This document shows, one piece after another, positions 1 through 64,000 of a stretch of 64,000 nt of DNA. The translations under genes were made by a program, and so were the position numbers. The notes below the pieces were generated by a model that was not told the origin of the DNA, searched no databases, and saw nothing but the letters and a program-made list of their open reading frames with translations. The stretch is taken from the NCBI RefSeq assembly GCF_014205225.1, contig NZ_JACHNB010000001.1, positions 2,337,501 through 2,401,500 on the forward strand, read 5' to 3'. Source of the stretch: Actinoplanes octamycinicus. GTDB lineage: Bacteria; Actinomycetota; Actinomycetes; Mycobacteriales; Micromonosporaceae. Numbering within the stretch: the stretch's first letter is position 1; each line of letters begins with the position of its first letter.

Positions 1-2222
<2,222 letters not shown>

Positions 2223-2326
2223 CCCTAAATTTTCTGCTTGCGTCCACTGTGTGATTCACAGCAAACGAACAACCACCCCGGTTGGTGAACAATCACCGGG
2301 TTGCTGGTTGGTTCTGCTGATGGCTG

Positions 2327-2443
2327 TTTCGGTGGTCATAGCGGAGGGGAAACGCCCGGTTACATTCCGAACCCGGTAGCTAAGCCCTCCAGCGCCGATG
2401 GTACTGCACTCGGGAGGGTGTGGGAGAGTAGGACGCCGCCGGA
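2327..2443 (+). rRNA. 5S ribosomal RNA
   Basis: A 117-nt segment about 104 nt after the 23S end has the 5S pattern: loop motif CCGAACCCGGTAGCTAAG, the GATGGTACTGC segment, GGGAGAGTAGGACGCCGCC, and complementary 5'/3' ends. No tRNA lies between the 23S and 5S genes. The ends are estimated from the helix I pairing. Confidence 0.95.
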
Positions 2444-2452
2444 CTTAACGTC

Positions 2453-2494
2453 GAGAAACGCCCACCCGGGGTTCCGGGTGGGCGTTTCTTTTTT
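2453..2494 (+). terminator. Rho-independent terminator of the rRNA operon
   Basis: A long GC-rich hairpin has arms GAAACGCCCACCCGG and CCGGGTGGGCGTTTC with a 4-6 nt loop, followed directly by a run of six T. It lies 9 nt after the 5S gene and is the clearest intrinsic terminator in the window. Confidence 0.95.
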
Positions 2495-2496
2495 GC

Positions 2497-2865
2497 TACC
2501 CAAAAACTGTGGGTGCGGTTGTTCGCGTGGGGGACGGTTCGGGCGGGGAGGGCCATTCGAAGGCCGTCAGGCTTGATACCTCCGAATGGCCCTCCCCGCC
2601 CGAACCTTGCCTACTCACCGGGACTGCCGCGACATCAAGGGCATCTTTGGGGAGGCCGTCCGGGGTTCGGGTGGTGCGTTGGTGCGTTGGTGCGTTGGTG
2701 CGGGTGGTGGTGGGGCCGGCGCATCCACGGGGAGGGGCGGCTTGCGTGGTGAGGGGCTGGGGTTTGAGTAAAGGTGCGGTTGTCTTGGGTCGGGGGTGTG
2801 GGGGCCAATTTGGGGGTGGTGGCTTTTGGGGGTTGGGGGTGGGGGGTGGGTGAGTATGCTTGGGG
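2497..2865. other. Non-coding spacer between rrn operon and glyA, rich in repeats and G tracts
   Basis: No credible gene is seen. The spacer holds a perfect 24-bp inverted repeat (2536-2559 with 2583-2606), an 8-bp direct repeat GGTGCGTT (three full copies from 2673 plus a partial one), and from about 2788 to 2852 many runs of three to six G on the plus strand. Open frames here have composition unlike the neighbouring genes and no ribosome binding site. The glyA promoter is expected in this stretch but cannot be named. Confidence 0.8.
2536..2606. repeat. Perfect 24-bp inverted repeat with 23-nt loop
   Basis: The arm at 2536-2559 (starting GGTTCGGGCGGGG and ending CCATTCG) is perfectly complementary to 2583-2606. 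The stem is too long for an ordinary terminator and has no T run. It looks like an extragenic palindromic element, though only one copy is in the window. Confidence 0.85.
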
Positions 2866-2948
2866 TGGGCCGTGACTGGCGCGTTCGGATGGGTGACCAT
2901 TGGGGAGCGGCCTCGTCGAGATGACGACTTGCCGTGCGCCTGGGCCTT
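2866..2948 (+). promoter_or_regulatory. ZTP (pfl) riboswitch upstream of glyA
   Basis: The leader has the conserved blocks of the ZTP/pfl class: CGTGACTGGCG at 2871-2881, a hairpin GATGGGTGACCATTGGGGAGCG, a variable stem, and the 3' block CGCCTGGGC at 2937-2945. ZTP riboswitches sense the purine precursor ZTP/ZMP and are known upstream of glyA and other folate one-carbon genes. The 3' block is followed by GGGCCTTCT, which can pair with the Shine-Dalgarno region AGGGAGGTCC at 2962-2971. Ligand binding would therefore be expected to free the ribosome site. The family call is from motif recognition; the switching mechanism is inference. Confidence 0.9.
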
Positions 2949-2972
2949 CTACCTGCGTGATAGGGAGGTCCT

Positions 2973-4397
2973 ATGTCTGAGCTGAATGCTGAATCCACCG
3001 CGTTCCGGGCCGCGCTCGATGTGGTGCGGTCTGTTGAGCCGCGTATCGCTGACGCGATCGCGAAGGAGCTGACCGACCAGCGTGAGTCGCTGAAGCTGAT
3101 CGCGAGTGAGAACTACGCCTCGCCGGCGGTTCTGCTGGCCATGGGTAACTGGTTGTCCGACAAGTACGCCGAGGGCACCATCGGGCGCCGGTTCTACGCC
3201 GGCTGCCAGAACGTGGACACTGTCGAGTCGGTGGCCGTGGAGCACGCCAAGGCGTTGTTCGGGGCGCCGTACGCGTACGTCCAGCCGCACTCCGGCATCG
3301 ACGCGAACCTGGTGGCCTACTGGGCGATCCTGGCCGACCGAGTCGAGGTGCCGTACCTGAAGAAGTTCGAGAAGCGGCAGATCAACGACCTCACCGACGC
3401 CGAGTGGGCCGAGCTGCGCCAGGCCTTCGGCAACCAGCGGCTGCTGGGCATGTCGCTGGACGCCGGTGGCCACCTCACCCACGGGTTCCGGCCGAACATC
3501 TCCGGCAAGATGTTCGACCAGCGGTCCTACGGCGTCGACCCGGCGACCGGCCAGATCGACTACGCCGCGCTGCGGGAGACCGCCAAGGAGTTCAAGCCGG
3601 CGGTGATCGTGGGTGGCTACTCGGCGTACCCGCGCAAGGTGAACTTCGCGAAGATGCGGGAGATCGCCGACGAGGTGGGCGCGACCTTCATGGTCGACAT
3701 GGCGCACTTCGCCGGTCTGGTCGCCGGTGGCGTGTTCACCGGGGACTACAACCCGATCCCGCACGCGCACATCGTCACCACCACCACGCACAAGAGCCTG
3801 CGCGGCCCGCGCGGTGGTGCGGTGCTCTGCCAGCCGGAGCTCTCCTCGCAGGTGGACCGGGGCTGCCCGATGGTGCTCGGTGGCCCGCTGCCGCACGTGA
3901 TGGCCGCCAAGGCGATCGCGTTCGCCGAGGCCCGCCGGCCGGAGTTCGCCGACTACGCCCAGCAGATCGTGACCAACAGCCAGGCGCTCGCCGAGGGCCT
4001 GCGCAAGCGGGGCGTGCAGCTGGTCTCCGGCGGCACCGACAACCACCTGGTGCTGCTCGACGTGCACCCGTTCGGGCTGACCGGCCGGCAGGCCGAGCAG
4101 GCCCTGCTGGACAGCGGCATCGTCACCAACCGGAACGCGATCCCGTCCGACCCGAACGGCGCCTGGTACACCTCCGGCATCCGGATCGGCACCCCGGCGC
4201 TGACCAGCCGCGGGCTGGGCGTCGCCGAGATGGACCAGATCGCCGAGCTGATCCACACCGTGCTGGCCGGCACCACGCCGGACCCGGCGTCCAAGGCCAA
4301 GTTCACCCTGGACCCGGCGCTCGCCGAGGGCGTCTCGAAACAGGCCGCCGACCTGCTCGCCCCGTTCCCGCTCTACCCGTCGGTCAGCCTCGGCTGA
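2973..4397 (+). CDS. glyA: Serine hydroxymethyltransferase
   Basis: PLP enzyme converting serine plus tetrahydrofolate to glycine plus 5,10-methylene-THF in the cytoplasm. The 474-residue protein has the SHMT core: [12 protein letters not shown] near residue 45, the [12 protein letters not shown] block, [11 protein letters not shown], and the PLP-binding lysine K274 in [14 protein letters not shown]. It is about 50 residues longer than the usual 420-residue form, with extra sequence around residues 125-165 ([15 protein letters not shown]), matching a longer variant found in some actinobacteria. The ATG is preceded by GGGAGG at 2963-2968, 4 nt upstream. It stands alone behind a ZTP riboswitch, so expression probably follows folate/purine status. 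Confidence 0.97.
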
Positions 4398-4415
4398 TCC
4401 GCCGGCGTTCCGAAA

Positions 4416-4452
4416 CCCGTCGTGGCCGTGACCCGGCCACGGCGGGTTTTTT
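4416..4452 (+). terminator. Intrinsic terminator of glyA
   Basis: The hairpin is CCCGTCGTGGCCG / CGGCCACGGCGGG with a short loop, followed by TTTTTT. It lies about 18 nt after the glyA stop. Confidence 0.9.
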
Positions 4453-4771
4453 CGTTGCCCCGCACGGATGCTCCGGGTTCGTACCGAAAGCCTGTTTTAG
4501 CGAGACGAGCCGGAACCGGTTTCGGACAAGCTGTTATCGCCCGCCGTGAATCTCGTCGGTGACCCTCGCGGCAGTGGCCTGACCTGGGCGAACGATGTGG
4601 ACGGCGGGAACAGGAGATCGATTTCGCGGTTGCTCGTTACCGGTTCCGGAACCTCGCAACATCCTGGACATCGATTGGTAACGACTCTTAGCGTCGTGGC
4701 CTGGGTGAGCGCTCTCCCATCTTCTAGTCCCCACGTGCTGTCCCCTCCCGTCCTCCCCCTAGGAGACCCCC
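4453..4771. other. Intergenic region upstream of the secreted CBM32 protein
   Basis: No gene is supported; a short frame from 4546 lacks a binding site and runs into the next gene in another phase. The stretch contains a perfect palindrome GGTTCCGGAACC (4642-4653), a related segment CCGGAACCGG near 4511-4520, and the LacI-type operator at 4702-4719. It ends with the ribosome site TAGGAG about 8 nt before the ATG at 4772. Confidence 0.7.
4702..4719. promoter_or_regulatory. LacI-family operator (TGGGTGAGCGCTCTCCCA)
   Basis: An 18-bp palindrome is complete apart from one T:T mismatch pair, centred on GAGCGCTC with TGGG/CCCA ends. It resembles the TGGGAGCGCTCCCA operators bound by CebR-type LacI regulators of polysaccharide use in actinobacteria. 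It lies about 53 bp before the start of the secreted CBM32 gene, in a position suited to repression. Which regulator binds is unknown. Confidence 0.7.
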
Positions 4772-6961
4772 ATGAGACGCTCCCGCTGGCGGAGCGGCGC
4801 GATCGTCGGCGTGACCGCCGCCGTCGTCGCCGGTTATGCCGCGATCACCATGACCGGCGCCTCAGCCGCGGAGACGCTGCTGTCGCAGGGCAAGCCGGCC
4901 ACCGCCTCGTCCACCGAGGCGCCCGGCGCCTACCTGGCCTCCGAGGCCGTCGACGGCAACGCCGGCAGCCGCTGGTCGTCCGCCTTCTCCGACCCGCAGT
5001 GGCTCCAGGTGGACCTGGGCAGCTCGCAGTCGATCAGCCGGGTCGAGCTGTTCTGGGAGACCGCGGCCGCGAAGGCGTTCCAGATCCAGGTGTCGGACAA
5101 CGCGTCGAGCTGGACGTCGATCTACTCGACCACCACCTCGACCGGCGGCAACCAGAACCTGTCGGTCACCGGCGCCGGCCGCTACGTGCGGATGTACGGC
5201 ACCCAGCGGACCACCGGCTACGGCTACTCGCTCTACGAGTTCAAGGTCTACGGCGGCGGCACCACCACGCCGACCTCGCCGACCCCGACGCCGACCGGCC
5301 CCACCCTGCCCGGTGGCGGCAGCCTCGGCGCCCAGGTGACCGTCTTCGACCCGAGCATGTCGAGCGCGACCATCCAGGCCCAGGCCGACGCGATCTTCAA
5401 GCAGCAGGAGACCAACCAGTTCGGCACCCAGCGCAACCTGCTGGCCTTCAAGCCGGGCACCTACAACGGCCTGAACATCCAGGTCGGGTTCAACACCTCG
5501 GTGATCGGTCTCGGCCAGAACCCGCAGGACGTGCGGATCAACGGGGACATCACCGTGGACGCCGGCTGGTTCCAGGGCAACGCGACCCAGAACTTCTGGC
5601 GGTCGGTGGAGAACATCTCGCTCTACCCGGTCTCCGGCGCCAACCGGTGGGCGGTCTCCCAGGCGGCCCCGTTCCGCCGGATGGACGTGCACGGTGACCT
5701 GAACCTGGCGCCGAACGGCTACGGCTGGGCCTCCGGCGGCTACATCGCCGACTCGCGGATCAGCGGTGTCGAGGGTCAGTACTCGCAGCAGCAGTGGTTC
5801 ACCCGGAACAGCCAGATCGGCTCGAACTCCAACGCGGTCTGGAACCAGACCTTCGTCGGTGTGCAGGGTGCTCCGGCGAACAGCTTCCCGAACCCGCCGT
5901 ACACCACGATCGGCAGCGCTCCGGTGATCCGGGAGAAGCCGTACCTCTACCTGGCCGGTGCGGACTACGCGGTCTTCGTGCCCAGCCTGCAGACCAACGC
6001 GTCCGGCGTGAGCTGGGCGAACGGCAACACGCCGGGTACCAGCATCCCGCTCTCGCAGTTCTACGTGGCCAAGCCGGGCGACAGCGCGGCGACGATCAAC
6101 CAGGCGCTGGCGCAGGGTCTCAACCTGATCTTCCAGCCGGGCGTCTACCACGTGAACCAGACGATCAACGTGACCCGGGCGAACACCGTGGTGATGGGCC
6201 TCGGCTACGCGACCATCATCCCGGACAACGGCGTCACCCCGATGCAGGTGGCCGATGTGGACGGCGTGAAGGTGGCCGGCCTGCTCTTCGACGCGGGCAC
6301 CACCAACTCGGCGAACCTGCTGGTGATCGGCCCGAACGGGTCGTCGGCGAACCACGCGGCGAACCCGACCACCGTGCAGGACGTGTTCTTCCGGATCGGT
6401 GGCTCGATCGCCGGCAAGGCGACCAACAGCCTGCTGGTGAACAGCAACAACACGATCATCGACCACATCTGGGCGTGGCGGGCCGACCACGGCAACGCCG
6501 GGACCTACGGCTGGACGATCAACACGGCCGACAGTGGGCTGATCGTCAACGGTCAGAACGTGACCGCGTACGGGCTGTTCGTCGAGCACTACCAGAAGTA
6601 CGAGGTCATCTGGAACGGCAACGGTGGCCGCACCTACTTCCTGCAGAACGAGCAGCCGTACGACCCGCCGTCGCAGGCGGCCTGGCGCAGCGGGGCGAAG
6701 GGGTACGCCGCGTACAAGGTGGCCGACTCGGTGACCAACCACGAGGCGTGGGCGCTGGGCAGCTACTGCTACTTCAACGTGGACCCGAGCATCCACTCGG
6801 ACCGCGGCTTCGAGGTGCCGGTGAACTCCGGGGTCAAGCTGCACAACCTGCTGACCGTGTCGCTCGGCGGCAACGGCGTGATCGACCACGTGGTGAACAA
6901 CACCGGCGCCGCGGCGCAGGGCACCGCGACGGTTCCGGTCTACGTCACCAGCTTCAACTGA
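4772..6961 (+). CDS. Secreted F5/8-type (CBM32) and beta-helix protein, probable polysaccharide-active enzyme
   Basis: A 729-residue exported protein. Residues 1-33 are a Sec signal peptide (MRRSRWRSG, hydrophobic core, cleavage after ASA). Residues about 34-155 form an F5/8 type C/CBM32 sugar-binding domain (AVDGNAGSRWSS, WLQVDLGSSQSISRVEL, GYGYSLYEFKVYG). A Pro/Thr linker follows (TTTPTSPTPTPTGPT). From about residue 180 to the end there are repeated beta-strand turns of a right-handed parallel beta-helix (LNIQVGFNTSVIGLGQNPQDV, NTVVMGLGYATI, TVQDVFFRIGG). Double beta-helix layout suggests a GH55-like glucanase or related family, but I cannot assign it or name catalytic residues. The upstream LacI-type operator suggests sugar induction, and the downstream sugar importer is a plausible partner. 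Confidence 0.85.
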   Translation: MRRSRWRSGAIVGVTAAVVAGYAAITMTGASAAETLLSQGKPATASSTEAPGAYLASEAVDGNAGSRWSSAFSDPQWLQVDLGSSQSISRVELFWETAAAKAFQIQVSDNASSWTSIYSTTTSTGGNQNLSVTGAGRYVRMYGTQRTTGYGYSLYEFKVYGGGTTTPTSPTPTPTGPTLPGGGSLGAQVTVFDPSMSSATIQAQADAIFKQQETNQFGTQRNLLAFKPGTYNGLNIQVGFNTSVIGLGQNPQDVRINGDITVDAGWFQGNATQNFWRSVENISLYPVSGANRWAVSQAAPFRRMDVHGDLNLAPNGYGWASGGYIADSRISGVEGQYSQQQWFTRNSQIGSNSNAVWNQTFVGVQGAPANSFPNPPYTTIGSAPVIREKPYLYLAGADYAVFVPSLQTNASGVSWANGNTPGTSIPLSQFYVAKPGDSAATINQALAQGLNLIFQPGVYHVNQTINVTRANTVVMGLGYATIIPDNGVTPMQVADVDGVKVAGLLFDAGTTNSANLLVIGPNGSSANHAANPTTVQDVFFRIGGSIAGKATNSLLVNSNNTIIDHIWAWRADHGNAGTYGWTINTADSGLIVNGQNVTAYGLFVEHYQKYEVIWNGNGGRTYFLQNEQPYDPPSQAAWRSGAKGYAAYKVADSVTNHEAWALGSYCYFNVDPSIHSDRGFEVPVNSGVKLHNLLTVSLGGNGVIDHVVNNTGAAAQGTATVPVYVTSFN

Positions 6962-6973
6962 CCGACTGATATC

Positions 6974-7010
6974 GATCGGGGGTCGCCATCGGCGGCCCCC
7001 GATCACTTTA
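6974..7010 (+). terminator. Probable terminator after the CBM32 gene
   Basis: The hairpin GATCGGGGGTCGCC / GGCGGCCCCCGATC has a 3-nt loop and one G-T pair, starts 12 nt after the stop codon, and is followed by a weak T-rich tail (ACTTTATG). Confidence 0.75.
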
Positions 7011-7033
7011 TGCAACAAGAACACAACGCCGTG

Positions 7034-7080
7034 TTGACATCGCCGAAGCCTCGGGCGTCTACTCCAAGGCAACGTTGTCC
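7034..7080 (+). promoter_or_regulatory. Candidate promoter and operator of the sugar ABC operon
   Basis: TTGACA at 7034-7039 and TCTACT at 7058-7063 are 18 bp apart, giving a plausible sigma-70-type promoter. An inverted repeat AACAC...GTGTT (about 7020-7036) overlaps the -35 element, and a CAACGTTG palindrome (7070-7077) lies just downstream of the -10. The latter has the central CG symmetry of LacI-family sites. This is motif reading only. Confidence 0.5.
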
Positions 7081-7100
7081 CTCGATGTAGCGGAGGCGAC

Positions 7101-8123
7101 ATGCGCAGGCTGATGGCGGTCGCCGGCTGCGTGACGCTGGTGCTGGCCGGCGCGGCCTGCAACCGCGGCACCGGTGAGCCGGTGGTCGGGTTGATCACCA
7201 AGACCGATACCAACCCGTTCTTCGTGACCATGAAGCACGGCGCCGAGCAGGCCGCCGACGAACAGGGCCTGGATCTGCTGACCTTCGCCGGGAAGGTGGA
7301 CGGCGACAACGAGGCGCAGGTGCAGGCGATCGAGAACCTGATCTCCTACGGCGCCGAGGGCTTCCTGATCACGCCGAACGACTCGAAGGCGATCGTGCCC
7401 TCGCTGGACCGGGCGCACAAGGCGGGCATGCTGGTGATCGCGCTGGACACCCCGGTCGACCCGCCGGACGCCGCGGACGCCACCTTCGCGACCGACAACT
7501 ACCAGGCCGGCAAGCTGATCGGCGAGTGGGCCAAGGCCAAGTTCGCCAAGGACGGCAAGCAGGCGAAGATCGCCATGCTCGACCTCAACCCGAACCAGGT
7601 CTCCGTCGACGTCAAACGCGACCAGGGCTTCCTCGAGGGGTTCGGGATCCCGAACGGCGACCCGAACCGGATCGGCGACGAGAACGACCCGCGGATCGCC
7701 GGGCACGACGTCACCGACGGCAACGAGGAGGGCGGCCGTACCGCGATGGAGAACCTGCTCCAGAAGGACTCGTCGATCAACCTGGTCTACACGATCAACG
7801 AGCCCGCCGCGGCCGGGGCCTACCAGGCGCTCAAGGCGGCCGGCAAGGAGAAGGACGTCACCATCGTCTCGATCGACGGCGGCTGCCCGGGCGTCGACAA
7901 CGTGGCGAACGGGGTCATCGGGGCCACCTCGATGCAGTTCCCGATCAAGATGGCCCAGCTCGGCATCGAGGCCATCGCGCAGTACGCCAAGGACGGCACC
8001 AAACCGCAGAACACCGCCGGCAAGGACTTCGTCGACACCGGCGTCCAGCTGATCACCGACGACCCGCAATCCGGCGTGGAGGCCAAGGACTCCGCGTGGG
8101 GCAAGCAGAACTGCTGGGGGTGA
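7101..8123 (+). CDS. Sugar ABC transporter substrate-binding lipoprotein (RbsB/FrcB type)
   Basis: A 340-residue periplasmic-binding-protein-like lipoprotein that would capture a monosaccharide outside the membrane. The N-terminus [20 protein letters not shown] is a lipoprotein signal with lipobox LAGAAC. The two-lobe fold of family 4 is recognisable: [68 protein letters not shown] and [14 protein letters not shown]. The overall pattern is closest to the fructose/ribose group of binding proteins, but substrate is not certain. It is the first gene of a three-gene operon with permease and ATPase; the ATG follows GCGGAGGCGAC. Confidence 0.9.
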
Positions 8124-8126
8124 GCC

Positions 8127-9142
8127 TTGAGCACGACGTCCACCGCGGCCGGGTTCGACGTACGCCGGCACGACTCGTTCGGGTTGCGGCTGCAGCACAC
8201 GCTGCACGGCAACCCGGTCCTCGGGCCGCTCGCCGTACTGATCCTGGCGATCATCGCCTTCTCGATCGTGAACACCCGGTTCTTCGCCGCGGCGAACCTG
8301 TCGCTGGTGCTCCTGCAGGTCACCGTGATCGCCACGATCGCGCTGGGGCAGACGATGATCATCTTGACCGCCGGGATCGACCTGTCGGCCGGCGCGATCG
8401 CGGTCTTCTCCTCGGTGCTGATGGCCCAGTTCTGCGTCAAGGGCGGGATGCCCGGGGTGCTCGCGCTGCTGCTCGGCTTCGCCTGCGGCACCGCGATGGG
8501 CGCGATCAACGGGGCGCTGGTGACCCGGATCAAACTGCCGCCGTTCATCGTCACGCTCGGCACGCTGACCATCTTCTTCTCGCTGAACTCGGTGGTCAGC
8601 AACAGCGAGACGGTGCGCGGCTCGGACATGCCCGGCCTGATGACCTGGACCGGTGACGCCATCGCGCTCGGGAGCTTCCAGCTCAGCTACGGCTCGATCA
8701 TCATGCTGCTGCTGTTCGCCTTCTTCTGGTACGCGCTCGGGCGGACCGCGTGGGGCAAGCACGTCTACGCCACCGGGGACGACGTGGAGGCGGCTCGGCT
8801 GGCCGGCATCCGTACCGGACGGGTGCTCTTCTCGGTCTACACGGTGGCCGGACTGCTCTACGCGATCGGCGGCTGGATCCTGATCGGCCGGCTTGCCTCG
8901 GCCAGCCCGAACGTCGGCACCGAGTACAACCTGGACTCGATCACCGCGGTGGTGCTCGGCGGGACCAGCCTGTTCGGCGGGCGCGGCGGGGTGATCGGCA
9001 CGCTGATCGGCGCGCTGATCGTCGGGGTGTTCCGCAACGGCTTGCAGCTGGCCGGCGTCGCGGTGGTCTGGCAGGGCTTCGCGATCGGCCTGCTGGTGCT
9101 GATCGCGGTCTCGCTGGACCAGTGGATCAGGAAGGTGAAGGC

Positions 9143-9146
<4 letters not shown>
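8127..9146 (+). CDS. Sugar ABC transporter permease (RbsC/FrcC type)
   Basis: A 339-residue integral membrane protein with eight or more hydrophobic segments. Family motifs are IALGQTMIILTAGIDLSAGA, CGTAMGAINGALVTRIKLPPFIVTLGT, RTAWGKHVYATGDDVEAARLAGI (the EAA-like loop that docks on the ATPase) and AVVLGGTSLFGGRGGVIGTLIG. The start is TTG at 8127, 3 nt after the stop of the binding protein, with GGGGGTGAG as the ribosome site. It would form the membrane channel for the sugar delivered by the upstream lipoprotein. Confidence 0.9.
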
Positions 9147-9964
<818 letters not shown>

Positions 9965-9973
<9 letters not shown>

Positions 9974-10636
9974 CCCGCTGGGGCGGATCAGTCCGGCCTC
10001 GTACGCGGCGATCACCAGCTGGGCGCGGTCGTGCGCGCCCAGCTTGGTCATCGCGCGGTTGACGTGGGTCTTCACCGTGTGCGGGCTGACCGTCAGGTGC
10101 TCGGCGATGTCCTGGTTGGACAACCCGGAGCCGACCAGCAGCAGCACCTCGCGCTCCCGCTCGGTGAGCGCGGCCAGGCGTTCCGGGGCGGGCGCCGCGC
10201 CCTGCTCGGGGCGGGCCAGATAGCGCGCGATCAGGCTGCGGGTGGCGGCCGGGGTGAGCAGCGCGTCGCCCCGGTGCACCACCTCGACGGCGTGCAGCAG
10301 CTCGGCCGGTTCGGCGCTCTTGCCGAGGAAACCGCTCGCGCCGCAGCGCAGGGCGGCGAAGACGTACTCGTCGATCTCGAACGTGGTCAGGATCAGCACC
10401 CGGACGCCGGCCAGTGCCGGGTCGGCGGTGATCAGCCGGGTGGCGGCCAGGCCGTCCAGTTCCGGCATCCGGATGTCCATCAGCAACACGTCGGCGCCGG
10501 GGGAGCGGGCCAGCGCGACCGCCTCGTGACCGGTCCGGGCGGTGCCGGCCACGGTCATCCCGGGGGTCGAGGCGATCAGCGTGGCGAAGCTGGCCACCAG
10601 CAGCGGCTGGTCGTCCGCGAGACCGACTCTGATCAT
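9965..10636 (-). CDS. NarL/LuxR-family response regulator
   Basis: A 223-residue two-component regulator. The receiver domain (about 1-120) has acidic residues in LADDQPLL, phospho-acceptor Asp in VLLMDIRMPELDG, and the LTTFEIDEYVFAALRCGASGFL block with a conserved switch Thr; the usual Lys is in FLGKSA. A LuxR helix-turn-helix (about 155-215) reads LTEREREVLLLVGSGLSNQDIAEHL and TVKTHVNRAMTKL. Its ATG overlaps the stop of the upstream histidine kinase by 4 bp, so the two are co-transcribed partners. The likely target is the divergent ABC-2 exporter at 11863, by analogy to similar loci. Confidence 0.95.
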
Positions 10637-11751
10637 GCGGCGGCACCGGTGGGCAGGGTGGCGCTGACCCGGAAGCCGCCGATCGCCCGCGGCCCGGCGT
10701 GGAACTCGCCGCCCAGGGCGGTGACCCGCTCGCGCATCCCCAGCAGGCCGTGACTACCTGTGGAAACTCGGTTGTCCACAGGGCTGTCCACAGGCGGGCG
10801 GTCGTTTTCCACAACCACGGTCAGGGTGCCGGCCTCGTGCCGGAGGGTGAGCCGGACCGCGGTGGGGCCGGCGTGCCGGGCGACGTTGGTCAGCGACTCC
10901 TGGACCACCCGGTAGGCGACCACGTCGGCGGCGGGCGGGATCGGCGGCGCGTCCTCCTGCCGGACGAAGGAGATCGTCAACCCGGACCGGCGGAACGCCG
11001 TGAGCAGGTCGTCCAGGGCGGCCAGGCCGACCGCCGGCTCGACCGGCGCGGCCGGCTCGCCGGGCCGGCGCAGCAGGCTGACCGCGTCGCGCAGCTCGGC
11101 CAGCGCGTCCCGGCTGCCCCGCCGGATCTGCTCGAAGGTGGCCCCGGCCGGATCGCCGGCCGCCAGGTGGGCGGCCACCCCGGCCTGCACGTTGATCAGC
11201 GCGAGGTGGTGGCCGACGCTGTCGTGCAGGTCCCGCGCGATCCGCAGGCGCTCGGCGGCCAGCCGCTCCTCGGCCCGCAGCAGCGCCTCGGCCAGGTAGA
11301 GCCGGCGGTTGCGGGCGGCCTCGCCGGCGGCCACCGCGACGCCGCCGAGGGCGGCCAGCGCCAGGTTCTCCGGGCCCAGCCAGTGGTCGGCCCGGACCGC
11401 GGTGTGGAATGCCCCGATCGCGGCCACCACCAGGCAGGCGATCAGCCACGGGTGCCGCCGGCCGCGGGTCTCCACCACGGTGTAGAGGGCGAGCAGCGGC
11501 GCGGCCAAGACCAGCAGCCCGGCGCCGCCGGGCACCCAGCCCAGGTAGCCCTCGGCGGCCACGGTGGCGGCCAGCAGCACCGGGACCGGCCACCGGCGGC
11601 GCCAGACCAGCGGCAGGCAGGTGGCGGCGACCAGGGCGAGCGCCACCGGGTTGCGCAGGTGACCGGGGAACGCCGAGGTGATCAGCACGACCAGGGCGAT
11701 CGTCGCCGCGATGGCGGCGTCCATCACCTGTGGACGGCTGTGGAACCGCAT
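10633..11751 (-). CDS. Sensor histidine kinase (HisKA_3 / NarL-partner type)
   Basis: A 372-residue membrane kinase. Four to five hydrophobic segments fill residues about 12-150 with hardly any extracellular loop, so it probably senses within the membrane. The dimerisation/phosphoacceptor motif is LRIARDLHDSVGHHLALI (His near residue 176). The ATP-binding domain has the N-box VVQESLTNVARHAG and a G-box GSHGLLGMRERVTALGGEF. Start ATG at 11751 precedes MRFHSR; a longer frame upstream is antisense to the exporter gene. The coding region contains a cluster of DnaA-box-like 9-mers and unusual codons at 10757-10813. Confidence 0.93.
   Translation of the reverse strand: MRFHSRPQVMDAAIAATIALVVLITSAFPGHLRNPVALALVAATCLPLVWRRRWPVPVLLAATVAAEGYLGWVPGGAGLLVLAAPLLALYTVVETRGRRHPWLIACLVVAAIGAFHTAVRADHWLGPENLALAALGGVAVAAGEAARNRRLYLAEALLRAEERLAAERLRIARDLHDSVGHHLALINVQAGVAAHLAAGDPAGATFEQIRRGSRDALAELRDAVSLLRRPGEPAAPVEPAVGLAALDDLLTAFRRSGLTISFVRQEDAPPIPPAADVVAYRVVQESLTNVARHAGPTAVRLTLRHEAGTLTVVVENDRPPVDSPVDNRVSTGSHGLLGMRERVTALGGEFHAGPRAIGGFRVSATLPTGAAA
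10759..10813. other. Cluster of four DnaA-box-like 9-mers inside the histidine kinase gene
   Basis: Four TCCACA-type 9-mers occur in 55 bp: GTTTCCACA (10759-10767, reverse), TTGTCCACA (10772-10780), CTGTCCACA (10784-10792) and TTTTCCACA (10805-10813). TTGTCCACA is the preferred streptomycete DnaA site. The encoded stretch (ENDRPPVDSPVDNRVSTGSH) uses CGA, GTT, ACA, GGT and AGT codons that are rare in neighbouring genes. Pairs also form TGTGGA-N-TCCACA inverted repeats, so a transcription-factor site is an alternative. Confidence 0.55.
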
Positions 11752-11758
11752 GTCCACA
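11729..11758. promoter_or_regulatory. Three TCCACA-type sites over the kinase start and divergent promoter region
   Basis: TGTGGACGG (11729-11737), TGTGGAACC (11739-11747) and ATGTCCACA (11750-11758) overlap the kinase start codon. The last two form TGTGGA-N8-TCCACA. Being between divergent operons, they may be a binding site for the response regulator, or DnaA-type boxes like the cluster at the other end of the gene. Confidence 0.4.
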
Positions 11759-11862
11759 CGGTACGGTCCGGCGGGCCGCCGGGGCATACCGCGAGCGCGG
11801 TATCCGCAAGATGCCCCGGGCGGGCGACGTGCGCCGGCCGGGAAACCGGGACAGTCGGCGGC

Positions 11863-12555
11863 ATGACCGACATCGAGTTGCGGGGACTGACCAAGAGATT
11901 CGGCACGGTCTCCGCCGTACGCGATCTGACCTGCACCATCACCCCCGGCGTCACCGGCTTCCTGGGTCCCAACGGGGCCGGCAAGACCACCACGCTGCGG
12001 ATGCTGCTCGGCCTGGTCCGGCCGACCGCCGGCAGCGCCGTGATCGGCGGCCGCGCCTACCGCGACCTGGACCGGCCGCGCAGCGTGGTCGGCGCCCTGC
12101 TGGAGGCCTCCGGGTTCCATCCCGGCCGGACCGCCCGGCAGCACCTGCTGGCCACCGCCGAGGCGGCCGGCCTGCCCCGGACCCGGGTCGGCCTGGTCCT
12201 GGACGAGGTCGGCCTGACCGCCGACGCGGACCGGCGGACCGGCGGCTACTCCCTCGGCATGCGGCAGCGGCTGGGCCTGGCCGGCGCGCTGCTCGGCGAC
12301 CCGGAGGTGCTGATCCTGGACGAGCCGGCGAACGGGCTGGACCCGGCCGGGGTGGCCTGGCTGCGGACGCTGCTGCGCACCCTGGCCGCCCAGGGCCGGA
12401 CCGTGCTGATCTCCAGTCACGTGCTGGCCGAGGTGCAGCAGACGGTGGACCGGGTGCTGATCCTCGGCGACGGCACGCTGCGCCACGCCGGGCCGCTCAC
12501 CGAGCTGGACGGGCTGGAGTCGGCGTTCCTGCGGCTGACCGGGAACGCGTCGTGA
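11863..12555 (+). CDS. ABC-2 exporter ATP-binding protein
   Basis: A 230-residue ATPase of the drug/antibiotic exporter type. Walker A is [18 protein letters not shown]-loop replaced by GALLEASGF, signature GGYSLGMRQRLGLAGALLGDPE, Walker B VLILDEPANGLDPAG and switch His in ISSHVLAEVQQ. The ATG at 11863 directly precedes MTDIELRGLTKRFG; a longer upstream frame is antisense to the kinase gene. The stop overlaps the permease GTG start. Divergent from a HisKA_3/NarL two-component system, which probably controls it. Confidence 0.92.
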   Translation: MTDIELRGLTKRFGTVSAVRDLTCTITPGVTGFLGPNGAGKTTTLRMLLGLVRPTAGSAVIGGRAYRDLDRPRSVVGALLEASGFHPGRTARQHLLATAEAAGLPRTRVGLVLDEVGLTADADRRTGGYSLGMRQRLGLAGALLGDPEVLILDEPANGLDPAGVAWLRTLLRTLAAQGRTVLISSHVLAEVQQTVDRVLILGDGTLRHAGPLTELDGLESAFLRLTGNAS

Positions 12556-13268
12556 TCGCCGCGGAGGTCCGCAAGCTGCGGACGGTACGGAGCCCGTGGG
12601 TGCTTCTGCTCGCCGCGCAGCTGGTGGTGATCGCCGGGGTGAGCGGCCTGATGCTCGGCCAGGCGGGCGGGCTCACCGCGGACGGCCAGCGGGACGCGAT
12701 CGCGCACGCCGGCCTGGTCTCGATCTTCGCGCTGGTGCTCGGCATCCTCGCGGTGTCCGGTGAGTACCGGCACCGGACGATCACCGACACCTACCTGACC
12801 GAGCCGCGCCGGGAGCGGGTGGTGCTCGCCAAGCTGGCCGTCAACGTCGTCGCCGGCCTGGTCTTCGGCCTGGTCGCGGCGACCGTGGCGGTGGCCGCCA
12901 CGGCGATCTGGGTGGCCGCGAAGGGCGGCACGATGGCCTGGGGCGCCGACCTGTGGCAGGCGGCCGGCGGCGCGGTCGGCTGGAACGTGGCCTTCGCCGC
13001 GCTGGGCGTCGGGGTGGGCGCGCTGGTCACCAACCCGCTCGCCGCGATCGCCGGCGCGCTGGCCTGGATCGCCCTGGTCGAGGGGATCGTCGGCCAGCTG
13101 TTCGAGGACGCGCTGAGCTGGCTGCCGTTCCGGCTCGGGCCGGCCCTGGAGGGGCTGGGCGGGCAGGGGTTCCCGTCGGCCTGGTCGGCGGCGCTGGCGC
13201 TGAGCGGCTATGTCGTGGCGTTCGTGGCGGCCGCGGTGGCCACCACGATCCGCCGGGACGTCAGTTGA
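12552..13268 (+). CDS. ABC-2 type exporter permease
   Basis: A 238-residue membrane protein with six hydrophobic segments (for example VLLLAAQLVVIAGVSGLML, GLVSIFALVLGILAVSGEYRH, LALSGYVVAFVAAAVATTI). The SGEYRHRTITDTYL block after the second segment is typical of ABC-2 permeases paired with small ATPases. Translation starts at GTG 12552 overlapping the ATPase stop (GTGA), so the pair is coupled. Its last 8 bp overlap the convergent gene at 13261. Confidence 0.9.
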   Translation: MIAAEVRKLRTVRSPWVLLLAAQLVVIAGVSGLMLGQAGGLTADGQRDAIAHAGLVSIFALVLGILAVSGEYRHRTITDTYLTEPRRERVVLAKLAVNVVAGLVFGLVAATVAVAATAIWVAAKGGTMAWGADLWQAAGGAVGWNVAFAALGVGVGALVTNPLAAIAGALAWIALVEGIVGQLFEDALSWLPFRLGPALEGLGGQGFPSAWSAALALSGYVVAFVAAAVATTIRRDVS

Positions 13269-14406
13269 AGGTGGCCACCCGGTGGTGGGTGTCGCCGCCG
13301 ATCATGGTGAAGTCGCCGCCCGCCGCGATCACGCCCAGGGACGGGCTGGCGGTCAGCGCGCGGACGCCCTGGACGCCGTTGGCCTGCGGGGCCCAGTCGG
13401 TCAGGTCGCCGTCGCCGTCGATCGCGGCGAGCTTGACCCGGGACCGGGAGTCGTCCACGCAGTCGCCGAACTTGTCCATGTCCGGGCTGGTGCAGGCCCG
13501 GTCGAAGTGGCCGCCGACGTAGGCGGTGCCGTCCAGCGCGGCGACCGCCTGGACGTCGCCGTCGAAGGTGCGGGACCAGCGCGGCCGGCCGTCCAGGGTC
13601 CACGACTCGGCCCGGCCGCCGAGGCCGCCCAGCCCGGCGTAGACGCCGTCGCCGTCGACCGCCACCGCGTAGACGACCGCGGCGGGTTGCGGCCGGAAAC
13701 CCCGGACCAGGGCGCCGCTGCGGGCGTCGACCGCGGACAGCCGCCGGGTGGACGCGACATTGTTCGTACGGTGGAAGCTCCCGCCCAGGTAGACCCGGCG
13801 GCCGGCGGTGGCCAGGGCGTAGACCGGCGCGTCCGCGGACGGCGTCCAGTCCTCGTCCAGTTCGCCGTCGCCGAGCCGGAAGGCGGCCAGCCGGGACCGC
13901 TCCTCGCCGTCCACCGCGGTGAAGTCGCCACCCAGGAAGAGCCGGCCCTGCGAGATCGCCAGCGCGCGCGGCGAGCCGTCCACCTCGTGCGCGAACTCGT
14001 CCAGCTCGCCGGTGCCGGCGTCGAACCGGGCCAGCGCGTCGCGTTCGACTCCGGAGACCGTGCCGAAGTCGCCGGCCGCGTAGACCGCGTCGCCGATGGT
14101 GGCCAGCGCGCGTACCGTCCGGTCCGCGGTCGGCGCCCAGTCCAGCAGCTCACCGCTGGTCGCGTCGAAGGCGGCCAGCCGGGCCCGGGCCACCCGCCGC
14201 CCGTGCGTGGTGGCCGCGGTGAAGTTCCCGCCGACGTACACCGTGCTGCCCCGGAACGCGACCGCGTAGACCGAGCCGTTGAACGACGGCAGGCTCCGCG
14301 ACTCGGTGCCGACCTCCGCCGCCCGGGCTGGTGACCAGCCGAGGACCGTGCCGGCCAGGACGAGGCCGGCGGTGAGCGCGACCCGCAACCGCTGTGAGAT
14401 ACGCAT
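13261..14406 (-). CDS. Secreted beta-propeller repeat protein of unknown function
   Basis: A 381-residue protein with a signal peptide (MRISQRLRVALTAGLVLAG, cleavage near ARA). The mature part is at least seven repeats of about 45 residues following the pattern VYAVAFRGSTVYVGGNFTA...RLAAFDATSGELLDWAP, as in delta-60/PQQ-like beta-propellers of actinobacterial surface proteins. No catalytic motif is seen. One pair of Cys (ACTSPDMDKFGDC) could form a disulphide. It is monocistronic, convergent with and overlapping the permease gene, and divergent from the GGDEF-EAL gene. Role is unknown; a binding or scaffold function is a guess. Confidence 0.8.
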   Translation of the reverse strand: MRISQRLRVALTAGLVLAGTVLGWSPARAAEVGTESRSLPSFNGSVYAVAFRGSTVYVGGNFTAATTHGRRVARARLAAFDATSGELLDWAPTADRTVRALATIGDAVYAAGDFGTVSGVERDALARFDAGTGELDEFAHEVDGSPRALAISQGRLFLGGDFTAVDGEERSRLAAFRLGDGELDEDWTPSADAPVYALATAGRRVYLGGSFHRTNNVASTRRLSAVDARSGALVRGFRPQPAAVVYAVAVDGDGVYAGLGGLGGRAESWTLDGRPRWSRTFDGDVQAVAALDGTAYVGGHFDRACTSPDMDKFGDCVDDSRSRVKLAAIDGDGDLTDWAPQANGVQGVRALTASPSLGVIAAGGDFTMIGGDTHHRVATFN

Positions 14407-14485
14407 GTCGAATCAAACGGCGCGGCGCCCGGCGGGGATGCGGTGAAAGTCTCAGCCGGTACCGTCCGGCGTCGATCAGTCACGC

Positions 14486-16444
14486 ATGCGGTTGCGCCGA
14501 GTCCGACGGCGGGCAGGCGTGCGGACCAGTTCCCGCCTGTTCGCCACCTACGCTGCCGCCAGCCTGATCCCGGTGATGGTGCTGGGCGCGGTGATGTGGC
14601 AGGGATATCGCCGGGACGCCACCGAGCAGGGCCGGCGGCAGGGGCTGGCGCAGGCCGCGGTGATCGCCGAGATGGCGGTCGCCCCGGCGATGGACGGCGC
14701 CGACCTCGAGCACGGGCTGACCACCAGCCAGCTGGAGGGCATGCGGCGGGCCACCGAGCTGGCCGTCTTCCACGGCTCGATCCTGCGGCTGCGGGTGCGC
14801 GGGTTCACCGGGCAGGTGGTGTTCTCCGACGACGGGTCGACCAGTGGCGGGCTGCCGGTGGCGGACCCGGACTTCACGGCCGCGGCGGCCGGCGGATCGC
14901 GGGTCAAGGTGATCGGCGGGCCCGGCCAGGAGGTGATCCGGGTGGTGCAGCCGCTGGTGGCCAGCGCGTCCGGGCAGGCCATCGGGGTGCTCGAGCTGTA
15001 TCTGCCCTACCAGGGGATCGCCGCGCAGTCGCGGGCCCAGCTGGCCGGTTTCGCCAAGCGGGTGGCCGGCGGCCTGGCCGCGCTCTACCTGGTGCTGGCC
15101 CTGCTGGCCTGGTGGACCACCCGGTCGCTGGGCCGGTACGCGGCCCAGCAGGAGTACCAAGCGACGCACGACATGCTGACCGGGCTGCCGAACCGGTCGG
15201 CGTACCGGATCCGGGCCGAGCAGGTGCTCGCGGCCGCCGAACGCGACGGCGGGCACGGCGCCGTGGTGCTGCTCGACCTGAACCGGTTCAAGGAGGTCAA
15301 CGACACGCTCGGCCACCACGCCGGTGACGAGCTGCTGCGGGTGGTCGCCGAGCGGCTGCGCGCCGGGCTGGGCGACGGCGACCTGCTGGCCCGGCTGGGC
15401 GGCGACGAGTTCGCCATGCTGCTGCCCGGCCGGGACGCCGGGCAGGCGGTGGCGCTGCTGGAACGGATCCGTGACCGGGTCGCCGACGAGCTGGTGCTGG
15501 ACGGCGTGCCGCTGAGCATGGAGGCCAGCTTCGGCATCGCGCTCTACCCGGAGCACGGGACCGGCCTGCAAGATCTGAAGCTGCGCGCGGACGCCGCCAT
15601 GTACCACGGCAAGCGCGGCACCGAGGACATCGTGGTGTTCGCCGGCGGGACGGCCGGGCACCCGCACCAGTGGCTGAAGATCCAGGCCGAGCTGCGCCAC
15701 GCGCTGGAGCGGGACGAGCTGGTGCTCTGGTACCAGCCCAAGGTCGGCCTGCCGGACGCCACGATCACCGGGGTCGAGGCGCTGGTCCGCTGGCAGCACC
15801 CGGACCGCGGGCTGCTGCCGCCCGGCGAGTTCCTGCCGGCCGCCGAGCACTCCGGGCTGATCGCGCCGCTCACCGAGTGGGTGCTGCGCCGCGCGCTGGC
15901 CGACCAGGCCGGCTGGACCGCGACCGGGCAGGACTGGACGCTCTCGGTCAACGTGTCGGCCCGCAACCTGGACTCGCCCGGCTTCGTCGGGTACGTCGCC
16001 GCGCTGCTCGCCGAGACCGGCGCCCGCGCCGACCGGCTGATCCTGGAGGTCACCGAGACGGCGCTGGCCGGCGACGTGGACACCGCGGTCCGGGCGGTCA
16101 AGGAGCTGGGCGCGCTGGGCGTGGGCGTCTCGGTGGACGACTTCGGCACCGGGTACACCAGCCTGTCGCACCTGCGCGGGCTGCCGATCACCGAGATCAA
16201 GATCGACCGGGCGTTCGTCGCCGACGTCGACCGGGATCCGCAGGGCCAGGCCATCGTCCGCTCGGTGATCGAGCTGGCGCACGGCCTGGGCAGCCGGGTC
16301 ACCGCCGAGGGCGTGGAGACACCGGAGATTCACCGCTGGCTCGTCGAGGCCGGCTGCGACGAGGCGCAGGGCTGGCTGTACGGCCGCCCGGTGCCGTGGC
16401 CGCAGGTCGCCGTCGAACCGATCACCGAGAGGACCGCCCGATGA
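14486..16444 (+). CDS. Membrane-bound GGDEF-EAL c-di-GMP enzyme
   Basis: A 652-residue protein. A membrane segment at about 20-42, an extracytoplasmic sensor region of about 145 residues (Cache-like length), and a second membrane segment at about 193-215 precede the cytoplasmic domains. The GGDEF domain (about 225-390) has intact [13 protein letters not shown]. The EAL domain (about 400-640) has [39 protein letters not shown] and EGVET, all expected catalytic positions. Both synthesis and hydrolysis of c-di-GMP therefore look possible. The stop overlaps the ATG of a family-3 solute-binding lipoprotein, which may feed ligand information to the sensor domain. Confidence 0.93.
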
Positions 16445-17340
16445 ACGTTGTCCGCCGCGCGCTGGCGCTGACCGGGGTGCTGGCCGTCTTCGCGGCCGGC
16501 GGCTGCGACGCCGCGATGACCAGCAGCGAGTCCGGCCTGGATGTGACCGGCGCGGTCACCGCCGACGAGACCCTGCGCGCCCAGCTGCCGCAGAGTGTCC
16601 GGGACCGCGGGTTCATCCGGCTGGTCACCGACGCCAGCTACGCCCCGATGGAGTACTTCGCCGCGGACGGGCGGACCATCATCGGTTTCGAGCCGGACGT
16701 GGCCGCCGCGCTGGGCGCCGTGCTCGGCATCCGGCTGGAGATGGTGGTCGGCGACTTCGCCAGCGCGCTCGACGAGGTGAACAAGGGCACCTACGACGGG
16801 GTCTTCTCGTCGATGACGGACAGCGCCGAGCGGGAGAAGAAGGCCGACTTCGTCAACTACTTCAGCACCGGCACGTCGGTCCTGGTGCAGCGCGGGAACC
16901 CGGCGCACATCCGGAACCTCAGCGACCTGTGCGGCAAGCCGGTCGCGGTGGAGGCCGGCACCTTCCAGGAGGACATGCTGGCCCGCCGGCAGAAGAGCTG
17001 CGGCGCGGAGCCGATCGTGGTCACCGCGCTGAAGACCAACGCGGACGCGCTGGTGCACCTGCGGACCGGCCGGGCGGTGGCCGTGCTCAACGACTTCCCG
17101 CCGGCGTCGTACCTGGTCAACGACGCTCGGACGAGCATGTACTACCAGCTCGCCTCGGACATGCAGTACGAGACCGGGCTCTTCGGGATCGCGGTGGCGA
17201 AGAGCAACCCGCAGCTGCGGGACGCGCTGCAGGGCGCGCTCGCCCGGCTGATCGCCACCGGCACCTACGGCGAGCTGCTCAAGCGCTGGGGGCTGAGCTC
17301 CGGCGCGGTGACCGAGGCGACGGTGAACGCCGGGCGCTGA
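16441..17340 (+). CDS. Family-3 solute-binding lipoprotein (amino-acid type) coupled to GGDEF-EAL gene
   Basis: A 299-residue exported lipoprotein: [22 protein letters not shown] with lipobox FAAGGC. It has the SBP_bac_3 pattern [64 protein letters not shown] and [18 protein letters not shown], so an amino acid or similar small polar ligand is likely. No permease or ATPase gene is adjacent; instead its ATG overlaps the stop of the GGDEF-EAL gene. It may serve as an external ligand sensor rather than, or as well as, a transporter subunit. The start at 16441 is fixed by the signal peptide. Confidence 0.9.
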
Positions 17341-17367
17341 GCCACCGGGCATCGACACCCTTGCGGC

Positions 17368-17394
17368 TACACGCTTGTGTATTAGCCTACACAT
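17368..17394 (+). promoter_or_regulatory. Probable TetR operator and leaderless start region
   Basis: A TACAC-N4-GTGTA inverted repeat (17368-17381) overlaps a candidate -10 (TATTAG, 17380-17385) and is followed by a further TACACATGTG at 17388-17397 that includes the start codon. No Shine-Dalgarno sequence is present, so a leaderless transcript starting near the GTG at 17395 is likely. The layout suggests autorepression. Confidence 0.55.
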
Positions 17395-18009
17395 GTGAGT
17401 AGCGACAGCGACCTGACCGCGCGGGCCCGGATCCGTGACGCCGCCATCCGGCTCTTCGCCGAGCGAGGCATCGCCGGCGCCACGGTCCGCGACATCGCGC
17501 AGGCCGCCGGGGTCTCCTCCGGCCTGCTCCGGCACCACTTCGGCTCCAAGGAGGGGCTGCGCGACGCCTGCGACGAGTGGGCGCTGAGCCGCATCTCCGA
17601 GCTGCAGATCCGGTTCGCCGAGACGCAGGTGGTGGGTGCCCTCCCGCCGGACACCATGGCCCTGCAGCGGTTCCTGGTGCGCTCGCTGATGGACGGCTCG
17701 CCGACCGGGCGCAAGATGTTCGCCGAGTCCGTCGACCGCGGCGGCTTCTGGCTGGAGAAGACCGGCATCGACAGCGCCGACCCGCGCGCGTTCGTCGCCG
17801 TGGTGGCCGCCATGAAGATGGGCATGTTCCTGATGCACGAGCAGCTCAGCGACGTGCTCGGCGAGGACGTCAGCGAGCTGCCCGGCTGGCTGCGGATGGT
17901 CCGCGCCTCGGTGGAGGTCTTCGAGCGCCCGCTGCTCACCCCGGAACAGGCCGACCAGGCCAGGAAGGCGCTGGATCGGCTCGCACTCCACGAAGGGGAG
18001 CAGCCATGA
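17395..18009 (+). CDS. TetR-family transcriptional regulator
   Basis: A 204-residue regulator. The N-terminal helix-turn-helix is clear: [33 protein letters not shown] followed by [19 protein letters not shown]. The C-terminal two thirds is a helical ligand-binding domain without recognisable ligand specificity. GTG start with no ribosome site, overlapping operator-like inverted repeats. The stop overlaps the ATG of the exporter ATPase, so it is the first gene of a regulator-ATPase-permease operon and most likely represses it. Confidence 0.93.
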
Positions 18010-18911
18010 CCGAAGCCATCGATGCCGAGGGACTCGTCAAGCGGTTCGGGAAGGTCACCGCCCTGGACGGGCTGGACCTGCGGGTCCGGACCGGAGAGGT
18101 GCACGGCTTCCTCGGGCCGAACGGAGCCGGCAAGACCACCACCATCCGGATCCTGCTCGGGCTGATGCGCCACGACGGCGGCCGGGTCCGGCTGCTCGGC
18201 GGCGACCCGTGGGCGGCGGCGACGCGGCTGCACCAGCGGTTGGCGTACGTGCCGGGTGACGTCACCTTCTGGCCCAACCTGACCGGCGGCGAGGTGATCG
18301 ACCTGCTCGGCCGGCTGCGCGGCGGGCTCGACCCGAAACGCCGGGACGACCTGATCGAGCGGTTCGCGCTGGACCCGCGGAAGAAGGGCCGGACCTATTC
18401 GAAGGGCAACCGGCAGAAGGTGGCGCTGATCGCCGCGCTCGCCTCGGACGTCGAGCTGCTGCTGCTCGACGAGCCGACCTCCGGGCTGGACCCGCTGATG
18501 GAGGAGGCCTTCCGCGAGGTGATCATGCAGGAGAAACGGCGCGGCGACCGGACCGTGCTGCTCTCCAGCCACATCCTGGCCGAGGTCGAGGCGCTCTGCG
18601 ACCGGCTGACCATCATCCGCGACGGGCGCGCGGTGGAGACCGGCACCCTGGACGACCTGCGGCACCTGACCCGGACCACGATCCGCGCCGAGCTGACCGG
18701 CCCGGTGAACGGGCTGGCCGGCCTGGCCGGGGTGCACGACCTGACCACCGCGGACGGGCGGGTGGCCTTCGACGTGGACGCCGAGGCCCTGGAGCCGGCG
18801 CTGCAGTCCCTGGTCGCGGCCGGGGTGCGCAGTCTGGTCAGCCAGCCGCCGTCGCTGGAGGAGTTGTTCCTGCGGCACTACACCCGCGATGCGGCCGGGA
18901 GCGCGCGATGA
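18006..18911 (+). CDS. ABC exporter ATP-binding protein (antibiotic/lipid exporter type)
   Basis: A 301-residue ATPase. Walker A is [17 protein letters not shown], signature [19 protein letters not shown] (with Ser-Lys-Gly-Asn in place of the usual SGGQ), Walker [16 protein letters not shown], and H-loop [11 protein letters not shown]. The SKGNRQK signature is usual in the family whose partner permeases are the large TnrB-type proteins. A C-terminal domain of about 75 residues follows. ATG overlaps the tetR stop; its own stop overlaps the permease ATG. Confidence 0.92.
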
Positions 18912-20479
18912 CCGGCACCGGCCGGCTGCTCCGGCTGATCCTGCGCCGCGACCGGGTCATCCTGCCGCTCTGGGTGCTGCTGCTCGGCATCCTGCCGCAG
19001 GTCTACCTCGCCGGCTTCCAGAAACTGTTCACCACCGACGCCGAGCGGCTGGAGTACGCGCACGTCAGCGCCGCCAACGCCGGGTTCACCGGCCTCTACG
19101 GCCCGCTCTCCGGGGACAGCCTGGGCGAGCTGGTGGTCTGGCGGGCCGGGTTCGTCCCGGTGATGATCGCGCTGGCCGCGCTGCTCACCGTGATCCGGCA
19201 CACCCGGGCCGAGGAGGAGGCCGGGCGCAGCGACCTGATCCGGGCCACCGTGGTCGGCCGGTGGGCCCAGCTGACCGCGGCGCTGCTGGTCACCGCGCTG
19301 GCCTGTCTGGTCATCGGCCTGCTCGTGACCGGCTCGATGATCGGGGCCGGCGAGCCGGTGGAGGGCTCGGTGGCGTTCGGCGCGCTGTTCACCCTCAGCG
19401 GCTGGCTGTTCGCCGGGGTGGCCGCGATCGCCGCCCAGCTGACCAGCAGCGCCCGGGGCGCCCGGATGATCGCGGTGCTGGTGCTCGGGGTGGCCTACGT
19501 GCTGCGGATGGGCGGCGACATCTCGGCCGCCGGGGACGGGCGGCTGGACTGGCTGGCCTGGTTGTCCCCGCTCGGCTGGGTGCAGAAGATCGTGCCGTTC
19601 GGCGCCGACGACTGGGCTCCGGCGGTCCTCGCGCTGCTGGTCGCGGTGGCCGCGGTGGCGGTGGCCGGGGTGCTGCTGACCAGGCGGGACCTGGGCGCCG
19701 GCCTGCTCGCCTCCCGGCTCGGACCGGCGCACGCCGGGGCCGGCCTGGCCTCGCCGCTCGGGCTGGCCTGGCGGCTGCACCGGGGGCTGCTGCTCGGCTG
19801 GACCGCCGGGTTCGCCGCGCTCGGCGTGGTCTTCGGCGGGGTCGGCACCAGCGTGGTGCAGCTGGCCGAGACCAGCAGCGGGGTGGCCGACACGTTCGCC
19901 AAGATCGGCGGGACCGGGTCGATCACCGATGCGTACTTCGCCTCGACCACCGGGATCTGCGCGCTGATCGTCGCGATCTACGCGATCCAGGCCGCGCTGC
20001 GGATCCGGGACGAGGAGCAGAACGGGCACGCCGAGCTGATCCTGACCACCGCGGTGAGCCGCACCTCGTGGGCCGCGAGCCACCTGCTGTTCGCGCTGCT
20101 CGGGCCGGCGCTGGCGATGGTGGCGCAGGGCGCGCTGGCCGGGGCGACCTTCGGCGACCTCGGGCCGGTGCTGGGCGCCGCGGTGGCCCAGCTGCCGGCG
20201 GTCTGGGTGCTGGGCGCGGTGACCGTGCTGCTGATCGGCGCCTTGCCGCGCTACGCCGCCCTGTCCTGGGGCACGGTGGCGGTGAGCCTGCTGATCCTGC
20301 TGGTCGGGCCGCTGCTGGAGTTTCCGCAGTGGGCGATGGACGTCTCGCCGTTCACGCACGTGCCACAGCTGCCCGCGGCGAGCTTCTCCGCCGTACCGGA
20401 CATTGTCTTGATCCTGATCGCCCTGGTCATCGGCGGCGCGGGACTGGTGAGCCTCCGTCGCCGGGACATCCCGGCGTGA
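18908..20479 (+). CDS. Large ABC exporter permease (tetronasin/polyketide exporter type)
   Basis: A 523-residue membrane protein with about twelve hydrophobic segments in two similar halves. The family hallmark is the [22 protein letters not shown] loop in the first half and the [18 protein letters not shown] loop in the second. These permeases are known from ionophore and polyketide self-resistance exporters, but most genomic copies have no known substrate. It is the last gene of the tetR-ATPase-permease operon. A GC-rich hairpin follows. Confidence 0.9.
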
Positions 20480-20482
20480 GAA

Positions 20483-20508
20483 CGGCCGGCGGCTGATGCC
20501 GCCGGCCG
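20483..20508. terminator. Bidirectional terminator hairpin
   Basis: A perfect 11-bp stem CGGCCGGCGGC / GCCGCCGGCCG with a 4-nt loop TGAT fills the gap between the convergent exporter and antiporter genes. There is no T run on either strand. Confidence 0.7.
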
Positions 20509-20514
20509 CACGCC

Positions 20515-22143
20515 TCAGTGCGTCTTGCCGCGTTTCGGCAGGACCAGCTCCTCGTGGTCCAGCTCGCGGTTGAGGACCCGCAGGTTCTCGTCGTCCAGCC
20601 GGCCGGCGTCCCGCCAGCGCAGCAGCTCCTCCCGCTCGGCGTCGATCACCGCCTGCCGCACGGTCAGCGCCGCCTCGTACTGCTCGGACAGCGGCACCTC
20701 CGGCGAGTCGACCTGTTCCAGCAGGTCGAGCCGGTGCCGGTAGCGGTCCAGGCGGACCTGGAGCTGCCTGCGCATGGTCTCCATGGCCTCGTCCTCGTGG
20801 CTGTCGTGGTGCTCGCCCTGGATGTCGTCGAGCCGATTCAGCGCGGCGCGGACCGCGGCCGAGCGGGCCTCGTTGCGCAGCCGCGCCTTGTCCGTCTCGT
20901 TGGCGCGCAGGCCGAGCCAGCGGACCAGCGGCGCGAACGTCAGACCCTGGCCGACCAGCGTCACCAGCACCACCGAGAAGGCGCAGAAGGCCAGCAGGTC
21001 GCGGTTGTCGAAGTTCGGCAGGCTGTAGACCGCGGCGAGGGTGATCACGCCACGGGTGCCGGCCCAGCTCAGCGCGGCGGACTCCTTGCCGCTGAGCGAC
21101 CGTTCCTTGACCGTGCCGGAGTCGTCCTCGCCGCCCAGCCGGGTGTGCAGCGAGCGCGGCAGCAGCTGGGTGAGCACCAGCCAGAGCGGACGCAGGATCA
21201 GCACGACGCCGAGGGTGACCGCCAGCGCGATCACGATGGTGCTGGTCTCGTACTGGTCCAGCTCCTGGATCACGGTGCGCATCTGCTGGCCGATCAGCAG
21301 GAAGACCACGCCCTCCAGCAGGAAGTCGATCAGCCGCCAGACGGCGCTGGTCTGCAGCCGGCTGGCGCCGGTCGCGTACCGGGGGGTGTCGTGGCCGATG
21401 ATCAGGCCGGCCACCACCACCGCGAGCACCCCGGAGACGTGCAGGTGCTCGCCGAGCAGATAGGCGGCGAACGGGGTGACCAGCGAGATCGCGTTGGCGG
21501 TCAGCGGGTCGGCGCGCAGCACCCGGAGGAACCGGACGGTCCACGCCACGGCCCAGCCGACCAGTACGCCACCGGCCGCGGCCAGGACGAACTCGCCGAC
21601 CGTGGCCTTGACCGAGAAGTCCTCGTGCCCGGTGGCCACGTCGCTGGCGACCAGCAGGATGGTCAGCGCGGTCGCGTCGTTGAGCAGGCCCTCACCCTGG
21701 ATCAGGGTGATCAGGTTGGTCGGCAGGCCGGCCTTGCGGCCGACCGCGAGCGCGGCGACCGGATCGGGCGGGGCCACCGCCGCGCCCAGGGCGATCCCGG
21801 CGGCCAGGCTGACGCCGGCCACCCAGAGCGAGAGCCCGTACCCGACCAGGAGCGCGGTGGCGATCACCAGGGCCACCGACAGGCTGATCACGGTGCGCAT
21901 GTTGCGCCGGATGTCGAGCAGCGACGAGTCCAGCGCCGCGTTGTAGAGCAGCGGCGGCAGGATGAAGGTCAGAATGAATTCCGGTTCGAGCTCCACGTTC
22001 GGACCGGGCAGGTAGGCGTAGGCGATACCGAAAACAGTCAGCAGGACGGCGGCGGGCAGGCCGGTCTTCCCGGTGATCCAGTGCACCGTCACGATGATCG
22101 CGACGGCGCCCAGACCGAAAAGAAGGGTCTCCTCGAGGCTCAT
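20515..22143 (-). CDS. CPA1-family Na+/H+ antiporter
   Basis: A 542-residue cation/proton antiporter. Residues about 1-400 hold some twelve membrane segments with the CPA1 motifs FILPPLLYNAALDSSL, AAVAPPDPVAALAV (ion-binding Asp), QGEGLLNDATAL and SWAGTRGVITLAAVYSLP. A cytoplasmic tail of about 140 charged, helical residues follows (RNEARSAAVRAALNRLDDI onward), with His/Asp/Glu-rich HHDSHEDEAMETM. Monocistronic. The 5' flank carries a perfect 14-bp inverted repeat that may terminate the upstream gene or act in regulation. Confidence 0.93.
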   Translation of the reverse strand: MSLEETLLFGLGAVAIIVTVHWITGKTGLPAAVLLTVFGIAYAYLPGPNVELEPEFILTFILPPLLYNAALDSSLLDIRRNMRTVISLSVALVIATALLVGYGLSLWVAGVSLAAGIALGAAVAPPDPVAALAVGRKAGLPTNLITLIQGEGLLNDATALTILLVASDVATGHEDFSVKATVGEFVLAAAGGVLVGWAVAWTVRFLRVLRADPLTANAISLVTPFAAYLLGEHLHVSGVLAVVVAGLIIGHDTPRYATGASRLQTSAVWRLIDFLLEGVVFLLIGQQMRTVIQELDQYETSTIVIALAVTLGVVLILRPLWLVLTQLLPRSLHTRLGGEDDSGTVKERSLSGKESAALSWAGTRGVITLAAVYSLPNFDNRDLLAFCAFSVVLVTLVGQGLTFAPLVRWLGLRANETDKARLRNEARSAAVRAALNRLDDIQGEHHDSHEDEAMETMRRQLQVRLDRYRHRLDLLEQVDSPEVPLSEQYEAALTVRQAVIDAEREELLRWRDAGRLDDENLRVLNRELDHEELVLPKRGKTH

Positions 22144-22160
22144 CCGCCTATTCTTCGCTA

Positions 22161-22204
22161 CTCCCGATCACGTCGTTGTGGCAGGTCGATGACGTGATCG
22201 GGAG
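22161..22204. terminator. Perfect 14-bp inverted repeat between DUF4142 and antiporter genes
   Basis: CTCCCGATCACGTC (22161-22174) pairs perfectly with GACGTGATCGGGAG (22191-22204) across a 16-nt loop. It sits 12 nt after the stop of the minus-strand gene at 22216 and 18 nt before the antiporter ATG. A terminator is the simplest reading, but there is no T run, and an operator or antiporter leader structure is possible. Confidence 0.6.
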
Positions 22205-22215
22205 AAACCTGCGAA

Positions 22216-22737
22216 TCAGTCGCGGGCGGCCGTCCGCAGGGCGGCCCGGTGGCGCTTGACGATCGGCAGGGCGCCCCGGGCGATCTGCCGGACCTCGGCC
22301 TCGTCGCCGTCGGTCAGCTCGGCCCGGATCACCCGCGCGGCCTGCGCGTGCAGGCTCGCCTGGGTGGTCAGGAAGAGCCGGTCGAAGCCGGGCCGGGCGG
22401 TGCTCCGGTAGAGCGCGACGCCCTGCTGGACTGTGCTGTTCGGGGCGGTGTCCAGCTCCACGTGCAGGGACGCGGCCACCTGGCGGACCGCCGCGTCGAG
22501 GTGCTCGCTGTCCGCGGCGAACCGGGCGCCGAGCCGCCGGATCCGCGGGTCGGCCGCCTTGCGCGCGGCGATCCGGCCGAGCGCGATCTGGGCCAGGTTG
22601 CCCTGGTGGGCGGTGCGCAGGAAGGCGGCGTCCGGGTCGAGCCGGCGGGCCGGCGGAGCCATCGCCGAGGCCGCGGTGGCGGGCGCGATCAGCGCGGCGA
22701 TCAGGCCGACGACCGTCGCGAGGCGTTGGAGTCGCAT
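22216..22737 (-). CDS. Exported DUF4142 protein
   Basis: A 173-residue protein with a signal peptide (MRLQRLATVVGLIAALIAP, cleavage after ASA). The mature part is all-helical in the ferritin-like DUF4142 pattern: DAAFLRTAHQGNLAQIALGRIAARKAADPRIRRLGARFAADSEHLDAAVRQVA. Function of the family is unknown; some members are linked to stress or envelope. The ribosome site AGGGGGA lies within the right arm of the ahcY terminator, so translation may depend on whether that hairpin forms. Confidence 0.85.
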   Translation of the reverse strand: MRLQRLATVVGLIAALIAPATAASAMAPPARRLDPDAAFLRTAHQGNLAQIALGRIAARKAADPRIRRLGARFAADSEHLDAAVRQVAASLHVELDTAPNSTVQQGVALYRSTARPGFDRLFLTTQASLHAQAARVIRAELTDGDEAEVRQIARGALPIVKRHRAALRTAARD

Positions 22738-22744
22738 GAAAAAG

Positions 22745-22798
22745 TCCCCCTATGTCGGAGACCGCAGGCTAACCGCGATAAACCGACATAGGGGGACG
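22745..22798 (-). terminator. Intrinsic terminator of ahcY overlapping the DUF4142 ribosome site
   Basis: On the minus strand GTCCCCCTATGTCGG and CCGACATAGGGGGAC form a perfect 15-bp stem with a 24-nt loop, followed by TTTTT. It starts 17 nt after the ahcY stop. The 3' arm ends 7 nt before the DUF4142 ATG and supplies its only Shine-Dalgarno-like sequence. Confidence 0.85.
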
Positions 22799-22814
22799 AT
22801 TCACTGCTTATAAC

Positions 22815-24290
22815 TCAGTAGCGGTAGTGCTCCGGCTTGTACGGGCCCTCGACGTCCACGCCCAGGTACTCCGCCTGCTTCTTGGTCAGCGTGGTGAGCC
22901 GGACGCCGAGCGCGTCCAGGTGCAGCCGCGCGACCTTCTCGTCCAGGTGCTTGGGGAGGACGTAGACCTGCTTCGCGTACTCACCCGGCTTGGTCCAGAG
23001 CTCGATCTGGGCCATCACCTGGTTGGTGAACGAGTTCGACATCACGAAGCTGGGGTGGCCGGTGGCGTTGCCCAGGTTCATCAGCCGGCCCTCGGACAGG
23101 ATGATCACCGAGTGCCCGTCCGGGAAGCGCCACTCGTGCACCTGCGGCTTGATCTCCACCTTCTCCACGCCCGGGACCTTGGCCAGGCCGGCCATGTCGA
23201 TCTCGTCGTCGAAGTGGCCGACGTTGCCGACGATCGCGTTGTGCTTCATCGCCTGCAGGTGCTCGACCCGGATGATGTCGGTGCCGCCGGTGGTGGTGAC
23301 GAAGATGTCCGCCTCGCCGACCACGTCCTCCAGGCGGACCACCTGCATGCCGTCCATCGCCGCCTGCAGCGCGCAGATCGGGTCGACCTCGGTCACCACG
23401 ACGCGGGCGCCCTGGCCGCGCAGGGTCTCCGCGGAGCCCTTGCCGACGTCGCCGTAACCGCAGACCACGGCCAGCTTGCCGCCGAGCATCACGTCGGTGG
23501 CCCGGTTCAGGCCGTCGACCAGGGAGTGGCGGATGCCGTACTTGTTGTCGAACTTGCTCTTGGTGACCGCGTCGTTGACGTTGATCGCCGGGAAGAGCAG
23601 GGTGCCCTCCTTGGCCAGCTTGTAGAGCCGGGCCACACCGGTGGTGGTCTCCTCAGTCACGCCGCGGATCTCGGCGGCGATCCGGGTGAACCGCTGCGGG
23701 TCCTCGGCGAGGCTGGCGCGCAGCGTCTCCAGGATGATCGAGTACTCGTGCGAGTCGGCCTCGGTGGCCTGCGGGACCGCGCCGGCCGCCTCGAACTCGA
23801 CGCCCTTGTGCACCAGCAGGGTGGCGTCACCGCCGTCGTCCAGGATCATGTTCGGACCCTGGCCGTTGCCGAAGTCGAACAGCTGGGTGGTGGCCCACCA
23901 GTACTCCTCCAGGGTCTCGCCCTTCCAGGCGAAGACCGGGACGCCGGCCGGGGCGTCGACGGTGCCGGTCGGGCCGACCGCGACCGCGGCGGCCGCCTCG
24001 TCCTGGGTGGAGAAGATGTTGCAGGACACCCAGCGCACCTCGGCGCCGAGCGCGACCAGCGTCTCGATCAGGACCGCGGTCTGCACGGTCATGTGCAGCG
24101 AGCCGGCGATCCGGGCGCCCGCGAGCGGCTTCGACTCGCCGAACTCGGTGCGCAGCGACATCAGGCCCGGCATCTCGTGCTCGGCGAGGCGGAGCTGGTG
24201 CCGGCCGGCCTCGGCCAGGGTGATGTCGGCGATCGCGAAGTCGAGACCGTTGACAGACTTCAATTTCGACGTAGCGGACTCTGTGCTCAT
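22815..24290 (-). CDS. ahcY: S-adenosylhomocysteine hydrolase
   Basis: A 491-residue cytoplasmic NAD-dependent enzyme that splits S-adenosylhomocysteine to adenosine and homocysteine, closing the activated methyl cycle. Family motifs present: [35 protein letters not shown], the substrate-site [19 protein letters not shown]-binding [18 protein letters not shown], and the C-terminal signature KPEHYRY. The length, with an insert at about 150-190, is normal for actinobacterial forms. ATG at 24290 follows a GGAGGAG ribosome site controlled by the SAH riboswitch immediately upstream. Confidence 0.97.
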
Positions 24291-24301
24291 GAAAAGAGGG
24301 C

Positions 24302-24392
24302 TCCTCCCTCTCAGGAGGCGCCCTTACGTCAAAGACTCCGCACCCGAGCGTGGCGGACGCCATTGTCCGTTGCAGCGCCTCTCGGATCGGCG
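24302..24392 (-). promoter_or_regulatory. S-adenosylhomocysteine (SAH) riboswitch in the ahcY leader
   Basis: Read on the minus strand, the leader has the SAH aptamer features: CCGAGAGGCGCTGCAACGG near 24385-24367, a stem closing with CCACGCTCGG, and the downstream pseudoknot partner GGGCGCC near 24313. The anti-Shine-Dalgarno CGCCTCC just after can pair with the ribosome site GGAGGAG at 24302-24308. SAH binding would hold GGCGCC in the pseudoknot and free the ribosome site, turning on ahcY when SAH builds up. Class recognition is by motif; the switch model is inference consistent with known SAH riboswitches. Confidence 0.88.
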
Positions 24393-24420
24393 TGACTACT
24401 TTATCTTCTTCGTCGCTTGA

Positions 24421-25275
24421 TCACATGCGCCTGAGGGTTCCGTCGGTGTCGGTAATGACATAGGTCCCGTCGCCCAGCGGCTCCAGGTCGTCCGGCTCCA
24501 TGGTCACGATGCCCAGGTCACCGAGGATCTCGCCGGTCCGGGTGCCGACCCGGAAGTGCCGCCACTCCTCGTCTCCGGTGGCGACGACCACGATCGCCGT
24601 CTCGTCGTCCAGGTAGCCCCCGCCGAACTCGATCGAGTCCGCGCCGAACTCCTCCGCGGCGAGCCGGAACCGCACCTCGCCGCCGGGGAAGTCGTGGAAG
24701 GCGACGTCGTCCTGGCCGTGGTCGATCGTCATGAGCTGGCTCTCGTCCGGCGCGACGCCGATCGGCACCCGGTCGTACCAGTCGAACTCGTGCGGCTCGC
24801 CGTCCGGCGCGGCCAGGAAGACCCGGGCGCCGTCCTGGCCCTCGCCCACGTCGAGCAGCATCCGCCCGTCCCGGAGGGCGTGCTGGCCGCCGCCCTGCCC
24901 GGCGGTCTCCAGCGGGAACCGGCGGCGCGGCTCGCCGGTGGCCGCGTCCAGCACGATCCACTCGTCCTCGTCGCCCCGGCCGGCCTCGGTCTGCGGCGCG
25001 TACACCCAGACCAGGGTGTCGTCGGCGGAGAACACCGCGTCGAGCAGGAAGGAGCCGGCGTGCTCGCCTCGCGGGCCGAGCTCGAAGCGCCAGCGCTCAG
25101 CGCCGTCCGGGCCGATCCGGACCACCGCGTCGTCGGTCGCGTAGACCAGCGCGTCGCGGGTCGAGGACACCGACCACGTCCAGACGTCCGGCGGCAGCGG
25201 GAAGATCCGGAGCGGCTCGAGGGCCTCGTCGAACACCTGGACGTCGTCGCCGGACCGGCGGGAGATCACGCGCAC
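24421..25275 (-). CDS. Cytoplasmic beta-propeller-like protein of unknown function
   Basis: A 284-residue acidic soluble protein without signal peptide or membrane segment. It consists of repeated strand motifs of WD/PQQ-like type (DALVYATDDAVVRIGPDGAERWRF, DEWIVLDAATGEPRRRFPLE, EWRHFRVGTRTGEILGDLG), suggesting a propeller fold. I do not recognise a named family. Convergent with nothing and placed upstream of ahcY in the same direction, separated by 130 nt containing the SAH riboswitch. Its stop codon lies about 30 nt before the riboswitch. Confidence 0.7.
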   Translation of the reverse strand: MRVISRRSGDDVQVFDEALEPLRIFPLPPDVWTWSVSSTRDALVYATDDAVVRIGPDGAERWRFELGPRGEHAGSFLLDAVFSADDTLVWVYAPQTEAGRGDEDEWIVLDAATGEPRRRFPLETAGQGGGQHALRDGRMLLDVGEGQDGARVFLAAPDGEPHEFDWYDRVPIGVAPDESQLMTIDHGQDDVAFHDFPGGEVRFRLAAEEFGADSIEFGGGYLDDETAIVVVATGDEEWRHFRVGTRTGEILGDLGIVTMEPDDLEPLGDGTYVITDTDGTLRRM

Positions 25276-25325
25276 GCGCGAAGACTACGTCACGCGATGG
25301 GACGAGATGAGATCAAAGTCCTTCC

Positions 25326-26279
25326 ATGGGACCTCAGAAGCCCATCATTCTGTACGGCGTGAAGCCCCCGCACCGGATCCAGGAGATCGCCGCGCGCGCC
25401 GGCCTGAGCCCGGCCACCGTGGACCGGGTGCTGCACCAGCGCGGCGGCGTCCGGGACAGCACCGCCCGCCGGGTCCACCGGGCGGTCGCCGAGCTGGACC
25501 GGGAGTCCGAGCGCGGCCGGGTGCTGACCGTCGACCTGGTGCTGCCCGCGAGCTTCGGCGCGGACGTGCCCGCGGCGCTCGACCCGGACCTGCCGATCCA
25601 GGCCCGCACCCACCTCACCGACGACCCGGCCGGCGCGCTCGACCAGGTCGCCCGGTCCCGCTCGGACGGGGTGATCGTGCTGGCTCCGCCGCTGCCCGAG
25701 GTGACCGACGCGGTGGCCCGGCTGGACGTGCCGGTGGTGACGCTGAACGTGGACCTGCCGGCCGGGAAGCGGATCGCGCACGTCGGGGTGGACGACTTCG
25801 AGGCCGGGGCGACCGCGGCGTACCTGGTCGAGCAGTGGCTGCACGAGCGGGCCGGCGACGTGCTGGTGGTCGGCGGCCGGGCGGCGGAGCGACGGGTGGC
25901 CGGGTTCCGGTCGGTGCTCGGCCCGGCCCGGCGGCTGCACCTGCTGACCGGTCCGGATCAGGCGCGGGCCACGCTGGCCGGGACTCCGACAGTCCGCGCG
26001 GTCTACGCGCCGGCCGCCGCCGGCTGCGCCGAGGTGGTCGCCGCGTTCGCGGCCGAGCAGCGCAACTACGACGTGTTCGTGGCGCACGGCCTGGACCCGG
26101 ACACCCTGGCCCTGCTGCGGGCCCAGCAGATCTCCGCGGTGCTGCACCAGGACCTGCGGGCCGACCTGCGGCACGCGTGCCGGGCGATTCTGCGGGCGCA
26201 CGGGGTGCTGCCCGGGCCGATACGCTCGCACCCGGCGGCCGTCGGAATCTTCACCCCGTTCAACGTTCCGGTGTCCTGA
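25326..26279 (+). CDS. LacI-family transcriptional regulator
   Basis: A 317-residue sugar-type repressor. The helix-turn-helix lies unusually far in, at residues about 15-40 (HRIQEIAARAGLSPATVDRVLHQRGGV), preceded by MGPQKPIILYGVKPP. A periplasmic-binding-protein-like effector domain follows (VDLVLPASFG, DGVIVLAPPLPEV, VPVVTLNVDLP, VGVDDFEAGATAAYL, DVLVVGGR). ATG 25326 may not be the true start; an internal GTG at 25362 gives a more usual N-terminus. It is divergent from the gene at 24421 and has no adjacent sugar operon. It is the only LacI regulator in the window, so it is a candidate for the 4702-4719 operator. Confidence 0.9.
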   Translation: MGPQKPIILYGVKPPHRIQEIAARAGLSPATVDRVLHQRGGVRDSTARRVHRAVAELDRESERGRVLTVDLVLPASFGADVPAALDPDLPIQARTHLTDDPAGALDQVARSRSDGVIVLAPPLPEVTDAVARLDVPVVTLNVDLPAGKRIAHVGVDDFEAGATAAYLVEQWLHERAGDVLVVGGRAAERRVAGFRSVLGPARRLHLLTGPDQARATLAGTPTVRAVYAPAAAGCAEVVAAFAAEQRNYDVFVAHGLDPDTLALLRAQQISAVLHQDLRADLRHACRAILRAHGVLPGPIRSHPAAVGIFTPFNVPVS

Positions 26280-26328
26280 TCCGCGGCAGTCGTTCGTCAT
26301 GCCGGTGAGACCTGAGAAAGGGAGACCG

Positions 26329-26655
26329 ATGAAGTACATGATGTTCGTCTGCACCGACACCGAGCCGGAGACCGACCTGGCGGCCCCGGACATCGAGAAG
26401 TGGGTGGCCGAGAACGACGCCAGCGGCCGGCGGGTGCTGGGCAACCAGCTGGTCTCGCCGGAGGCGGCCACCACGGTCCGGGTCCGGGGCGGCGAGCTGC
26501 TGCTCACCGACGGCCCGTTCGCCGAGACCAAGGAGGTGATCGTGGGCTTCGACATCCTGGAGTGCGCCGACCTGGACGAGGCGATCGAGGTGGCCCGCGC
26601 CCACCCGATGGCCTGGCACGGGCGGGTGGAGCTGCGGCCGTACCACGGTGGATGA
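26329..26655 (+). CDS. YCII-related (DGPF) protein, partner of ECF42-type sigma factor
   Basis: A 108-residue protein starting MKYMMFVCTDTE with the DGPF motif in LLTDGPFAETKEVIVGFDILE. Proteins of this dimeric ferredoxin-like family are regularly encoded next to ECF42 sigma factors. ATG 26329 is preceded by AAAGGGAG; an in-frame ATG 30 nt upstream has no ribosome site. The stop overlaps the sigma gene start by 8 bp, showing translational coupling. Precise role is unknown. Confidence 0.88.
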   Translation: MKYMMFVCTDTEPETDLAAPDIEKWVAENDASGRRVLGNQLVSPEAATTVRVRGGELLLTDGPFAETKEVIVGFDILECADLDEAIEVARAHPMAWHGRVELRPYHGG

Positions 26656-27799
26656 GGTCTTCTTCCGCGAGTCGTTCAGCCGGATCGCCGCCACGCTGAT
26701 CCGGCTGACCGGCGACTGGACGCTGGCCGAGGACTGCGCGATGGACGCCATCGAGGCGGCCCTGCGGCGCTGGCCCCGGGACGGGCGGCCGGACAACCCG
26801 GGCGGCTGGCTGATGACCGCCGCCCGGAACCGCGCCATCGACCAGATGCGGCGGGCCGCGATGGCCGACCGGAAACTGCGCGACCTGGCGCTGCTGCGGG
26901 ACGACGAGCCGGCCCCGGAGGGCGACGACCGGCTCCGGCTGATCTTCACGTGCTGCCATCCGGCGCTCGCCGTCGAGTCCCGGGTGGCGCTCACCCTGCG
27001 CACCGTGGCCGGCCTGCCGACCCCGGAGGTGGCCCGGCTCTTCCTGGTCAGCGAGGCGGCGATGGCCCGGCGGCTGTCCCGGGCGAAAGGCAGGATCGCG
27101 CAGGCCGGGATCCCGTACCGGGTGCCGTCCGGCGCCACGCTGACCGAGCGCCTGCCCAGCGTGCTCGCGGTGCTCTACCTGCTCTTCACCCGCGGCTACG
27201 ACGGCGAGCCGGCGCTCGAGGCGGAGGCGATCCGGCTGGCCCGGCTGCTCGCCGCGCTGATGCCGGCCGAGCCCGAGGTGTCCGCGCTGCTGGCGCTCTG
27301 CCTGCTGCAGCACTCCCGCCGGGCGGCCCGGCAGGATCCGGCCGGCGACCTGATCACCCTGGAGCACCAGGACCGGTCCCGGTGGGATCACGCCGCGATC
27401 GCCGAGGCGGTCGGGCTGCTCGCCGGCCGCCCGGTCACCGGGCCGTACGCCATCCAGGCGCACATCGCCGCCGGGCACGCGACCGCGCCGGACTTCGCGG
27501 CGACCGACTGGCCGGCGCTGGCCGGGTGGTACGACCAGTTGGCCCGGGTGCACCCGTCGCCGGTGGTCGAGGTGAACCGGGCGGTGGCGCACGGCTACGC
27601 GTTCGGCCCGGCCGCCGGGCTGGCGGTGCTCGCCGGGGTGCGCGACGCCCTCGCCGGGTACGCCCCGGCGCTGGCCGCCGAGGCCGACCTGACCGAGCGG
27701 GCCGGTGACACCGCGACGGCCGCCGAGCTGTTCCGCCGGGCCGCGGCGGCGGCCGGCTCGGAGGCGGAACGACGGGCGCTTCTCAAGCGAGTCGGTTGA
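26648..27799 (+). CDS. ECF42-type RNA polymerase sigma factor with long C-terminal extension
   Basis: A 383-residue sigma factor. The sigma2 region ([27 protein letters not shown] ... [25 protein letters not shown]) and sigma4 region ([38 protein letters not shown]) take the first 165 residues. The C-terminal 215 residues are helical ([37 protein letters not shown]), as in ECF42, where the extension rather than a separate anti-sigma factor is thought to control activity. GTG start at 26648. Operon with the DGPF protein. Confidence 0.92.
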
Positions 27800-27872
27800 C
27801 TCTCGGTTGCAGCGGTCAGCCCGCTCCACCCGGTGCCGAATCAGCGGGTACCGACGAGGAGAGGGAACGACA

Positions 27873-29456
27873 ATGGCCGGAAACCGTGGGCTGGGGCAGT
27901 GGTGCCGGGACCGTAAGGTCTCCACCAAAGTGCTCGCGGTCGCCGGCGTGGCGATCGCCGGGACGGTGGTCACCGGGGTTCTCGCGGTGACCGGCATCGG
28001 TGACATGACGAGCACGCGGAACGGCGAGATCGGCCGGATGCTGCCCTACGCCACGCACCTGAACGACGCCGCGCTGTCGCTCAAGTCGGCGGCCAACGAC
28101 GAGCGGGGCTTCCTGCTCACCGCCGACCCGAAGTTCGCCAAGGAGGCCCGGGGCCGGCAGGAGAAGGTGTCCGCGTCGCTGGACGCGGCGCGCGAGCTGG
28201 CCGGTCCGGACGCCGGGAAGGTGGACGCGATCCAGGCGGCCACCGAGAAGTGGTTCGCCGCGGTGGAGTCGGAGTTCGCCCTCTACGAGACCAAGCCCAA
28301 GGCGGCGACCGCGCTGGCCCTGGGCGAGAACCGGGACCTGCGCAAGGCCTACGAGGGCCTGCTCTCCGAGGAGATCGGCGCGGCCAACGGGCGGCTGCTG
28401 GCCGGCAAGGCGTTCGACGACACCGCCGACCGGACCCGCACCCTGGTGATCGTGGCGCTCGGGCTGGCGCTGCTGCTCGGCGTGGGCAGCGCGCTCTTCG
28501 TGGCCCGGCTGATCATCGTGCCGCTGCGCAGGGTGAGCGGCATCCTGGACAAGGTCGCCGACGGTGACCTCACCGGCGACCCGGACGTGCACCAGCGCGA
28601 CGAGCTGGGCCACATGGCCGACTCGCTGCGCGCCGCCACCGCCTCGCTCCGGCAGACCGTCACCGACCTGGCCGCGCACTCCGAGTCGCTGGCCTCCGAG
28701 GCCGGCGCGCTCGCCGCCACCAGCAAGCAGAGCACCACCAGCGCCGAGCAGGGCGCGCAGCAGGCCGCGACGGTCGCCGACTCGGCGGCCACCATGTCGC
28801 TGAACATCCAGACCGTGGCGGCCGGCTCGGAGGAGATGGGCGCGTCGATCCGGGAGATCAGCGAGAGCGCCACCCAGGCCGTGCAGGTGGCCAACCGGGC
28901 GGTCGAGGTCACCCGGAACACCAGCGCGGTGATGGCCAAGCTGGGCGACTCGTCGGCGGAGATCGGCGACGTGATCAAGACGATCACCTCGATCGCCGAG
29001 CAGACCAACCTGTTGGCGCTGAACGCGACCATCGAGTCGGCCCGGGCCGGCGAGATGGGCAAGGGCTTCGCGGTGGTGGCCAGCGAGGTCAAGGAGCTGT
29101 CCCAGGAGACCGCCCGGGCCACCGAGGACATCGGTCAGCGGGTGGCCGCGATCCAGGCGGACACCGCCGGCGCGGTCGCCGCGATCGAGGAGATCAGCGA
29201 GATCATCGGGCGGATCAACGACTTCCAGACCACCATCGCCTCGGCGGTGGAGGAGCAGACGGTCACCACTCAGGAGATGAGCCGCAACGTCACCGAGGCT
29301 GCCGAGGCCGGCTCCCGGGTGGCGCACACGATCACCGGCGTGGCCTCGTCGGTGCAGCTCACCACGGTCGGTGTGGCCGAGGCCGACCGGGCCGCCACGC
29401 ACCTGGCCGGGATGTCCACCGACCTGCGGCACATCGTCGAGCGCTTCAAGCTGTAG
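27873..29456 (+). CDS. Methyl-accepting chemotaxis protein
   Basis: A 527-residue chemoreceptor. Membrane segments at about 21-43 and 189-211 flank a helical extracellular sensor of about 145 residues with the CHASE3-like [14 protein letters not shown] motif. HAMP follows ([20 protein letters not shown]), then the long signalling coiled coil with the conserved hairpin tip [19 protein letters not shown] and [16 protein letters not shown]. No C-terminal methyltransferase-docking pentapeptide is seen. A chemoreceptor implies flagellar motility, fitting a zoospore-forming actinomycete. ATG follows GAGGAGAGGG; an overlapping longer frame is out of phase with the receptor's natural start. Confidence 0.95.
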
Positions 29457-30483
29457 TCCGGAAGACCCCGCCGGCCGCGATCACCACCAGGTGGCGATCG
29501 CGGCCGGCCGCATGCGACACCCTTTCCGGTACGGCCACCGTCCGCCAGTCGAGGCCGTCCACCGACTCCCACAGCCCGCCCCCGCCGGCCACCACGAAGC
29601 GTCCATCACCCCTGATCAACGCCTGCACCCCGGTCGGCGCCCCGCCGAACGTGCCGAGCTCCCGCCAGACCCCGTCGTGCAGCCGCCAGGCGCCGAAGGC
29701 GGTCCCGCGCGGCCCGGCCGCCAGCACATCGTCGCCGTCCCGGACCAGCCGCTGCAGCTCGGTGAACCCCTCGGCGGCCGGCGGGTCCAGGCGGTCCCAC
29801 CGGCGACCGTCCACACTGGTCCAGGCCGCCGCCCGGCCGTTCCGGCTGCCCGCCACCAACCAGCGCCGGTCGGCCAGCTCGACGACGTCGCGGGCCGCGG
29901 TGCCCGGCCCGGCCAGCCCCGGCGCGTCCTCGAACAGCGTGACCGTCCGCCCGTCCGGGGCCAGCCAGGCGGCCGCGCCGGACGAGCGGTTGCCGGCGAT
30001 GGCCAGCCCGTCCGGGCCGGCCGCCAGGTGCGCGACGTCGACCGCGGTGTCCCCGCCGTAGGTCTCGAACGGCGCCGGGTTCTCCGCCATCCGGCCGTCC
30101 GGGAGCCGGCTCCAGGAGCTGATCCGCAGGTTGCCGTGCGCTCCGCCGGGCGCGCCGCCGAGCATCGCGACCCGGTCGCCGGCGCAGGCCACCTGGGAGA
30201 TCACCTGCTGCGGGCCGTACGGGCTGCCGGGCAGCGGGACGAAGTCGACCGGGGTCCAGGTGATGGCGTCCGGGCTGCGCCAGGCGGCCGGCCGGGGGGT
30301 GCCCGCGGCGGTGCGGAGGGCGCCGGCGACGTACCAGGAAGCGCCGCACGCGGCGGCGGCCCGCAGCGTCGCGCCGGCCGCGCCTGGAAGATCCACTCTG
30401 GTCCAGGCCGGCTCGGCCGGCCGGTCCTTGCAAGCCGCGAGCAACACGGTGACGACCAGGCCGCAAGAAATCCAGGCTCTCAT
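29446..30483 (-). CDS. Lipoprotein with beta-propeller-like repeats, function unknown
   Basis: A 345-residue exported lipoprotein. [18 protein letters not shown] gives a lipobox LLAAC near residue 18, which is why ATG 30483 is chosen over one 15 nt upstream. The body has repeats such as [31 protein letters not shown] and [18 protein letters not shown], the W-x-S-x-D-G-x-x-W pattern of BNR/sialidase-like propellers. No sialidase catalytic residues are recognised. The 3' end overlaps the chemoreceptor gene by 11 bp and is divergent from the beta-helix enzyme gene at 30549. Confidence 0.82.
29470..29508 (+). terminator. Terminator hairpin of the chemoreceptor gene, inside the convergent gene
   Basis: GCCGGCCGCGATC and GATCGCGGCCGGC form a perfect 13-bp stem, extended by ACC/GGT inside the loop, 13 nt after the chemoreceptor stop. 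It lies within the 3' coding end of the opposite-strand lipoprotein gene. Confidence 0.65.
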
Positions 30484-30548
30484 GAAAGATCCAAGCAATT
30501 CGCCGGTAAAACGGAACTGACTCTTGTGGAGCAGATCACAGGAATTCT

Positions 30549-32546
30549 ATGGTCGGCGACATGTTCGCTCCGCCCCGCTGGGCCGCTCTCCTGACCACAC
30601 CGCTGGTCACCCTCGGCGTGGCGATCGGTCTGTCCGATGCCGCCGCTGCCCATCCGTCCTCGATCACACCCGCGGCCACCCGGGCCGCTCTCGATCCGGC
30701 CCTGGTCACCGGGCGCGGCGCCACCGTCGCGTTCACCGAGCAGGAGGCCGAGCACGCCGTCACCACCGGCGCCGTGCTCCCGGCCAGCCGGACCGCGTAC
30801 ACGCTCGCCGCCGAAGCCTCCGGCCGCTCCGCGGTCACCCTGGACCCGGGCGAGTACGTCGAGTTCACCCTGCCCAAGGCCGCCAACGCGATCACCGTGC
30901 GGTACAGCATCCCGGACGCCCCGACCGGCGGCGGGATCACCGCGCCGCTCTCCGTCGGCACCCCGGGCGGCACCCGCACCATGACGCTGACCTCGCAGTA
31001 CTCCTGGCTCTACAACCAATACCCGTTCACCAACGACCCGCAGGCCGGGCTGCTGCACCCGGACTGGTGGATCACCGAGTGCGGCTGCGTGCCGGCCGCC
31101 ACCGAGCCGGCCCCGGAGATCAGCAAGCCGTTCCGGCCGATGCACTTCTACGACGAGCAGCGGCTCGCGCTGGGCCGCACCTACCGGGCCGGCGACAAGA
31201 TCCGGCTGACCGCGCGCCAGGTGCCGACCACCATCGACCTGCTCGACTCGGAGCTGGTCGGCGCGCCGAAGGTCGACCTGAAGGCGGTCAACGTGCTGCT
31301 CTTCGGCGCCGACCCGACCGGCCGGCGGGACTCGGCGACGGCCATCGAGAAGGCGATCGCCTTCGCCAAGAAGGTGCACCGCGCGGTCTACCTGCCGCCC
31401 GGCACTTTCCAGGTGAACCGGCACATCATCGTCGACGACGTGACCATCACCGGGGCCGGGAACTGGTACACCACGGTCAAGGGCCGGGAGGTCCCGCTCT
31501 CGTCGCCCGCGCCGGACGGCTCGGTGCACACCGGCGTCGGCTTCTACGGCAGGGACGCGGCGGACGGCGGCTCGCGCAACGTGCACCTGGCCGACTTCGC
31601 GATCGAGGGCGACGTGCGTGAGCGGATCGACACCGACCAGGTCAACGCGATCGGCGGCGCGATGAGCGACTCGACGATCGAGCGCCTCCACATCCAGCAC
31701 ACCAAGGTCGGCCTCTGGTTCGACGGTCCGATGGCGAACATCAGGATCACCGGCAACGTCATCGTCGACCAGATCGCCGACGGGCTGAACTTCCACACCG
31801 GGGTCACCGGGTCGCTGGTGCGGGACAACTTCGTCCGCAACACCGGCGACGACGGGCTGGCCATGTGGTCGGAGAAGGTGGCGAACAGCGGCAACACCTT
31901 CGACCGGAACACCGTGCAGACGCCGACCCTGGCCAACGGGATCGCGATCTACGGCGGCACCGACAACACGGTGTCCCGGAACCTGATCGCCGACCCGATC
32001 CGGGAGGGCAGCGGGATCCACGCCGGCTCGCGGTTCGGCGCCGAGGCGTTCACCGGGCACCTGTGGATCACCGACAACACCGTGGTGCGGGCCGGGACCT
32101 ACGAGCTGAACTGGAACATCGGGCTCGGGGCGATCTGGTTCGAGGCGCTCGACTCCAGCATCGACGCGGACATCCGGGTGACCGGCGACCACTACCTGGA
32201 CAACACCTACAACGCGATCATGCTGGTCTCCGAGTGGGGCGTGAAGGACCTGTACTCGATCACCGGGGTGCACTTCCGGGACATCCGGGTGGACGGGGCC
32301 GGGACCAGCGTGGTCAGCGCCCGGACGGCCGGCGGCGCCACCTTCGAGAACGTGGACGCGCGCAACGTCGGCGCGGTCGGGGTGAACAACTGCGGTTCGT
32401 TCCACTTCACGCCGAGCGGGTCCGAGTTCACCCTCAGTGACCTTGGGGGTAACGATGGGGAGTGGCTCGGGCCGTACCTGCCCAACGTGATCACGTGCAA
32501 CGACCGTCCCGCGGTGGTTCCGCCTCCGCCGCCTTCCCCCTGGTGA
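30549..32546 (+). CDS. Secreted parallel beta-helix enzyme, GH87-like (alpha-1,3-glucanase/mycodextranase type)
   Basis: A 665-residue exported protein. The signal peptide ends near residue 34 (DAAAAHPSS). Residues about 35-230 are a beta-sandwich region (VTLDPGEYVEFTLPKAANAITVRYSIP) resembling a CBM35-like module. From about 240 on is a right-handed beta-helix opening with NVLLFGADPTGRRDSATAIEKAI and continuing VYLPPGTFQVNRHIIVDDVTITGAG. NTGDDGLAMWSE near residue 435 holds an Asp pair like that of GH87 enzymes. The C-terminus is a short Pro-rich tail. Family assignment is from motif memory and would need profile search; alpha-1,3-glucan (fungal wall) or a related polymer is the likely substrate. 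Confidence 0.8.
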   Translation: MVGDMFAPPRWAALLTTPLVTLGVAIGLSDAAAAHPSSITPAATRAALDPALVTGRGATVAFTEQEAEHAVTTGAVLPASRTAYTLAAEASGRSAVTLDPGEYVEFTLPKAANAITVRYSIPDAPTGGGITAPLSVGTPGGTRTMTLTSQYSWLYNQYPFTNDPQAGLLHPDWWITECGCVPAATEPAPEISKPFRPMHFYDEQRLALGRTYRAGDKIRLTARQVPTTIDLLDSELVGAPKVDLKAVNVLLFGADPTGRRDSATAIEKAIAFAKKVHRAVYLPPGTFQVNRHIIVDDVTITGAGNWYTTVKGREVPLSSPAPDGSVHTGVGFYGRDAADGGSRNVHLADFAIEGDVRERIDTDQVNAIGGAMSDSTIERLHIQHTKVGLWFDGPMANIRITGNVIVDQIADGLNFHTGVTGSLVRDNFVRNTGDDGLAMWSEKVANSGNTFDRNTVQTPTLANGIAIYGGTDNTVSRNLIADPIREGSGIHAGSRFGAEAFTGHLWITDNTVVRAGTYELNWNIGLGAIWFEALDSSIDADIRVTGDHYLDNTYNAIMLVSEWGVKDLYSITGVHFRDIRVDGAGTSVVSARTAGGATFENVDARNVGAVGVNNCGSFHFTPSGSEFTLSDLGGNDGEWLGPYLPNVITCNDRPAVVPPPPPSPW

Positions 32547-32564
32547 CCTTTCTTTGATCCGCCT

Positions 32565-32596
32565 GCGGCCGTACCCGAGAATTCGGGTGCGGTCGT
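32565..32596 (+). terminator. Terminator hairpin after the GH87-like gene
   Basis: A 14-bp stem GCGGCCGTACCCGA / TCGGGTGCGGTCGT, with G-T pairs and a 4-nt loop GAAT, follows the stop by about 20 nt. It ends with TGTGCTTG and no real T run. Confidence 0.6.
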
Positions 32597-32654
32597 TGTG
32601 CTTGGTAGCCTTGTCGTCGCATTTGCCGCCGCTGGAGAGAAGTTGGGAACTACG

Positions 32655-33542
32655 TTGAGTCAAACCCTGCTGGTCACCGGTGGCGCCGGATTCGTCGGTA
32701 GTGCCCTGGTCAAGTCGCTGTTGACCGAGTTCCCCGGCGCCGCCGTGGTCTCGCTGGACAACTACTTCACCGGCAGCCCGGAGAACCACGTGCACGACCC
32801 CCGGGTGACGTACCTGGAGGGTTCCACCGCGGACCTCGCCAAGATCTGGGCGGACCGCGGGCTCCCCGCGCCGGAGCTGGTCTTCCACCTCGGTGAGTAC
32901 AGCCGGATCGTGCAGTCGTTCGAGGACCACGACCTGACCTGGGACTTCAACCTGCTGGGCACCAAAGAGGTGGTGAAGTTCGCGGCCGGCAAGGGCGCCA
33001 AGCTGATCTACGCCGGCTCCAGCTCGAAGTTCGGCAACGACGGCGACGACGAGAACCTGAACCCGTACGCCTGGACCAAGGCGAAGAACATCGAGTACAT
33101 CAAGAACTACTCGAACTGGTACGGGCTGGACTACGCGATCACGTACTTCTACAACGTCTACGGGCCGGGCCAGATCGGCAACGGCAAGTACGCCACCGTG
33201 ATCGGCATCTTCGAGCGGCAGTACCTGGCGGGCGAGCCGCTGACCGTGGTGTCGCCCGGCACGCAGACCCGCGACTTCACCCACATCGACGACATCGTGC
33301 GCGGCATCGTGCTGGTCGCCCGGGGCGGGGCCGGCGACGGCTACCTGCTCGGCACCGGCCGTGAGTGGCAGCTGGCCGACGTGGCGAAGATGTTCGGCGC
33401 CGAGATCAGGATGATCCCGGCGCTGCCCGGTGAGCGGGTGCGCGGTCAGGCCGACCTGACCAAGGCGGGCAGCCTGGGCTGGCACCCGCAGACCCAGCTC
33501 GACGACTACATCGCGAAGTTCGTGGCGGCCCACCCGCGCTGA
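32655..33542 (+). CDS. NAD-dependent sugar epimerase/dehydratase
   Basis: A 295-residue short-chain extended reductase. The NAD site is LLVTGGAGFVGSALVKSLL at the N-terminus; VFHLGEYSRIVQSFED, YAGSSSKFGN, and YAWTKAKNIEYIKNY supply the active-site Tyr-x3-Lys (YAWTK). NVYGPGQIG and RDFTHIDDIVRGI are typical of UDP-sugar 4-epimerases and dehydratases. TTG 32655 gives MSQTLLVTGG, the usual spacing before the glycine-rich loop; TTG 32643 and GTG 32598 in the same frame are alternatives, none with ideal ribosome site spacing. The product is probably an activated sugar for surface glycans; substrate unknown. Confidence 0.88.
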   Translation: MSQTLLVTGGAGFVGSALVKSLLTEFPGAAVVSLDNYFTGSPENHVHDPRVTYLEGSTADLAKIWADRGLPAPELVFHLGEYSRIVQSFEDHDLTWDFNLLGTKEVVKFAAGKGAKLIYAGSSSKFGNDGDDENLNPYAWTKAKNIEYIKNYSNWYGLDYAITYFYNVYGPGQIGNGKYATVIGIFERQYLAGEPLTVVSPGTQTRDFTHIDDIVRGIVLVARGGAGDGYLLGTGREWQLADVAKMFGAEIRMIPALPGERVRGQADLTKAGSLGWHPQTQLDDYIAKFVAAHPR

Positions 33543-33559
33543 TCGCGGCTCGTCGGTGA

Positions 33560-33677
33560 CCACCCACGGACAATGAAGGGGTCGGCGATCGCCCTGGACG
33601 CGCCAGCGGCCAGATCGCCGACCCCGGCCCGCGCGGGAGCATGCGATCTGCACCCGCGCGGACCTGCGTATATGAAG
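33560..33677 (-). ncRNA. Structured repeat element, copy A (two hairpins, candidate RNA)
   Basis: On the minus strand the element begins CTTCATATACGCAGG, 5 nt after the stop of the MFS transporter, and ends GGGTGG. Hairpin 1 is CCGCGCGGG / CCCGCGCGG (33653-33661 with 33629-33637) with a loop containing GATCGCATGCT. Hairpin 2 is GGGGTCGGCGATC / GATCGCCGACCCC (33613-33625 with 33578-33590) with loop starting TGGCCGCTGG. A second copy at 53583-53699 keeps hairpin 2 through three paired base changes. I do not recognise a named RNA family. It may be a 3'-UTR structure, a small RNA or a mobile extragenic repeat. Confidence 0.7.
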
Positions 33678-33682
33678 ATTTT

Positions 33683-35179
33683 CTAGCCGGTCGCTCGCGG
33701 CCGTGAGGTGACCGCCGAGAGCGGCGTCGCGACGTCTTCGAGAGACTTCCCCTCCGCGTCGACGCCCAGGAAGATCTCGACGATGCCGCCGATGGCCATC
33801 ACCGCCGCGCCGATCAGATAGCCGATGAACAGCTTGCCCGGGTCCTCGCCCTCGCCGATCAAGGCTCCGTAGAACACCGGCCCGATCGCGCCGAAGCACT
33901 GGGCGATCGCGAAGAACACCGCGATGGCCTGCGCCCGGATCTCCAGCGGGAAGATCTCGCTCACCGTCAGGTACGCCGAGCTGGCGCCGGCCGACGCGAA
34001 GAAGAAGATGATGCACCAGGCGATGGTCTGGGTGATCGCGTTGAGCATCCCGGCGTTGAACATGAACGCGCTGATCGCCAGCAGCACACCGGAGAGCAGA
34101 TAGGTCCCGGCGATCATCTTGCGCCGGCCGATCACGTCGAACAGGTGCCCGATGGTCAGCGGGCCGATCAGGTTGCCGGCCGCGAAAGCGATCAGGTAGA
34201 GCGGCGCGTTCTTCTCGTCCACCCCGTAGAAGTTGGTCAGCACCAGCGTGTAGGTGAAGAAGATCGCGTTGTAGAGGAACGACTGCGTGATCATCAGGGT
34301 GGCGCCGAGGATCGACCGTTGGGGCAGCTGTTTGAACAGCACCCGCAGCAGCGACAGGTAACCGTGGTCCTGGGTCGGCCGGATGTCGATCGCCTTGGAC
34401 TCGTCGACCGGCGCGAGGGTCTGCCCGGACGACTCCACGGCCTGCTCGATCTGCCGGATGTTGTCCTCCGCCTCGGCCTCCCGGCCGTGCATGATCAGCC
34501 ACCGCGGGCTCTCCGGCAGGTGCTTGCGCAGACCCCAGATGCAGGCGCCGATGATCGGCCCGATCAGGAAGCCGAGCCGCCAGCCCCAGTTCAGGTCCAT
34601 CTGGTTGAGCAGCACGAACGTGCCCAGGGTGCCGAGGATCGCGCCACCCCAGTAGGTGCCGTTGACGCCGATGTCCACCCGGCCGCGATACTTCGCCGGC
34701 ATCATCTCGTCGATCGCCGAGTTGATCGCGGCGTATTCGCCGCCGATGCCGGCGCCGGCGATGAATCTGGTGAGATACAGGAAGATGATCGCGACCACAC
34801 CGTTGCCCCAGGTCAACGCGGTCAGAGCGTTGCCGACCAGGTAGACGCCGAGGGTCACGATGAAGAGGTTCTTGCGGCCGAGTTTGTCCGAGAGCCGGCC
34901 GAAGAACAGCGCGCCGAACACCTCGCCGAGCAGGTAGACGGTCGCGATCGCACCGACCTGGGTGCTGCTCAGCGCGAGGGTTTCCTTTTCGGTCAGCACC
35001 GGACCGATCGCGCTGGCGATGGTGATCTCCAGGCCGTCGAGCACCCACGCGGTGCCGAGCGCCAGGATCATTCGGGTGTGGAACGGGGACCAGCTCAGCC
35101 GGTCGATACGTGCGGGGATCAGGCTCCGGATCGTTCCTGCGTCGCCGGCCGGGGCGGGAGATCCCAGACTCTGCGCCAT
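33683..35179 (-). CDS. MFS transporter, sugar/organic-acid porter type
   Basis: A 498-residue twelve-segment transporter. Motifs: GRLSDKLGRKNLFI between segments 2 and 3, FIAGAGIGGEYAAINSAIDEMMPAKYRGR, LPESPRWLI after segment 6, and DVIGRRKMIAG between 8 and 9, which are features of the sugar porter/metabolite:H+ symporter group. ATG 35179 has GGAGG 8 nt upstream; an earlier ATG at 35212 lacks this. Divergent from a Gfo/Idh/MocA oxidoreductase at 35247, so the two may share a polyol or inositol-like substrate. Repeat element copy A follows its stop directly. Confidence 0.9.
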   Translation of the reverse strand: MAQSLGSPAPAGDAGTIRSLIPARIDRLSWSPFHTRMILALGTAWVLDGLEITIASAIGPVLTEKETLALSSTQVGAIATVYLLGEVFGALFFGRLSDKLGRKNLFIVTLGVYLVGNALTALTWGNGVVAIIFLYLTRFIAGAGIGGEYAAINSAIDEMMPAKYRGRVDIGVNGTYWGGAILGTLGTFVLLNQMDLNWGWRLGFLIGPIIGACIWGLRKHLPESPRWLIMHGREAEAEDNIRQIEQAVESSGQTLAPVDESKAIDIRPTQDHGYLSLLRVLFKQLPQRSILGATLMITQSFLYNAIFFTYTLVLTNFYGVDEKNAPLYLIAFAAGNLIGPLTIGHLFDVIGRRKMIAGTYLLSGVLLAISAFMFNAGMLNAITQTIAWCIIFFFASAGASSAYLTVSEIFPLEIRAQAIAVFFAIAQCFGAIGPVFYGALIGEGEDPGKLFIGYLIGAAVMAIGGIVEIFLGVDAEGKSLEDVATPLSAVTSRPRATG

Positions 35180-35246
35180 GGGGTGGACCTCCAGTGTCGT
35201 GATGTAGCTCACGCATTACCCACCGTGCCGCCTACCATGCACAGAC

Positions 35247-36317
35247 ATGGATTCGATCGGGGTGGGCGTCGTCGGTCTGGGTTGGATGGGACGGGTGCAC
35301 ACCCAGGCGTATTCCCGTTTGCCGCAGCACTACCCGGGGTTGCCGGCGCCGCGTCTGGTGGCCGGCGCCGACGAGGTGCCGGGCCAGGCGGCCGGCTTCG
35401 GGTTCGAGTCGGTCACCACCGACTGGCGCGAGCTGCTCGACGACCCGCGGATCGACGCGGTCAGCATCACCGCGCCGAACTTCCTGCACCGCGAGATGGG
35501 CGCGGCGTTCGCCGCGACCGGGCGGCACATCTGGATCGAGAAGCCGGTCGGGCTGAGCGCCGCCGACGCGCGGGCCATCGTCGGAACCGGTCAGGTCAGC
35601 GTCGGCTTCAACTACCGGCACGCGCCGGCCGTGCAGCGGGCCCGGGCGATCCTGCGGGCCGGCGGGATCGGCCCGGTCACGCACGCCCGGTTCCGCTTCT
35701 TCAGCGACGACGCGGCGGCCCCGGACGCCGCGCTGACCTGGCGCTTCGAGCGGGAACGCGGCGGCAACGGGGTGCTCGGCGACCTCGGCGGGCACGCCGT
35801 CGACCTGGTGCGGCACCTGCTCGGCGAGATCGACACGGTGGTTGCGGCGGACCGCGCGATCTTCATCGCGGAACGGCCGGCGCCGAGCGGCGCCACCACC
35901 GGGCACCAGCGCGGCACCGGGCCGCTGCGACCGGTGCAGAACGACGACTGGTTCGCCGCGCTGCTGCGGACCGCCGGCGGCGCCCGGGTGGTGGTCGAGG
36001 CGAGCCGGGTCGCGGCCGGGGAGCAGAACCACTACGGCTTCACCATCCATGGCACGCGGGGCCTGCTGAGCTGGGACTCCCGGCGGATGGGGGAGCTGGT
36101 GACGGATCGGCGGACGATCTTCGCGGGTCCCGGGGACGGGGAGTACGCGGCGTTCCAGCCGGGGCCGGGGATCGCGATGAGCTACGACGACCTGAAGGTG
36201 ATCGAGGCGGGGTTGTTCCTGCGCTCGATCGTCGAGGGCGTCCCACACGGCGCCACCATGCCCGACGCGATCCGCGCCGCCGAGGTCCTGGAGCAGATCG
36301 AGGCGTTCGGCGGCTGA
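35247..36317 (+). CDS. Gfo/Idh/MocA-family oxidoreductase
   Basis: A 356-residue NAD(P)-dependent sugar or polyol dehydrogenase. The N-terminal Rossmann fold opens with GVGVVGLGWMGRVHTQAY; the family motif EKPVG occurs in IWIEKPVGLSAADA, followed by VGFNYRHAPA. In the C-terminal domain GDLGGHAVDLVRHLLGE has the catalytic-site Asp-x3-Asp/His pattern of inositol dehydrogenase-like enzymes. The substrate cannot be told. Divergent from the MFS transporter with 67 bp between starts, suggesting joint control. Confidence 0.9.
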   Translation: MDSIGVGVVGLGWMGRVHTQAYSRLPQHYPGLPAPRLVAGADEVPGQAAGFGFESVTTDWRELLDDPRIDAVSITAPNFLHREMGAAFAATGRHIWIEKPVGLSAADARAIVGTGQVSVGFNYRHAPAVQRARAILRAGGIGPVTHARFRFFSDDAAAPDAALTWRFERERGGNGVLGDLGGHAVDLVRHLLGEIDTVVAADRAIFIAERPAPSGATTGHQRGTGPLRPVQNDDWFAALLRTAGGARVVVEASRVAAGEQNHYGFTIHGTRGLLSWDSRRMGELVTDRRTIFAGPGDGEYAAFQPGPGIAMSYDDLKVIEAGLFLRSIVEGVPHGATMPDAIRAAEVLEQIEAFGG

Positions 36318-36417
36318 GCCGGCGCGGGCAGCCCGGCCGGCCGCGGTGCCGGCCAAGGTCACCGGCGACGACGGTTACACCGAAAGGGTCGTCTCGTCAC
36401 CTTCACGAAGTAGCGGC

Positions 36418-36463
36418 AAAACCGGACAGGGCGCGGCCGATCAGTCGCACTCTGTCCGGTTTT
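36418..36463. terminator. Bidirectional terminator
   Basis: AAAACCGGACAG (36418-36429) pairs perfectly with CTGTCCGGTTTT (36452-36463) across a 22-nt loop. The A/T ends give a T run in both directions, serving the convergent oxidoreductase and lyase genes. Confidence 0.85.
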
Positions 36464-36468
36464 GATCC

Positions 36469-38091
36469 CTAGGCCGGGTCGAGGGCCAGCGCGTCGAAGA
36501 TGAAGTTCGGGCTGAGGAACGTGGCGCCGCTGCTGCCCGAGATCGTGGAGATCGACAGGGTGTTGCCGCCGGTCCTCAGGGCGCTCGCCGGGATGGTGAA
36601 CGTGTACGTGGTGTTGACGCCGCGCCAGGTGCCCCGGGTGACGTTGCGGCTGTCCAGGTTGGCCGGTGCCGGGGACGCGGCGGACGGCGACGAGTAACCG
36701 CCGATGCTGACCGCGGGACGGCCGCCGGCGAAGCTGGACGTGGTGCCGATCCGCAGCCTGACGCCGCCGGCCGGGACCGAGGCCAGGGTGAAGCCCAGCG
36801 CCACCGGCGAGTTGACCGACTTGAACTCGGCCATCGGGAAGCTCGCCGCGCCACCGGAGACGGTGTACGGGCCGCCGGTCCAGGACGACATCCGGCTGTC
36901 CGACGGGTGCATCGTCTCGATCTTGTCGGCGTTCCGGAAGCCGGCCGGGGTGCCGTCGAACGTGCCGAGCTGGAAGAGCGTGCCGGCGGCCGGGACGCTG
37001 CCGGTCATCGCCAGGCCGGTGGTCGCGCCGGCCGTCACGGTGATCGTCTTGGTGCTGCCGACGGCCAGCTCACCGGCGTAGAGCGTGGCGGTGTAGGTGC
37101 CCGGCTTGACATGCCCGATGACGAACCGGCCGGACTTGACCTGACCCCAGTACTGGCCGGTCGGGCCGGCCAGCGCGACCGTCGCCCGCAGGCCGTTCCA
37201 GCGGCCGCCCGCGGTGCCGCTCACGCCGCCGCGCTGGGCGTTGGAGAGCATCCCGGGGAGGTAGGCGCTGAGGAAGTCCATGCTGTGCACGGTGGGCGCC
37301 GCGCCGTCGGTGACCGCCAGCGCGTACGGGCCGTGCAGACCCAGCCGCAGCGGCTCGGTCTGCTGGTGCCCGCTGAACATGTAGTGGGTGATGTTGACCG
37401 CGGTCCCGGTGTCGTTCACCTCGATGTCCCGGAAGAACGGGCCACCCGAGGTCATGTCGTTGGTGCCGGGGATGAGGAAGGCGCCGTGCCCGTTCCCGCC
37501 GGCGCCGAACGGGGTCTGCGCGATCAGCCGCTGCGAGCTGTAGAACTTCGACGCGGTCTGCCCGTTGGCGAAGGCGAACACGTCGGAGCCCTCGACCGTC
37601 GCCGTGGTGCCGGCCGTCCGCGCCGCCACCGGGGACGTGGTCAGCAGCGAGCTCTTCAGCCGGGTGATGAACCGGGCCTCACCCGGGTTCAGCGCCTTGG
37701 TGATGTTCGTGGCCAGGTAGACCACGTTGTCGCCCTTGCGGGCGAAGTAGTACTGGGTCACCCCGATTGCCGGGTTCGTGGCGCTGACCAGGATCGAGCT
37801 GCCGCCGTTGAAGGTCTGGCCGGTGACCGTGGCGGACGACCAGCCCGACTCGAACTGCCCGGCCGCCTGACCGGAAGCGGCCAGCTCGGTGCCGTTGTGC
37901 TTCAGCGACGTCATGGTGCCGTTGGTGGTGTTGAACGCCAGCGTCAGGCCGGTGCCGGTGTCGAAGGTGATGCTCGCCGCGGCGTTCGCCCAGGGCTGGC
38001 CGCCGAGCAGACCGGCGCCGGCCAGCACCGCGACCGTGGCGATGCCGGCGGCGAGGAGCTTGCGGCGCTGTCGGATGGGGGTGGGGGTCAT
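36469..38091 (-). CDS. Secreted PL4-type rhamnogalacturonan lyase
   Basis: A 540-residue exported enzyme that would cleave the rhamnogalacturonan I backbone of pectin by beta-elimination. Signal peptide MTPTPIRQRRKLLAAGIATVAVLAGAG, cleavage near ANAA. The catalytic domain (about 35-280) starts ITFDTGTGLTLAFNTTNGTMTSLKHNG and includes ASKFYSSQRL and ITHYMFSGHQQTEPLRLGLHGPYAL, positions of the PL4 Lys and His. A fibronectin-like domain (GLRATVALAGPTGQYWGQV ... TYTATLYAGELAV) and a jelly-roll sugar-binding domain (FQLGTFDGTPAGFRNAD ... FLSPNFIFDALALDPA) follow, the normal three-domain order. ATG 38091 is chosen because the signal peptide begins there. Confidence 0.9.
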   Translation of the reverse strand: MTPTPIRQRRKLLAAGIATVAVLAGAGLLGGQPWANAAASITFDTGTGLTLAFNTTNGTMTSLKHNGTELAASGQAAGQFESGWSSATVTGQTFNGGSSILVSATNPAIGVTQYYFARKGDNVVYLATNITKALNPGEARFITRLKSSLLTTSPVAARTAGTTATVEGSDVFAFANGQTASKFYSSQRLIAQTPFGAGGNGHGAFLIPGTNDMTSGGPFFRDIEVNDTGTAVNITHYMFSGHQQTEPLRLGLHGPYALAVTDGAAPTVHSMDFLSAYLPGMLSNAQRGGVSGTAGGRWNGLRATVALAGPTGQYWGQVKSGRFVIGHVKPGTYTATLYAGELAVGSTKTITVTAGATTGLAMTGSVPAAGTLFQLGTFDGTPAGFRNADKIETMHPSDSRMSSWTGGPYTVSGGAASFPMAEFKSVNSPVALGFTLASVPAGGVRLRIGTTSSFAGGRPAVSIGGYSSPSAASPAPANLDSRNVTRGTWRGVNTTYTFTIPASALRTGGNTLSISTISGSSGATFLSPNFIFDALALDPA

Positions 38092-38292
38092 GCGAGGTGG
38101 TGTCCGCCAGGGCCGGAAAGGTTGCTCCCGGCCGCGACTGATTTCGGTCAGGCAGGGTGAGCACCGGCCGGGCCCGGGTGGTGCCGGGTTCCGCGGAGGC
38201 GCAGGTGCGAGCGGTTCCCGGTCGACCGGACCGGATCTGCTGGTGACGAACGGCATCGTGGCTTGCAGGTGCGAAGGAATAGGGTGGACGGC

Positions 38293-38700
38293 ATGACGGT
38301 GTTCCCGATCGGCGAGGCGGCCGAGTTGCTCGGGGTCAGCCCGGACACGGTGCGCCGCTGGGTCGACGCCGGGCGGCTCGCCGCGACCCGGGACGAGCAC
38401 GGGCGCCGGGTGATCGACGGGGTGGACCTGGCGGCATTCGTCCGGGCCCAGGCCGCCGAGCCGGACGAGCGCGCCGACACCTCGTCGGCCCGCAACCGGC
38501 TGCGCGGGATCGTCACCGCGGTGGTCAAGGACACCGTGATGGCTCAGGTGGACATCCAGGCCGGACCGTTCCGGGTGGTGTCGCTGATGAGCCGGGAGGC
38601 CGTCGACGAGCTGGATCTGCGGGTCGGCTCGGTCGCGGTGGCCGTCATCAAGTCCACCACCGTCGTGGTGGAGCGGGCCAGTCGGGGGAGGACCGGGTGA
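38293..38700 (+). CDS. HTH-TOBE molybdate-binding regulator
   Basis: A 135-residue fusion of a MerR/excisionase-like helix-turn-helix (FPIGEAAELLGVSPDTVRRWVDAGRLAATRDEHGRR) with a C-terminal TOBE/Mop domain (SARNRLRGIVTAVVKDTVMAQVDIQAGPFRVVSLMSREAVDELDLRVGSVAVAVIKSTTVVVE). TOBE domains bind molybdate or tungstate. First gene of an operon with modA, modB and modC, overlapping modA by GTGA. It most likely controls molybdate uptake in place of a ModE protein, or acts as a molybdate-storage sensor. Confidence 0.9.
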   Translation: MTVFPIGEAAELLGVSPDTVRRWVDAGRLAATRDEHGRRVIDGVDLAAFVRAQAAEPDERADTSSARNRLRGIVTAVVKDTVMAQVDIQAGPFRVVSLMSREAVDELDLRVGSVAVAVIKSTTVVVERASRGRTG

Positions 38701-39434
38701 GACGAGCGGGGATCGCGGCGCTGGCGCTGGCGTTCGGGCTGGCCGGCTGTGGTGCGCCGGCCGCGGGGGAGAGCAGCACGATCACGGTCTTCGCGGCGGC
38801 CTCGCTCACCGAGTCGTTTACCTCGCTCGGCAAGCAGTTCGAGGACGCGCACCGGGGCACCACGGTGAAGTTCAACTTCGCCGGCAGCTCGGCCCTGGCC
38901 ACCCAGATCAACCAGGGCGCCCCGGCCGACGTGTTCGCCTCCGCCGCGCCGACGAACATGGCCGCCGTCACCAGCGCGGTGTCACCGGTGACCTTCGTGA
39001 AGAATCAGCTGGTGATCGCCACCGCCAAGGGCAACCCGAAGCAGATCACCGGCCTGGCCGACCTCACCCGGCCGGGCCTCAAGGTCGCGCTCTGCGCCCC
39101 GGAGGTGCCGTGCGGCGCGGCCGCCGGGACCGCCGTCGAGGCCGCCGGTGTCGAGCTCACCCCGGTCACCCTGGAGCAGGACGTGAAGGCGGCGCTCGCC
39201 AAGGTCAAGCTCGGCGAGGTGGACGCGGCCCTGGTCTACCGCACCGACGCCGCGGCCGCCGCGGCCGCTCTGGACGCCGTCGAGTTCCCGGAGTCGGCCA
39301 CGGCGATCAACGAGTACCCGATCGCCGTGCTCAAGGGCGCCGCCAACCCGGCCGGCGCGCAGGAGTTCGTCGACTACGTGCGCTCGGCCGACGGCCTCCG
39401 GGTGCTGACCGCGGCGGGGTTCCAGGCGCCGTGA
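38697..39434 (+). CDS. modA: Molybdate ABC transporter substrate-binding lipoprotein
   Basis: A 245-residue lipoprotein that binds molybdate outside the membrane. Signal MRRAGIAALALAFGLAGC with lipobox GLAGC. ModA pattern: ITVFAAASLTESFTSLGKQFE, FNFAGSSALATQINQGAPADVFASA, FVKNQLVIATAKGNP, CAPEVPCGAAA, VDAALVYRTDA, INEYPIAVLKGAANP. GTG start overlaps the regulator stop; its own stop overlaps the modB GTG. Confidence 0.95.
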   Translation: MRRAGIAALALAFGLAGCGAPAAGESSTITVFAAASLTESFTSLGKQFEDAHRGTTVKFNFAGSSALATQINQGAPADVFASAAPTNMAAVTSAVSPVTFVKNQLVIATAKGNPKQITGLADLTRPGLKVALCAPEVPCGAAAGTAVEAAGVELTPVTLEQDVKAALAKVKLGEVDAALVYRTDAAAAAAALDAVEFPESATAINEYPIAVLKGAANPAGAQEFVDYVRSADGLRVLTAAGFQAP

Positions 39435-40219
39435 CGCGACAGCGGGTCCCGGTCGCGCTGCTGGTGCCGGCGATCGGCGGGCTGATCTTCCTGATCCTGC
39501 CGCTGGCCGGGCTCCTCTGGCGGACCCCGTGGTCCACGCTGCTGCAGCGGCTCACCGAGCCGGCGGTGGCCGCGGCGCTGAAACTGTCGCTGCTCACCGC
39601 GAGCCTGGCCACCCTGCTCTGCCTGGTCCTCGGCGTCCCGCTGGCCTGGCTGCTGGCCCGGGTGGTGTTCCCCGGCCGGCGCCTGGTCCGGGCGCTGATC
39701 ACGGTGCCGCTGGTGCTGCCGCCGGTGGTCGGCGGCATCGCGCTGTTGCTCGCCCTGGGCCGGCGCGGCCTGCTGGGTGGCTGGCTGGACGAGACGTTCG
39801 GGGTGAGCCTGCCGTTCACCACGGCCGGGGTGGTGGTCGCCGAGGCGTTCGTGGCGCTGCCCTTCCTGGTCATCTCGGTGGAGGGCGCGCTGCGTGGCGC
39901 CGACACCCGCTACGAGGAGGCCGCCGCCACCCTCGGGGCGAGCCGCTGGACCACCTTCACCCACGTGACGCTGCCGCTGGTGGCGCCCGGGATCGCGGCC
40001 GGCGGGGTGCTGTGCTGGGCGCGGGCGCTCGGCGAGTTCGGCGCGACGATCACCTTCGCCGGGAACTATCCGGGGATCACCCAGACCATGCCGCTCGCCG
40101 TCTACCAGACCATGGAGAGCGGCGACCTGGACGGCGCGGTGGTGCTCAGCCTGATCCTGCTGGCCGTCTCGGTCACCATCCTGGCCGCGCTGCGCGACCG
40201 CTGGCTGGCGGCGCCGTGA
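39431..40219 (+). CDS. modB: Molybdate ABC transporter permease
   Basis: A 262-residue membrane protein with about six segments. The coupling EAA loop is EEAAATLGASRWTTFTHVTLPLVAPGIAAGGVLCWARALGEFGATITFAG, the typical ModB/CysT sequence. GTG at 39431 overlaps the modA stop; a longer open frame upstream is the wrong reading of modA. The stop overlaps the modC GTG, so the operon is tightly coupled. Confidence 0.94.
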   Translation: MTRQRVPVALLVPAIGGLIFLILPLAGLLWRTPWSTLLQRLTEPAVAAALKLSLLTASLATLLCLVLGVPLAWLLARVVFPGRRLVRALITVPLVLPPVVGGIALLLALGRRGLLGGWLDETFGVSLPFTTAGVVVAEAFVALPFLVISVEGALRGADTRYEEAAATLGASRWTTFTHVTLPLVAPGIAAGGVLCWARALGEFGATITFAGNYPGITQTMPLAVYQTMESGDLDGAVVLSLILLAVSVTILAALRDRWLAAP

Positions 40220-41253
40220 GCCTGGACGCGCGCCTGGTCGTCCGGCGCGGCGACTTCCGGCTGGACATCGCGCTGTCGATCGGCGCCGGCGAGACGGTCG
40301 CGCTGCTCGGGCCGAACGGAGCCGGCAAGACCACCGCGCTGCGGGCCCTGGCCGGGCTCACCCCGCTCACCGACGGGTTCGTGACCATCGACGGCCGGGA
40401 CCTGTCGGCCGTCCCGCCCGAGGACCGCCGGGTCGGCGTGGTGTTCCAGGACTACTTGCTCTTCCCGCACCTCAACGCCCGGGACAACGTGGCGTTCGGG
40501 CCGCGCCGGCAAGGCGTCGACCGGCGCGCCGCGCACGCCGTCGCGGAGCGCTGGCTGGACCGGGTCGGGCTGGCCGGGCTCGGCCGGCGCAAACCCCGGG
40601 ACCTGTCCGGCGGGCAGGCGCAGCGGGTCGCGCTGGCCCGGGCGCTCGCCGTCGAGCCGGCGCTGCTGCTGCTCGACGAGCCGCTGGCCGCACTGGACGC
40701 GCGGACCCGGCTGGAGACCCGGGCCGAGCTGCACCGGCACCTGGCCGCGCATCCGGGGGCGACGCTCCTGGTCACCCACGATCCGCTGGACGCGCTGGTG
40801 CTGGCCGACCGACTGGTGATCGTCGAGGACGGGCGGGTGGTGCAGGAGGGCGACGCGGCGACGGTCACCGCCCGGCCGCGCACCGACTACGTCGCGCAGC
40901 TGGTCGGGCTCAACCTGTTCCGGGGGCACGGCGACGGTCACGCCGTACGGGTGACCGATGATCTCGTCCTGACCGCGACCGACATCGTGCACGGTGACGC
41001 GTTCGTCGCCTTCCCCCCGGCGGCCGTCGCGGTGCACCCGCGGCAGCCGGACGGCAGCCCGCGGAACACCTGGCCCGCGGTGCTCACCGACATCCAGCGG
41101 CACGGCGACAACCTGCGGGTCCGGCTGGCCGGGCCGATCGTGGTGGCCGCCGACATCACCCCGGCCGCGGCGGCGCAGCTGGACCTGCGGCCGGGACGGG
41201 AGCTGTGGGCGGCGGTCAAAGCGAGCGAGACCCGGGCCTACCCAGCGGCTTGA
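40216..41253 (+). CDS. modC: Molybdate ABC transporter ATP-binding protein
   Basis: A 345-residue ATPase. Walker [19 protein letters not shown]-loop VVFQDYLLFPHL, signature RDLSGGQAQRVALARALAVEP, Walker B LLLLDEPLAALDART, H-loop LLVTHDPLDAL. A C-terminal MOP/TOBE-like domain (about 275-345, PAVLTDIQRHGDNLRVRLAGPIVVAADITPAAAAQLDL) is expected for ModC. GTG start overlapping modB. The last 38 bp overlap the end of the convergent marR gene, an unusually long antiparallel overlap. Confidence 0.94.
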   Translation: MSLDARLVVRRGDFRLDIALSIGAGETVALLGPNGAGKTTALRALAGLTPLTDGFVTIDGRDLSAVPPEDRRVGVVFQDYLLFPHLNARDNVAFGPRRQGVDRRAAHAVAERWLDRVGLAGLGRRKPRDLSGGQAQRVALARALAVEPALLLLDEPLAALDARTRLETRAELHRHLAAHPGATLLVTHDPLDALVLADRLVIVEDGRVVQEGDAATVTARPRTDYVAQLVGLNLFRGHGDGHAVRVTDDLVLTATDIVHGDAFVAFPPAAVAVHPRQPDGSPRNTWPAVLTDIQRHGDNLRVRLAGPIVVAADITPAAAAQLDLRPGRELWAAVKASETRAYPAA

Positions 41254-41704
41254 GGATCCGCGCGGTCAGCCGGCACCAGTCGTCCAGCTCGTCCGGGGTG
41301 AGCCCGGCGAACCATTCGGCGATCGCGGCCTCGTCCCCGGCGTCCCGGGACGCCCAGTAGCGCGCCCCGGCCTCGGTCGGGACCAGGCGCCGGCGACGCC
41401 GGTCGGCCGGGTCCGGCTCGATCCGCAGCATGCCCTTGCGCTCCAGCGCGCCGACCAGCTGCGCCACGTTCTGATGGGTGCTGCCGAGCGCCGCCGCGGC
41501 CTCGGTCACGGTCGGCCCGTCCAGCGCGTGCACCGCGGTGAGCAGCGCGGCCTGCTGGGTGGTGAGCCCGTCGGCGCGCAGCCGGTCGTCCATCAGGTAG
41601 CGCAGCCGCTGGGCCAGGACCAGGGAGAACCGGAACGCCCGCACCGGCGGGGCGAGCCGCGAATCCGGGCCCAGATCGAAGAGGGTCTGTTCCGGCTCTG
41701 ACAT
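41216..41704 (-). CDS. MarR-family transcriptional regulator
   Basis: A 162-residue winged-helix regulator. The DNA-binding core is LTTQQAALLTAVHALDGPTVTEAAAALGSTHQNVAQLVGALERKGMLRIEPDPADRRRRRLVPTEAG. Start ATG at 41704 is 19 bp from the divergent glycosyltransferase start, with two GCAATATATT sites in between and beyond, so it probably represses both genes. Longer open frames upstream are antisense to the glycosyltransferase. Confidence 0.93.
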   Translation of the reverse strand: MSEPEQTLFDLGPDSRLAPPVRAFRFSLVLAQRLRYLMDDRLRADGLTTQQAALLTAVHALDGPTVTEAAAALGSTHQNVAQLVGALERKGMLRIEPDPADRRRRRLVPTEAGARYWASRDAGDEAAIAEWFAGLTPDELDDWCRLTARILKPLGRPGSRSL

Positions 41705-41706
41705 TC

Positions 41707-41741
41707 GCAATATATTACACACATGGTCCGCAATATATTGC
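41707..41741. promoter_or_regulatory. Paired MarR-type operators GCAATATATT(GC)
   Basis: GCAATATATTA at 41707-41717 and the perfect palindrome GCAATATATTGC at 41730-41741 are 23 bp apart, about two DNA turns. The second lies inside the first codons of the glycosyltransferase. The AT-rich motif stands out in this high-GC sequence. Confidence 0.75.
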
Positions 41742-43090
41742 CTAGTTCCGGGATCTGCCTGCTGCCGCACTGCGCCTACCTCTCCCAGACGTCGCGCATG
41801 ATCGAGATCTACCGGGCGCTGCGGGACCGCGGCGTCATCCCGCGCGTGGCCACCCACGGCGGCACCCACGAGTCCGCGCTGCGCGCGGCCGGCATCGACT
41901 ACGACCTGGTCGGGCCGCGGATGGACGACGAGCGGTGCGCCCGTTTCCTGCGCGAGCAGCCGAGCACCGGGCCGGTCGGGCAGAGCGCCTACAGCGACGC
42001 CGAGCTGCGGGCCTACGTGCTGGCCGAGGCGGACTACTTCACCGCCCACCGGATCCACACCGCGGTCACCGGCTTCACCCTGACCACCACGCTCTCCACC
42101 CGGCTGGCCGGTGTCCGCCTGGTCAGCGAGCACTCGGCGAGCTGGGTCCCGCCGATCTTCGAGCGCGGCCTGCTCCCGGCCCCGTCCCAGCCGCTCCTGG
42201 GGATCCGCTCGGCCTGGTTGGCGAACCGGATGCCGCCCCGGGTCAGGTTCTACTGTGGCGGGTTCAACCGGCTCGCCCGGGAGCTGGGCGTTCCCGGGAT
42301 CCCCAGCGTCGCCGCGCTGGTCCTCGGTGACCTCACCCTGGTCACCGAGGACCCGGTGGTGCTCGGTGTCAGCCGCCGCGACATCGAGGCGTGGCGTCCC
42401 GGGCGCGGCTACCGCCCGGAGACCCGGCTGCGGGTGACCGGGCCGCTCTTCGCCCACCTGCCGATCCCGTTGCCCGCCGAGATCGCGGAGTTCCTGGACG
42501 TCCCGGTCCCGGCCGGCGCCCACGGCTCTCCCGGACCCGTCGAGACAACGGTGAGCGCCGGCCTTGCGCACGCCGACCAGCCGGGTCGCTCACGGCGGAG
42601 TCGCCGGCCGGTGATCTATGTCGCGATCACCTCCAGCCCGCCGTCGCTGGTCCGCGCGGTGGTGCGGGCGCTGCGGCCGCTCGGCGCCCGGATCCTGGTC
42701 GCCGCGACCGTGCACGACCTCGCCGACCTCGCCGACGACCAGGTCATGGTCGGCGGCGTGCTGCCCAGCCACCTGGTGATGCCGCGGGTCGATCTCGCGG
42801 TGACCGCCGGCGGGCAGGGAAGTGTGCAGACCGCGATGGCCGCCGGGGTGCCGCTGCTCGGCATTCCGCTGCAGCTGGAGCAGGACCTCAACGTGACGCT
42901 GCTGGAGCGGCGCGGGGCGGCCCGGTGGGTGGCGCCGCGGCAGGCCGGGTCGTCGCGCCTGACGGCGCTGGCGAGCGAGCTGCTCACCGACGGTCGATAC
43001 CGGCGCGCGGCGGAGGCGATCCGCGAGGTCTATGCCGCGACCGACGGCCCGGCCAACGCCGCGGAGCAGATTCTTTCGGTACGCCCATAG
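41723..43090 (+). CDS. Glycosyltransferase, GT1/MGT-like
   Basis: A 455-residue soluble GT-B fold transferase. The N-terminal half has GICLLPHCAYLSQTSRMIEIYRALRDRGV and HGGTHESALRAAGIDYDLVGP, as in macrolide-type and UGT transferases. The C-terminal half has VIYVAITSSP, VLPSHLVMPRVDLAVTAGGQGSVQTAMAAGVPLLGIPLQLEQDLNVTLLERRGAA, the nucleotide-sugar donor site (Gly-Gly-Gln-Gly in place of the usual His-Gly-Gly). A low-complexity insert lies at about 265-290. Divergent from MarR, which suggests a role in inactivating or exporting a toxic compound; acceptor unknown. ATG 41723 has no ribosome site and may be leaderless. Confidence 0.85.
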   Translation: MVRNILPSSGICLLPHCAYLSQTSRMIEIYRALRDRGVIPRVATHGGTHESALRAAGIDYDLVGPRMDDERCARFLREQPSTGPVGQSAYSDAELRAYVLAEADYFTAHRIHTAVTGFTLTTTLSTRLAGVRLVSEHSASWVPPIFERGLLPAPSQPLLGIRSAWLANRMPPRVRFYCGGFNRLARELGVPGIPSVAALVLGDLTLVTEDPVVLGVSRRDIEAWRPGRGYRPETRLRVTGPLFAHLPIPLPAEIAEFLDVPVPAGAHGSPGPVETTVSAGLAHADQPGRSRRSRRPVIYVAITSSPPSLVRAVVRALRPLGARILVAATVHDLADLADDQVMVGGVLPSHLVMPRVDLAVTAGGQGSVQTAMAAGVPLLGIPLQLEQDLNVTLLERRGAARWVAPRQAGSSRLTALASELLTDGRYRRAAEAIREVYAATDGPANAAEQILSVRP

Positions 43091-43276
43091 CGGGGCCGCC
43101 GGTGGCCGAGCCGCATCGCTGTCCCGCCCGTGACCGGGCCCCGTGAACGGCCCGCGCCGGGCCGCTGCCGCCCGAGGTCGCGGCGCGCCTCCGGGTTCCC
43201 CGGCTGGCGCGTACGGGTCCTTCCGGGCTCGCGAGACACCGCTCAGCACCAGCCGGGGCCTGCACCCGCGGTGTTC

Positions 43277-43930
43277 TCAGGCGGCCGGGACCAGGTCTCC
43301 CGGGTAGGTCGTGCCCAGCTCCTGGAAGACGGCGGCGTTCAGCGCGAACGCGTGCCGCGCCTCGGCGACCAGGGTGTCCAGCTCGGTGGGTGGCAGGGCG
43401 AGGGCGTCCAGGCGGGCGCGGTAGGCGGCCTTGTAGACCTTCGGGTCCGGGATCCGGTCGAAGCGGTAGAACGCCGTCCCGGCCCGGCCGAGGCCGTAGA
43501 CGGTGGCGACCCGGCTGCCGACCAGCTGGCCGCCGGAGAGGTCGCCCAGGTAGCGCACGTAATGGTGGGCCACGAAGTGGGCCGGCGAGGTGGAGCAGCG
43601 CTCGCGCAGCCGGGCGGTGTACGCCCGGGTGGCCTCGATCGGCTCGGCGGCGGACGGCCAGTCCGGGCCGTACAGGTGGGCCAGATCGGACTCCAGGGCG
43701 GCGACCCGGGCGAGGGCGGGATCGGCGAAGCCGCCGGCCACCGGGTCCTCCAGCATGGCCGTGGCGGCGCTCTCCAGCTCCCGGTAGATGAACAGATATT
43801 GCGCGGTCAGGGCGGCGAAACCGGCCGGCGGGACGGCCCCGCCGAGCAGCCGGGTGACGAAGCCGCGGGTCTCGGCGTCGCGATGCCCGGCCATGGTGGC
43901 CCTGCGGAGGCGTGCGGCGAATCCGGTCAT
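43277..43930 (-). CDS. Biliverdin-producing heme oxygenase
   Basis: A 217-residue enzyme opening heme to biliverdin, CO and iron in the cytoplasm. The proximal His is in ATMAGHRDAETRGFV, and the distal-helix signature is YVRYLGDLSGGQLVGSRVA; FYRFDRIPDPKVYKAAYRARLDAL completes the HmuO-like pattern. Length is normal. ATG at 43930. Monocistronic, in the same direction as the upstream protease but separated by two hairpins; no heme transporter is adjacent. Iron acquisition or heme turnover is the probable role. Confidence 0.93.
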   Translation of the reverse strand: MTGFAARLRRATMAGHRDAETRGFVTRLLGGAVPPAGFAALTAQYLFIYRELESAATAMLEDPVAGGFADPALARVAALESDLAHLYGPDWPSAAEPIEATRAYTARLRERCSTSPAHFVAHHYVRYLGDLSGGQLVGSRVATVYGLGRAGTAFYRFDRIPDPKVYKAAYRARLDALALPPTELDTLVAEARHAFALNAAVFQELGTTYPGDLVPAA

Positions 43931-43994
43931 CTGGCGGCTCGTCCTTCCTCGGGGTTGCCGGTCCGACGGTAGTGATCCTTACGATGGGGGTGAG

Positions 43995-44027
43995 CCGGCC
44001 GGGAATCGTTGCGGAATTCCCGGCCGG
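43995..44027 (-). terminator. Second hairpin between protease and heme oxygenase genes
   Basis: CCGGCCGGGAAT (43995-44006) and ATTCCCGGCCGG (44016-44027) form a perfect 12-bp stem with 9-nt loop. No clear T run; it may back up the adjacent terminator or lie in the heme oxygenase leader. Confidence 0.55.
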
Positions 44028-44051
44028 TTCGTCCTCACGCGCAAGCATCGC

Positions 44052-44084
44052 GGCGGTCAGGCGAAGGTAGCTCGCCTGACCGCC
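44052..44084 (-). terminator. Terminator of the protease gene
   Basis: GGCGGTCAGGCGA (44052-44064) and TCGCCTGACCGCC (44072-44084) form a perfect 13-bp stem with a 7-nt loop, about 26 nt after the protease stop on the minus strand. Confidence 0.65.
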
Positions 44085-44110
44085 GGGACCAGCCTTGCCG
44101 TTCTTCCCGC

Positions 44111-44947
<837 letters not shown>

Positions 44948-45064
44948 TCACATCTATGAATGCGGCTATCTCAAACCGGTCATACCGTCGGGTAGCCGCC
45001 CGCGCCCTCTCCGCGCCGCCGATCTCCTGCCCCATGTCGCTGATCGAAGCATGGAAATTTCTTG

Positions 45065-45093
45065 TTGACTAGGCTTCGTCATAGTCGTAATTT
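45065..45093 (+). promoter_or_regulatory. Sigma-70-type promoter of the SIS-domain gene
   Basis: TTGACT (45065-45070) and TAATTT (45088-45093) are 17 bp apart, a close match to housekeeping promoter consensus in an AT-rich island. Transcription would start near 45100, giving a very short leader. Confidence 0.7.
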
Positions 45094-45121
45094 TCATCGG
45101 CAACAGCCGTCGATGAAAAGG

Positions 45122-45895
45122 ATGTCCGACGTGACCGGAGAGAGCGGTGTCACCAGCAGTGACTTCCTGCACCGGATCCGGACCGTGGTGGACCGGGTCG
45201 GCGCCGGTCAGAGCGAGGAGAAGCGGCGGGCCGCCGAGCTGCTCACCACAACGGTCCGTAGTGGCGGGGTGATCCAGGCCTTCGGCTGCGGCCACTCCGA
45301 GGCGTTCGCCATGGAGATAGCCGGCCGGGCCGGCGGGCTGGTGCCGACCAACCGGATCGCGCTGCGCGACATCGTGCTCTACGGCGGCGACCCGCTCGAC
45401 GCGCTGGCCGACCCGATGGTGGAGCGCGACACCGCGATCGCCCACCGGCTCTACCAGCTCGCCCCGATCAAGCCGGACGACGCCTTCGTGATCGCCTCGA
45501 ACTCCGGGATCAACGGCGCGGTCGTCGAGATGGCGCTGCTGGTCAAGGAGCGTGGGCACCCGCTGGTGGCGATCACCTCGGCGGACCACTCGGCCGGCGT
45601 CGCGTCCCGGCACCCGAGCGGGCGCAAACTCGGCGAGATCGCCGACGTGGTGCTGGACAACGGGGCGCCGTACGGCGACGCGGTCCTGCCGCTCCCGGGC
45701 GGCGGCGCGGTCGGCGCGGTCTCCTCGATCACCGCGGCGCTGCTGGCCCAGCAACTGGTCACCGACGTGGTCGCCAACCTGCTCGACGCCGGGGAGACCC
45801 CGCCGGTCTACCTGTCGGACAACGTGCCCGGCGGCAAGGAACACAACGCGCGACTGGAAGCGCGGTACGCCGGGCGCATCCGGCGTACCGCCTAG
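45122..45895 (+). CDS. SIS-domain phosphosugar-binding protein (UPF0309 type)
   Basis: A protein of about 257 residues with one SIS domain: GGVIQAFGCGHSEAFAMEIAGRAGGL, DAFVIASNSGINGAVVEMALLVKERGHPLVAITS, and a C-terminal HNARLEARYAGRI. The NSG-x-N phosphosugar-binding loop is intact. This family is thought to act on or sense amino-sugar phosphates. Start is uncertain: ATG 45113, ATG 45122 and GTG 45131 are in frame, with AAAAGGA best placed for the last. The short leader and strong promoter are noted separately. It stands alone before the GH16 gene. Confidence 0.85.
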   Translation: MSDVTGESGVTSSDFLHRIRTVVDRVGAGQSEEKRRAAELLTTTVRSGGVIQAFGCGHSEAFAMEIAGRAGGLVPTNRIALRDIVLYGGDPLDALADPMVERDTAIAHRLYQLAPIKPDDAFVIASNSGINGAVVEMALLVKERGHPLVAITSADHSAGVASRHPSGRKLGEIADVVLDNGAPYGDAVLPLPGGGAVGAVSSITAALLAQQLVTDVVANLLDAGETPPVYLSDNVPGGKEHNARLEARYAGRIRRTA

Positions 45896-46032
45896 GGATC
45901 TCGATCCCGACCCGGACCCGGTACGTCCTGGCGCAGGGTCTGGCCGCCCTGCCGGTCAGCCAGGGCTACCGCTTTCCACCGGTACCTCCGCACCGGAATG
46001 ACCACCGGCGCGGTCTTCGATTGGAGTCCCCC

Positions 46033-47217
46033 GTGCTTGCTAAGAGATTCGCCGGGATAGCCGCGGCCGTGCTGGCCGCCTCGGGCATCGTCGCCCTGAG
46101 CTCCGGCGCCCCCGCCTCGGCGGCCGACTGCGGTTACCTGTTCGACGACTTCCACTACAGCTCGTCCTCAGACGCGGCGCTGACCGCGAACGGCTGGACG
46201 CCGCGCAGCTACCAGGGCGGGCCCGGTGTGGCCGGGGCGAACTGGTCGCCGGCCAACATCACCTTCCCCACCTCGAACGGCGACAAGGTCGCCCAGCTCA
46301 CCGCGTACACCGACGGCACCGCGGCCGGGACCGGGCACGCCGAGCTCTACTCCACCCAGAAGCGGTACCTGGAGGGCACCTACGCCAGCCGGGTCCGGTT
46401 CAGCGACACACCCGTGTCCGGCAACGACGGCGACCACATCAACGAGACGTTCTTCACCATCAGCCCGCTGAACGGGGATCTCGACCCGACCTACAGCGAG
46501 CTGGACATCTCCGAGTACCTGCCGAACGGCGGCTGGGGCGAGACCGGGCCGATCAACTACCAGACGACCTGGTACACGTACCGGAACGAGCCCTGGTACG
46601 CGGACAACCTGCACTCCTCGCAGCGGTCCAGTCTGGACGGCTGGCACGACCTGGTCGCCCAGGTGGCGAACGGGCACGTCGTCTACTGGATCGACGGGGT
46701 ACAGGTCGGCGACCACGGCGGGAAGTACTTCCCGCGGCAGACCATGACGATCAACTGGAACCTGTGGTTCATCGACCTGGCCACCCACACCGGCGGGAAG
46801 AGCACGTACAACCAGCAGGTCGACTGGGTGCTGTTCGCCAAGAACCAGGTGCTGTCGCCGGCCCAGGCCACCGCGCAGGCGGCCGGTTACCGCTCCGGCG
46901 GGACGGCGTTCCTGGACACCGTCGCCTCCAGCGGCACCTGCTCCAACCCCAGCACGCCGCCGGTGACCCCGTCCTCGACGCCGCCCTCGTCCCCGCCCAC
47001 CTCGCAGCCGCCGGCCACCGGCTGCTCGAACGCGCCGGAGTGGCAGTTCAGCAGCGTCTACCTGGGCGGCAACCTGGTCAAGCACGAGAAGAGCAAGTAC
47101 GGCGACCCGAACGGCCCGGCCTCCGGCCAGGGCAAGCACCTGTGGAAGGCGCGGTACTGGACGCAGGGCTCGGAGCCTGGCTGGACCGAGCAGTGGCAGG
47201 ACCTCGGCCCCTGCTGA
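46033..47217 (+). CDS. Secreted GH16-family endoglucanase with CBM5/12 domain
   Basis: A 394-residue exported enzyme. Signal peptide MLAKRFAGIAAAVLAASGIVALSSG, cleavage after ASA. The GH16 jelly-roll (about 35-280) contains the catalytic ELDISE motif in YSELDISEYLPNGG, matching E-x-D-x-x-E. A Pro/Ser/Thr linker (TPPVTPSSTPPSSPPTSQP) leads to a CBM5/12 chitin/cellulose-binding domain (PEWQFSSVYLGGNLVKHEKS ... KHLWKARYWTQGSEPG). Substrate is probably beta-1,3(4)-glucan or a related polymer; the binding domain points to fungal walls. Start GTG 46033 has GGAG 6 nt upstream; the in-frame TTG at 46021 lies on top of that site. Confidence 0.9.
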   Translation: MLAKRFAGIAAAVLAASGIVALSSGAPASAADCGYLFDDFHYSSSSDAALTANGWTPRSYQGGPGVAGANWSPANITFPTSNGDKVAQLTAYTDGTAAGTGHAELYSTQKRYLEGTYASRVRFSDTPVSGNDGDHINETFFTISPLNGDLDPTYSELDISEYLPNGGWGETGPINYQTTWYTYRNEPWYADNLHSSQRSSLDGWHDLVAQVANGHVVYWIDGVQVGDHGGKYFPRQTMTINWNLWFIDLATHTGGKSTYNQQVDWVLFAKNQVLSPAQATAQAAGYRSGGTAFLDTVASSGTCSNPSTPPVTPSSTPPSSPPTSQPPATGCSNAPEWQFSSVYLGGNLVKHEKSKYGDPNGPASGQGKHLWKARYWTQGSEPGWTEQWQDLGPC

Positions 47218-47230
47218 TCCTCGTCGGAAC

Positions 47231-47262
47231 CGGCGGGGCGCTTCTCCGGAGGCGCCCCGCCG
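47231..47262 (+). terminator. Terminator of the GH16 gene
   Basis: CGGCGGGGCGC and GCGCCCCGCCG form a perfect 11-bp stem with a 10-nt loop, 13 nt after the stop. No T run. Confidence 0.65.
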
Positions 47263-47375
47263 TGCCGTGCCCGCGTGCCAACGTGCGGAGCACGGCGCCC
47301 GGGTTGAACCGATCGCGGCCGTCCGGCGTGGGCTGAGTCAGGGAGTCCAGTCCCACGCGGCGGGAGGTGAGGACC

Positions 47376-47759
47376 GTGCGGTTCGACCCGGAGGACGATC
47401 TGCGTGCCTTTCAGGCGCAGGTCGAGGAGCGTACCCAGCAGACACTCCGGTTCAGCGCCGAGCTCGAGGCGACCGAGGTGACCGAGCACGCCCCCGGCGG
47501 CGAGATGACCGTGCGGATCAACTCGGCCGGTGGGCTGGCGGGTCTGGAGTTCCACCCCGAGGCCGATCGCGTGTCCCGGCAGGAGCTGGCTCGCCTGGTG
47601 CTCGAGACGTCCCGGCGGGCGCAGGGGCGGCTCGCCGAGCGGGTCGGTGAGATGGTGCGGGCGGTCTACGGTTCGGACTCCGGGACGGCAGCGCTGATCA
47701 ACGACGCGTACGCGCAGCGGTACCCGAGTGCCGCCGAGGACGAGGAGCGGCGCCGGTGA
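47376..47759 (+). CDS. YbaB/EbfC-family protein of a type VII secretion-associated operon
   Basis: A 127-residue protein with the YbaB pattern: N-terminal coiled-coil helix (DDLRAFQAQVEERTQQTLRFSAEL), a central sheet (EMTVRINSAGGLAGLEFHP), and a second helix (RQELARLVLETSRRAQGRLAERVGEMVRAVYG). YbaB proteins bind DNA or act as adaptors, and actinobacteria often encode diverged copies next to WXG100/EspC-like genes. GTG 47376 is 8 nt after GGGAGG; GTG 47367 overlaps that site. The stop overlaps the next GTG. Confidence 0.82.
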   Translation: MRFDPEDDLRAFQAQVEERTQQTLRFSAELEATEVTEHAPGGEMTVRINSAGGLAGLEFHPEADRVSRQELARLVLETSRRAQGRLAERVGEMVRAVYGSDSGTAALINDAYAQRYPSAAEDEERRR

Positions 47760-48061
47760 GCCTCGACATCCCGCCGGACGACGTGCGCCGGCACGCCCGC
47801 GACGTCGACGAGGTCGGCCGGATGCTCGACGAGGTGCGGGCGGCGGGCGCGCAGATCCGGACGTCGACCAGCGCTTATGGATACCTGATCGGGCCGCTGT
47901 TCACGACGCGGTACCTGAATCCGCACGGCGACGAGGCGATCGACGCGATGCGCAAGGCGGTCGACGGCATGCAGGCCCTCGCCGACGAACTGCGGGCCAT
48001 GGCTGCCGTGTTCGAGGGGACCGACCGGGACGCGGCTACGCACCTGCGAGGGACACGATGA
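47756..48061 (+). CDS. EspC-like (DUF2580/WXG100-type) type VII secretion substrate candidate
   Basis: A 101-residue helical protein, MSLDIPPDDVRRHARDVDEVGRMLDEV ... GDEAIDAMRKAVDGMQALADELRAMAAVFEGTDRDAA. The helix-turn-helix hairpin and the C-terminal VFEGTDRDAATHL region match EspC/DUF2580 proteins, where a Y/F-x3-D/E-type signal near the end directs export; here F-E-G-T-D fits. No WXG motif. Coupled to the YbaB-like gene before and the helical protein after it. Confidence 0.75.
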   Translation: MSLDIPPDDVRRHARDVDEVGRMLDEVRAAGAQIRTSTSAYGYLIGPLFTTRYLNPHGDEAIDAMRKAVDGMQALADELRAMAAVFEGTDRDAATHLRGTR

Positions 48062-49083
48062 GTGACGCGGTCGCGATGTCGCGGGCCCCGCTGGCCGCGT
48101 CGGCGACGGACACCAAGTGGTTCGAGGGAGCCGGCGTCCTCGAGGCCGCGATGAGTGCCAAGGATGGCTTCACTCAGCGCGATTACCTCACCGGATTCGG
48201 CAATCTCGGTGTGGTCGGACTGAGCGCGCTCGGTGCCGTCATCGACCCGTTCCAGGCAGTCTTCGCGGCGGGCGTCGGCTGGCTCATGGAGCATCTCGAC
48301 GTTCTGCGCCAGCCGTTGGACTGGCTGGCCGGCGACCCGAAGGAGATCGAGGGGCACGCCGCCAGTTGGCGCAACATGCAGGAGCGGGTCTATCAGACCG
48401 TGGACTTCTTCGCGCGTCAGGTGACCTCGAACACCGCGCCCTGGCAGGCGGAGGCCGTGACCGCCTACCGGGCGAAGGCGGCTGGTATGGCCGATGCGGT
48501 TCTCGCCATGGGTGAGGTAGCCAGCGCCATGGCGGAGGCGACGCTGATCGCCGGCGCGATCGTCGGCGTGGTGCGTAATACAGTCCGCGATCTCATTGCT
48601 GAAGTCGTGGGCGCGTCGATCTCGAAGGCCCTGCAGGCGCTGATGGTCGTGACGATTCCCAAGGTGATAGCCGAGGTGGCGCTGTTGGTCGCCGAATACA
48701 CCGGCAGGATTACCAAGGTCCTGCAGCGGCTCACCGATGCCGTCGCCGAACTGGGCGGCCGGTTTTCCCGGGTGCTGGCGGCATGCGACCGGTTCAACAA
48801 ATTCGTCGATGAGGCCATCTTCAGTTCGGTGTTCCTGAACTCGGCGAAGGTGGCTGAGGCCGACGGCTACATCGCGGACAGCGAAGGTGCGCGGGCTGCG
48901 TTCAAGGCGGCGTATCGAACCTTCGCTCAGACGGATGATGTCGTCTACGGTACGAAAGCGAGGATCGCGGTGGATGCGCTGCGCGAAGGCCTCCGGGGCA
49001 ACAGCATCCAGAACGGTGGTGCTGCTGGAGACGCCCTGCGAAAAGGCGGACCCACACCGCCGGACATCGAGATTCCGCAATGA
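48058..49083 (+). CDS. Large helical WXG100/PPE-like protein, putative type VII substrate
   Basis: A 341-residue alpha-helical protein, not recognised as a named family. Residues about 85-165 (HAASWRNMQERVYQTVDFFARQVTSNTAPWQAEAVTAYRAKAAGMADAVLAMGEV) resemble the WXG100 hairpin of long T7SS proteins, with W-x2-x at both ends. Residues about 165-240 are hydrophobic (ATLIAGAIVGVV, SKALQALMVVTIPKVIAEVALLVAEY). No toxin domain is visible at the C-terminus, which is short and Gly/Pro-rich. Codon use here is less GC-biased than in neighbouring genes. ATG overlaps the stop of the EspC-like gene. Confidence 0.7.
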   Translation: MSDAVAMSRAPLAASATDTKWFEGAGVLEAAMSAKDGFTQRDYLTGFGNLGVVGLSALGAVIDPFQAVFAAGVGWLMEHLDVLRQPLDWLAGDPKEIEGHAASWRNMQERVYQTVDFFARQVTSNTAPWQAEAVTAYRAKAAGMADAVLAMGEVASAMAEATLIAGAIVGVVRNTVRDLIAEVVGASISKALQALMVVTIPKVIAEVALLVAEYTGRITKVLQRLTDAVAELGGRFSRVLAACDRFNKFVDEAIFSSVFLNSAKVAEADGYIADSEGARAAFKAAYRTFAQTDDVVYGTKARIAVDALREGLRGNSIQNGGAAGDALRKGGPTPPDIEIPQ

Positions 49084-49102
49084 TCGCGTGCAGAGGTGTG
49101 CG

Positions 49103-49705
49103 ATGACAGAGGATCGGGCGGCTTATCGGAAACGTCGTCTGGCCGAGCTGATGGCTGAGGCCGAGGCTCGTCGCGCCAAGTCGCGGGCGGCGAGGGAGGG
49201 CGGCGACCGGAACGGTCCGGTCGTAGAGGTGCGGCGCGGTGCATGGGCCGGTGACCTTGTCGTCCTCGTGGTTCTTCTGTTCGTCTTGTTCGTCCTGCTC
49301 ACCACAGCGATGACCGTCGAGCGTTTCAGCGGGCACGACTTCGCCGAGGCGAGACGGACGGGGGATGCGACCGTTGTGAGTTGTGCGCGCCGTGGGCCAG
49401 TCACCTTTAAGGGGTTCGGTTATTACGATGCGTGCACGGTATCGGTCAACTGGGGCTGGAACGGAACCCGATTGACGATCGACCAGCCAGGTTTCTTCAA
49501 GGGGGAGAAGCCCGGGGACACGTTCACGATCGGTGAGAACCAGAGCAGCAGGGGAACCATCGGCTTCTCGCGTCCCGTAGTCCCCTCTCGCGGTTGGGTC
49601 ACCGCCGTCGCCATGGTCATCGCCTGCGTCGCCCTCATTCCGTTCTTCCTGCTGGTGCTGCTGCTGCGCGAATGGGGCCGGAGGCTGTTCGGCCGGCGTG
49701 GTTGA
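49103..49705 (+). CDS. Two-segment membrane protein of unknown function
   Basis: A 200-residue protein. A charged N-terminal helix (RKRRLAELMAEAEARRAKSRAA) is followed by a membrane segment (DLVVLVVLLFVLFVLLTTAM, residues about 51-70), an extracellular domain with two Cys (SCARRG, DACTVSV), and a second membrane segment (VTAVAMVIACVALIPFFLLVLLL, about 166-188). ATG 49103 follows GAGG and is 19 nt after the preceding stop, so it belongs to the type VII-like operon. Similar small membrane proteins often accompany such genes, possibly as immunity or docking factors, but this is only context. Confidence 0.7.
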   Translation: MTEDRAAYRKRRLAELMAEAEARRAKSRAAREGGDRNGPVVEVRRGAWAGDLVVLVVLLFVLFVLLTTAMTVERFSGHDFAEARRTGDATVVSCARRGPVTFKGFGYYDACTVSVNWGWNGTRLTIDQPGFFKGEKPGDTFTIGENQSSRGTIGFSRPVVPSRGWVTAVAMVIACVALIPFFLLVLLLREWGRRLFGRRG

Positions 49706-49723
49706 CGGCAGTAGGGGCGCGCG

Positions 49724-49771
49724 ACACACCATCTGGCGTTGCGTGGACGGTGTCGTGCCCATATATAGTCT
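49724..49771 (+). promoter_or_regulatory. Candidate tandem NrdR boxes and nrdAB promoter
   Basis: Two 16-bp segments, 49724-49739 (ACACACCATCTGGCGT) and 49756-49771 (TGCCCATATATAGTCT), partly match the NrdR consensus ACACWATATATWGTGT and are spaced 32 bp start to start, the known NrdR box spacing. TATAGT (49764-49769) within the second serves as a likely -10. NrdR is known to repress both RNR operons in Streptomyces. The match is imperfect, so this is a moderate call. Confidence 0.5.
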
Positions 49772-49782
49772 CGATCGCAGCT

Positions 49783-49957
49783 GGTTCGGCCGCTCCCCGG
49801 GAGCGTCCGAGGCAAGAGGGAATCCGGTGTGAGACCGGGACTGCCCCGCAGCGGTGAGTGGGAACGACCGCCGTCATCGAGCACTGGACCGTGAGGTCTG
49901 GGAAGCGACGGCCAGTAGGTTCTTTCGAGAGCGCCCACGAGTCCGAAGACCTGCCAG
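49783..49957 (+). promoter_or_regulatory. Adenosylcobalamin (B12) riboswitch upstream of nrdAB
   Basis: The leader contains the full series of B12-riboswitch blocks: GAGGGAATCCGGTGTGAG (from 49815), GGGACTGCCCCGCAGCGGTGA, GAGCACTGGACC, GGGAAGCGACGGCCAGTAGG, and the 3' block AGTCCGAAGACCTGCC ending near 49955. In streptomycetes a B12 riboswitch shuts off the class Ia RNR operon so that the cobalamin-dependent class II enzyme is used when B12 is present; the same logic is expected here. A later hairpin CTTCCCGCG / CGCGAGGGAAG (50058-50085) can cover the ribosome site of nrdA, suggesting translational control (inference). Confidence 0.93.
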
Positions 49958-50091
49958 CGCGCCGCACGCGACCGTGTGCGGCGGTCGAAGGCCGCGTGGG
50001 ACGGCCGACGCCTTCGTTGCCGCCGTGCGCCCACGCGCCCGGCGGGCAGTGTGGTGTCTTCCCGCGCGCCGACTCGCGAGGGAAGAGGGCC

Positions 50092-52578
50092 ATGACGCTC
50101 ACGCCGGAGAGAAGCCCGGAAAAGAGCCCGGAGAACAGTCCGGAGAAGGGCCCGGAGAACAGTCCGGAAAAGAGCCCGGAGAGTAGCCCGGTAAAGAATC
50201 CGGAGAACAGCCCGGGAACGGGCCTGGACGCGAGCCCGCAGACGACAACCGTCCCGGGGCAGCGCCGGCAGGTCATGCGGGTGCGCAAGCGCAACGGCGA
50301 GCTGACGCCGGTCGACGTCAACCGGATCGTCGCGGCCGTGGAGCGCTGGATCACCGGGCTGGACGAGGTCGATCCGCTGCGCGTGGCGACCCGGACGATC
50401 AGCGGGCTCTACGACGGTGCCACCACCGAGGAGCTGGACAAACTCTCGATTCAGACGGCCGCTGAGCTGATCGGCGAGGAGCCGCAGTACTCCAGGCTGG
50501 CCGCCCGGCTGCTGATCGACCTGGTCACCCAGGAGGTCCGCGAGCACGGCGTCACCCGCTTCAGCGAGTCGATCGCGCTCGGCCACGAGCAGGGCCTGAT
50601 CAGCGACGACACGCTGGCCTTCGTCACCAGGTTCCGGTCCGAACTGGACGCCGCGATCGATCCGGCCAACGACCTCCGGTTCGAGTATTTCGGCCTCCGC
50701 ACGGTGGCCGACCGCTACCTCCTCAAGCACCCGACGAAGCGCACCCCGCTGGAGACCCCGCAGTACTGGCTGCTCCGCGTCGCCTGCGGCCTGTCCCGCA
50801 CCCCGGACGAGGCGATCGGCTTCTATCGGCTGATCTCCAGCCTGGCCTATCTGCCCAGCTCACCGACCCTGTTCAACTCCGGCACCCGGCACACGCAGAT
50901 GTCCTCGTGCTTCCTGGTCGACTCGCCCAAGGACGAGCTGGACTCGATCTACGAGCGGTACCACCAGGTCGCCAAGCTGTCGAAGTTCTCCGGGGGCATC
51001 GGCATCGCCTGGTCCCGGGTCCGCGGCCGGGGCGCGCTGATCCGCGGCACCAACGGCCGGTCGAACGGCATCGTCCCGTTCCTGAAGACGCTGGACGCCG
51101 GGGTCGCCGCGGTCAACCAGGGCGGCCGGCGCAAGGGTGCGGCCTGCGTCTACCTGGAGCCGTGGCACCCGGACATCGAGGAGTTCCTGGAGCTGCGCGA
51201 CAACACCGGCGAGGACTCCCGGCGTACCCATAATCTGAATCTGGCCAACTGGATCCCGGACGAGTTCATGCGCCGGGTGGAGGCCGACGAGGACTGGCAT
51301 CTCATCGACCCTTCGGACGCGCCGGAGCTGCCCGACCTGTTCGGCGAGGAGTTCACGGAGGCGTACCGGAAAGCCTCGGTGAAAGCGGTTAAAACGGTCA
51401 AGGCCCGGGACCTCTACGGGCGGATGATGCGGACGCTGGCGCAGACCGGCAACGGCTGGATGACCTTCAAGGACCGGTCGAACGCGCTCTCCAACCAGAC
51501 CGGCGCGCCCGGCAACACCATCCACCTGTCCAACCTGTGCACCGAGATCCTCGAGGTGAACAGCGACGACGAGACGGCCGTCTGCAACCTCGGCTCGATC
51601 AACCTGGGCGCGCACACCACGGCCGACGGGGTGGACTGGGAGCGGCTGCGGGCGACCGTGCGCACCGCGGTGGTCTTCCTGGACCGGGTGATCGACATCA
51701 ACTACTACCCGTCGGTGCAGGCCGCCGCGTCGAACCCGCGGTGGCGCCCGGTCGGGCTGGGGCTGATGGGGCTGCAGGACGCGTTCTTCACGCTGAAGCT
51801 GCCGTTCGACTCGGCCGCGGCCAAGGAGCTGTCCACCCGGGTGCAGGAGGAGATCCTGCTGACCGCGCTGGAGACGTCGGCCGGGCTGGCCGCCGAGTTC
51901 GGGCCGCACCCGGCGTACCCGCAGACCCGGGCCGCGGCCGGTCGCCTGCACCCCGAGCTGTGGGGCGCGCCGCTCGGCCAGCCGACCCGCTGGGCCGCGG
52001 TGAAGGAGCGGATCGCGGCGCACGGTCTCCGCAACTCGCTGCTGGTCGCGATCGCGCCGACCGCCACGATCGCGTCGATCGCCGGCTGCTACGAGTGCAT
52101 CGAGCCGCAGGTCTCCAACCTGTTCAAGCGGGAAACCATGTCCGGCGAGTTCCTCCAGGTCAACACCTATCTGGTGGCCGAGCTGAAGGCGCGCGGCCGG
52201 TGGACGCCCGAGATCCGGGAGGCGATCAAACGGGCCGAGGGTTCGGTCCAGGACATCGCCGGCCTGCCGGCCGAGATCAAGGACCTTTTCCGTACGGCCT
52301 GGGAGCTGCCGCAGCGTGCGCTGATCGACCTGGCCGCCGCCCGGGCGCCGTTCATCGACCAGTCACAGTCGCTGAACCTGTTCCTGGCCGCGCCGACCAT
52401 CGGCAAACTGTCGTCGATGTACCTCTACGCCTGGAAGTCCGGGCTGAAGACCAGCTATTACCTCCGCTCCCGCCCGGCGACGCGGATCCAGCAGGCCACC
52501 GTCTCGGTGATCCCGGCGCTCACCCCGGCCGAGGTCTGCTCCCTGGAAAACCCCGAATCGTGTGAGGCGTGCCAGTAA
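50092..52578 (+). CDS. nrdA: Class Ia ribonucleotide reductase large subunit
   Basis: An 828-residue subunit reducing ribonucleoside diphosphates. After an unusual N-terminal tail of about 60 residues, an ATP-cone begins at residue 62 (MRVRKRNGELTPVDVNRIVAAVERW). The catalytic barrel has TLFNSGTRHTQMSSCFLVD, GIGIAWSRVRGRGALIRGTNG, NLCTEILEVN, ETAVCNLGSINL and ATIASIAGCYECIEPQ. The tail ends ESCEACQ with the redox Cys pair. Residues 5-44 are ten tetrapeptides of SPEK/SPEN type from a 12-bp minisatellite. ATG 50092 has GAGGGAAGAGGG upstream; ATG 50275, at the start of the ATP-cone, is a weaker alternative. Confidence 0.95.
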   Translation: MTLTPERSPEKSPENSPEKGPENSPEKSPESSPVKNPENSPGTGLDASPQTTTVPGQRRQVMRVRKRNGELTPVDVNRIVAAVERWITGLDEVDPLRVATRTISGLYDGATTEELDKLSIQTAAELIGEEPQYSRLAARLLIDLVTQEVREHGVTRFSESIALGHEQGLISDDTLAFVTRFRSELDAAIDPANDLRFEYFGLRTVADRYLLKHPTKRTPLETPQYWLLRVACGLSRTPDEAIGFYRLISSLAYLPSSPTLFNSGTRHTQMSSCFLVDSPKDELDSIYERYHQVAKLSKFSGGIGIAWSRVRGRGALIRGTNGRSNGIVPFLKTLDAGVAAVNQGGRRKGAACVYLEPWHPDIEEFLELRDNTGEDSRRTHNLNLANWIPDEFMRRVEADEDWHLIDPSDAPELPDLFGEEFTEAYRKASVKAVKTVKARDLYGRMMRTLAQTGNGWMTFKDRSNALSNQTGAPGNTIHLSNLCTEILEVNSDDETAVCNLGSINLGAHTTADGVDWERLRATVRTAVVFLDRVIDINYYPSVQAAASNPRWRPVGLGLMGLQDAFFTLKLPFDSAAAKELSTRVQEEILLTALETSAGLAAEFGPHPAYPQTRAAAGRLHPELWGAPLGQPTRWAAVKERIAAHGLRNSLLVAIAPTATIASIAGCYECIEPQVSNLFKRETMSGEFLQVNTYLVAELKARGRWTPEIREAIKRAEGSVQDIAGLPAEIKDLFRTAWELPQRALIDLAAARAPFIDQSQSLNLFLAAPTIGKLSSMYLYAWKSGLKTSYYLRSRPATRIQQATVSVIPALTPAEVCSLENPESCEACQ
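50104..50223 (+). repeat. 12-bp minisatellite in the 5' end of nrdA
   Basis: Ten degenerate copies of a 12-bp unit (consensus CCGGAGAACAGC) encode P-E-[KN]-S-type tetrapeptides in frame. It lies between the riboswitch leader and the ATP-cone coding region. Confidence 0.85.
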
Positions 52579-53573
52579 TGTTGCTCGATCCCGGAATGGA
52601 CCTGACCCTGCGGCCGATGAAGTATCCGCACTTCTTCGACCGGTTCAAGGACGCCATCAAGAACACCTGGACGGTCGAGGAGGTCGACCTGCACGGTGAC
52701 CTGGCCGACCTGGCCACCCTGTCGGACGCGGAGAAGCACCTGGTCAGCCGGCTGGTGGCGTTCTTCGCCACCGGCGACACGATCGTCGCGAACAACCTGG
52801 TGCTCAACCTCTATCAGCACGTCAACTCCCCGGAGGGCCGGCTCTATCTGTCCCGGCAGCTGTTCGAGGAGGCGGTGCACGTCCAGTTCTACTTGAATCT
52901 GCTGGACACCTATGTGCCGGATCTGGACGAGCGCGCGGCCGCTTTCGCCGCCGTCGACAACATTCCGTCGATCGCGCGCAAGGCGGAGTTCTGTTTCAAA
53001 TGGATCGACTCGATCTTCGAGCTGCGAGCCCTGTCCTCCAAGGCGGACCGGCGGGCGTTCCTGCTCAACGTGATCTGCTTCGCGGCGTGCATCGAGGGGC
53101 TGTTCTTCTACGGCGCCTTCGCCTACGTCTATTTCCTGCGGTCCCGCGGTTTGCTGCAGGGTCTGGCGTCCGGCACCAACTGGGTGTTCCGTGACGAGAG
53201 CATGCACATGGCGTTCGCTTTCGACGTGGTCGACCAGGTGCGCCGCGAGGAGCCGGACCTGTTCGACGCGGACATGGAGCAGCAGGTCCGGGAGATGCTC
53301 GCCGAGGCCGTGGAGTGCGAGGTGCAGTTCGCCGCCGACCTGCTGGAACAGGGGGTGAGCGGGATGTCGCTGGGCGACATGCGGGAGTACCTGCAGCACG
53401 TCGCCGACCGGCGCCTCCAGGCGCTGGGCATCGCGCCGGTCTACGGCAGCAAGAATCCGTTCGCGTTCATGGAGCTGCAGGACGTCCAGGAATTGTCGAA
53501 CTTCTTCGAGCGCCGCGTCTCCGCCTACCAGGTGGGAGTTTCCGGCAGCGTCACCTTCGACGACGATTTTTAA
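52578..53573 (+). CDS. nrdB: Class Ia ribonucleotide reductase small (radical) subunit
   Basis: A 331-residue di-iron protein that makes the radical for NrdA. Metal ligands and radical site are visible: Asp in FFATGDTIVANNL, E-x2-H followed three residues later by Tyr in LFEEAVHVQFY (radical Tyr position retained), Glu in CIEGLFFYGAF, and the FRDESMHMAF ligand helix. The C-terminal GSVTFDDDF tail is the NrdA-docking peptide. ATG 52578 shares its A with the nrdA stop (TAATG); the in-frame GTG 9 nt earlier is less likely. No nrdS-like third gene follows. Confidence 0.96.
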   Translation: MLLDPGMDLTLRPMKYPHFFDRFKDAIKNTWTVEEVDLHGDLADLATLSDAEKHLVSRLVAFFATGDTIVANNLVLNLYQHVNSPEGRLYLSRQLFEEAVHVQFYLNLLDTYVPDLDERAAAFAAVDNIPSIARKAEFCFKWIDSIFELRALSSKADRRAFLLNVICFAACIEGLFFYGAFAYVYFLRSRGLLQGLASGTNWVFRDESMHMAFAFDVVDQVRREEPDLFDADMEQQVREMLAEAVECEVQFAADLLEQGVSGMSLGDMREYLQHVADRRLQALGIAPVYGSKNPFAFMELQDVQELSNFFERRVSAYQVGVSGSVTFDDDF

Positions 53574-53582
53574 ATTCAGGAC

Positions 53583-53699
53583 CTTCATATACGCAGGCCC
53601 AGCGGGGTGCGGATCGCATGCTCCCGCGCGGGCCGAGGGCGGAGATCTGGCCGCTGCGCGTCCACAACGATCTCCGCCCTCTTCATTGTCCGCGGGTGG
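53583..53699 (+). ncRNA. Structured repeat element, copy B (two hairpins, candidate RNA)
   Basis: Begins CTTCATATACGCAGG 9 nt after the nrdB stop and ends GGGTGG. Hairpin 1 (GCGGGG around loop TGCGGATCGCATGCT and CCCGC) is less perfect than in copy A. Hairpin 2 is GAGGGCGGAGATC (53635-53647) with GATCTCCGCCCTC (53669-53681), differing from copy A at three pairs, each changed on both strands. The conserved loop TGGCCGCTG-CGCGTCCA and tail CTTCATTGTCCG(C/T)GGGTGG are the same in both. Family unknown to me. Confidence 0.7.
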
Positions 53700-53715
53700 T
53701 TGCGGAAAAGGAAAA

Positions 53716-53748
53716 CCCGGGACCGGTCTCCGGTCCCGGGCTTCTTCT
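53716..53748. terminator. Bidirectional terminator after nrdB
   Basis: CCCGGGACCGG and CCGGTCCCGGG form a perfect 11-bp stem with loop TCT, preceded by AAAAGGAAAA and followed by CTTCTTCT, so it can act from both sides for nrdAB and the convergent gene at 53748. Confidence 0.85.
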
Positions 53749-54524
53749 CAGGCGCGGCGGCGGCGCCGGGTCAGGGAGAAACCGAACAGGCCGGTCAGGG
53801 CGGCGAGGATGCCGCCGCCGGCGGTCCAGAACCAGCGGCCGGAGAAGTCCGGCAGCCAGTCCATGCTGAAGCTGCTCTCCTCGACCTCCGCGGACGGCGA
53901 CGCCGACGGCGCCGGACCGGTCAGCACCGTGCCGGGCTGGTTGTTCGGAACCAGCGGCTTGGCCAGTTCGCCCTGGTCGGCGTCGAGGTCACCCTTCTCG
54001 GCGGTCAGCGTCAGGCGCACCTTGAGCGGCAGGCCGAGGTCCGCCTCCGGCACCTTGGTGCTGGACAGCCGCACGTAGTAGGTGCCCGGCAGCGGATCGC
54101 CGTCCTGCGGCTCGGCCCACGACCGGACCTGCCGGATCCGGCAGCCGAGCGTCACCTGCGCCGCGTCCCGGGCCGCCACCGGGCTCTGCTCGCCGGCCAC
54201 GCAGGCCTGCCGGCGGCGCAACCCGTCGAAGACCTCGATGATCCACGACTCGTCGCCGGTGCGGCCGTCGGCGGGCAGGGTGACCGACGCGGCCAGGTCC
54301 GGGCGCTGGCCGGCCTCCGCGGTGAACTGCCAGTACAGGTAGTCGCCGGTGACCGCGCCGACCTCGACCGGCTGGTTCGCGGTGATCGCCACGGCGGTCA
54401 GGAACGAGGTCCCGGCGGTCTTCACCGGGGCGATCGGCTGCGGGTCGTCGGCGAACGCCGGCGCCGGCACGGCCGCGATGCCGAAGATCGCGGCACCGGC
54501 CAGCGCGAGGTGCTTGATCCTCAT
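53748..54524 (-). CDS. Exported membrane-anchored protein, partner of VWA protein
   Basis: A 258-residue protein. Signal peptide MRIKHLALAGAAIFGIAAVPA, cleavage after AFA. The extracellular part resembles the C-terminal half of the upstream VWA protein (ANQPVEVGAVTGDYLYWQFTAEAGQRPDLAASVTLP ... GTYYVRLSST), a beta-sandwich of pre-peptidase type. A Ser/Pro linker and a membrane anchor (WFWTAGGGILAALTGLFGFSL) end in RRRRRA. ATG overlaps the stop of the VWA gene by 1 bp, so they are co-translated. Function unknown; probably forms a surface complex with it. Confidence 0.8.
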   Translation of the reverse strand: MRIKHLALAGAAIFGIAAVPAPAFADDPQPIAPVKTAGTSFLTAVAITANQPVEVGAVTGDYLYWQFTAEAGQRPDLAASVTLPADGRTGDESWIIEVFDGLRRRQACVAGEQSPVAARDAAQVTLGCRIRQVRSWAEPQDGDPLPGTYYVRLSSTKVPEADLGLPLKVRLTLTAEKGDLDADQGELAKPLVPNNQPGTVLTGPAPSASPSAEVEESSFSMDWLPDFSGRWFWTAGGGILAALTGLFGFSLTRRRRRA

Positions 54525-55822
54525 CAGTTCTCCCTCCAGGTGGCCACCCAGTACCGGGTGATCCAGCCGGCCAGCACGCCGGCGACCAGCCCGGCGATCG
54601 CCAGGACCAGCAGGAACAGGAAGCCGCGGCCGAGGCCGGGGGCGTCCGGCGCGTGCGACGCGTCGACCAGGTCGATGCTCAGCTCGACCGGCATGCCCGG
54701 CCCGGCCGCGGTCACGGCCGCCGCGAAGGAGTTGCTGACGATCAGGCACAGCTCGGTGGCGGAGTCGGCCGGCTCGTCCGCGTCGTCCGCGTCCGCCGCG
54801 TCGGCCGACGCCTTGGCGTCCGCCTTCTGCTCGTCGGCCGACCAGCGCAGACCTGCGGACAGCACGTCCGCGCGCCCGCTGCCCGCGTCCACGCCGCGGA
54901 CCAGCTCCCGGCCGTCCCTGCTCGCGGCTTTCAGGAGCACCCCGTAGTCCGGGTTCAGCGCCCGGTCGAGCGAGATGCTCACCGAGGCCCGCAGCTCCTG
55001 GCCGGGCTGCACGGCCACCCGGTAGAAGCGGTGCTCGCTGATCTTCTCCCGGTCGGTGTAGACGCCCGGGGCGAGCAGCGGCGCGTTGGTGCAGTCGGCG
55101 GTGCCGGTGACCACGGCCGGCTGCACCGGCGGCGGCACCGCGGCCCGGTCGACCAGTTGCTGCACCCGGTCGGTCAGCTCCTCCTCGCTCTTCGCCGCGG
55201 CGTAGGTGCCGCCGGTCGCGGTGGAGATGCAGACCAGCTGCTTGCGGGTCTTCTCGTCAGGGGTCAGGCCGAGCGTGTCGACGACCAGGTGGGTGCCCTG
55301 TGCGGCCAGCTCGCGGGCCACCTCGCACGGGTCCGGCGGGGTGCAGGTGTCCTCGCCGTCGGTGATCAGGACGATCCGCCGTACCGAGCCGGTGTCGCCG
55401 AGGTCCTCGGCGGCCTTCTTCAGCGCCAGGCCGATCGGGGTGTACCCGGTCGGCTTCAGGGTGGCGATCGCGTTCTTGGCCTGGACCGCGTTGACCGGCC
55501 CGACCGGGACGATCTGCTGGGTGTCCTTGCAGGCGATCTTCTTGTTCTTGCCGGGATAGGTGGCGCCGAGCACCCGGATGCCGAGCTGCGTGTTCTCCGG
55601 CAGCGCGTCGACCACCTTGTTGAAGGCGCGCTTGGCCACCGCGATCCGGGTCTCGCCGTCGATGTCGGCGGCGCGCATCGAGCCGCTGACGTCGAGGACC
55701 AGCTCAACGCGGGGTGGTTCGGAGGTTTCGGTCTCGTCGGCGTACGCCGGGGCGGCGCCGAACAGGGTGGCGGCACCGATCAATCCAGTCGCCACCACTA
55801 TGGACAGACTTTTGTGGATCAC
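54524..55822 (-). CDS. Exported von Willebrand factor A domain protein
   Basis: A 432-residue surface protein. Signal peptide MIHKSLSIVVATGLIGAATLFG, cleavage after AYA. The VWA domain (about 38-215) has the metal site DVSGSM, a Thr in PTGYTPIGLAL and ITDGEDTC. A beta-sandwich domain follows (LLAPGVYTDREKISEHRFYRVAVQPGQELRASVSISL), then an Ala/Asp-rich linker and a C-terminal membrane segment (GFLFLLVLAIAGLVAGVLAGWI). Metal-dependent binding of a protein partner is the usual role. Paired with the gene at 53748. Confidence 0.88.
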   Translation of the reverse strand: MIHKSLSIVVATGLIGAATLFGAAPAYADETETSEPPRVELVLDVSGSMRAADIDGETRIAVAKRAFNKVVDALPENTQLGIRVLGATYPGKNKKIACKDTQQIVPVGPVNAVQAKNAIATLKPTGYTPIGLALKKAAEDLGDTGSVRRIVLITDGEDTCTPPDPCEVARELAAQGTHLVVDTLGLTPDEKTRKQLVCISTATGGTYAAAKSEEELTDRVQQLVDRAAVPPPVQPAVVTGTADCTNAPLLAPGVYTDREKISEHRFYRVAVQPGQELRASVSISLDRALNPDYGVLLKAASRDGRELVRGVDAGSGRADVLSAGLRWSADEQKADAKASADAADADDADEPADSATELCLIVSNSFAAAVTAAGPGMPVELSIDLVDASHAPDAPGLGRGFLFLLVLAIAGLVAGVLAGWITRYWVATWREN

Positions 55823-55956
55823 GCGCCAAGATCATAAACGTACGGGTCATCCATGATCGTCGGTGGGGGGACCGCCGGACCGGACCCTTGTGGGGCCCGG
55901 CCCGGGGACTTCAGCGCTTGTGGCGCGTGGTCATCGGCGCCCTGTGCCGCCGTGGC

Positions 55957-56652
55957 TCAGGCGCGACGGGCGTACGTGGTCACCTGTCGCCGGGCCAGGT
56001 CGTCCAGGATCTCGGCGGTGGCCGACGAGCCGAACCGGGTCACGCCGACCGCGGCCATCGCCAGCAGGGTGTCCAGGCTGCGGATCCCGCCGGACGCCTT
56101 GACCTGCACCTTTGGCGACACCGCCGAGCGCATCAGGGCCAGGTCGTCGATCGTCGCGCCGGTCGGAGCGAAGCCGGTCGAGGTCTTCACGAACGCCGCC
56201 CCGGCCCGCTCGGCCGCCCAGCACGCCGCCAGCTTCTCCTCGTCGGTCAGGTACGCCGTCTCCAGGATCACCTTGACGTGCGCCTCGCCGGCCGCCCGCA
56301 CGATCTCCTTGATCTCGGTCTCCACCGCCGCGATGTCGCCCGAGCGCAGCCAGCCGATGTTGATCACCATGTCGATCTCGCTGGCGCCGCGGGCCACCGC
56401 CTGCTCGGTCTCGGCCACCTTCACCTCGGTGCTGGTGTCCCCGTGCGGGAAGCCGATCACGGTGCCCACCCGGACCTCGGTGCCGCGCAGCAGCTCGACC
56501 GCGTACGGCACGTCGGACGGGCGCACGCACACCGAGGCGACCTGGTATTTCGCCGCGACAGCACAGCCCGACCGCACGTCCTCGACGGTGAACTGCGGCT
56601 GGAGGATCGAGTGGTCGATCATGCGGGCGATCTGCGAGACGGTGAAGTCCAT
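55957..56652 (-). CDS. deoC: Deoxyribose-phosphate aldolase
   Basis: A 231-residue TIM-barrel enzyme cleaving 2-deoxyribose-5-phosphate to glyceraldehyde-3-phosphate and acetaldehyde in deoxynucleoside breakdown. Motifs: MIDHSILQP, VCVRPSDV, VGTVIGFPHGDTST, GASEIDMVINIG (catalytic Asp), HVKVILETAYLTDEE (Lys), FVKTSTGFAP, and the Schiff-base Lys in VQVKASGGIRSLD. ATG 56652 is chosen because upstream codons overlap operator palindromes. Divergent from a GntR-family regulator with two identical palindromes between, so probably induced by a deoxynucleoside intermediate. Confidence 0.95.
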   Translation of the reverse strand: MDFTVSQIARMIDHSILQPQFTVEDVRSGCAVAAKYQVASVCVRPSDVPYAVELLRGTEVRVGTVIGFPHGDTSTEVKVAETEQAVARGASEIDMVINIGWLRSGDIAAVETEIKEIVRAAGEAHVKVILETAYLTDEEKLAACWAAERAGAAFVKTSTGFAPTGATIDDLALMRSAVSPKVQVKASGGIRSLDTLLAMAAVGVTRFGSSATAEILDDLARRQVTTYARRA

Positions 56653-56667
56653 GGCACCGAACCGTAC

Positions 56668-56695
56668 CTGTCTAGACAGCCACCTGTCTAGACAG
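56668..56695. promoter_or_regulatory. Tandem CTGTCTAGACAG operators between deoC and GntR gene
   Basis: Two identical 12-bp perfect palindromes, 56668-56679 and 56684-56695, are separated by CCAC (16 bp centre to centre). The TCTAGA core is like the DasR/NagR-type sites of HutC-subfamily GntR regulators. They lie 16 bp from the deoC start and 28 bp from the regulator start. Confidence 0.88.
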
Positions 56696-56722
56696 GTTGG
56701 TGGGGTCGGTAGGGTGTGCGTC

Positions 56723-57442
56723 ATGTCCGCCGGACCAGACTTCGCGCCGCGCTACTTCCGCATCGAGCAGGAACTCCGAGCGCGGATCGCCAAGGCGCGG
56801 CCACACGATCCGCTGCCCTCCGAGCCGGAGCTGGCCCGCGAGTTCGGGGTGAGCCGGATGACCGCCCGGGCCGCGGTCACCCAGCTGGTGAACGACGGGT
56901 TGGCGTACCGAGCGCCCGGCCGCGGCACGTTCGTGGCGGTGCCCACCGGGCCGCGCCGCGCGGACAACCTGATCCGGCTCAGCGAGGAGATCCGCAAGCA
57001 GGGCAAGGTCCCGTCGTCCCGGGTGGTCAGCGCCGAGCTGCGGCCGGCCACCGTGATCGAGGCCACCCGGCTGCGGCAGCGGGCCGGCGACGTGGTGGCG
57101 ATCTACCGGGTCCGGCAGGCCGACGGCGACCCGTTCGCCTTCGAGCACGCCTGCTATCCGGGGGTGCTCAGCGCGCTGCTCGACTTCGACCTCTCCGGGT
57201 CGGTGCACGAGGCGCTGGTCGCGCTCGGCCGGGTGCCGACCCGCGGCACCTCGACGATCACCGCGCAGCCGGCGAACGAGGAGGACGCCAAGGAGCTGGG
57301 CGTGCCGGTCGGCAGCGCGCTGCTGGTCGAGGAGCGGCTGATCCTGGACCAGGAGGGCCGTCCGCTGGAGCTGAGCGAGTCCCGTTACGACGGCACCAAG
57401 TACCGCCTGGACGTCGCCTTCGGCGTCGAGCCCCACCAGTAA
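56723..57442 (+). CDS. GntR-family regulator, HutC subfamily
   Basis: A 239-residue regulator. The winged helix (about 12-72) reads YFRIEQELRARIAKARPHDPLPSEPELAREFGVSRMTARAAVTQLVNDGLAYRAPGRGTFVA. The UTRA effector domain (about 90-235) includes RQRAGDVVAIYRVRQADGDPFAFEHACYPG and LLVEERLILDQEGRPLELSESRYDGTKYRLDV, typical of phosphosugar-binding members. Divergent from deoC across two CTGTCTAGACAG sites; probably an autoregulating repressor of deoC. A near copy of its last 29 bp recurs after the GC-rich repeat at 57686-57714. Confidence 0.93.
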   Translation: MSAGPDFAPRYFRIEQELRARIAKARPHDPLPSEPELAREFGVSRMTARAAVTQLVNDGLAYRAPGRGTFVAVPTGPRRADNLIRLSEEIRKQGKVPSSRVVSAELRPATVIEATRLRQRAGDVVAIYRVRQADGDPFAFEHACYPGVLSALLDFDLSGSVHEALVALGRVPTRGTSTITAQPANEEDAKELGVPVGSALLVEERLILDQEGRPLELSESRYDGTKYRLDVAFGVEPHQ

Positions 57443-57853
57443 ACCGGTCGGCCGCCCGACGTGGCCTGACCCGGCCCGACCCGGCCCGACGCCGCGCGGC
57501 CTGACCCGGCCCGGCGCGGCCTGACCCGGCCCGGCCCGACGCGGCGCGGCCTGACCCGGCCCGGCCCGACGCGGCCTGACCCGGCCCGACGCGGCGCGGC
57601 CTGACCCGGCCCGGCCCGACGCGGCGCGGCCTGGCCTGGCTCGGCGCGGCCTGGCTCGACCCGGTCCGGGTGGCGTCGTCTCGGTGCCGCACCAGTAAAT
57701 CGGTCGGCCGCCCGGCCTCGTTCCGGGTAGCGTCGTCGCCGTGCCGAACCAGTTCTACCTCTGAGCTTCCCCGAGCCGGCCCGCTGAGCGCATCGCGCCG
57801 CGGGTGGCTCGCCGCTGTCCATCCGCAGCCCTCAGCTCAGGGGAAGAATCGGC
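57443..57853. repeat. GC-rich tandem repeat array and duplicated gene tail
   Basis: No gene. From about 57460 to 57661 the sequence is a degenerate tandem array built on units such as GCGGCCTGACCCGGCCCG and CGACGCG, 20-35 bp each. On either side, 57430-57458 (end of the GntR gene, GCCCCACCAGTAAACCGG...) and 57686-57714 are near-identical, and a third partial copy is at about 57721-57752. The region before the ABC-F gene (57755-57853) holds its ribosome site GGGGAAGAATCGGC. Confidence 0.85.
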
Positions 57854-60007
57854 ATGCCTGTCACCATCACTCTGCCCGCGCGCGCCCGCGCCCAACTCGT
57901 CGCCACCGGAATCCGCGCCGACCGCGCCGGTCTGTCCAATCTGGCTCTCACCGTCTCGCCCGGCTCCCGCTGGGGGATCGTCGGCGAGAACGGCCGCGGC
58001 AAGACCACCCTGCTACGGGTGCTCAGCGGCACCCTGCCCCCGGACGCCGGCGAGGTCCGGCTCACCGGCACCCTCGGTGTCGCCGACCAGGAACTCTCCT
58101 TCGCCCCGGGCGAAACGGTCGGCACCCTGATCGAGGCCGCGCTCGCTGACGCCCGTGCTGCGCTGTTCGCCCTCGACGAGGCAGCTCAGGCGCTCGCCGG
58201 CGCCTATTCCGACCCGGGCCACGATCACGTCGGGTCGTTCACCCGCGATCGGTCCGGCGCGGGCGACGGTGATGCCGGGTCGTTCACCCGCGATCGATCC
58301 GGCGCGGACGGTGGTTATGCCGGGTCGCTGGCCGGTGATCGGTCCAGTGCAACCGATGGTTATGCCGGGCCGTTCGCCGGCGGTCTCTCCGGTGCGGGTG
58401 ACGATTACGCCCGGGCGCTTGACGCGGTCGAGCTGCTCGACGCCTGGGATGCCGATCGCCGGATCGACCTCGCGCTGGAGCAGCTCGGCGCGGTCACCGA
58501 CCGGGACCGGCTGTTGGCCACGCTCTCGGTCGGTCAGCGCTACCGGGTCCGGCTGGCCTGCCTGCTCGGCGCCACCCACGACTTCCTGCTGCTCGACGAG
58601 CCGACCAACCACCTGGATGCCGACGGCCTCGACTTCCTCACCGCCCGGCTGCGGTCACATCCCGGCGGGGTGGTCCTGGTCAGCCACGACCGAGCGCTGC
58701 TGCGTGACGTGACCACCACGATCCTGGACCTGGACCCCACAGTGGACGGGCGCCCGGCTGTCTACGGTGGCGGCTATCCCGGCTACCAGGCCGGCCGGGC
58801 CGCCGCATTGGCCCGCTGGGAGCAAACCTACGAGCAGCAGACCGCGACGGCGAAACGTCTCGCCGAGGAGCTGACCGGCGCGCAGGACCGCCTGGTCACC
58901 GGCTGGCGCCCGGACAAGGGGACCGGCCGGCACAAGCGGGCCACCCGCGCACCGGGCCTGGTCCGCTCGGTGCACCGCCGCCAGGACGAACTGCTCCGCC
59001 ACGCGGTCACCGCCCCGCAGCCCCCGGGCCGCTTCCGGATGCCTTCGCTGCCGGCGATCCCCGGCCGCGCTTTGCTGACCGCCGACCGTCTCCAGCTGAC
59101 CGGCCGCCTCCGAACCCCGGTGACCCTGACCCTCAATTCCGGCTCCCGCCTGCTGATAACGGGCCCGAACGGCACCGGCAAGTCAACCCTGCTATCCCTC
59201 CTGGCAGGCCTACTGACCCCAACCGCCGGCGCCGCAACCCACCCCACCGATATCCGAATCGCCCTCCTCACCCAGGAATCTCCGTCAGACACGCCGTCCG
59301 AAAAGTCCCGATCAGCCATGCTGTCCGAGGACTCCCGGCTGGCCACGTCGGCCACGGACTCCCGGCTGGTCACGTCGGCCGAGGGCTCCTGGTTGGCCGC
59401 GTCGGCCACGGACTCCCGGCTGGTCACGTCGGCCGAGGGCTCCTGGCTGGCCGCGTCGGCCGAGGACTCCCGGCTGGTCACGTCGGCCGAGGGCTCCTGG
59501 TTGGCCGCGTCGGCCGAGGGCTCCCGGTTGGCCGCGTCGTCCGAGGACTCCCGGGTGGTCACATCGGCCGAGGACTCCCGGCTGGTCATGTCGTCCGAGA
59601 AGTCTCAGTCAGTCTCGTCGTCCGAGGCCTCTGGGCCGATCACTTCGTCCGAGGTGAACGCCACCGGGCATCGATCCGCAGGCAATTCCCACCGGGCGTC
59701 GGCGAACCGCTCCGGCGATCCGACCTCCCTGGCACCGATCGAACTCGGACTGCTGACCGCAAGTGATCTCGACCGCCCGGCCCACCGGCTGTCGATGGGC
59801 CAGCGGCGGCGGCTGGACCTGGCGTCGCTGCTCGCCGCCGAGCCCCACGTGCTGCTGCTCGACGAACCCACCAATCACTTGTCGATCACCCTGGTCGACG
59901 AACTGACCGAAGCCCTCCTGCACACCCCCGCGGCAGTCGTCGTCGCCACCCACGACCGCCAGCTGCTCAAGGACCTGAGCTCCTGGCCCCAACTGAACCT
60001 GGCCTGA
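57854..60007 (+). CDS. ABC-F family ATPase with repeat insertions in both cassettes
   Basis: A 717-residue soluble protein with two ABC cassettes and no membrane segment, so of the ABC-F translation-factor/antibiotic-resistance type. Cassette 1: Walker A GENGRGKTT near 40, signature LSVGQRYRVRLA near 224, Walker B LLLDEPTNHLDADG. Linker about 315-390 is charged. Cassette 2: Walker A GPNGTGKST near 436, signature LSMGQRRRLDLA at 646, Walker B LLLDEPTNHLS. In cassette 1, residues 127-186 are four copies of a 15-residue repeat (GSFTRDRSGAGDGDA type). In cassette 2, residues 481-597 are thirteen 9-residue repeats (SATDSRLVT/SAEGSWLAA types). Both replace the stretch between Walker A and signature. 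Ribosome protection is likely; target unknown. Confidence 0.88.
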   Translation: MPVTITLPARARAQLVATGIRADRAGLSNLALTVSPGSRWGIVGENGRGKTTLLRVLSGTLPPDAGEVRLTGTLGVADQELSFAPGETVGTLIEAALADARAALFALDEAAQALAGAYSDPGHDHVGSFTRDRSGAGDGDAGSFTRDRSGADGGYAGSLAGDRSSATDGYAGPFAGGLSGAGDDYARALDAVELLDAWDADRRIDLALEQLGAVTDRDRLLATLSVGQRYRVRLACLLGATHDFLLLDEPTNHLDADGLDFLTARLRSHPGGVVLVSHDRALLRDVTTTILDLDPTVDGRPAVYGGGYPGYQAGRAAALARWEQTYEQQTATAKRLAEELTGAQDRLVTGWRPDKGTGRHKRATRAPGLVRSVHRRQDELLRHAVTAPQPPGRFRMPSLPAIPGRALLTADRLQLTGRLRTPVTLTLNSGSRLLITGPNGTGKSTLLSLLAGLLTPTAGAATHPTDIRIALLTQESPSDTPSEKSRSAMLSEDSRLATSATDSRLVTSAEGSWLAASATDSRLVTSAEGSWLAASAEDSRLVTSAEGSWLAASAEGSRLAASSEDSRVVTSAEDSRLVMSSEKSQSVSSSEASGPITSSEVNATGHRSAGNSHRASANRSGDPTSLAPIELGLLTASDLDRPAHRLSMGQRRRLDLASLLAAEPHVLLLDEPTNHLSITLVDELTEALLHTPAAVVVATHDRQLLKDLSSWPQLNLA
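58232..58411 (+). repeat. 45-bp minisatellite in ABC-F cassette 1
   Basis: Four tandem 45-bp copies (15 residues each), in frame, starting GGGTCGTTCACCCGCGATCG. Copies 1 and 2 are nearly identical and copies 3 and 4 more diverged. Confidence 0.85.
59294..59644 (+). repeat. 27-bp minisatellite in ABC-F cassette 2
   Basis: Thirteen tandem 27-bp units (9 residues each), in frame. Inner units alternate between TCGGCC-AC-GGACTCCCGG-type and TCGGCCGAGGGCTCCTGG-type, giving a 54-bp higher-order unit near 59344-59500. Confidence 0.88.
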
Positions 60008-60467
60008 CCCCCGCAGCAACCAACGGCGGCCCCGCTCCGCGCCCGCCGATTCGACCGACATGTCCGCTGGCCGAGCCGAACACCGCTATGCGCCCGTCGG
60101 CCCGGCCAACGGAATGTTGGTCTGTCAGCGGGATGTCGGTCCGGTCAACGGGATGCTGGTCCGTCAGCGGGATGTTGGTCTGTCAGCGGGATGTCGGTCC
60201 GGTCAACGGGATGCTGGTCCGTCAGCGGGATGTTGGTCTGTCAGCGGGATGTCGGTCCGGTCAACGGGATGCTGGTCTGCCAGCGGGATGCTGGTCCGTC
60301 AGCGGGACATCGGTCCGGCCAACAGGATGTCGATGCAACGCCTCGACCCCAAGCAGCGCCCGCGCCACCCAATGCGGCCCGCGCCAGTCACGATGCCGAG
60401 CCAATCTCCGCGGTGCCGGGTGATCGACCGCGCCGAGCCGCGCGCTGGCTGATCACCCGGGCGGGGC
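60008..60467. repeat. Non-coding 58-bp higher-order tandem repeat array
   Basis: No gene. From about 60115 to 60335 the sequence repeats a 58-bp unit made of three related 19-20-bp monomers (GGGATGTTGGTCTGTCAGC, GGGATGTCGGTCCGGTCAAC, GGGATGCTGGTCCGTCAGC). Three full units and partial ends are present. Because 58 is not a multiple of three, the open frames crossing it change phase each unit and are not credible genes. Confidence 0.88.
60416..60460 (-). terminator. Hairpin after the 60468 gene
   Basis: CCGGGTGATC and GATCACCCGG form a perfect 10-bp stem with a 25-nt loop just downstream of the minus-strand stop codon. No T run, so a weak call. Confidence 0.5.
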
Positions 60468-61694
60468 CTACTTGCAGTGCCAGACGACCGGCTGGATCAC
60501 CCCGTCCTTGTCGTTCGACTGGCCGCCGATGGTTCTGCCGTCGGTGCTCACGGTGTTGGCGATGTCGGCCAAGCCGTCCACGCCGCGCGGGGCCAGGCCG
60601 GGCAGTTTGACGGTGCTGGCGCCGGCGAGCAGCACGGCACCGGCCTGCTGGTCCACCCCGGTGAACCAGCCCTGCGCGTTCACCGCGTCCGGTGTGCCGC
60701 CGAAGCCCTCGAACAGCTGGGCCTCGCCGGTGCGGAGGTTCCAGCGGGCGGTCACCATTTTGGCCCGCGCCCGCACCTTCCCGGCGTCCTTGCCGGTGCC
60801 GGCCTCGTTCACCACCCCGATCACCCAGCCGCCGCTGATGTGGAAGGCCCGGCCCTCGGCCGGCTTGCCCTGGAGATCCGGCACCTTGAGAGCGTGGTGC
60901 GAGCCGTCCGGCAGCCAGACGTAGGGGGTCTTGTAGTCGATCGTGCCGATGACGGTGCCGTCCTCGTCGATGTCGCTCGCTCCGGCCGAGGTCGCGCCGG
61001 CCGGCACCGGCAGCCGTTGCGGCTGTGCGGTCGCCGAGGACCAGAGCAGCGGGTGACCGCTGCCGTCGTCCCCGACGATCGTGCCGCGGTCGTTGATCGC
61101 GTCGGCCGAGCCCTCGGCGACGCCGGCCAGCCGCGACACCTGGCCGTCGTGGTAGACGAACGGAACCTGCTTCTGCTGGACGTAGGACCAGCCGACCGCG
61201 GTGCCGCTCGCGTTGACGTCGATGAGCGACTCCTCCTCGTCGCCGGGCAGCGGCACCTCGGTCCCGGCGCCGTCGTGCCAGATGACGGCCTGATAGCCGC
61301 CCGACTTGGGGTAGGACCGGCCGACGAAGTAGCTGCCCGAGGAGTCGGCGCCGCCGATCAGGGCCATCGGCGCCTTTTTCGGCGCGGTCAATCGCTGCAC
61401 GGTGCAACTCGCCGGCACCGGCACGGCGGGGGCGGCCGGAGCGGATGTCGTCGCGCCCCGGGAGGCGGCGACGCCGGTCCCGGGAGCCGGCGGGTGGGAC
61501 GCGTCGTGGCGGAGCGCTCCGGCGGCGATCGTGACGCCGGTGACCGCGACGAAGGTCAACGCGGCGCCCGCATAGCCGGCGCCGCGGCGCGTCCTCTGCC
61601 GGCGGCCGTCAGCGATCGCCCGCTCGATGTCCACGGTGGACGCGGTGCGGGGCTCGGTGTCGAGGGGGCGCAGAAGATCGAAATCGGATGTCAT
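60468..61694 (-). CDS. Membrane-anchored propeller-like protein, putative anti-sigma partner
   Basis: A 408-residue protein. The first 40 residues are cytoplasmic and charged (LLRPLDTEPRTASTVDIERAIADGRRQRTRR); a single membrane segment follows (AGYAGAALTFVAVTGVTIAAGAL). The extracellular part is Pro/Ala-rich and then HAF-like repeats (DVNASGTAVGWSYV, AINDRGTIVGDDG, DIDEDGTVIGTIDY, AVNAQGWFTGVD). It lies 20 nt after the SigE-type sigma gene in the same operon. Such one-pass proteins next to ECF sigma genes commonly sequester the sigma factor, but no zinc-binding anti-sigma motif is present. Confidence 0.78.
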   Translation of the reverse strand: MTSDFDLLRPLDTEPRTASTVDIERAIADGRRQRTRRGAGYAGAALTFVAVTGVTIAAGALRHDASHPPAPGTGVAASRGATTSAPAAPAVPVPASCTVQRLTAPKKAPMALIGGADSSGSYFVGRSYPKSGGYQAVIWHDGAGTEVPLPGDEEESLIDVNASGTAVGWSYVQQKQVPFVYHDGQVSRLAGVAEGSADAINDRGTIVGDDGSGHPLLWSSATAQPQRLPVPAGATSAGASDIDEDGTVIGTIDYKTPYVWLPDGSHHALKVPDLQGKPAEGRAFHISGGWVIGVVNEAGTGKDAGKVRARAKMVTARWNLRTGEAQLFEGFGGTPDAVNAQGWFTGVDQQAGAVLLAGASTVKLPGLAPRGVDGLADIANTVSTDGRTIGGQSNDKDGVIQPVVWHCK

Positions 61695-61714
61695 GTCGGC
61701 TCCTCAGTTCGCGG

Positions 61715-62224
61715 TCAATTCGCGGCGGCGAGCTCCGGCTCGCCGAGCAGTCGTCGCAGCGTGGCCAGCCCGCGGGAGGTGTGGCTCTTGACCGTGCCGG
61801 TGGAGCAGCCGAGCGTCGTCGCGACGTCGTCGACCGGCAGGTCGTAGAAGAAGCGGAGCACCAGCACGGCCTGCTGCCGGCGGGGCAACCGGCCCAGCGC
61901 GGCCCGGACCACCTGGCGATCCTCGACGCCACCACCGCCGGACTCGACCGGTGGTGGCTCCGGTGCCTGCCGGAACAGCCGGACCCGGGCCCACGCCAGT
62001 CGTCTCTCGTCCACATAGGTGCGGACCAGCATGGTGCGCACGTAGGCGTCGAGGTTGGCGGCGGCGCTGGCCCGCCGCCACTTCAGATAGAGCGTGGTGA
62101 TGGTCTGCTGGACCAGGTCGTCGGCGCGGTGCTCGTCACCGGCGAGCAGGAACGCCAGCCGTCGCAGCGCCGGGATCCGGGCAGCGACGTACTCGGTGTA
62201 CTCCTCTTCGGCACCATCCCGCAT
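61715..62224 (-). CDS. SigE-family ECF sigma factor
   Basis: A 169-residue ECF sigma factor. Region 2: YVAARIPALRRLAFLLAGDEHRADDLVQQTITTLYLKWRRA with DAYVRTMLVRTYVDERR. Region 4: LGRLPRRQQAVLVLRFFYDLPVDDVATTLGCSTGTVKSHTSRGLATLRRLL. This matches the actinobacterial SigE-type group. ATG 62224 (MRDGAEEE) is preferred over an ATG 27 nt earlier. Operon with the membrane protein at 60468, divergent from a second, similar sigma/membrane pair. Confidence 0.92.
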   Translation of the reverse strand: MRDGAEEEYTEYVAARIPALRRLAFLLAGDEHRADDLVQQTITTLYLKWRRASAAANLDAYVRTMLVRTYVDERRLAWARVRLFRQAPEPPPVESGGGGVEDRQVVRAALGRLPRRQQAVLVLRFFYDLPVDDVATTLGCSTGTVKSHTSRGLATLRRLLGEPELAAAN

Positions 62225-62413
62225 GGCGTCACCCCTCCGTCGGGTCATCACCCCTCAGACGGGCGCGGCCGGACATCCGGTTGTCATCGTTCTCCACCCT
62301 CTTCGCCCACCGCGGTCCCGGTGCGTCGGCGCGTCGGCCATCCTGATCGGGTGGCCGGCGAAAAAAGCAGGAACCGGTGGGAACCCCGGCGCGGCCTGTC
62401 GCGTGTACGGGGC

Positions 62414-62938
62414 ATGGCGGTTTCAGTGGCTGCGGTCGACGACCGTCCGCTCCCCGGCGACATGTCGCACGAGGGGGACGGATTCGAGGCGTTCTACCGT
62501 GCCAACGTCGACCGGGTCTACCGCGCGCTGGCGGTGACCCTGCGCCGCGACGAGTTGGCCGGCGAGGCCACCGCCGAGGCCATGGCGCGAGCATATACGC
62601 GCTGGTCAGTCGTGAGTCGCCTGGAGAATCCGGCCGGTTGGGTCTTCCGGGTCGGGTTGAACTACGCCACCTCCTGGTGGCGCAAGGTGCGCCGGGAGCG
62701 CCCGCCGGCCGACGACGTGGCCCATCCGGGCCCGGAGCTGAACGAGAGCGCGGTCTTCGTCCGCGAGGCCCTGGCCCAGCTGCCGACTCCGCAGCGTGCG
62801 GTGATCACCTGCCGCATCCTGCTGGATCTGACGACTGCCGAGACGGCCGCGGCACTGAGCATCAGCGAGGGCACGGTGAAGAGCCGGCTCTCCCGGGGCC
62901 TCAGCGCACTGCGGTCGGCCGTGGACGGCAAGGAGTGA
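62414..62938 (+). CDS. Second ECF sigma factor
   Basis: A 174-residue ECF sigma factor. Region 2: FEAFYRANVDRVYRALAVTLRRDELAGEATAEAMARAYTRW, with LENPAGWVFRVGLNYATSWWRK. Region 4: LPTPQRAVITCRILLDLTTAETAAALSISEGTVKSRLSRGLSALRS. ATG 62414 follows CGGGGC; the internal ATG 62462 (MSHEGDG) is an alternative. Two nt separate it from the downstream membrane protein gene. It parallels the divergent SigE-type pair. Confidence 0.88.
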   Translation: MAVSVAAVDDRPLPGDMSHEGDGFEAFYRANVDRVYRALAVTLRRDELAGEATAEAMARAYTRWSVVSRLENPAGWVFRVGLNYATSWWRKVRRERPPADDVAHPGPELNESAVFVREALAQLPTPQRAVITCRILLDLTTAETAAALSISEGTVKSRLSRGLSALRSAVDGKE

Positions 62939-62940
62939 GC

Positions 62941-64000
62941 ATGGACGAGATTCCTCGCGACGTGGCCGACGCGGTCCGGGCCAGCGCGCAGACAGCCAAG
63001 GGTTACGCCGGTGACCTCGACGACGTGCGGGAGCGGGCCCGGCGCCAGCGCAAACGGCAGACGGCCGGCGCGTTCGCCGGTGTCGTCGCCGTGCTGGCCG
63101 CGGTCGGTGCCGGCGTCACCGTCTGGCGGGCGCCCGCGCCCCCGGCCACCTCGACGGCCGCGACCGGCCAGGTCGTCGCTCCCCGGTCCCAGCCGGCCCA
63201 GCGCCTGCTGCTGGACGGCGCCGCCGGCAGCTACCGGGCGGGTGGATCAGCGGTGACGCTGGGCGGCCGCGAGCGAGTCGGCGAGCTCGCCCCGGATGGG
63301 CGGCTGATCACCCACGACGTGGTCGGCGCCGATGGCTGGGACCGCGTCGTCGGCCTCCCGGGCGGGGGACTGGTCGCGCTCGGCGCACACGACACGATGC
63401 CCGGCACCGACCGTGAGGACGGCGTCGACGTGGCCGGGTTGGAGATCAACCTGGTGGTGGTCGGCGCCGACGGCAAGGTCGGGCTGAAACGGGACGTCCG
63501 GCGCACCGGCGAGGCGGTCAGCCTGCTCACCGCGACCGGTACGACCGCCTTCCTGTGGCGCCCGGCGGGCCTGGTGGCGCACGATCTCGGCTCCGGGCGT
63601 GAGCGGGTGCTGCTGTCGCCCTCGGCGCTCGGCGTCGGGAACCTGTTCGACGGTGCGGTTCAGGCGGCTGACCTGGCCGGCGACCGGCTCGTGCTGGCCC
63701 GCGAGCGCGACTCCTGCAAGCCACGCGTCTTCGACACCGCCGCGCGGGCCGCGGTCGTCAGCCTTCCGCTGCCCGGCAGCACCTGCCGCCGGGTCACCGC
63801 TCTGCGGCTGTCCCCGGACGGCACGGTTCTCGCTGCCGCCTACGAGTCGTCCGCGGCGGAGCGCGGCATCCGGATCGCCCTGATCCGGGTCGCCGACGGC
63901 ACCGTGATGAGCGATCGCGCCGTCGCCGGCACGGAGCGGGCGGCACAGGCCAAGACCGGTCCGCAGGTGATCATCGCTTGGCTGGACGACCGGACCCTGC
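62941..64000 (+). CDS. Membrane-anchored propeller-like protein, partial (runs off window)
   Basis: At least 353 residues, 3' end outside the window. The layout copies the gene at 60468: a charged cytoplasmic segment (DDVRERARRQRKRQ), one membrane segment (TAGAFAGVVAVLAAVGAGVTVW), a Pro/Ala linker, then a propeller-like extracellular domain (LAPDGRLITHDVVGADGWDRVVG, LVVVGADGKVGLKRDV, LRLSPDGTVLAAAYESSAAE). As the partner of the sigma gene 2 nt upstream, it may control sigma activity. One extracellular pair of Cys (DSCKPR, GSTCRR) could form a disulphide. Confidence 0.8.
   Translation, partial: MDEIPRDVADAVRASAQTAKGYAGDLDDVRERARRQRKRQTAGAFAGVVAVLAAVGAGVTVWRAPAPPATSTAATGQVVAPRSQPAQRLLLDGAAGSYRAGGSAVTLGGRERVGELAPDGRLITHDVVGADGWDRVVGLPGGGLVALGAHDTMPGTDREDGVDVAGLEINLVVVGADGKVGLKRDVRRTGEAVSLLTATGTTAFLWRPAGLVAHDLGSGRERVLLSPSALGVGNLFDGAVQAADLAGDRLVLARERDSCKPRVFDTAARAAVVSLPLPGSTCRRVTALRLSPDGTVLAAAYESSAAERGIRIALIRVADGTVMSDRAVAGTERAAQAKTGPQVIIAWLDDRTL

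Follow-up and report, generated by a model that had tools for sequence, protein, structure and literature searches.

The two inverted repeat copies in the window, by which the whole analyzed stretch of 64,000 nt is meant, belong to a large family of folded repeats of roughly 120 nt, which lie behind genes in the host genome and in its relatives. One strand of the repeat is selected to fold, as RNA or as single-stranded DNA, and in the host an IS110-family element has made one exact position of the repeat its landing site. The reading that is moderately favored is a high-copy, extragenic, non-autonomous interspersed element of the genus that resembles REP/BIME elements and whose single-strand fold would serve its own spread.

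Two Repeat Copies in the Window

The window lies within a single-contig genome of 10.28 Mb (G000). The repeat copies, their parts and their neighbors are the following:

33559..33677, plus strand: repeat copy A, reading GACCACCC..TATATGAAG on the folding strand; 138.6 bits with the covariance model (G000:C1:2371059-2371177)
33578..33625, plus strand: stem 2 of copy A, arms 33578-33590 and 33613-33625, 4-nt bulge at 33591-33594, apical hairpin between
33625..33640, plus strand: unoccupied counterpart of the IS110 target site in copy A (CGGCCCGC-GC-GGGAGC), from comparison of copy A with the IS flanks
53583..53701, minus strand: repeat copy B, read on the folding strand; 131.1 bits with the covariance model
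53635..53681, minus strand: stem 2 of copy B, arms 53681-53669 and 53647-53635
53620..53635, minus strand: unoccupied counterpart of the IS110 target site in copy B, from comparison of copy B with the IS flanks
53708..53740, minus strand: terminator-like hairpin and T-tract, read in the sequence between a minus-strand gene and copy B (L180, one of the 17 of 101 copies flagged for such a hairpin)
32655..33542, plus strand: NAD-dependent epimerase gene, upstream of copy A on the folding strand
33683..35212, minus strand: MFS/sugar transporter gene, convergent with the epimerase gene
52596..53573, plus strand: nrdB, ribonucleotide reductase small chain, neighbor of copy B
53748..54749, minus strand: gene without a Pfam match, upstream of copy B on the folding strand (start at 54524 according to the codon-usage caller)

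The initial annotation had described two copies in opposite orientation, close to stop codons and with three stem differences that are compensated on both arms. The orientation was borne out by an alignment over 119 nt, with a one-base offset at the ends and one loop indel, and the two copies form the longest inverted repeat in the window (arms of 74 nt at 88% and 45 nt at 84%). They end 6–10 nt from the stop codons of the MFS gene (33683) and of nrdB (53573), and the three differences are present, each altered on both arms. For each copy and each strand, the folding energy beats at least 197 of 200 dinucleotide shuffles. Template switching at hairpins can alter both arms at once, and therefore two copies alone are no proof of selection. 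A small open reading frame through the copies was ruled out, because the loop indel breaks the frame.

The window also contains a cobalamin riboswitch upstream of ribonucleotide reductase genes (49765-49972, 92.8 bits) and a ZMP/ZTP riboswitch shortly after 23S and 5S rRNA genes (2862-2952, 49.6 bits). A 12-nt tandem repeat at 50092-50247 encodes a PENSPEKS-like peptide close to where the large reductase frame begins, and three further tandem repeat arrays are found at 57435-57704, 59217-59654 and 60049-60329, with spacings of about 10, 27 and 19-20 nt.

Copy Number and Distribution

The repeat had been described as a two-copy element, which turned out to be a large underestimate. A BLAST search with copy B yielded at least 42 places at E<=10 (from the best 40 of 198 candidates scored), the last of which (E 0.165) was the copy's own reverse. 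A covariance model was built from 24 copies, and it gave at least 119 matches in the host genome, split halves included (best 150 of 31,639 candidates scored). Of these, 28 are full copies scoring above 80 bits, many are halves next to IS insertions, and others are weaker places. Among the weaker places, 18 of the 19 that were read belong to a second subfamily, and 5 of 20 further stretches contain one more repeat each. Expressed as lower bounds, the host has at least 28 full copies, at least 23 copies of the second subfamily and more than 30 copies that are cut in two.

The initial annotation had proposed a search of related genomes as a check; many more copies near stop codons do exist. The model matched 17 of 23 other genomes of the genus and none of 16 genomes of other families, and two closer species had 92 and 80 matches. 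Among 60 other genomes drawn from the same family, one of the two same-genus genomes was matched, and weak matches (E 2e-5 to 8e-4) occurred in six genomes of five other genera; two of these out-of-genus matches were read (L390, L391) and have kept the 3′ part, not the apical motif. A 14-mer scan of genome contigs was discarded as too short, since the matches listed look like chance ones in unrelated organisms. Three places (L200, L216, L389) harbor relatives with other tips or without the apical motif, and thus represent further subfamilies in the genus.

Structure, Covariation and the Selected Strand

Stem 2 starts with 13 pairs, followed by a bulge of 4 nt in its 5′ arm; next come a T-A pair, two G-C pairs and an A·G mismatch, and the tip reads CGC-GYCA-GCG. 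In the alignment of 24 copies its covariation score was 0.279 compared to a shuffled mean of 0.093, and none of 500 shuffles scored as high. In 38 cells both sides had changed (10.8 on average in the shuffles), 98% of the cells pair, and the signal was lost when the partners were slid by 1–3 columns. The covariation suspected from two copies is thus real in a larger alignment. In a wider set of 88 copies, with one spurious row left aside, the A·G mismatch was replaced by A-T or G-C in nine. The asymmetric bulge and the tip are conserved across the copies, and the copy alignment contains no U-tract after the stem. No Rfam family reached its gathering score over the copies, and relaxed searches gave chance-level matches only. 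Outside of stem 2 the forward and reverse consensus folds score alike, each being better in some groups. At three places (L192, L232, and L245, the last of them downstream of nrdB in G067) the apical loop contains another hairpin sequence, as though the tip itself served as an insertion site.

A count of wobble pairs was used to decide which strand folds. From 137 copies, 10 without the motif and 29 identical to others were left aside, and a strand-neutral rule was applied to the remaining 98 unique copies. The inner nine pairs of stem 2 comprise 806 Watson-Crick, 54 G·U, 1 A·C and 21 other cells. An earlier count of 74 versus 4 (88 unique copies, 13 pairs) was not relied on, because its inclusion rule favored Watson-Crick pairs; it also held one spurious match and misregistered outer pairs. 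Outside of the arms there is no excess of C>T (26/2,271) over G>A (45/2,198). A duplex site, a cruciform or repair by template switching predict as many A·C as G·U, since a G·U on one strand reads as an A·C on the other. Selection therefore acts on the folding of one strand, be it as RNA or as single-stranded DNA, and both fit equally well. It is the strand opposite to the one on which the initial annotation had drawn the fold. The one-sided wobble does not extend beyond stem 2, and no replication-strand bias was found (79 places, p 0.82, with the origin assumed at coordinate 1). Single-strand selection can thus be distinguished from the mere maintenance of a palindrome simply by comparing the numbers of G·U and A·C. 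From the earlier proposal of a candidate new RNA, the covarying fold and the lack of an Rfam family stand; as far as the sequence can tell, the hairpin may equally well be that of a mobile repeat folding as single-stranded DNA.

An IS110 Element That Inserts Into the Repeat

Many copies in the host break off at GGCCCGC and then run into one common sequence, the start of an insertion sequence. This start was found at no fewer than 34 places (best 40 of 112 candidates scored), of which 24 are identical over 92 nt, five over 91 nt and five at 96%. In 32 of the 34 cases the model matched a left half of the repeat within 100 nt of the IS start; at the remaining two, a reading of one place showed a degraded left half, and the other has a right-half match only. 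The insertion position, CGGCCCGC / GGGAGC, was identical in all 22 places read from the at least 34, with 22 distinct left and 22 distinct right flanks. The IS has a length of 1,427 nt in all 28 loci with both ends, some of these loci overlapping, and in G067 the orthologue of one occupied locus (L168) has the intact site. Its protein contains the domains DEDD_Tnp_IS110 (PF01548, 8e-22) and Transposase_20 (PF02371, 7.8e-22). At E<=1e-120 the transposase is present in at least 31 copies in the host and absent from G067. Relatives with 57–72% identity occur in 14 of 60 other genomes, and at the 25 of their loci that were read no repeat is found at the IS end. Two apparent matches near such relatives were discounted, one (L450) because it lies inside the transposase gene and one short-site match (L433) because it is about 380 nt away.

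The IS gene is preceded by a noncoding region of 236 nt, in which four segments were recognized by eye: first the left target flank, second the complement of its right counterpart, third a stretch that resembles the right end of the IS, and last the complement of the left end. The core bases of this pairing are not fully settled, with target CG versus CT in one guide. The same order of guides is described for the bridge RNA of IS621 in the available part of PMC11208160. A candidate bridge RNA with guides matching the site thus probably directs the IS to the repeat. The insertion of IS110 elements into REPs as such is already known (excerpts of PMC1525189 and PMC11208160). At two places (L190, G000:C1:7272577-7272690; L193, G000:C1:4893802-4893920; both near 1500-1620), IS110 left-end bases GCGCTACTTAGCGATCC replace the usual GGGAGCAT, like the same scar twice.

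Turnover Between Species

For a comparison between species, 30 nrdB loci were fetched, of which 25 were readable after the stop codon. A copy follows nrdB in the host and in G051, a copy with an insert in its tip in G067, and a copy of the other subfamily in reversed orientation in G015. The other 21 readable loci have no copy in the stretch inspected (up to 230 nt). Two of these copy-less loci, in G022 and G013, have the same neighbor gene, and several have other neighbors.

In G067 and G051, 33 of 72 loci match stretches of the host genome over at least 250 nt. Ten pairs were aligned: seven are of the same subfamily (one of them G067 versus G051), and in the remaining three the subfamilies differ while the orientation is unchanged. 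In G067 a counterpart of copy A occupies the same place in the same orientation, and copy B has one in G051 and an interrupted one in G067; many copies may therefore simply be inherited. The intergenic flanks of the aligned orthologous pairs have diverged, and for this reason neither exact ends nor target duplications could be defined. In G067 a second hairpin repeat, often arrayed, lies directly 5′ of 20 of 57 motif matches; in G051 it was found at none of 16 (a few of the loci overlap).

Genomic Placement and Possible Explanations

The copies favor the 3′ ends of genes. With a simple codon-usage gene caller 126 of 137 copies could be classified, while 10 lacked a call on one side; 75 lie between convergent genes, 26 in tandem sense, 21 in tandem antisense and 4 in divergent position. 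The window's own adjacent calls serve as a comparison (25 ++, 10 +-, 10 -+ and 7 --). One of the 137 copies overlaps a gene call, and thus the repeat is extragenic and multicopy.

The reading of a REP/BIME-like element, which was somewhat preferred, is backed by the many copies across the genus, the covariation and the one-sided wobble. It is also backed by the turnover, that is by presence, absence and reversal at the nrdB site, the exchange of subfamilies at three orthologous sites and the mosaic in G067, and by the 22 left and 22 right IS110 flanks at one position together with the intact orthologous site in G067. The initial annotation had itself named a mobile extragenic family as an alternative, and this is the best fit. 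As the covariation and the one-sided wobble show, a long hairpin forms on one defined strand, bulged by 4 nt in its 5′ arm and topped by a conserved apical hairpin. This fold, as single-stranded DNA during copying or as RNA, would serve the element's own spread with an enzyme supplied in trans, and selection would leave copies behind gene ends, mostly between convergent genes. In the host the IS110 element has taken the repeat as its target, probably via a bridge RNA with site-matching guides, if it functions like that of IS621. Several points speak against a mobile element of this kind: no mobilizing enzyme was found (Y1 search in eight element-bearing genomes), ends and target duplications are not definable, the replication-strand bias that some single-strand transposons would show is missing, and the one-sided wobble is confined to stem 2.

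Alternatively, the repeat could be a structured RNA used by the host, a transcribed 3′-end element that stabilizes or ends messages or binds a protein via its apical hairpin. The selection of one strand, the conserved asymmetric bulge and tip, and an upstream gene that runs in the same direction in 101 of 126 cases (75+26) would fit to such a role. In tandem pairs, however, there is no orientation preference (26 versus 21, p 0.56), which argues against an obligate role in 3′-UTRs and for a role at the level of the element. In addition, a terminator-like hairpin lies within 75 nt directly 5′ of 17 of the 101 copies with a same-direction upstream gene, compared to 1 of 26 other copies and 1–5 of 101 in shuffles, and read-through into the repeat may thus be limited there. 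Taking also into account that its presence changes between species and that no U-tract follows the stem, a host RNA appears rather unlikely. It is tempting to speculate about a new class of actinobacterial mobile elements that would spread via their own folded RNA, or strand-specific single-stranded DNA, with a non-RAYT enzyme, and would double as a platform for bridge-RNA transposons, yet this far-reaching proposal is unlikely to hold in full.

A very unlikely explanation is a retro-type element, whose folded RNA with a TTGATC-rich 3′ end would be copied back into DNA. The one-strand fold and the different subfamilies in the same orientation at three orthologous sites are compatible with it, and TTGATCTTGA occurs 65 times in the genome versus 0 for the reversed control; 16 of these sites adjoin model matches and 5 of 20 others read adjoin further copies, but most of the 20 are not beside a repeat. 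Finally, a double-stranded palindrome (a gyrase or nucleoid-protein site or a cruciform) kept perfect by template switching and devoid of a single-strand role is highly improbable in view of the 54 G·U versus 1 A·C, where equal numbers are predicted, in spite of the convergent, 3′-end location and of the binding of such proteins to E. coli REPs, which is hinted at in part of PMC2817692.

Comparison With Known Systems

In the open-access papers searched, including the accessible parts of the surveys PMC12306157 and PMC2267715, no description of the repeat was found. Structured RNAs in Rfam have a covarying strand-specific fold in common with it, but no family matches. MITEs are miniature non-autonomous transposons that are short, non-coding and dispersed. 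The repeat is likewise short, non-coding and dispersed, but in contrast to MITEs no terminal inverted repeats or target duplications are apparent in it, and its ends are not exactly defined.

The repeat resembles REP/BIME elements with RAYT transposases (PMC2817692, in the parts available): like them it is extragenic, is present in tens to hundreds of copies, forms a strand-specific hairpin and is a target of IS110. Mosaic arrangements exist in one relative, G067, with hairpin arrays beside 20 of 57 motif matches; pairs of copies in opposite orientation occur at some loci, and most copies are solitary. In contrast to REPs, the unit of about 119 nt has a long bulged stem and a 3′ module. A tetranucleotide of the GTAG/GTGG type before the stem is absent from the alignments of both subfamilies, the conserved sequence there being GTGAAG or GTCGCC. 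No RAYT was recognized: PF01797 is missing from six of eight element-bearing genomes, and of the five matches in the host the four that were read are IS200/IS605-like; further matches lie in G002 and G013. Membership in the REP/RAYT system was therefore rejected. From the tip of an E. coli REP given in part of PMC11208160, GACGCGCCAGCGTC recurs in 4 of 137 copies of the repeat and ACGCGCCAGCG in 83 of 137, but 5 of 1,500 random hairpins match this 14-letter identity, and thus the likeness is a lead only. The family adds REP-like repeats without a recognized REP transposase, which raises the question of what else spreads and keeps such hairpins.

The IS resembles IS621 and other IS110 elements in its transposase domains, in one fixed target within an extragenic hairpin repeat (PMC11208160 and PMC1525189, in the parts available), and in a noncoding RNA region before the gene with target-like and then donor-like guide segments. 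It differs in host and target, and its pairing is predicted from the sequence by eye. It represents a natural case of an IS110 element with a site-matching noncoding RNA that has placed more than 30 copies into a multicopy extragenic site, with an intact orthologous site in a sister species.
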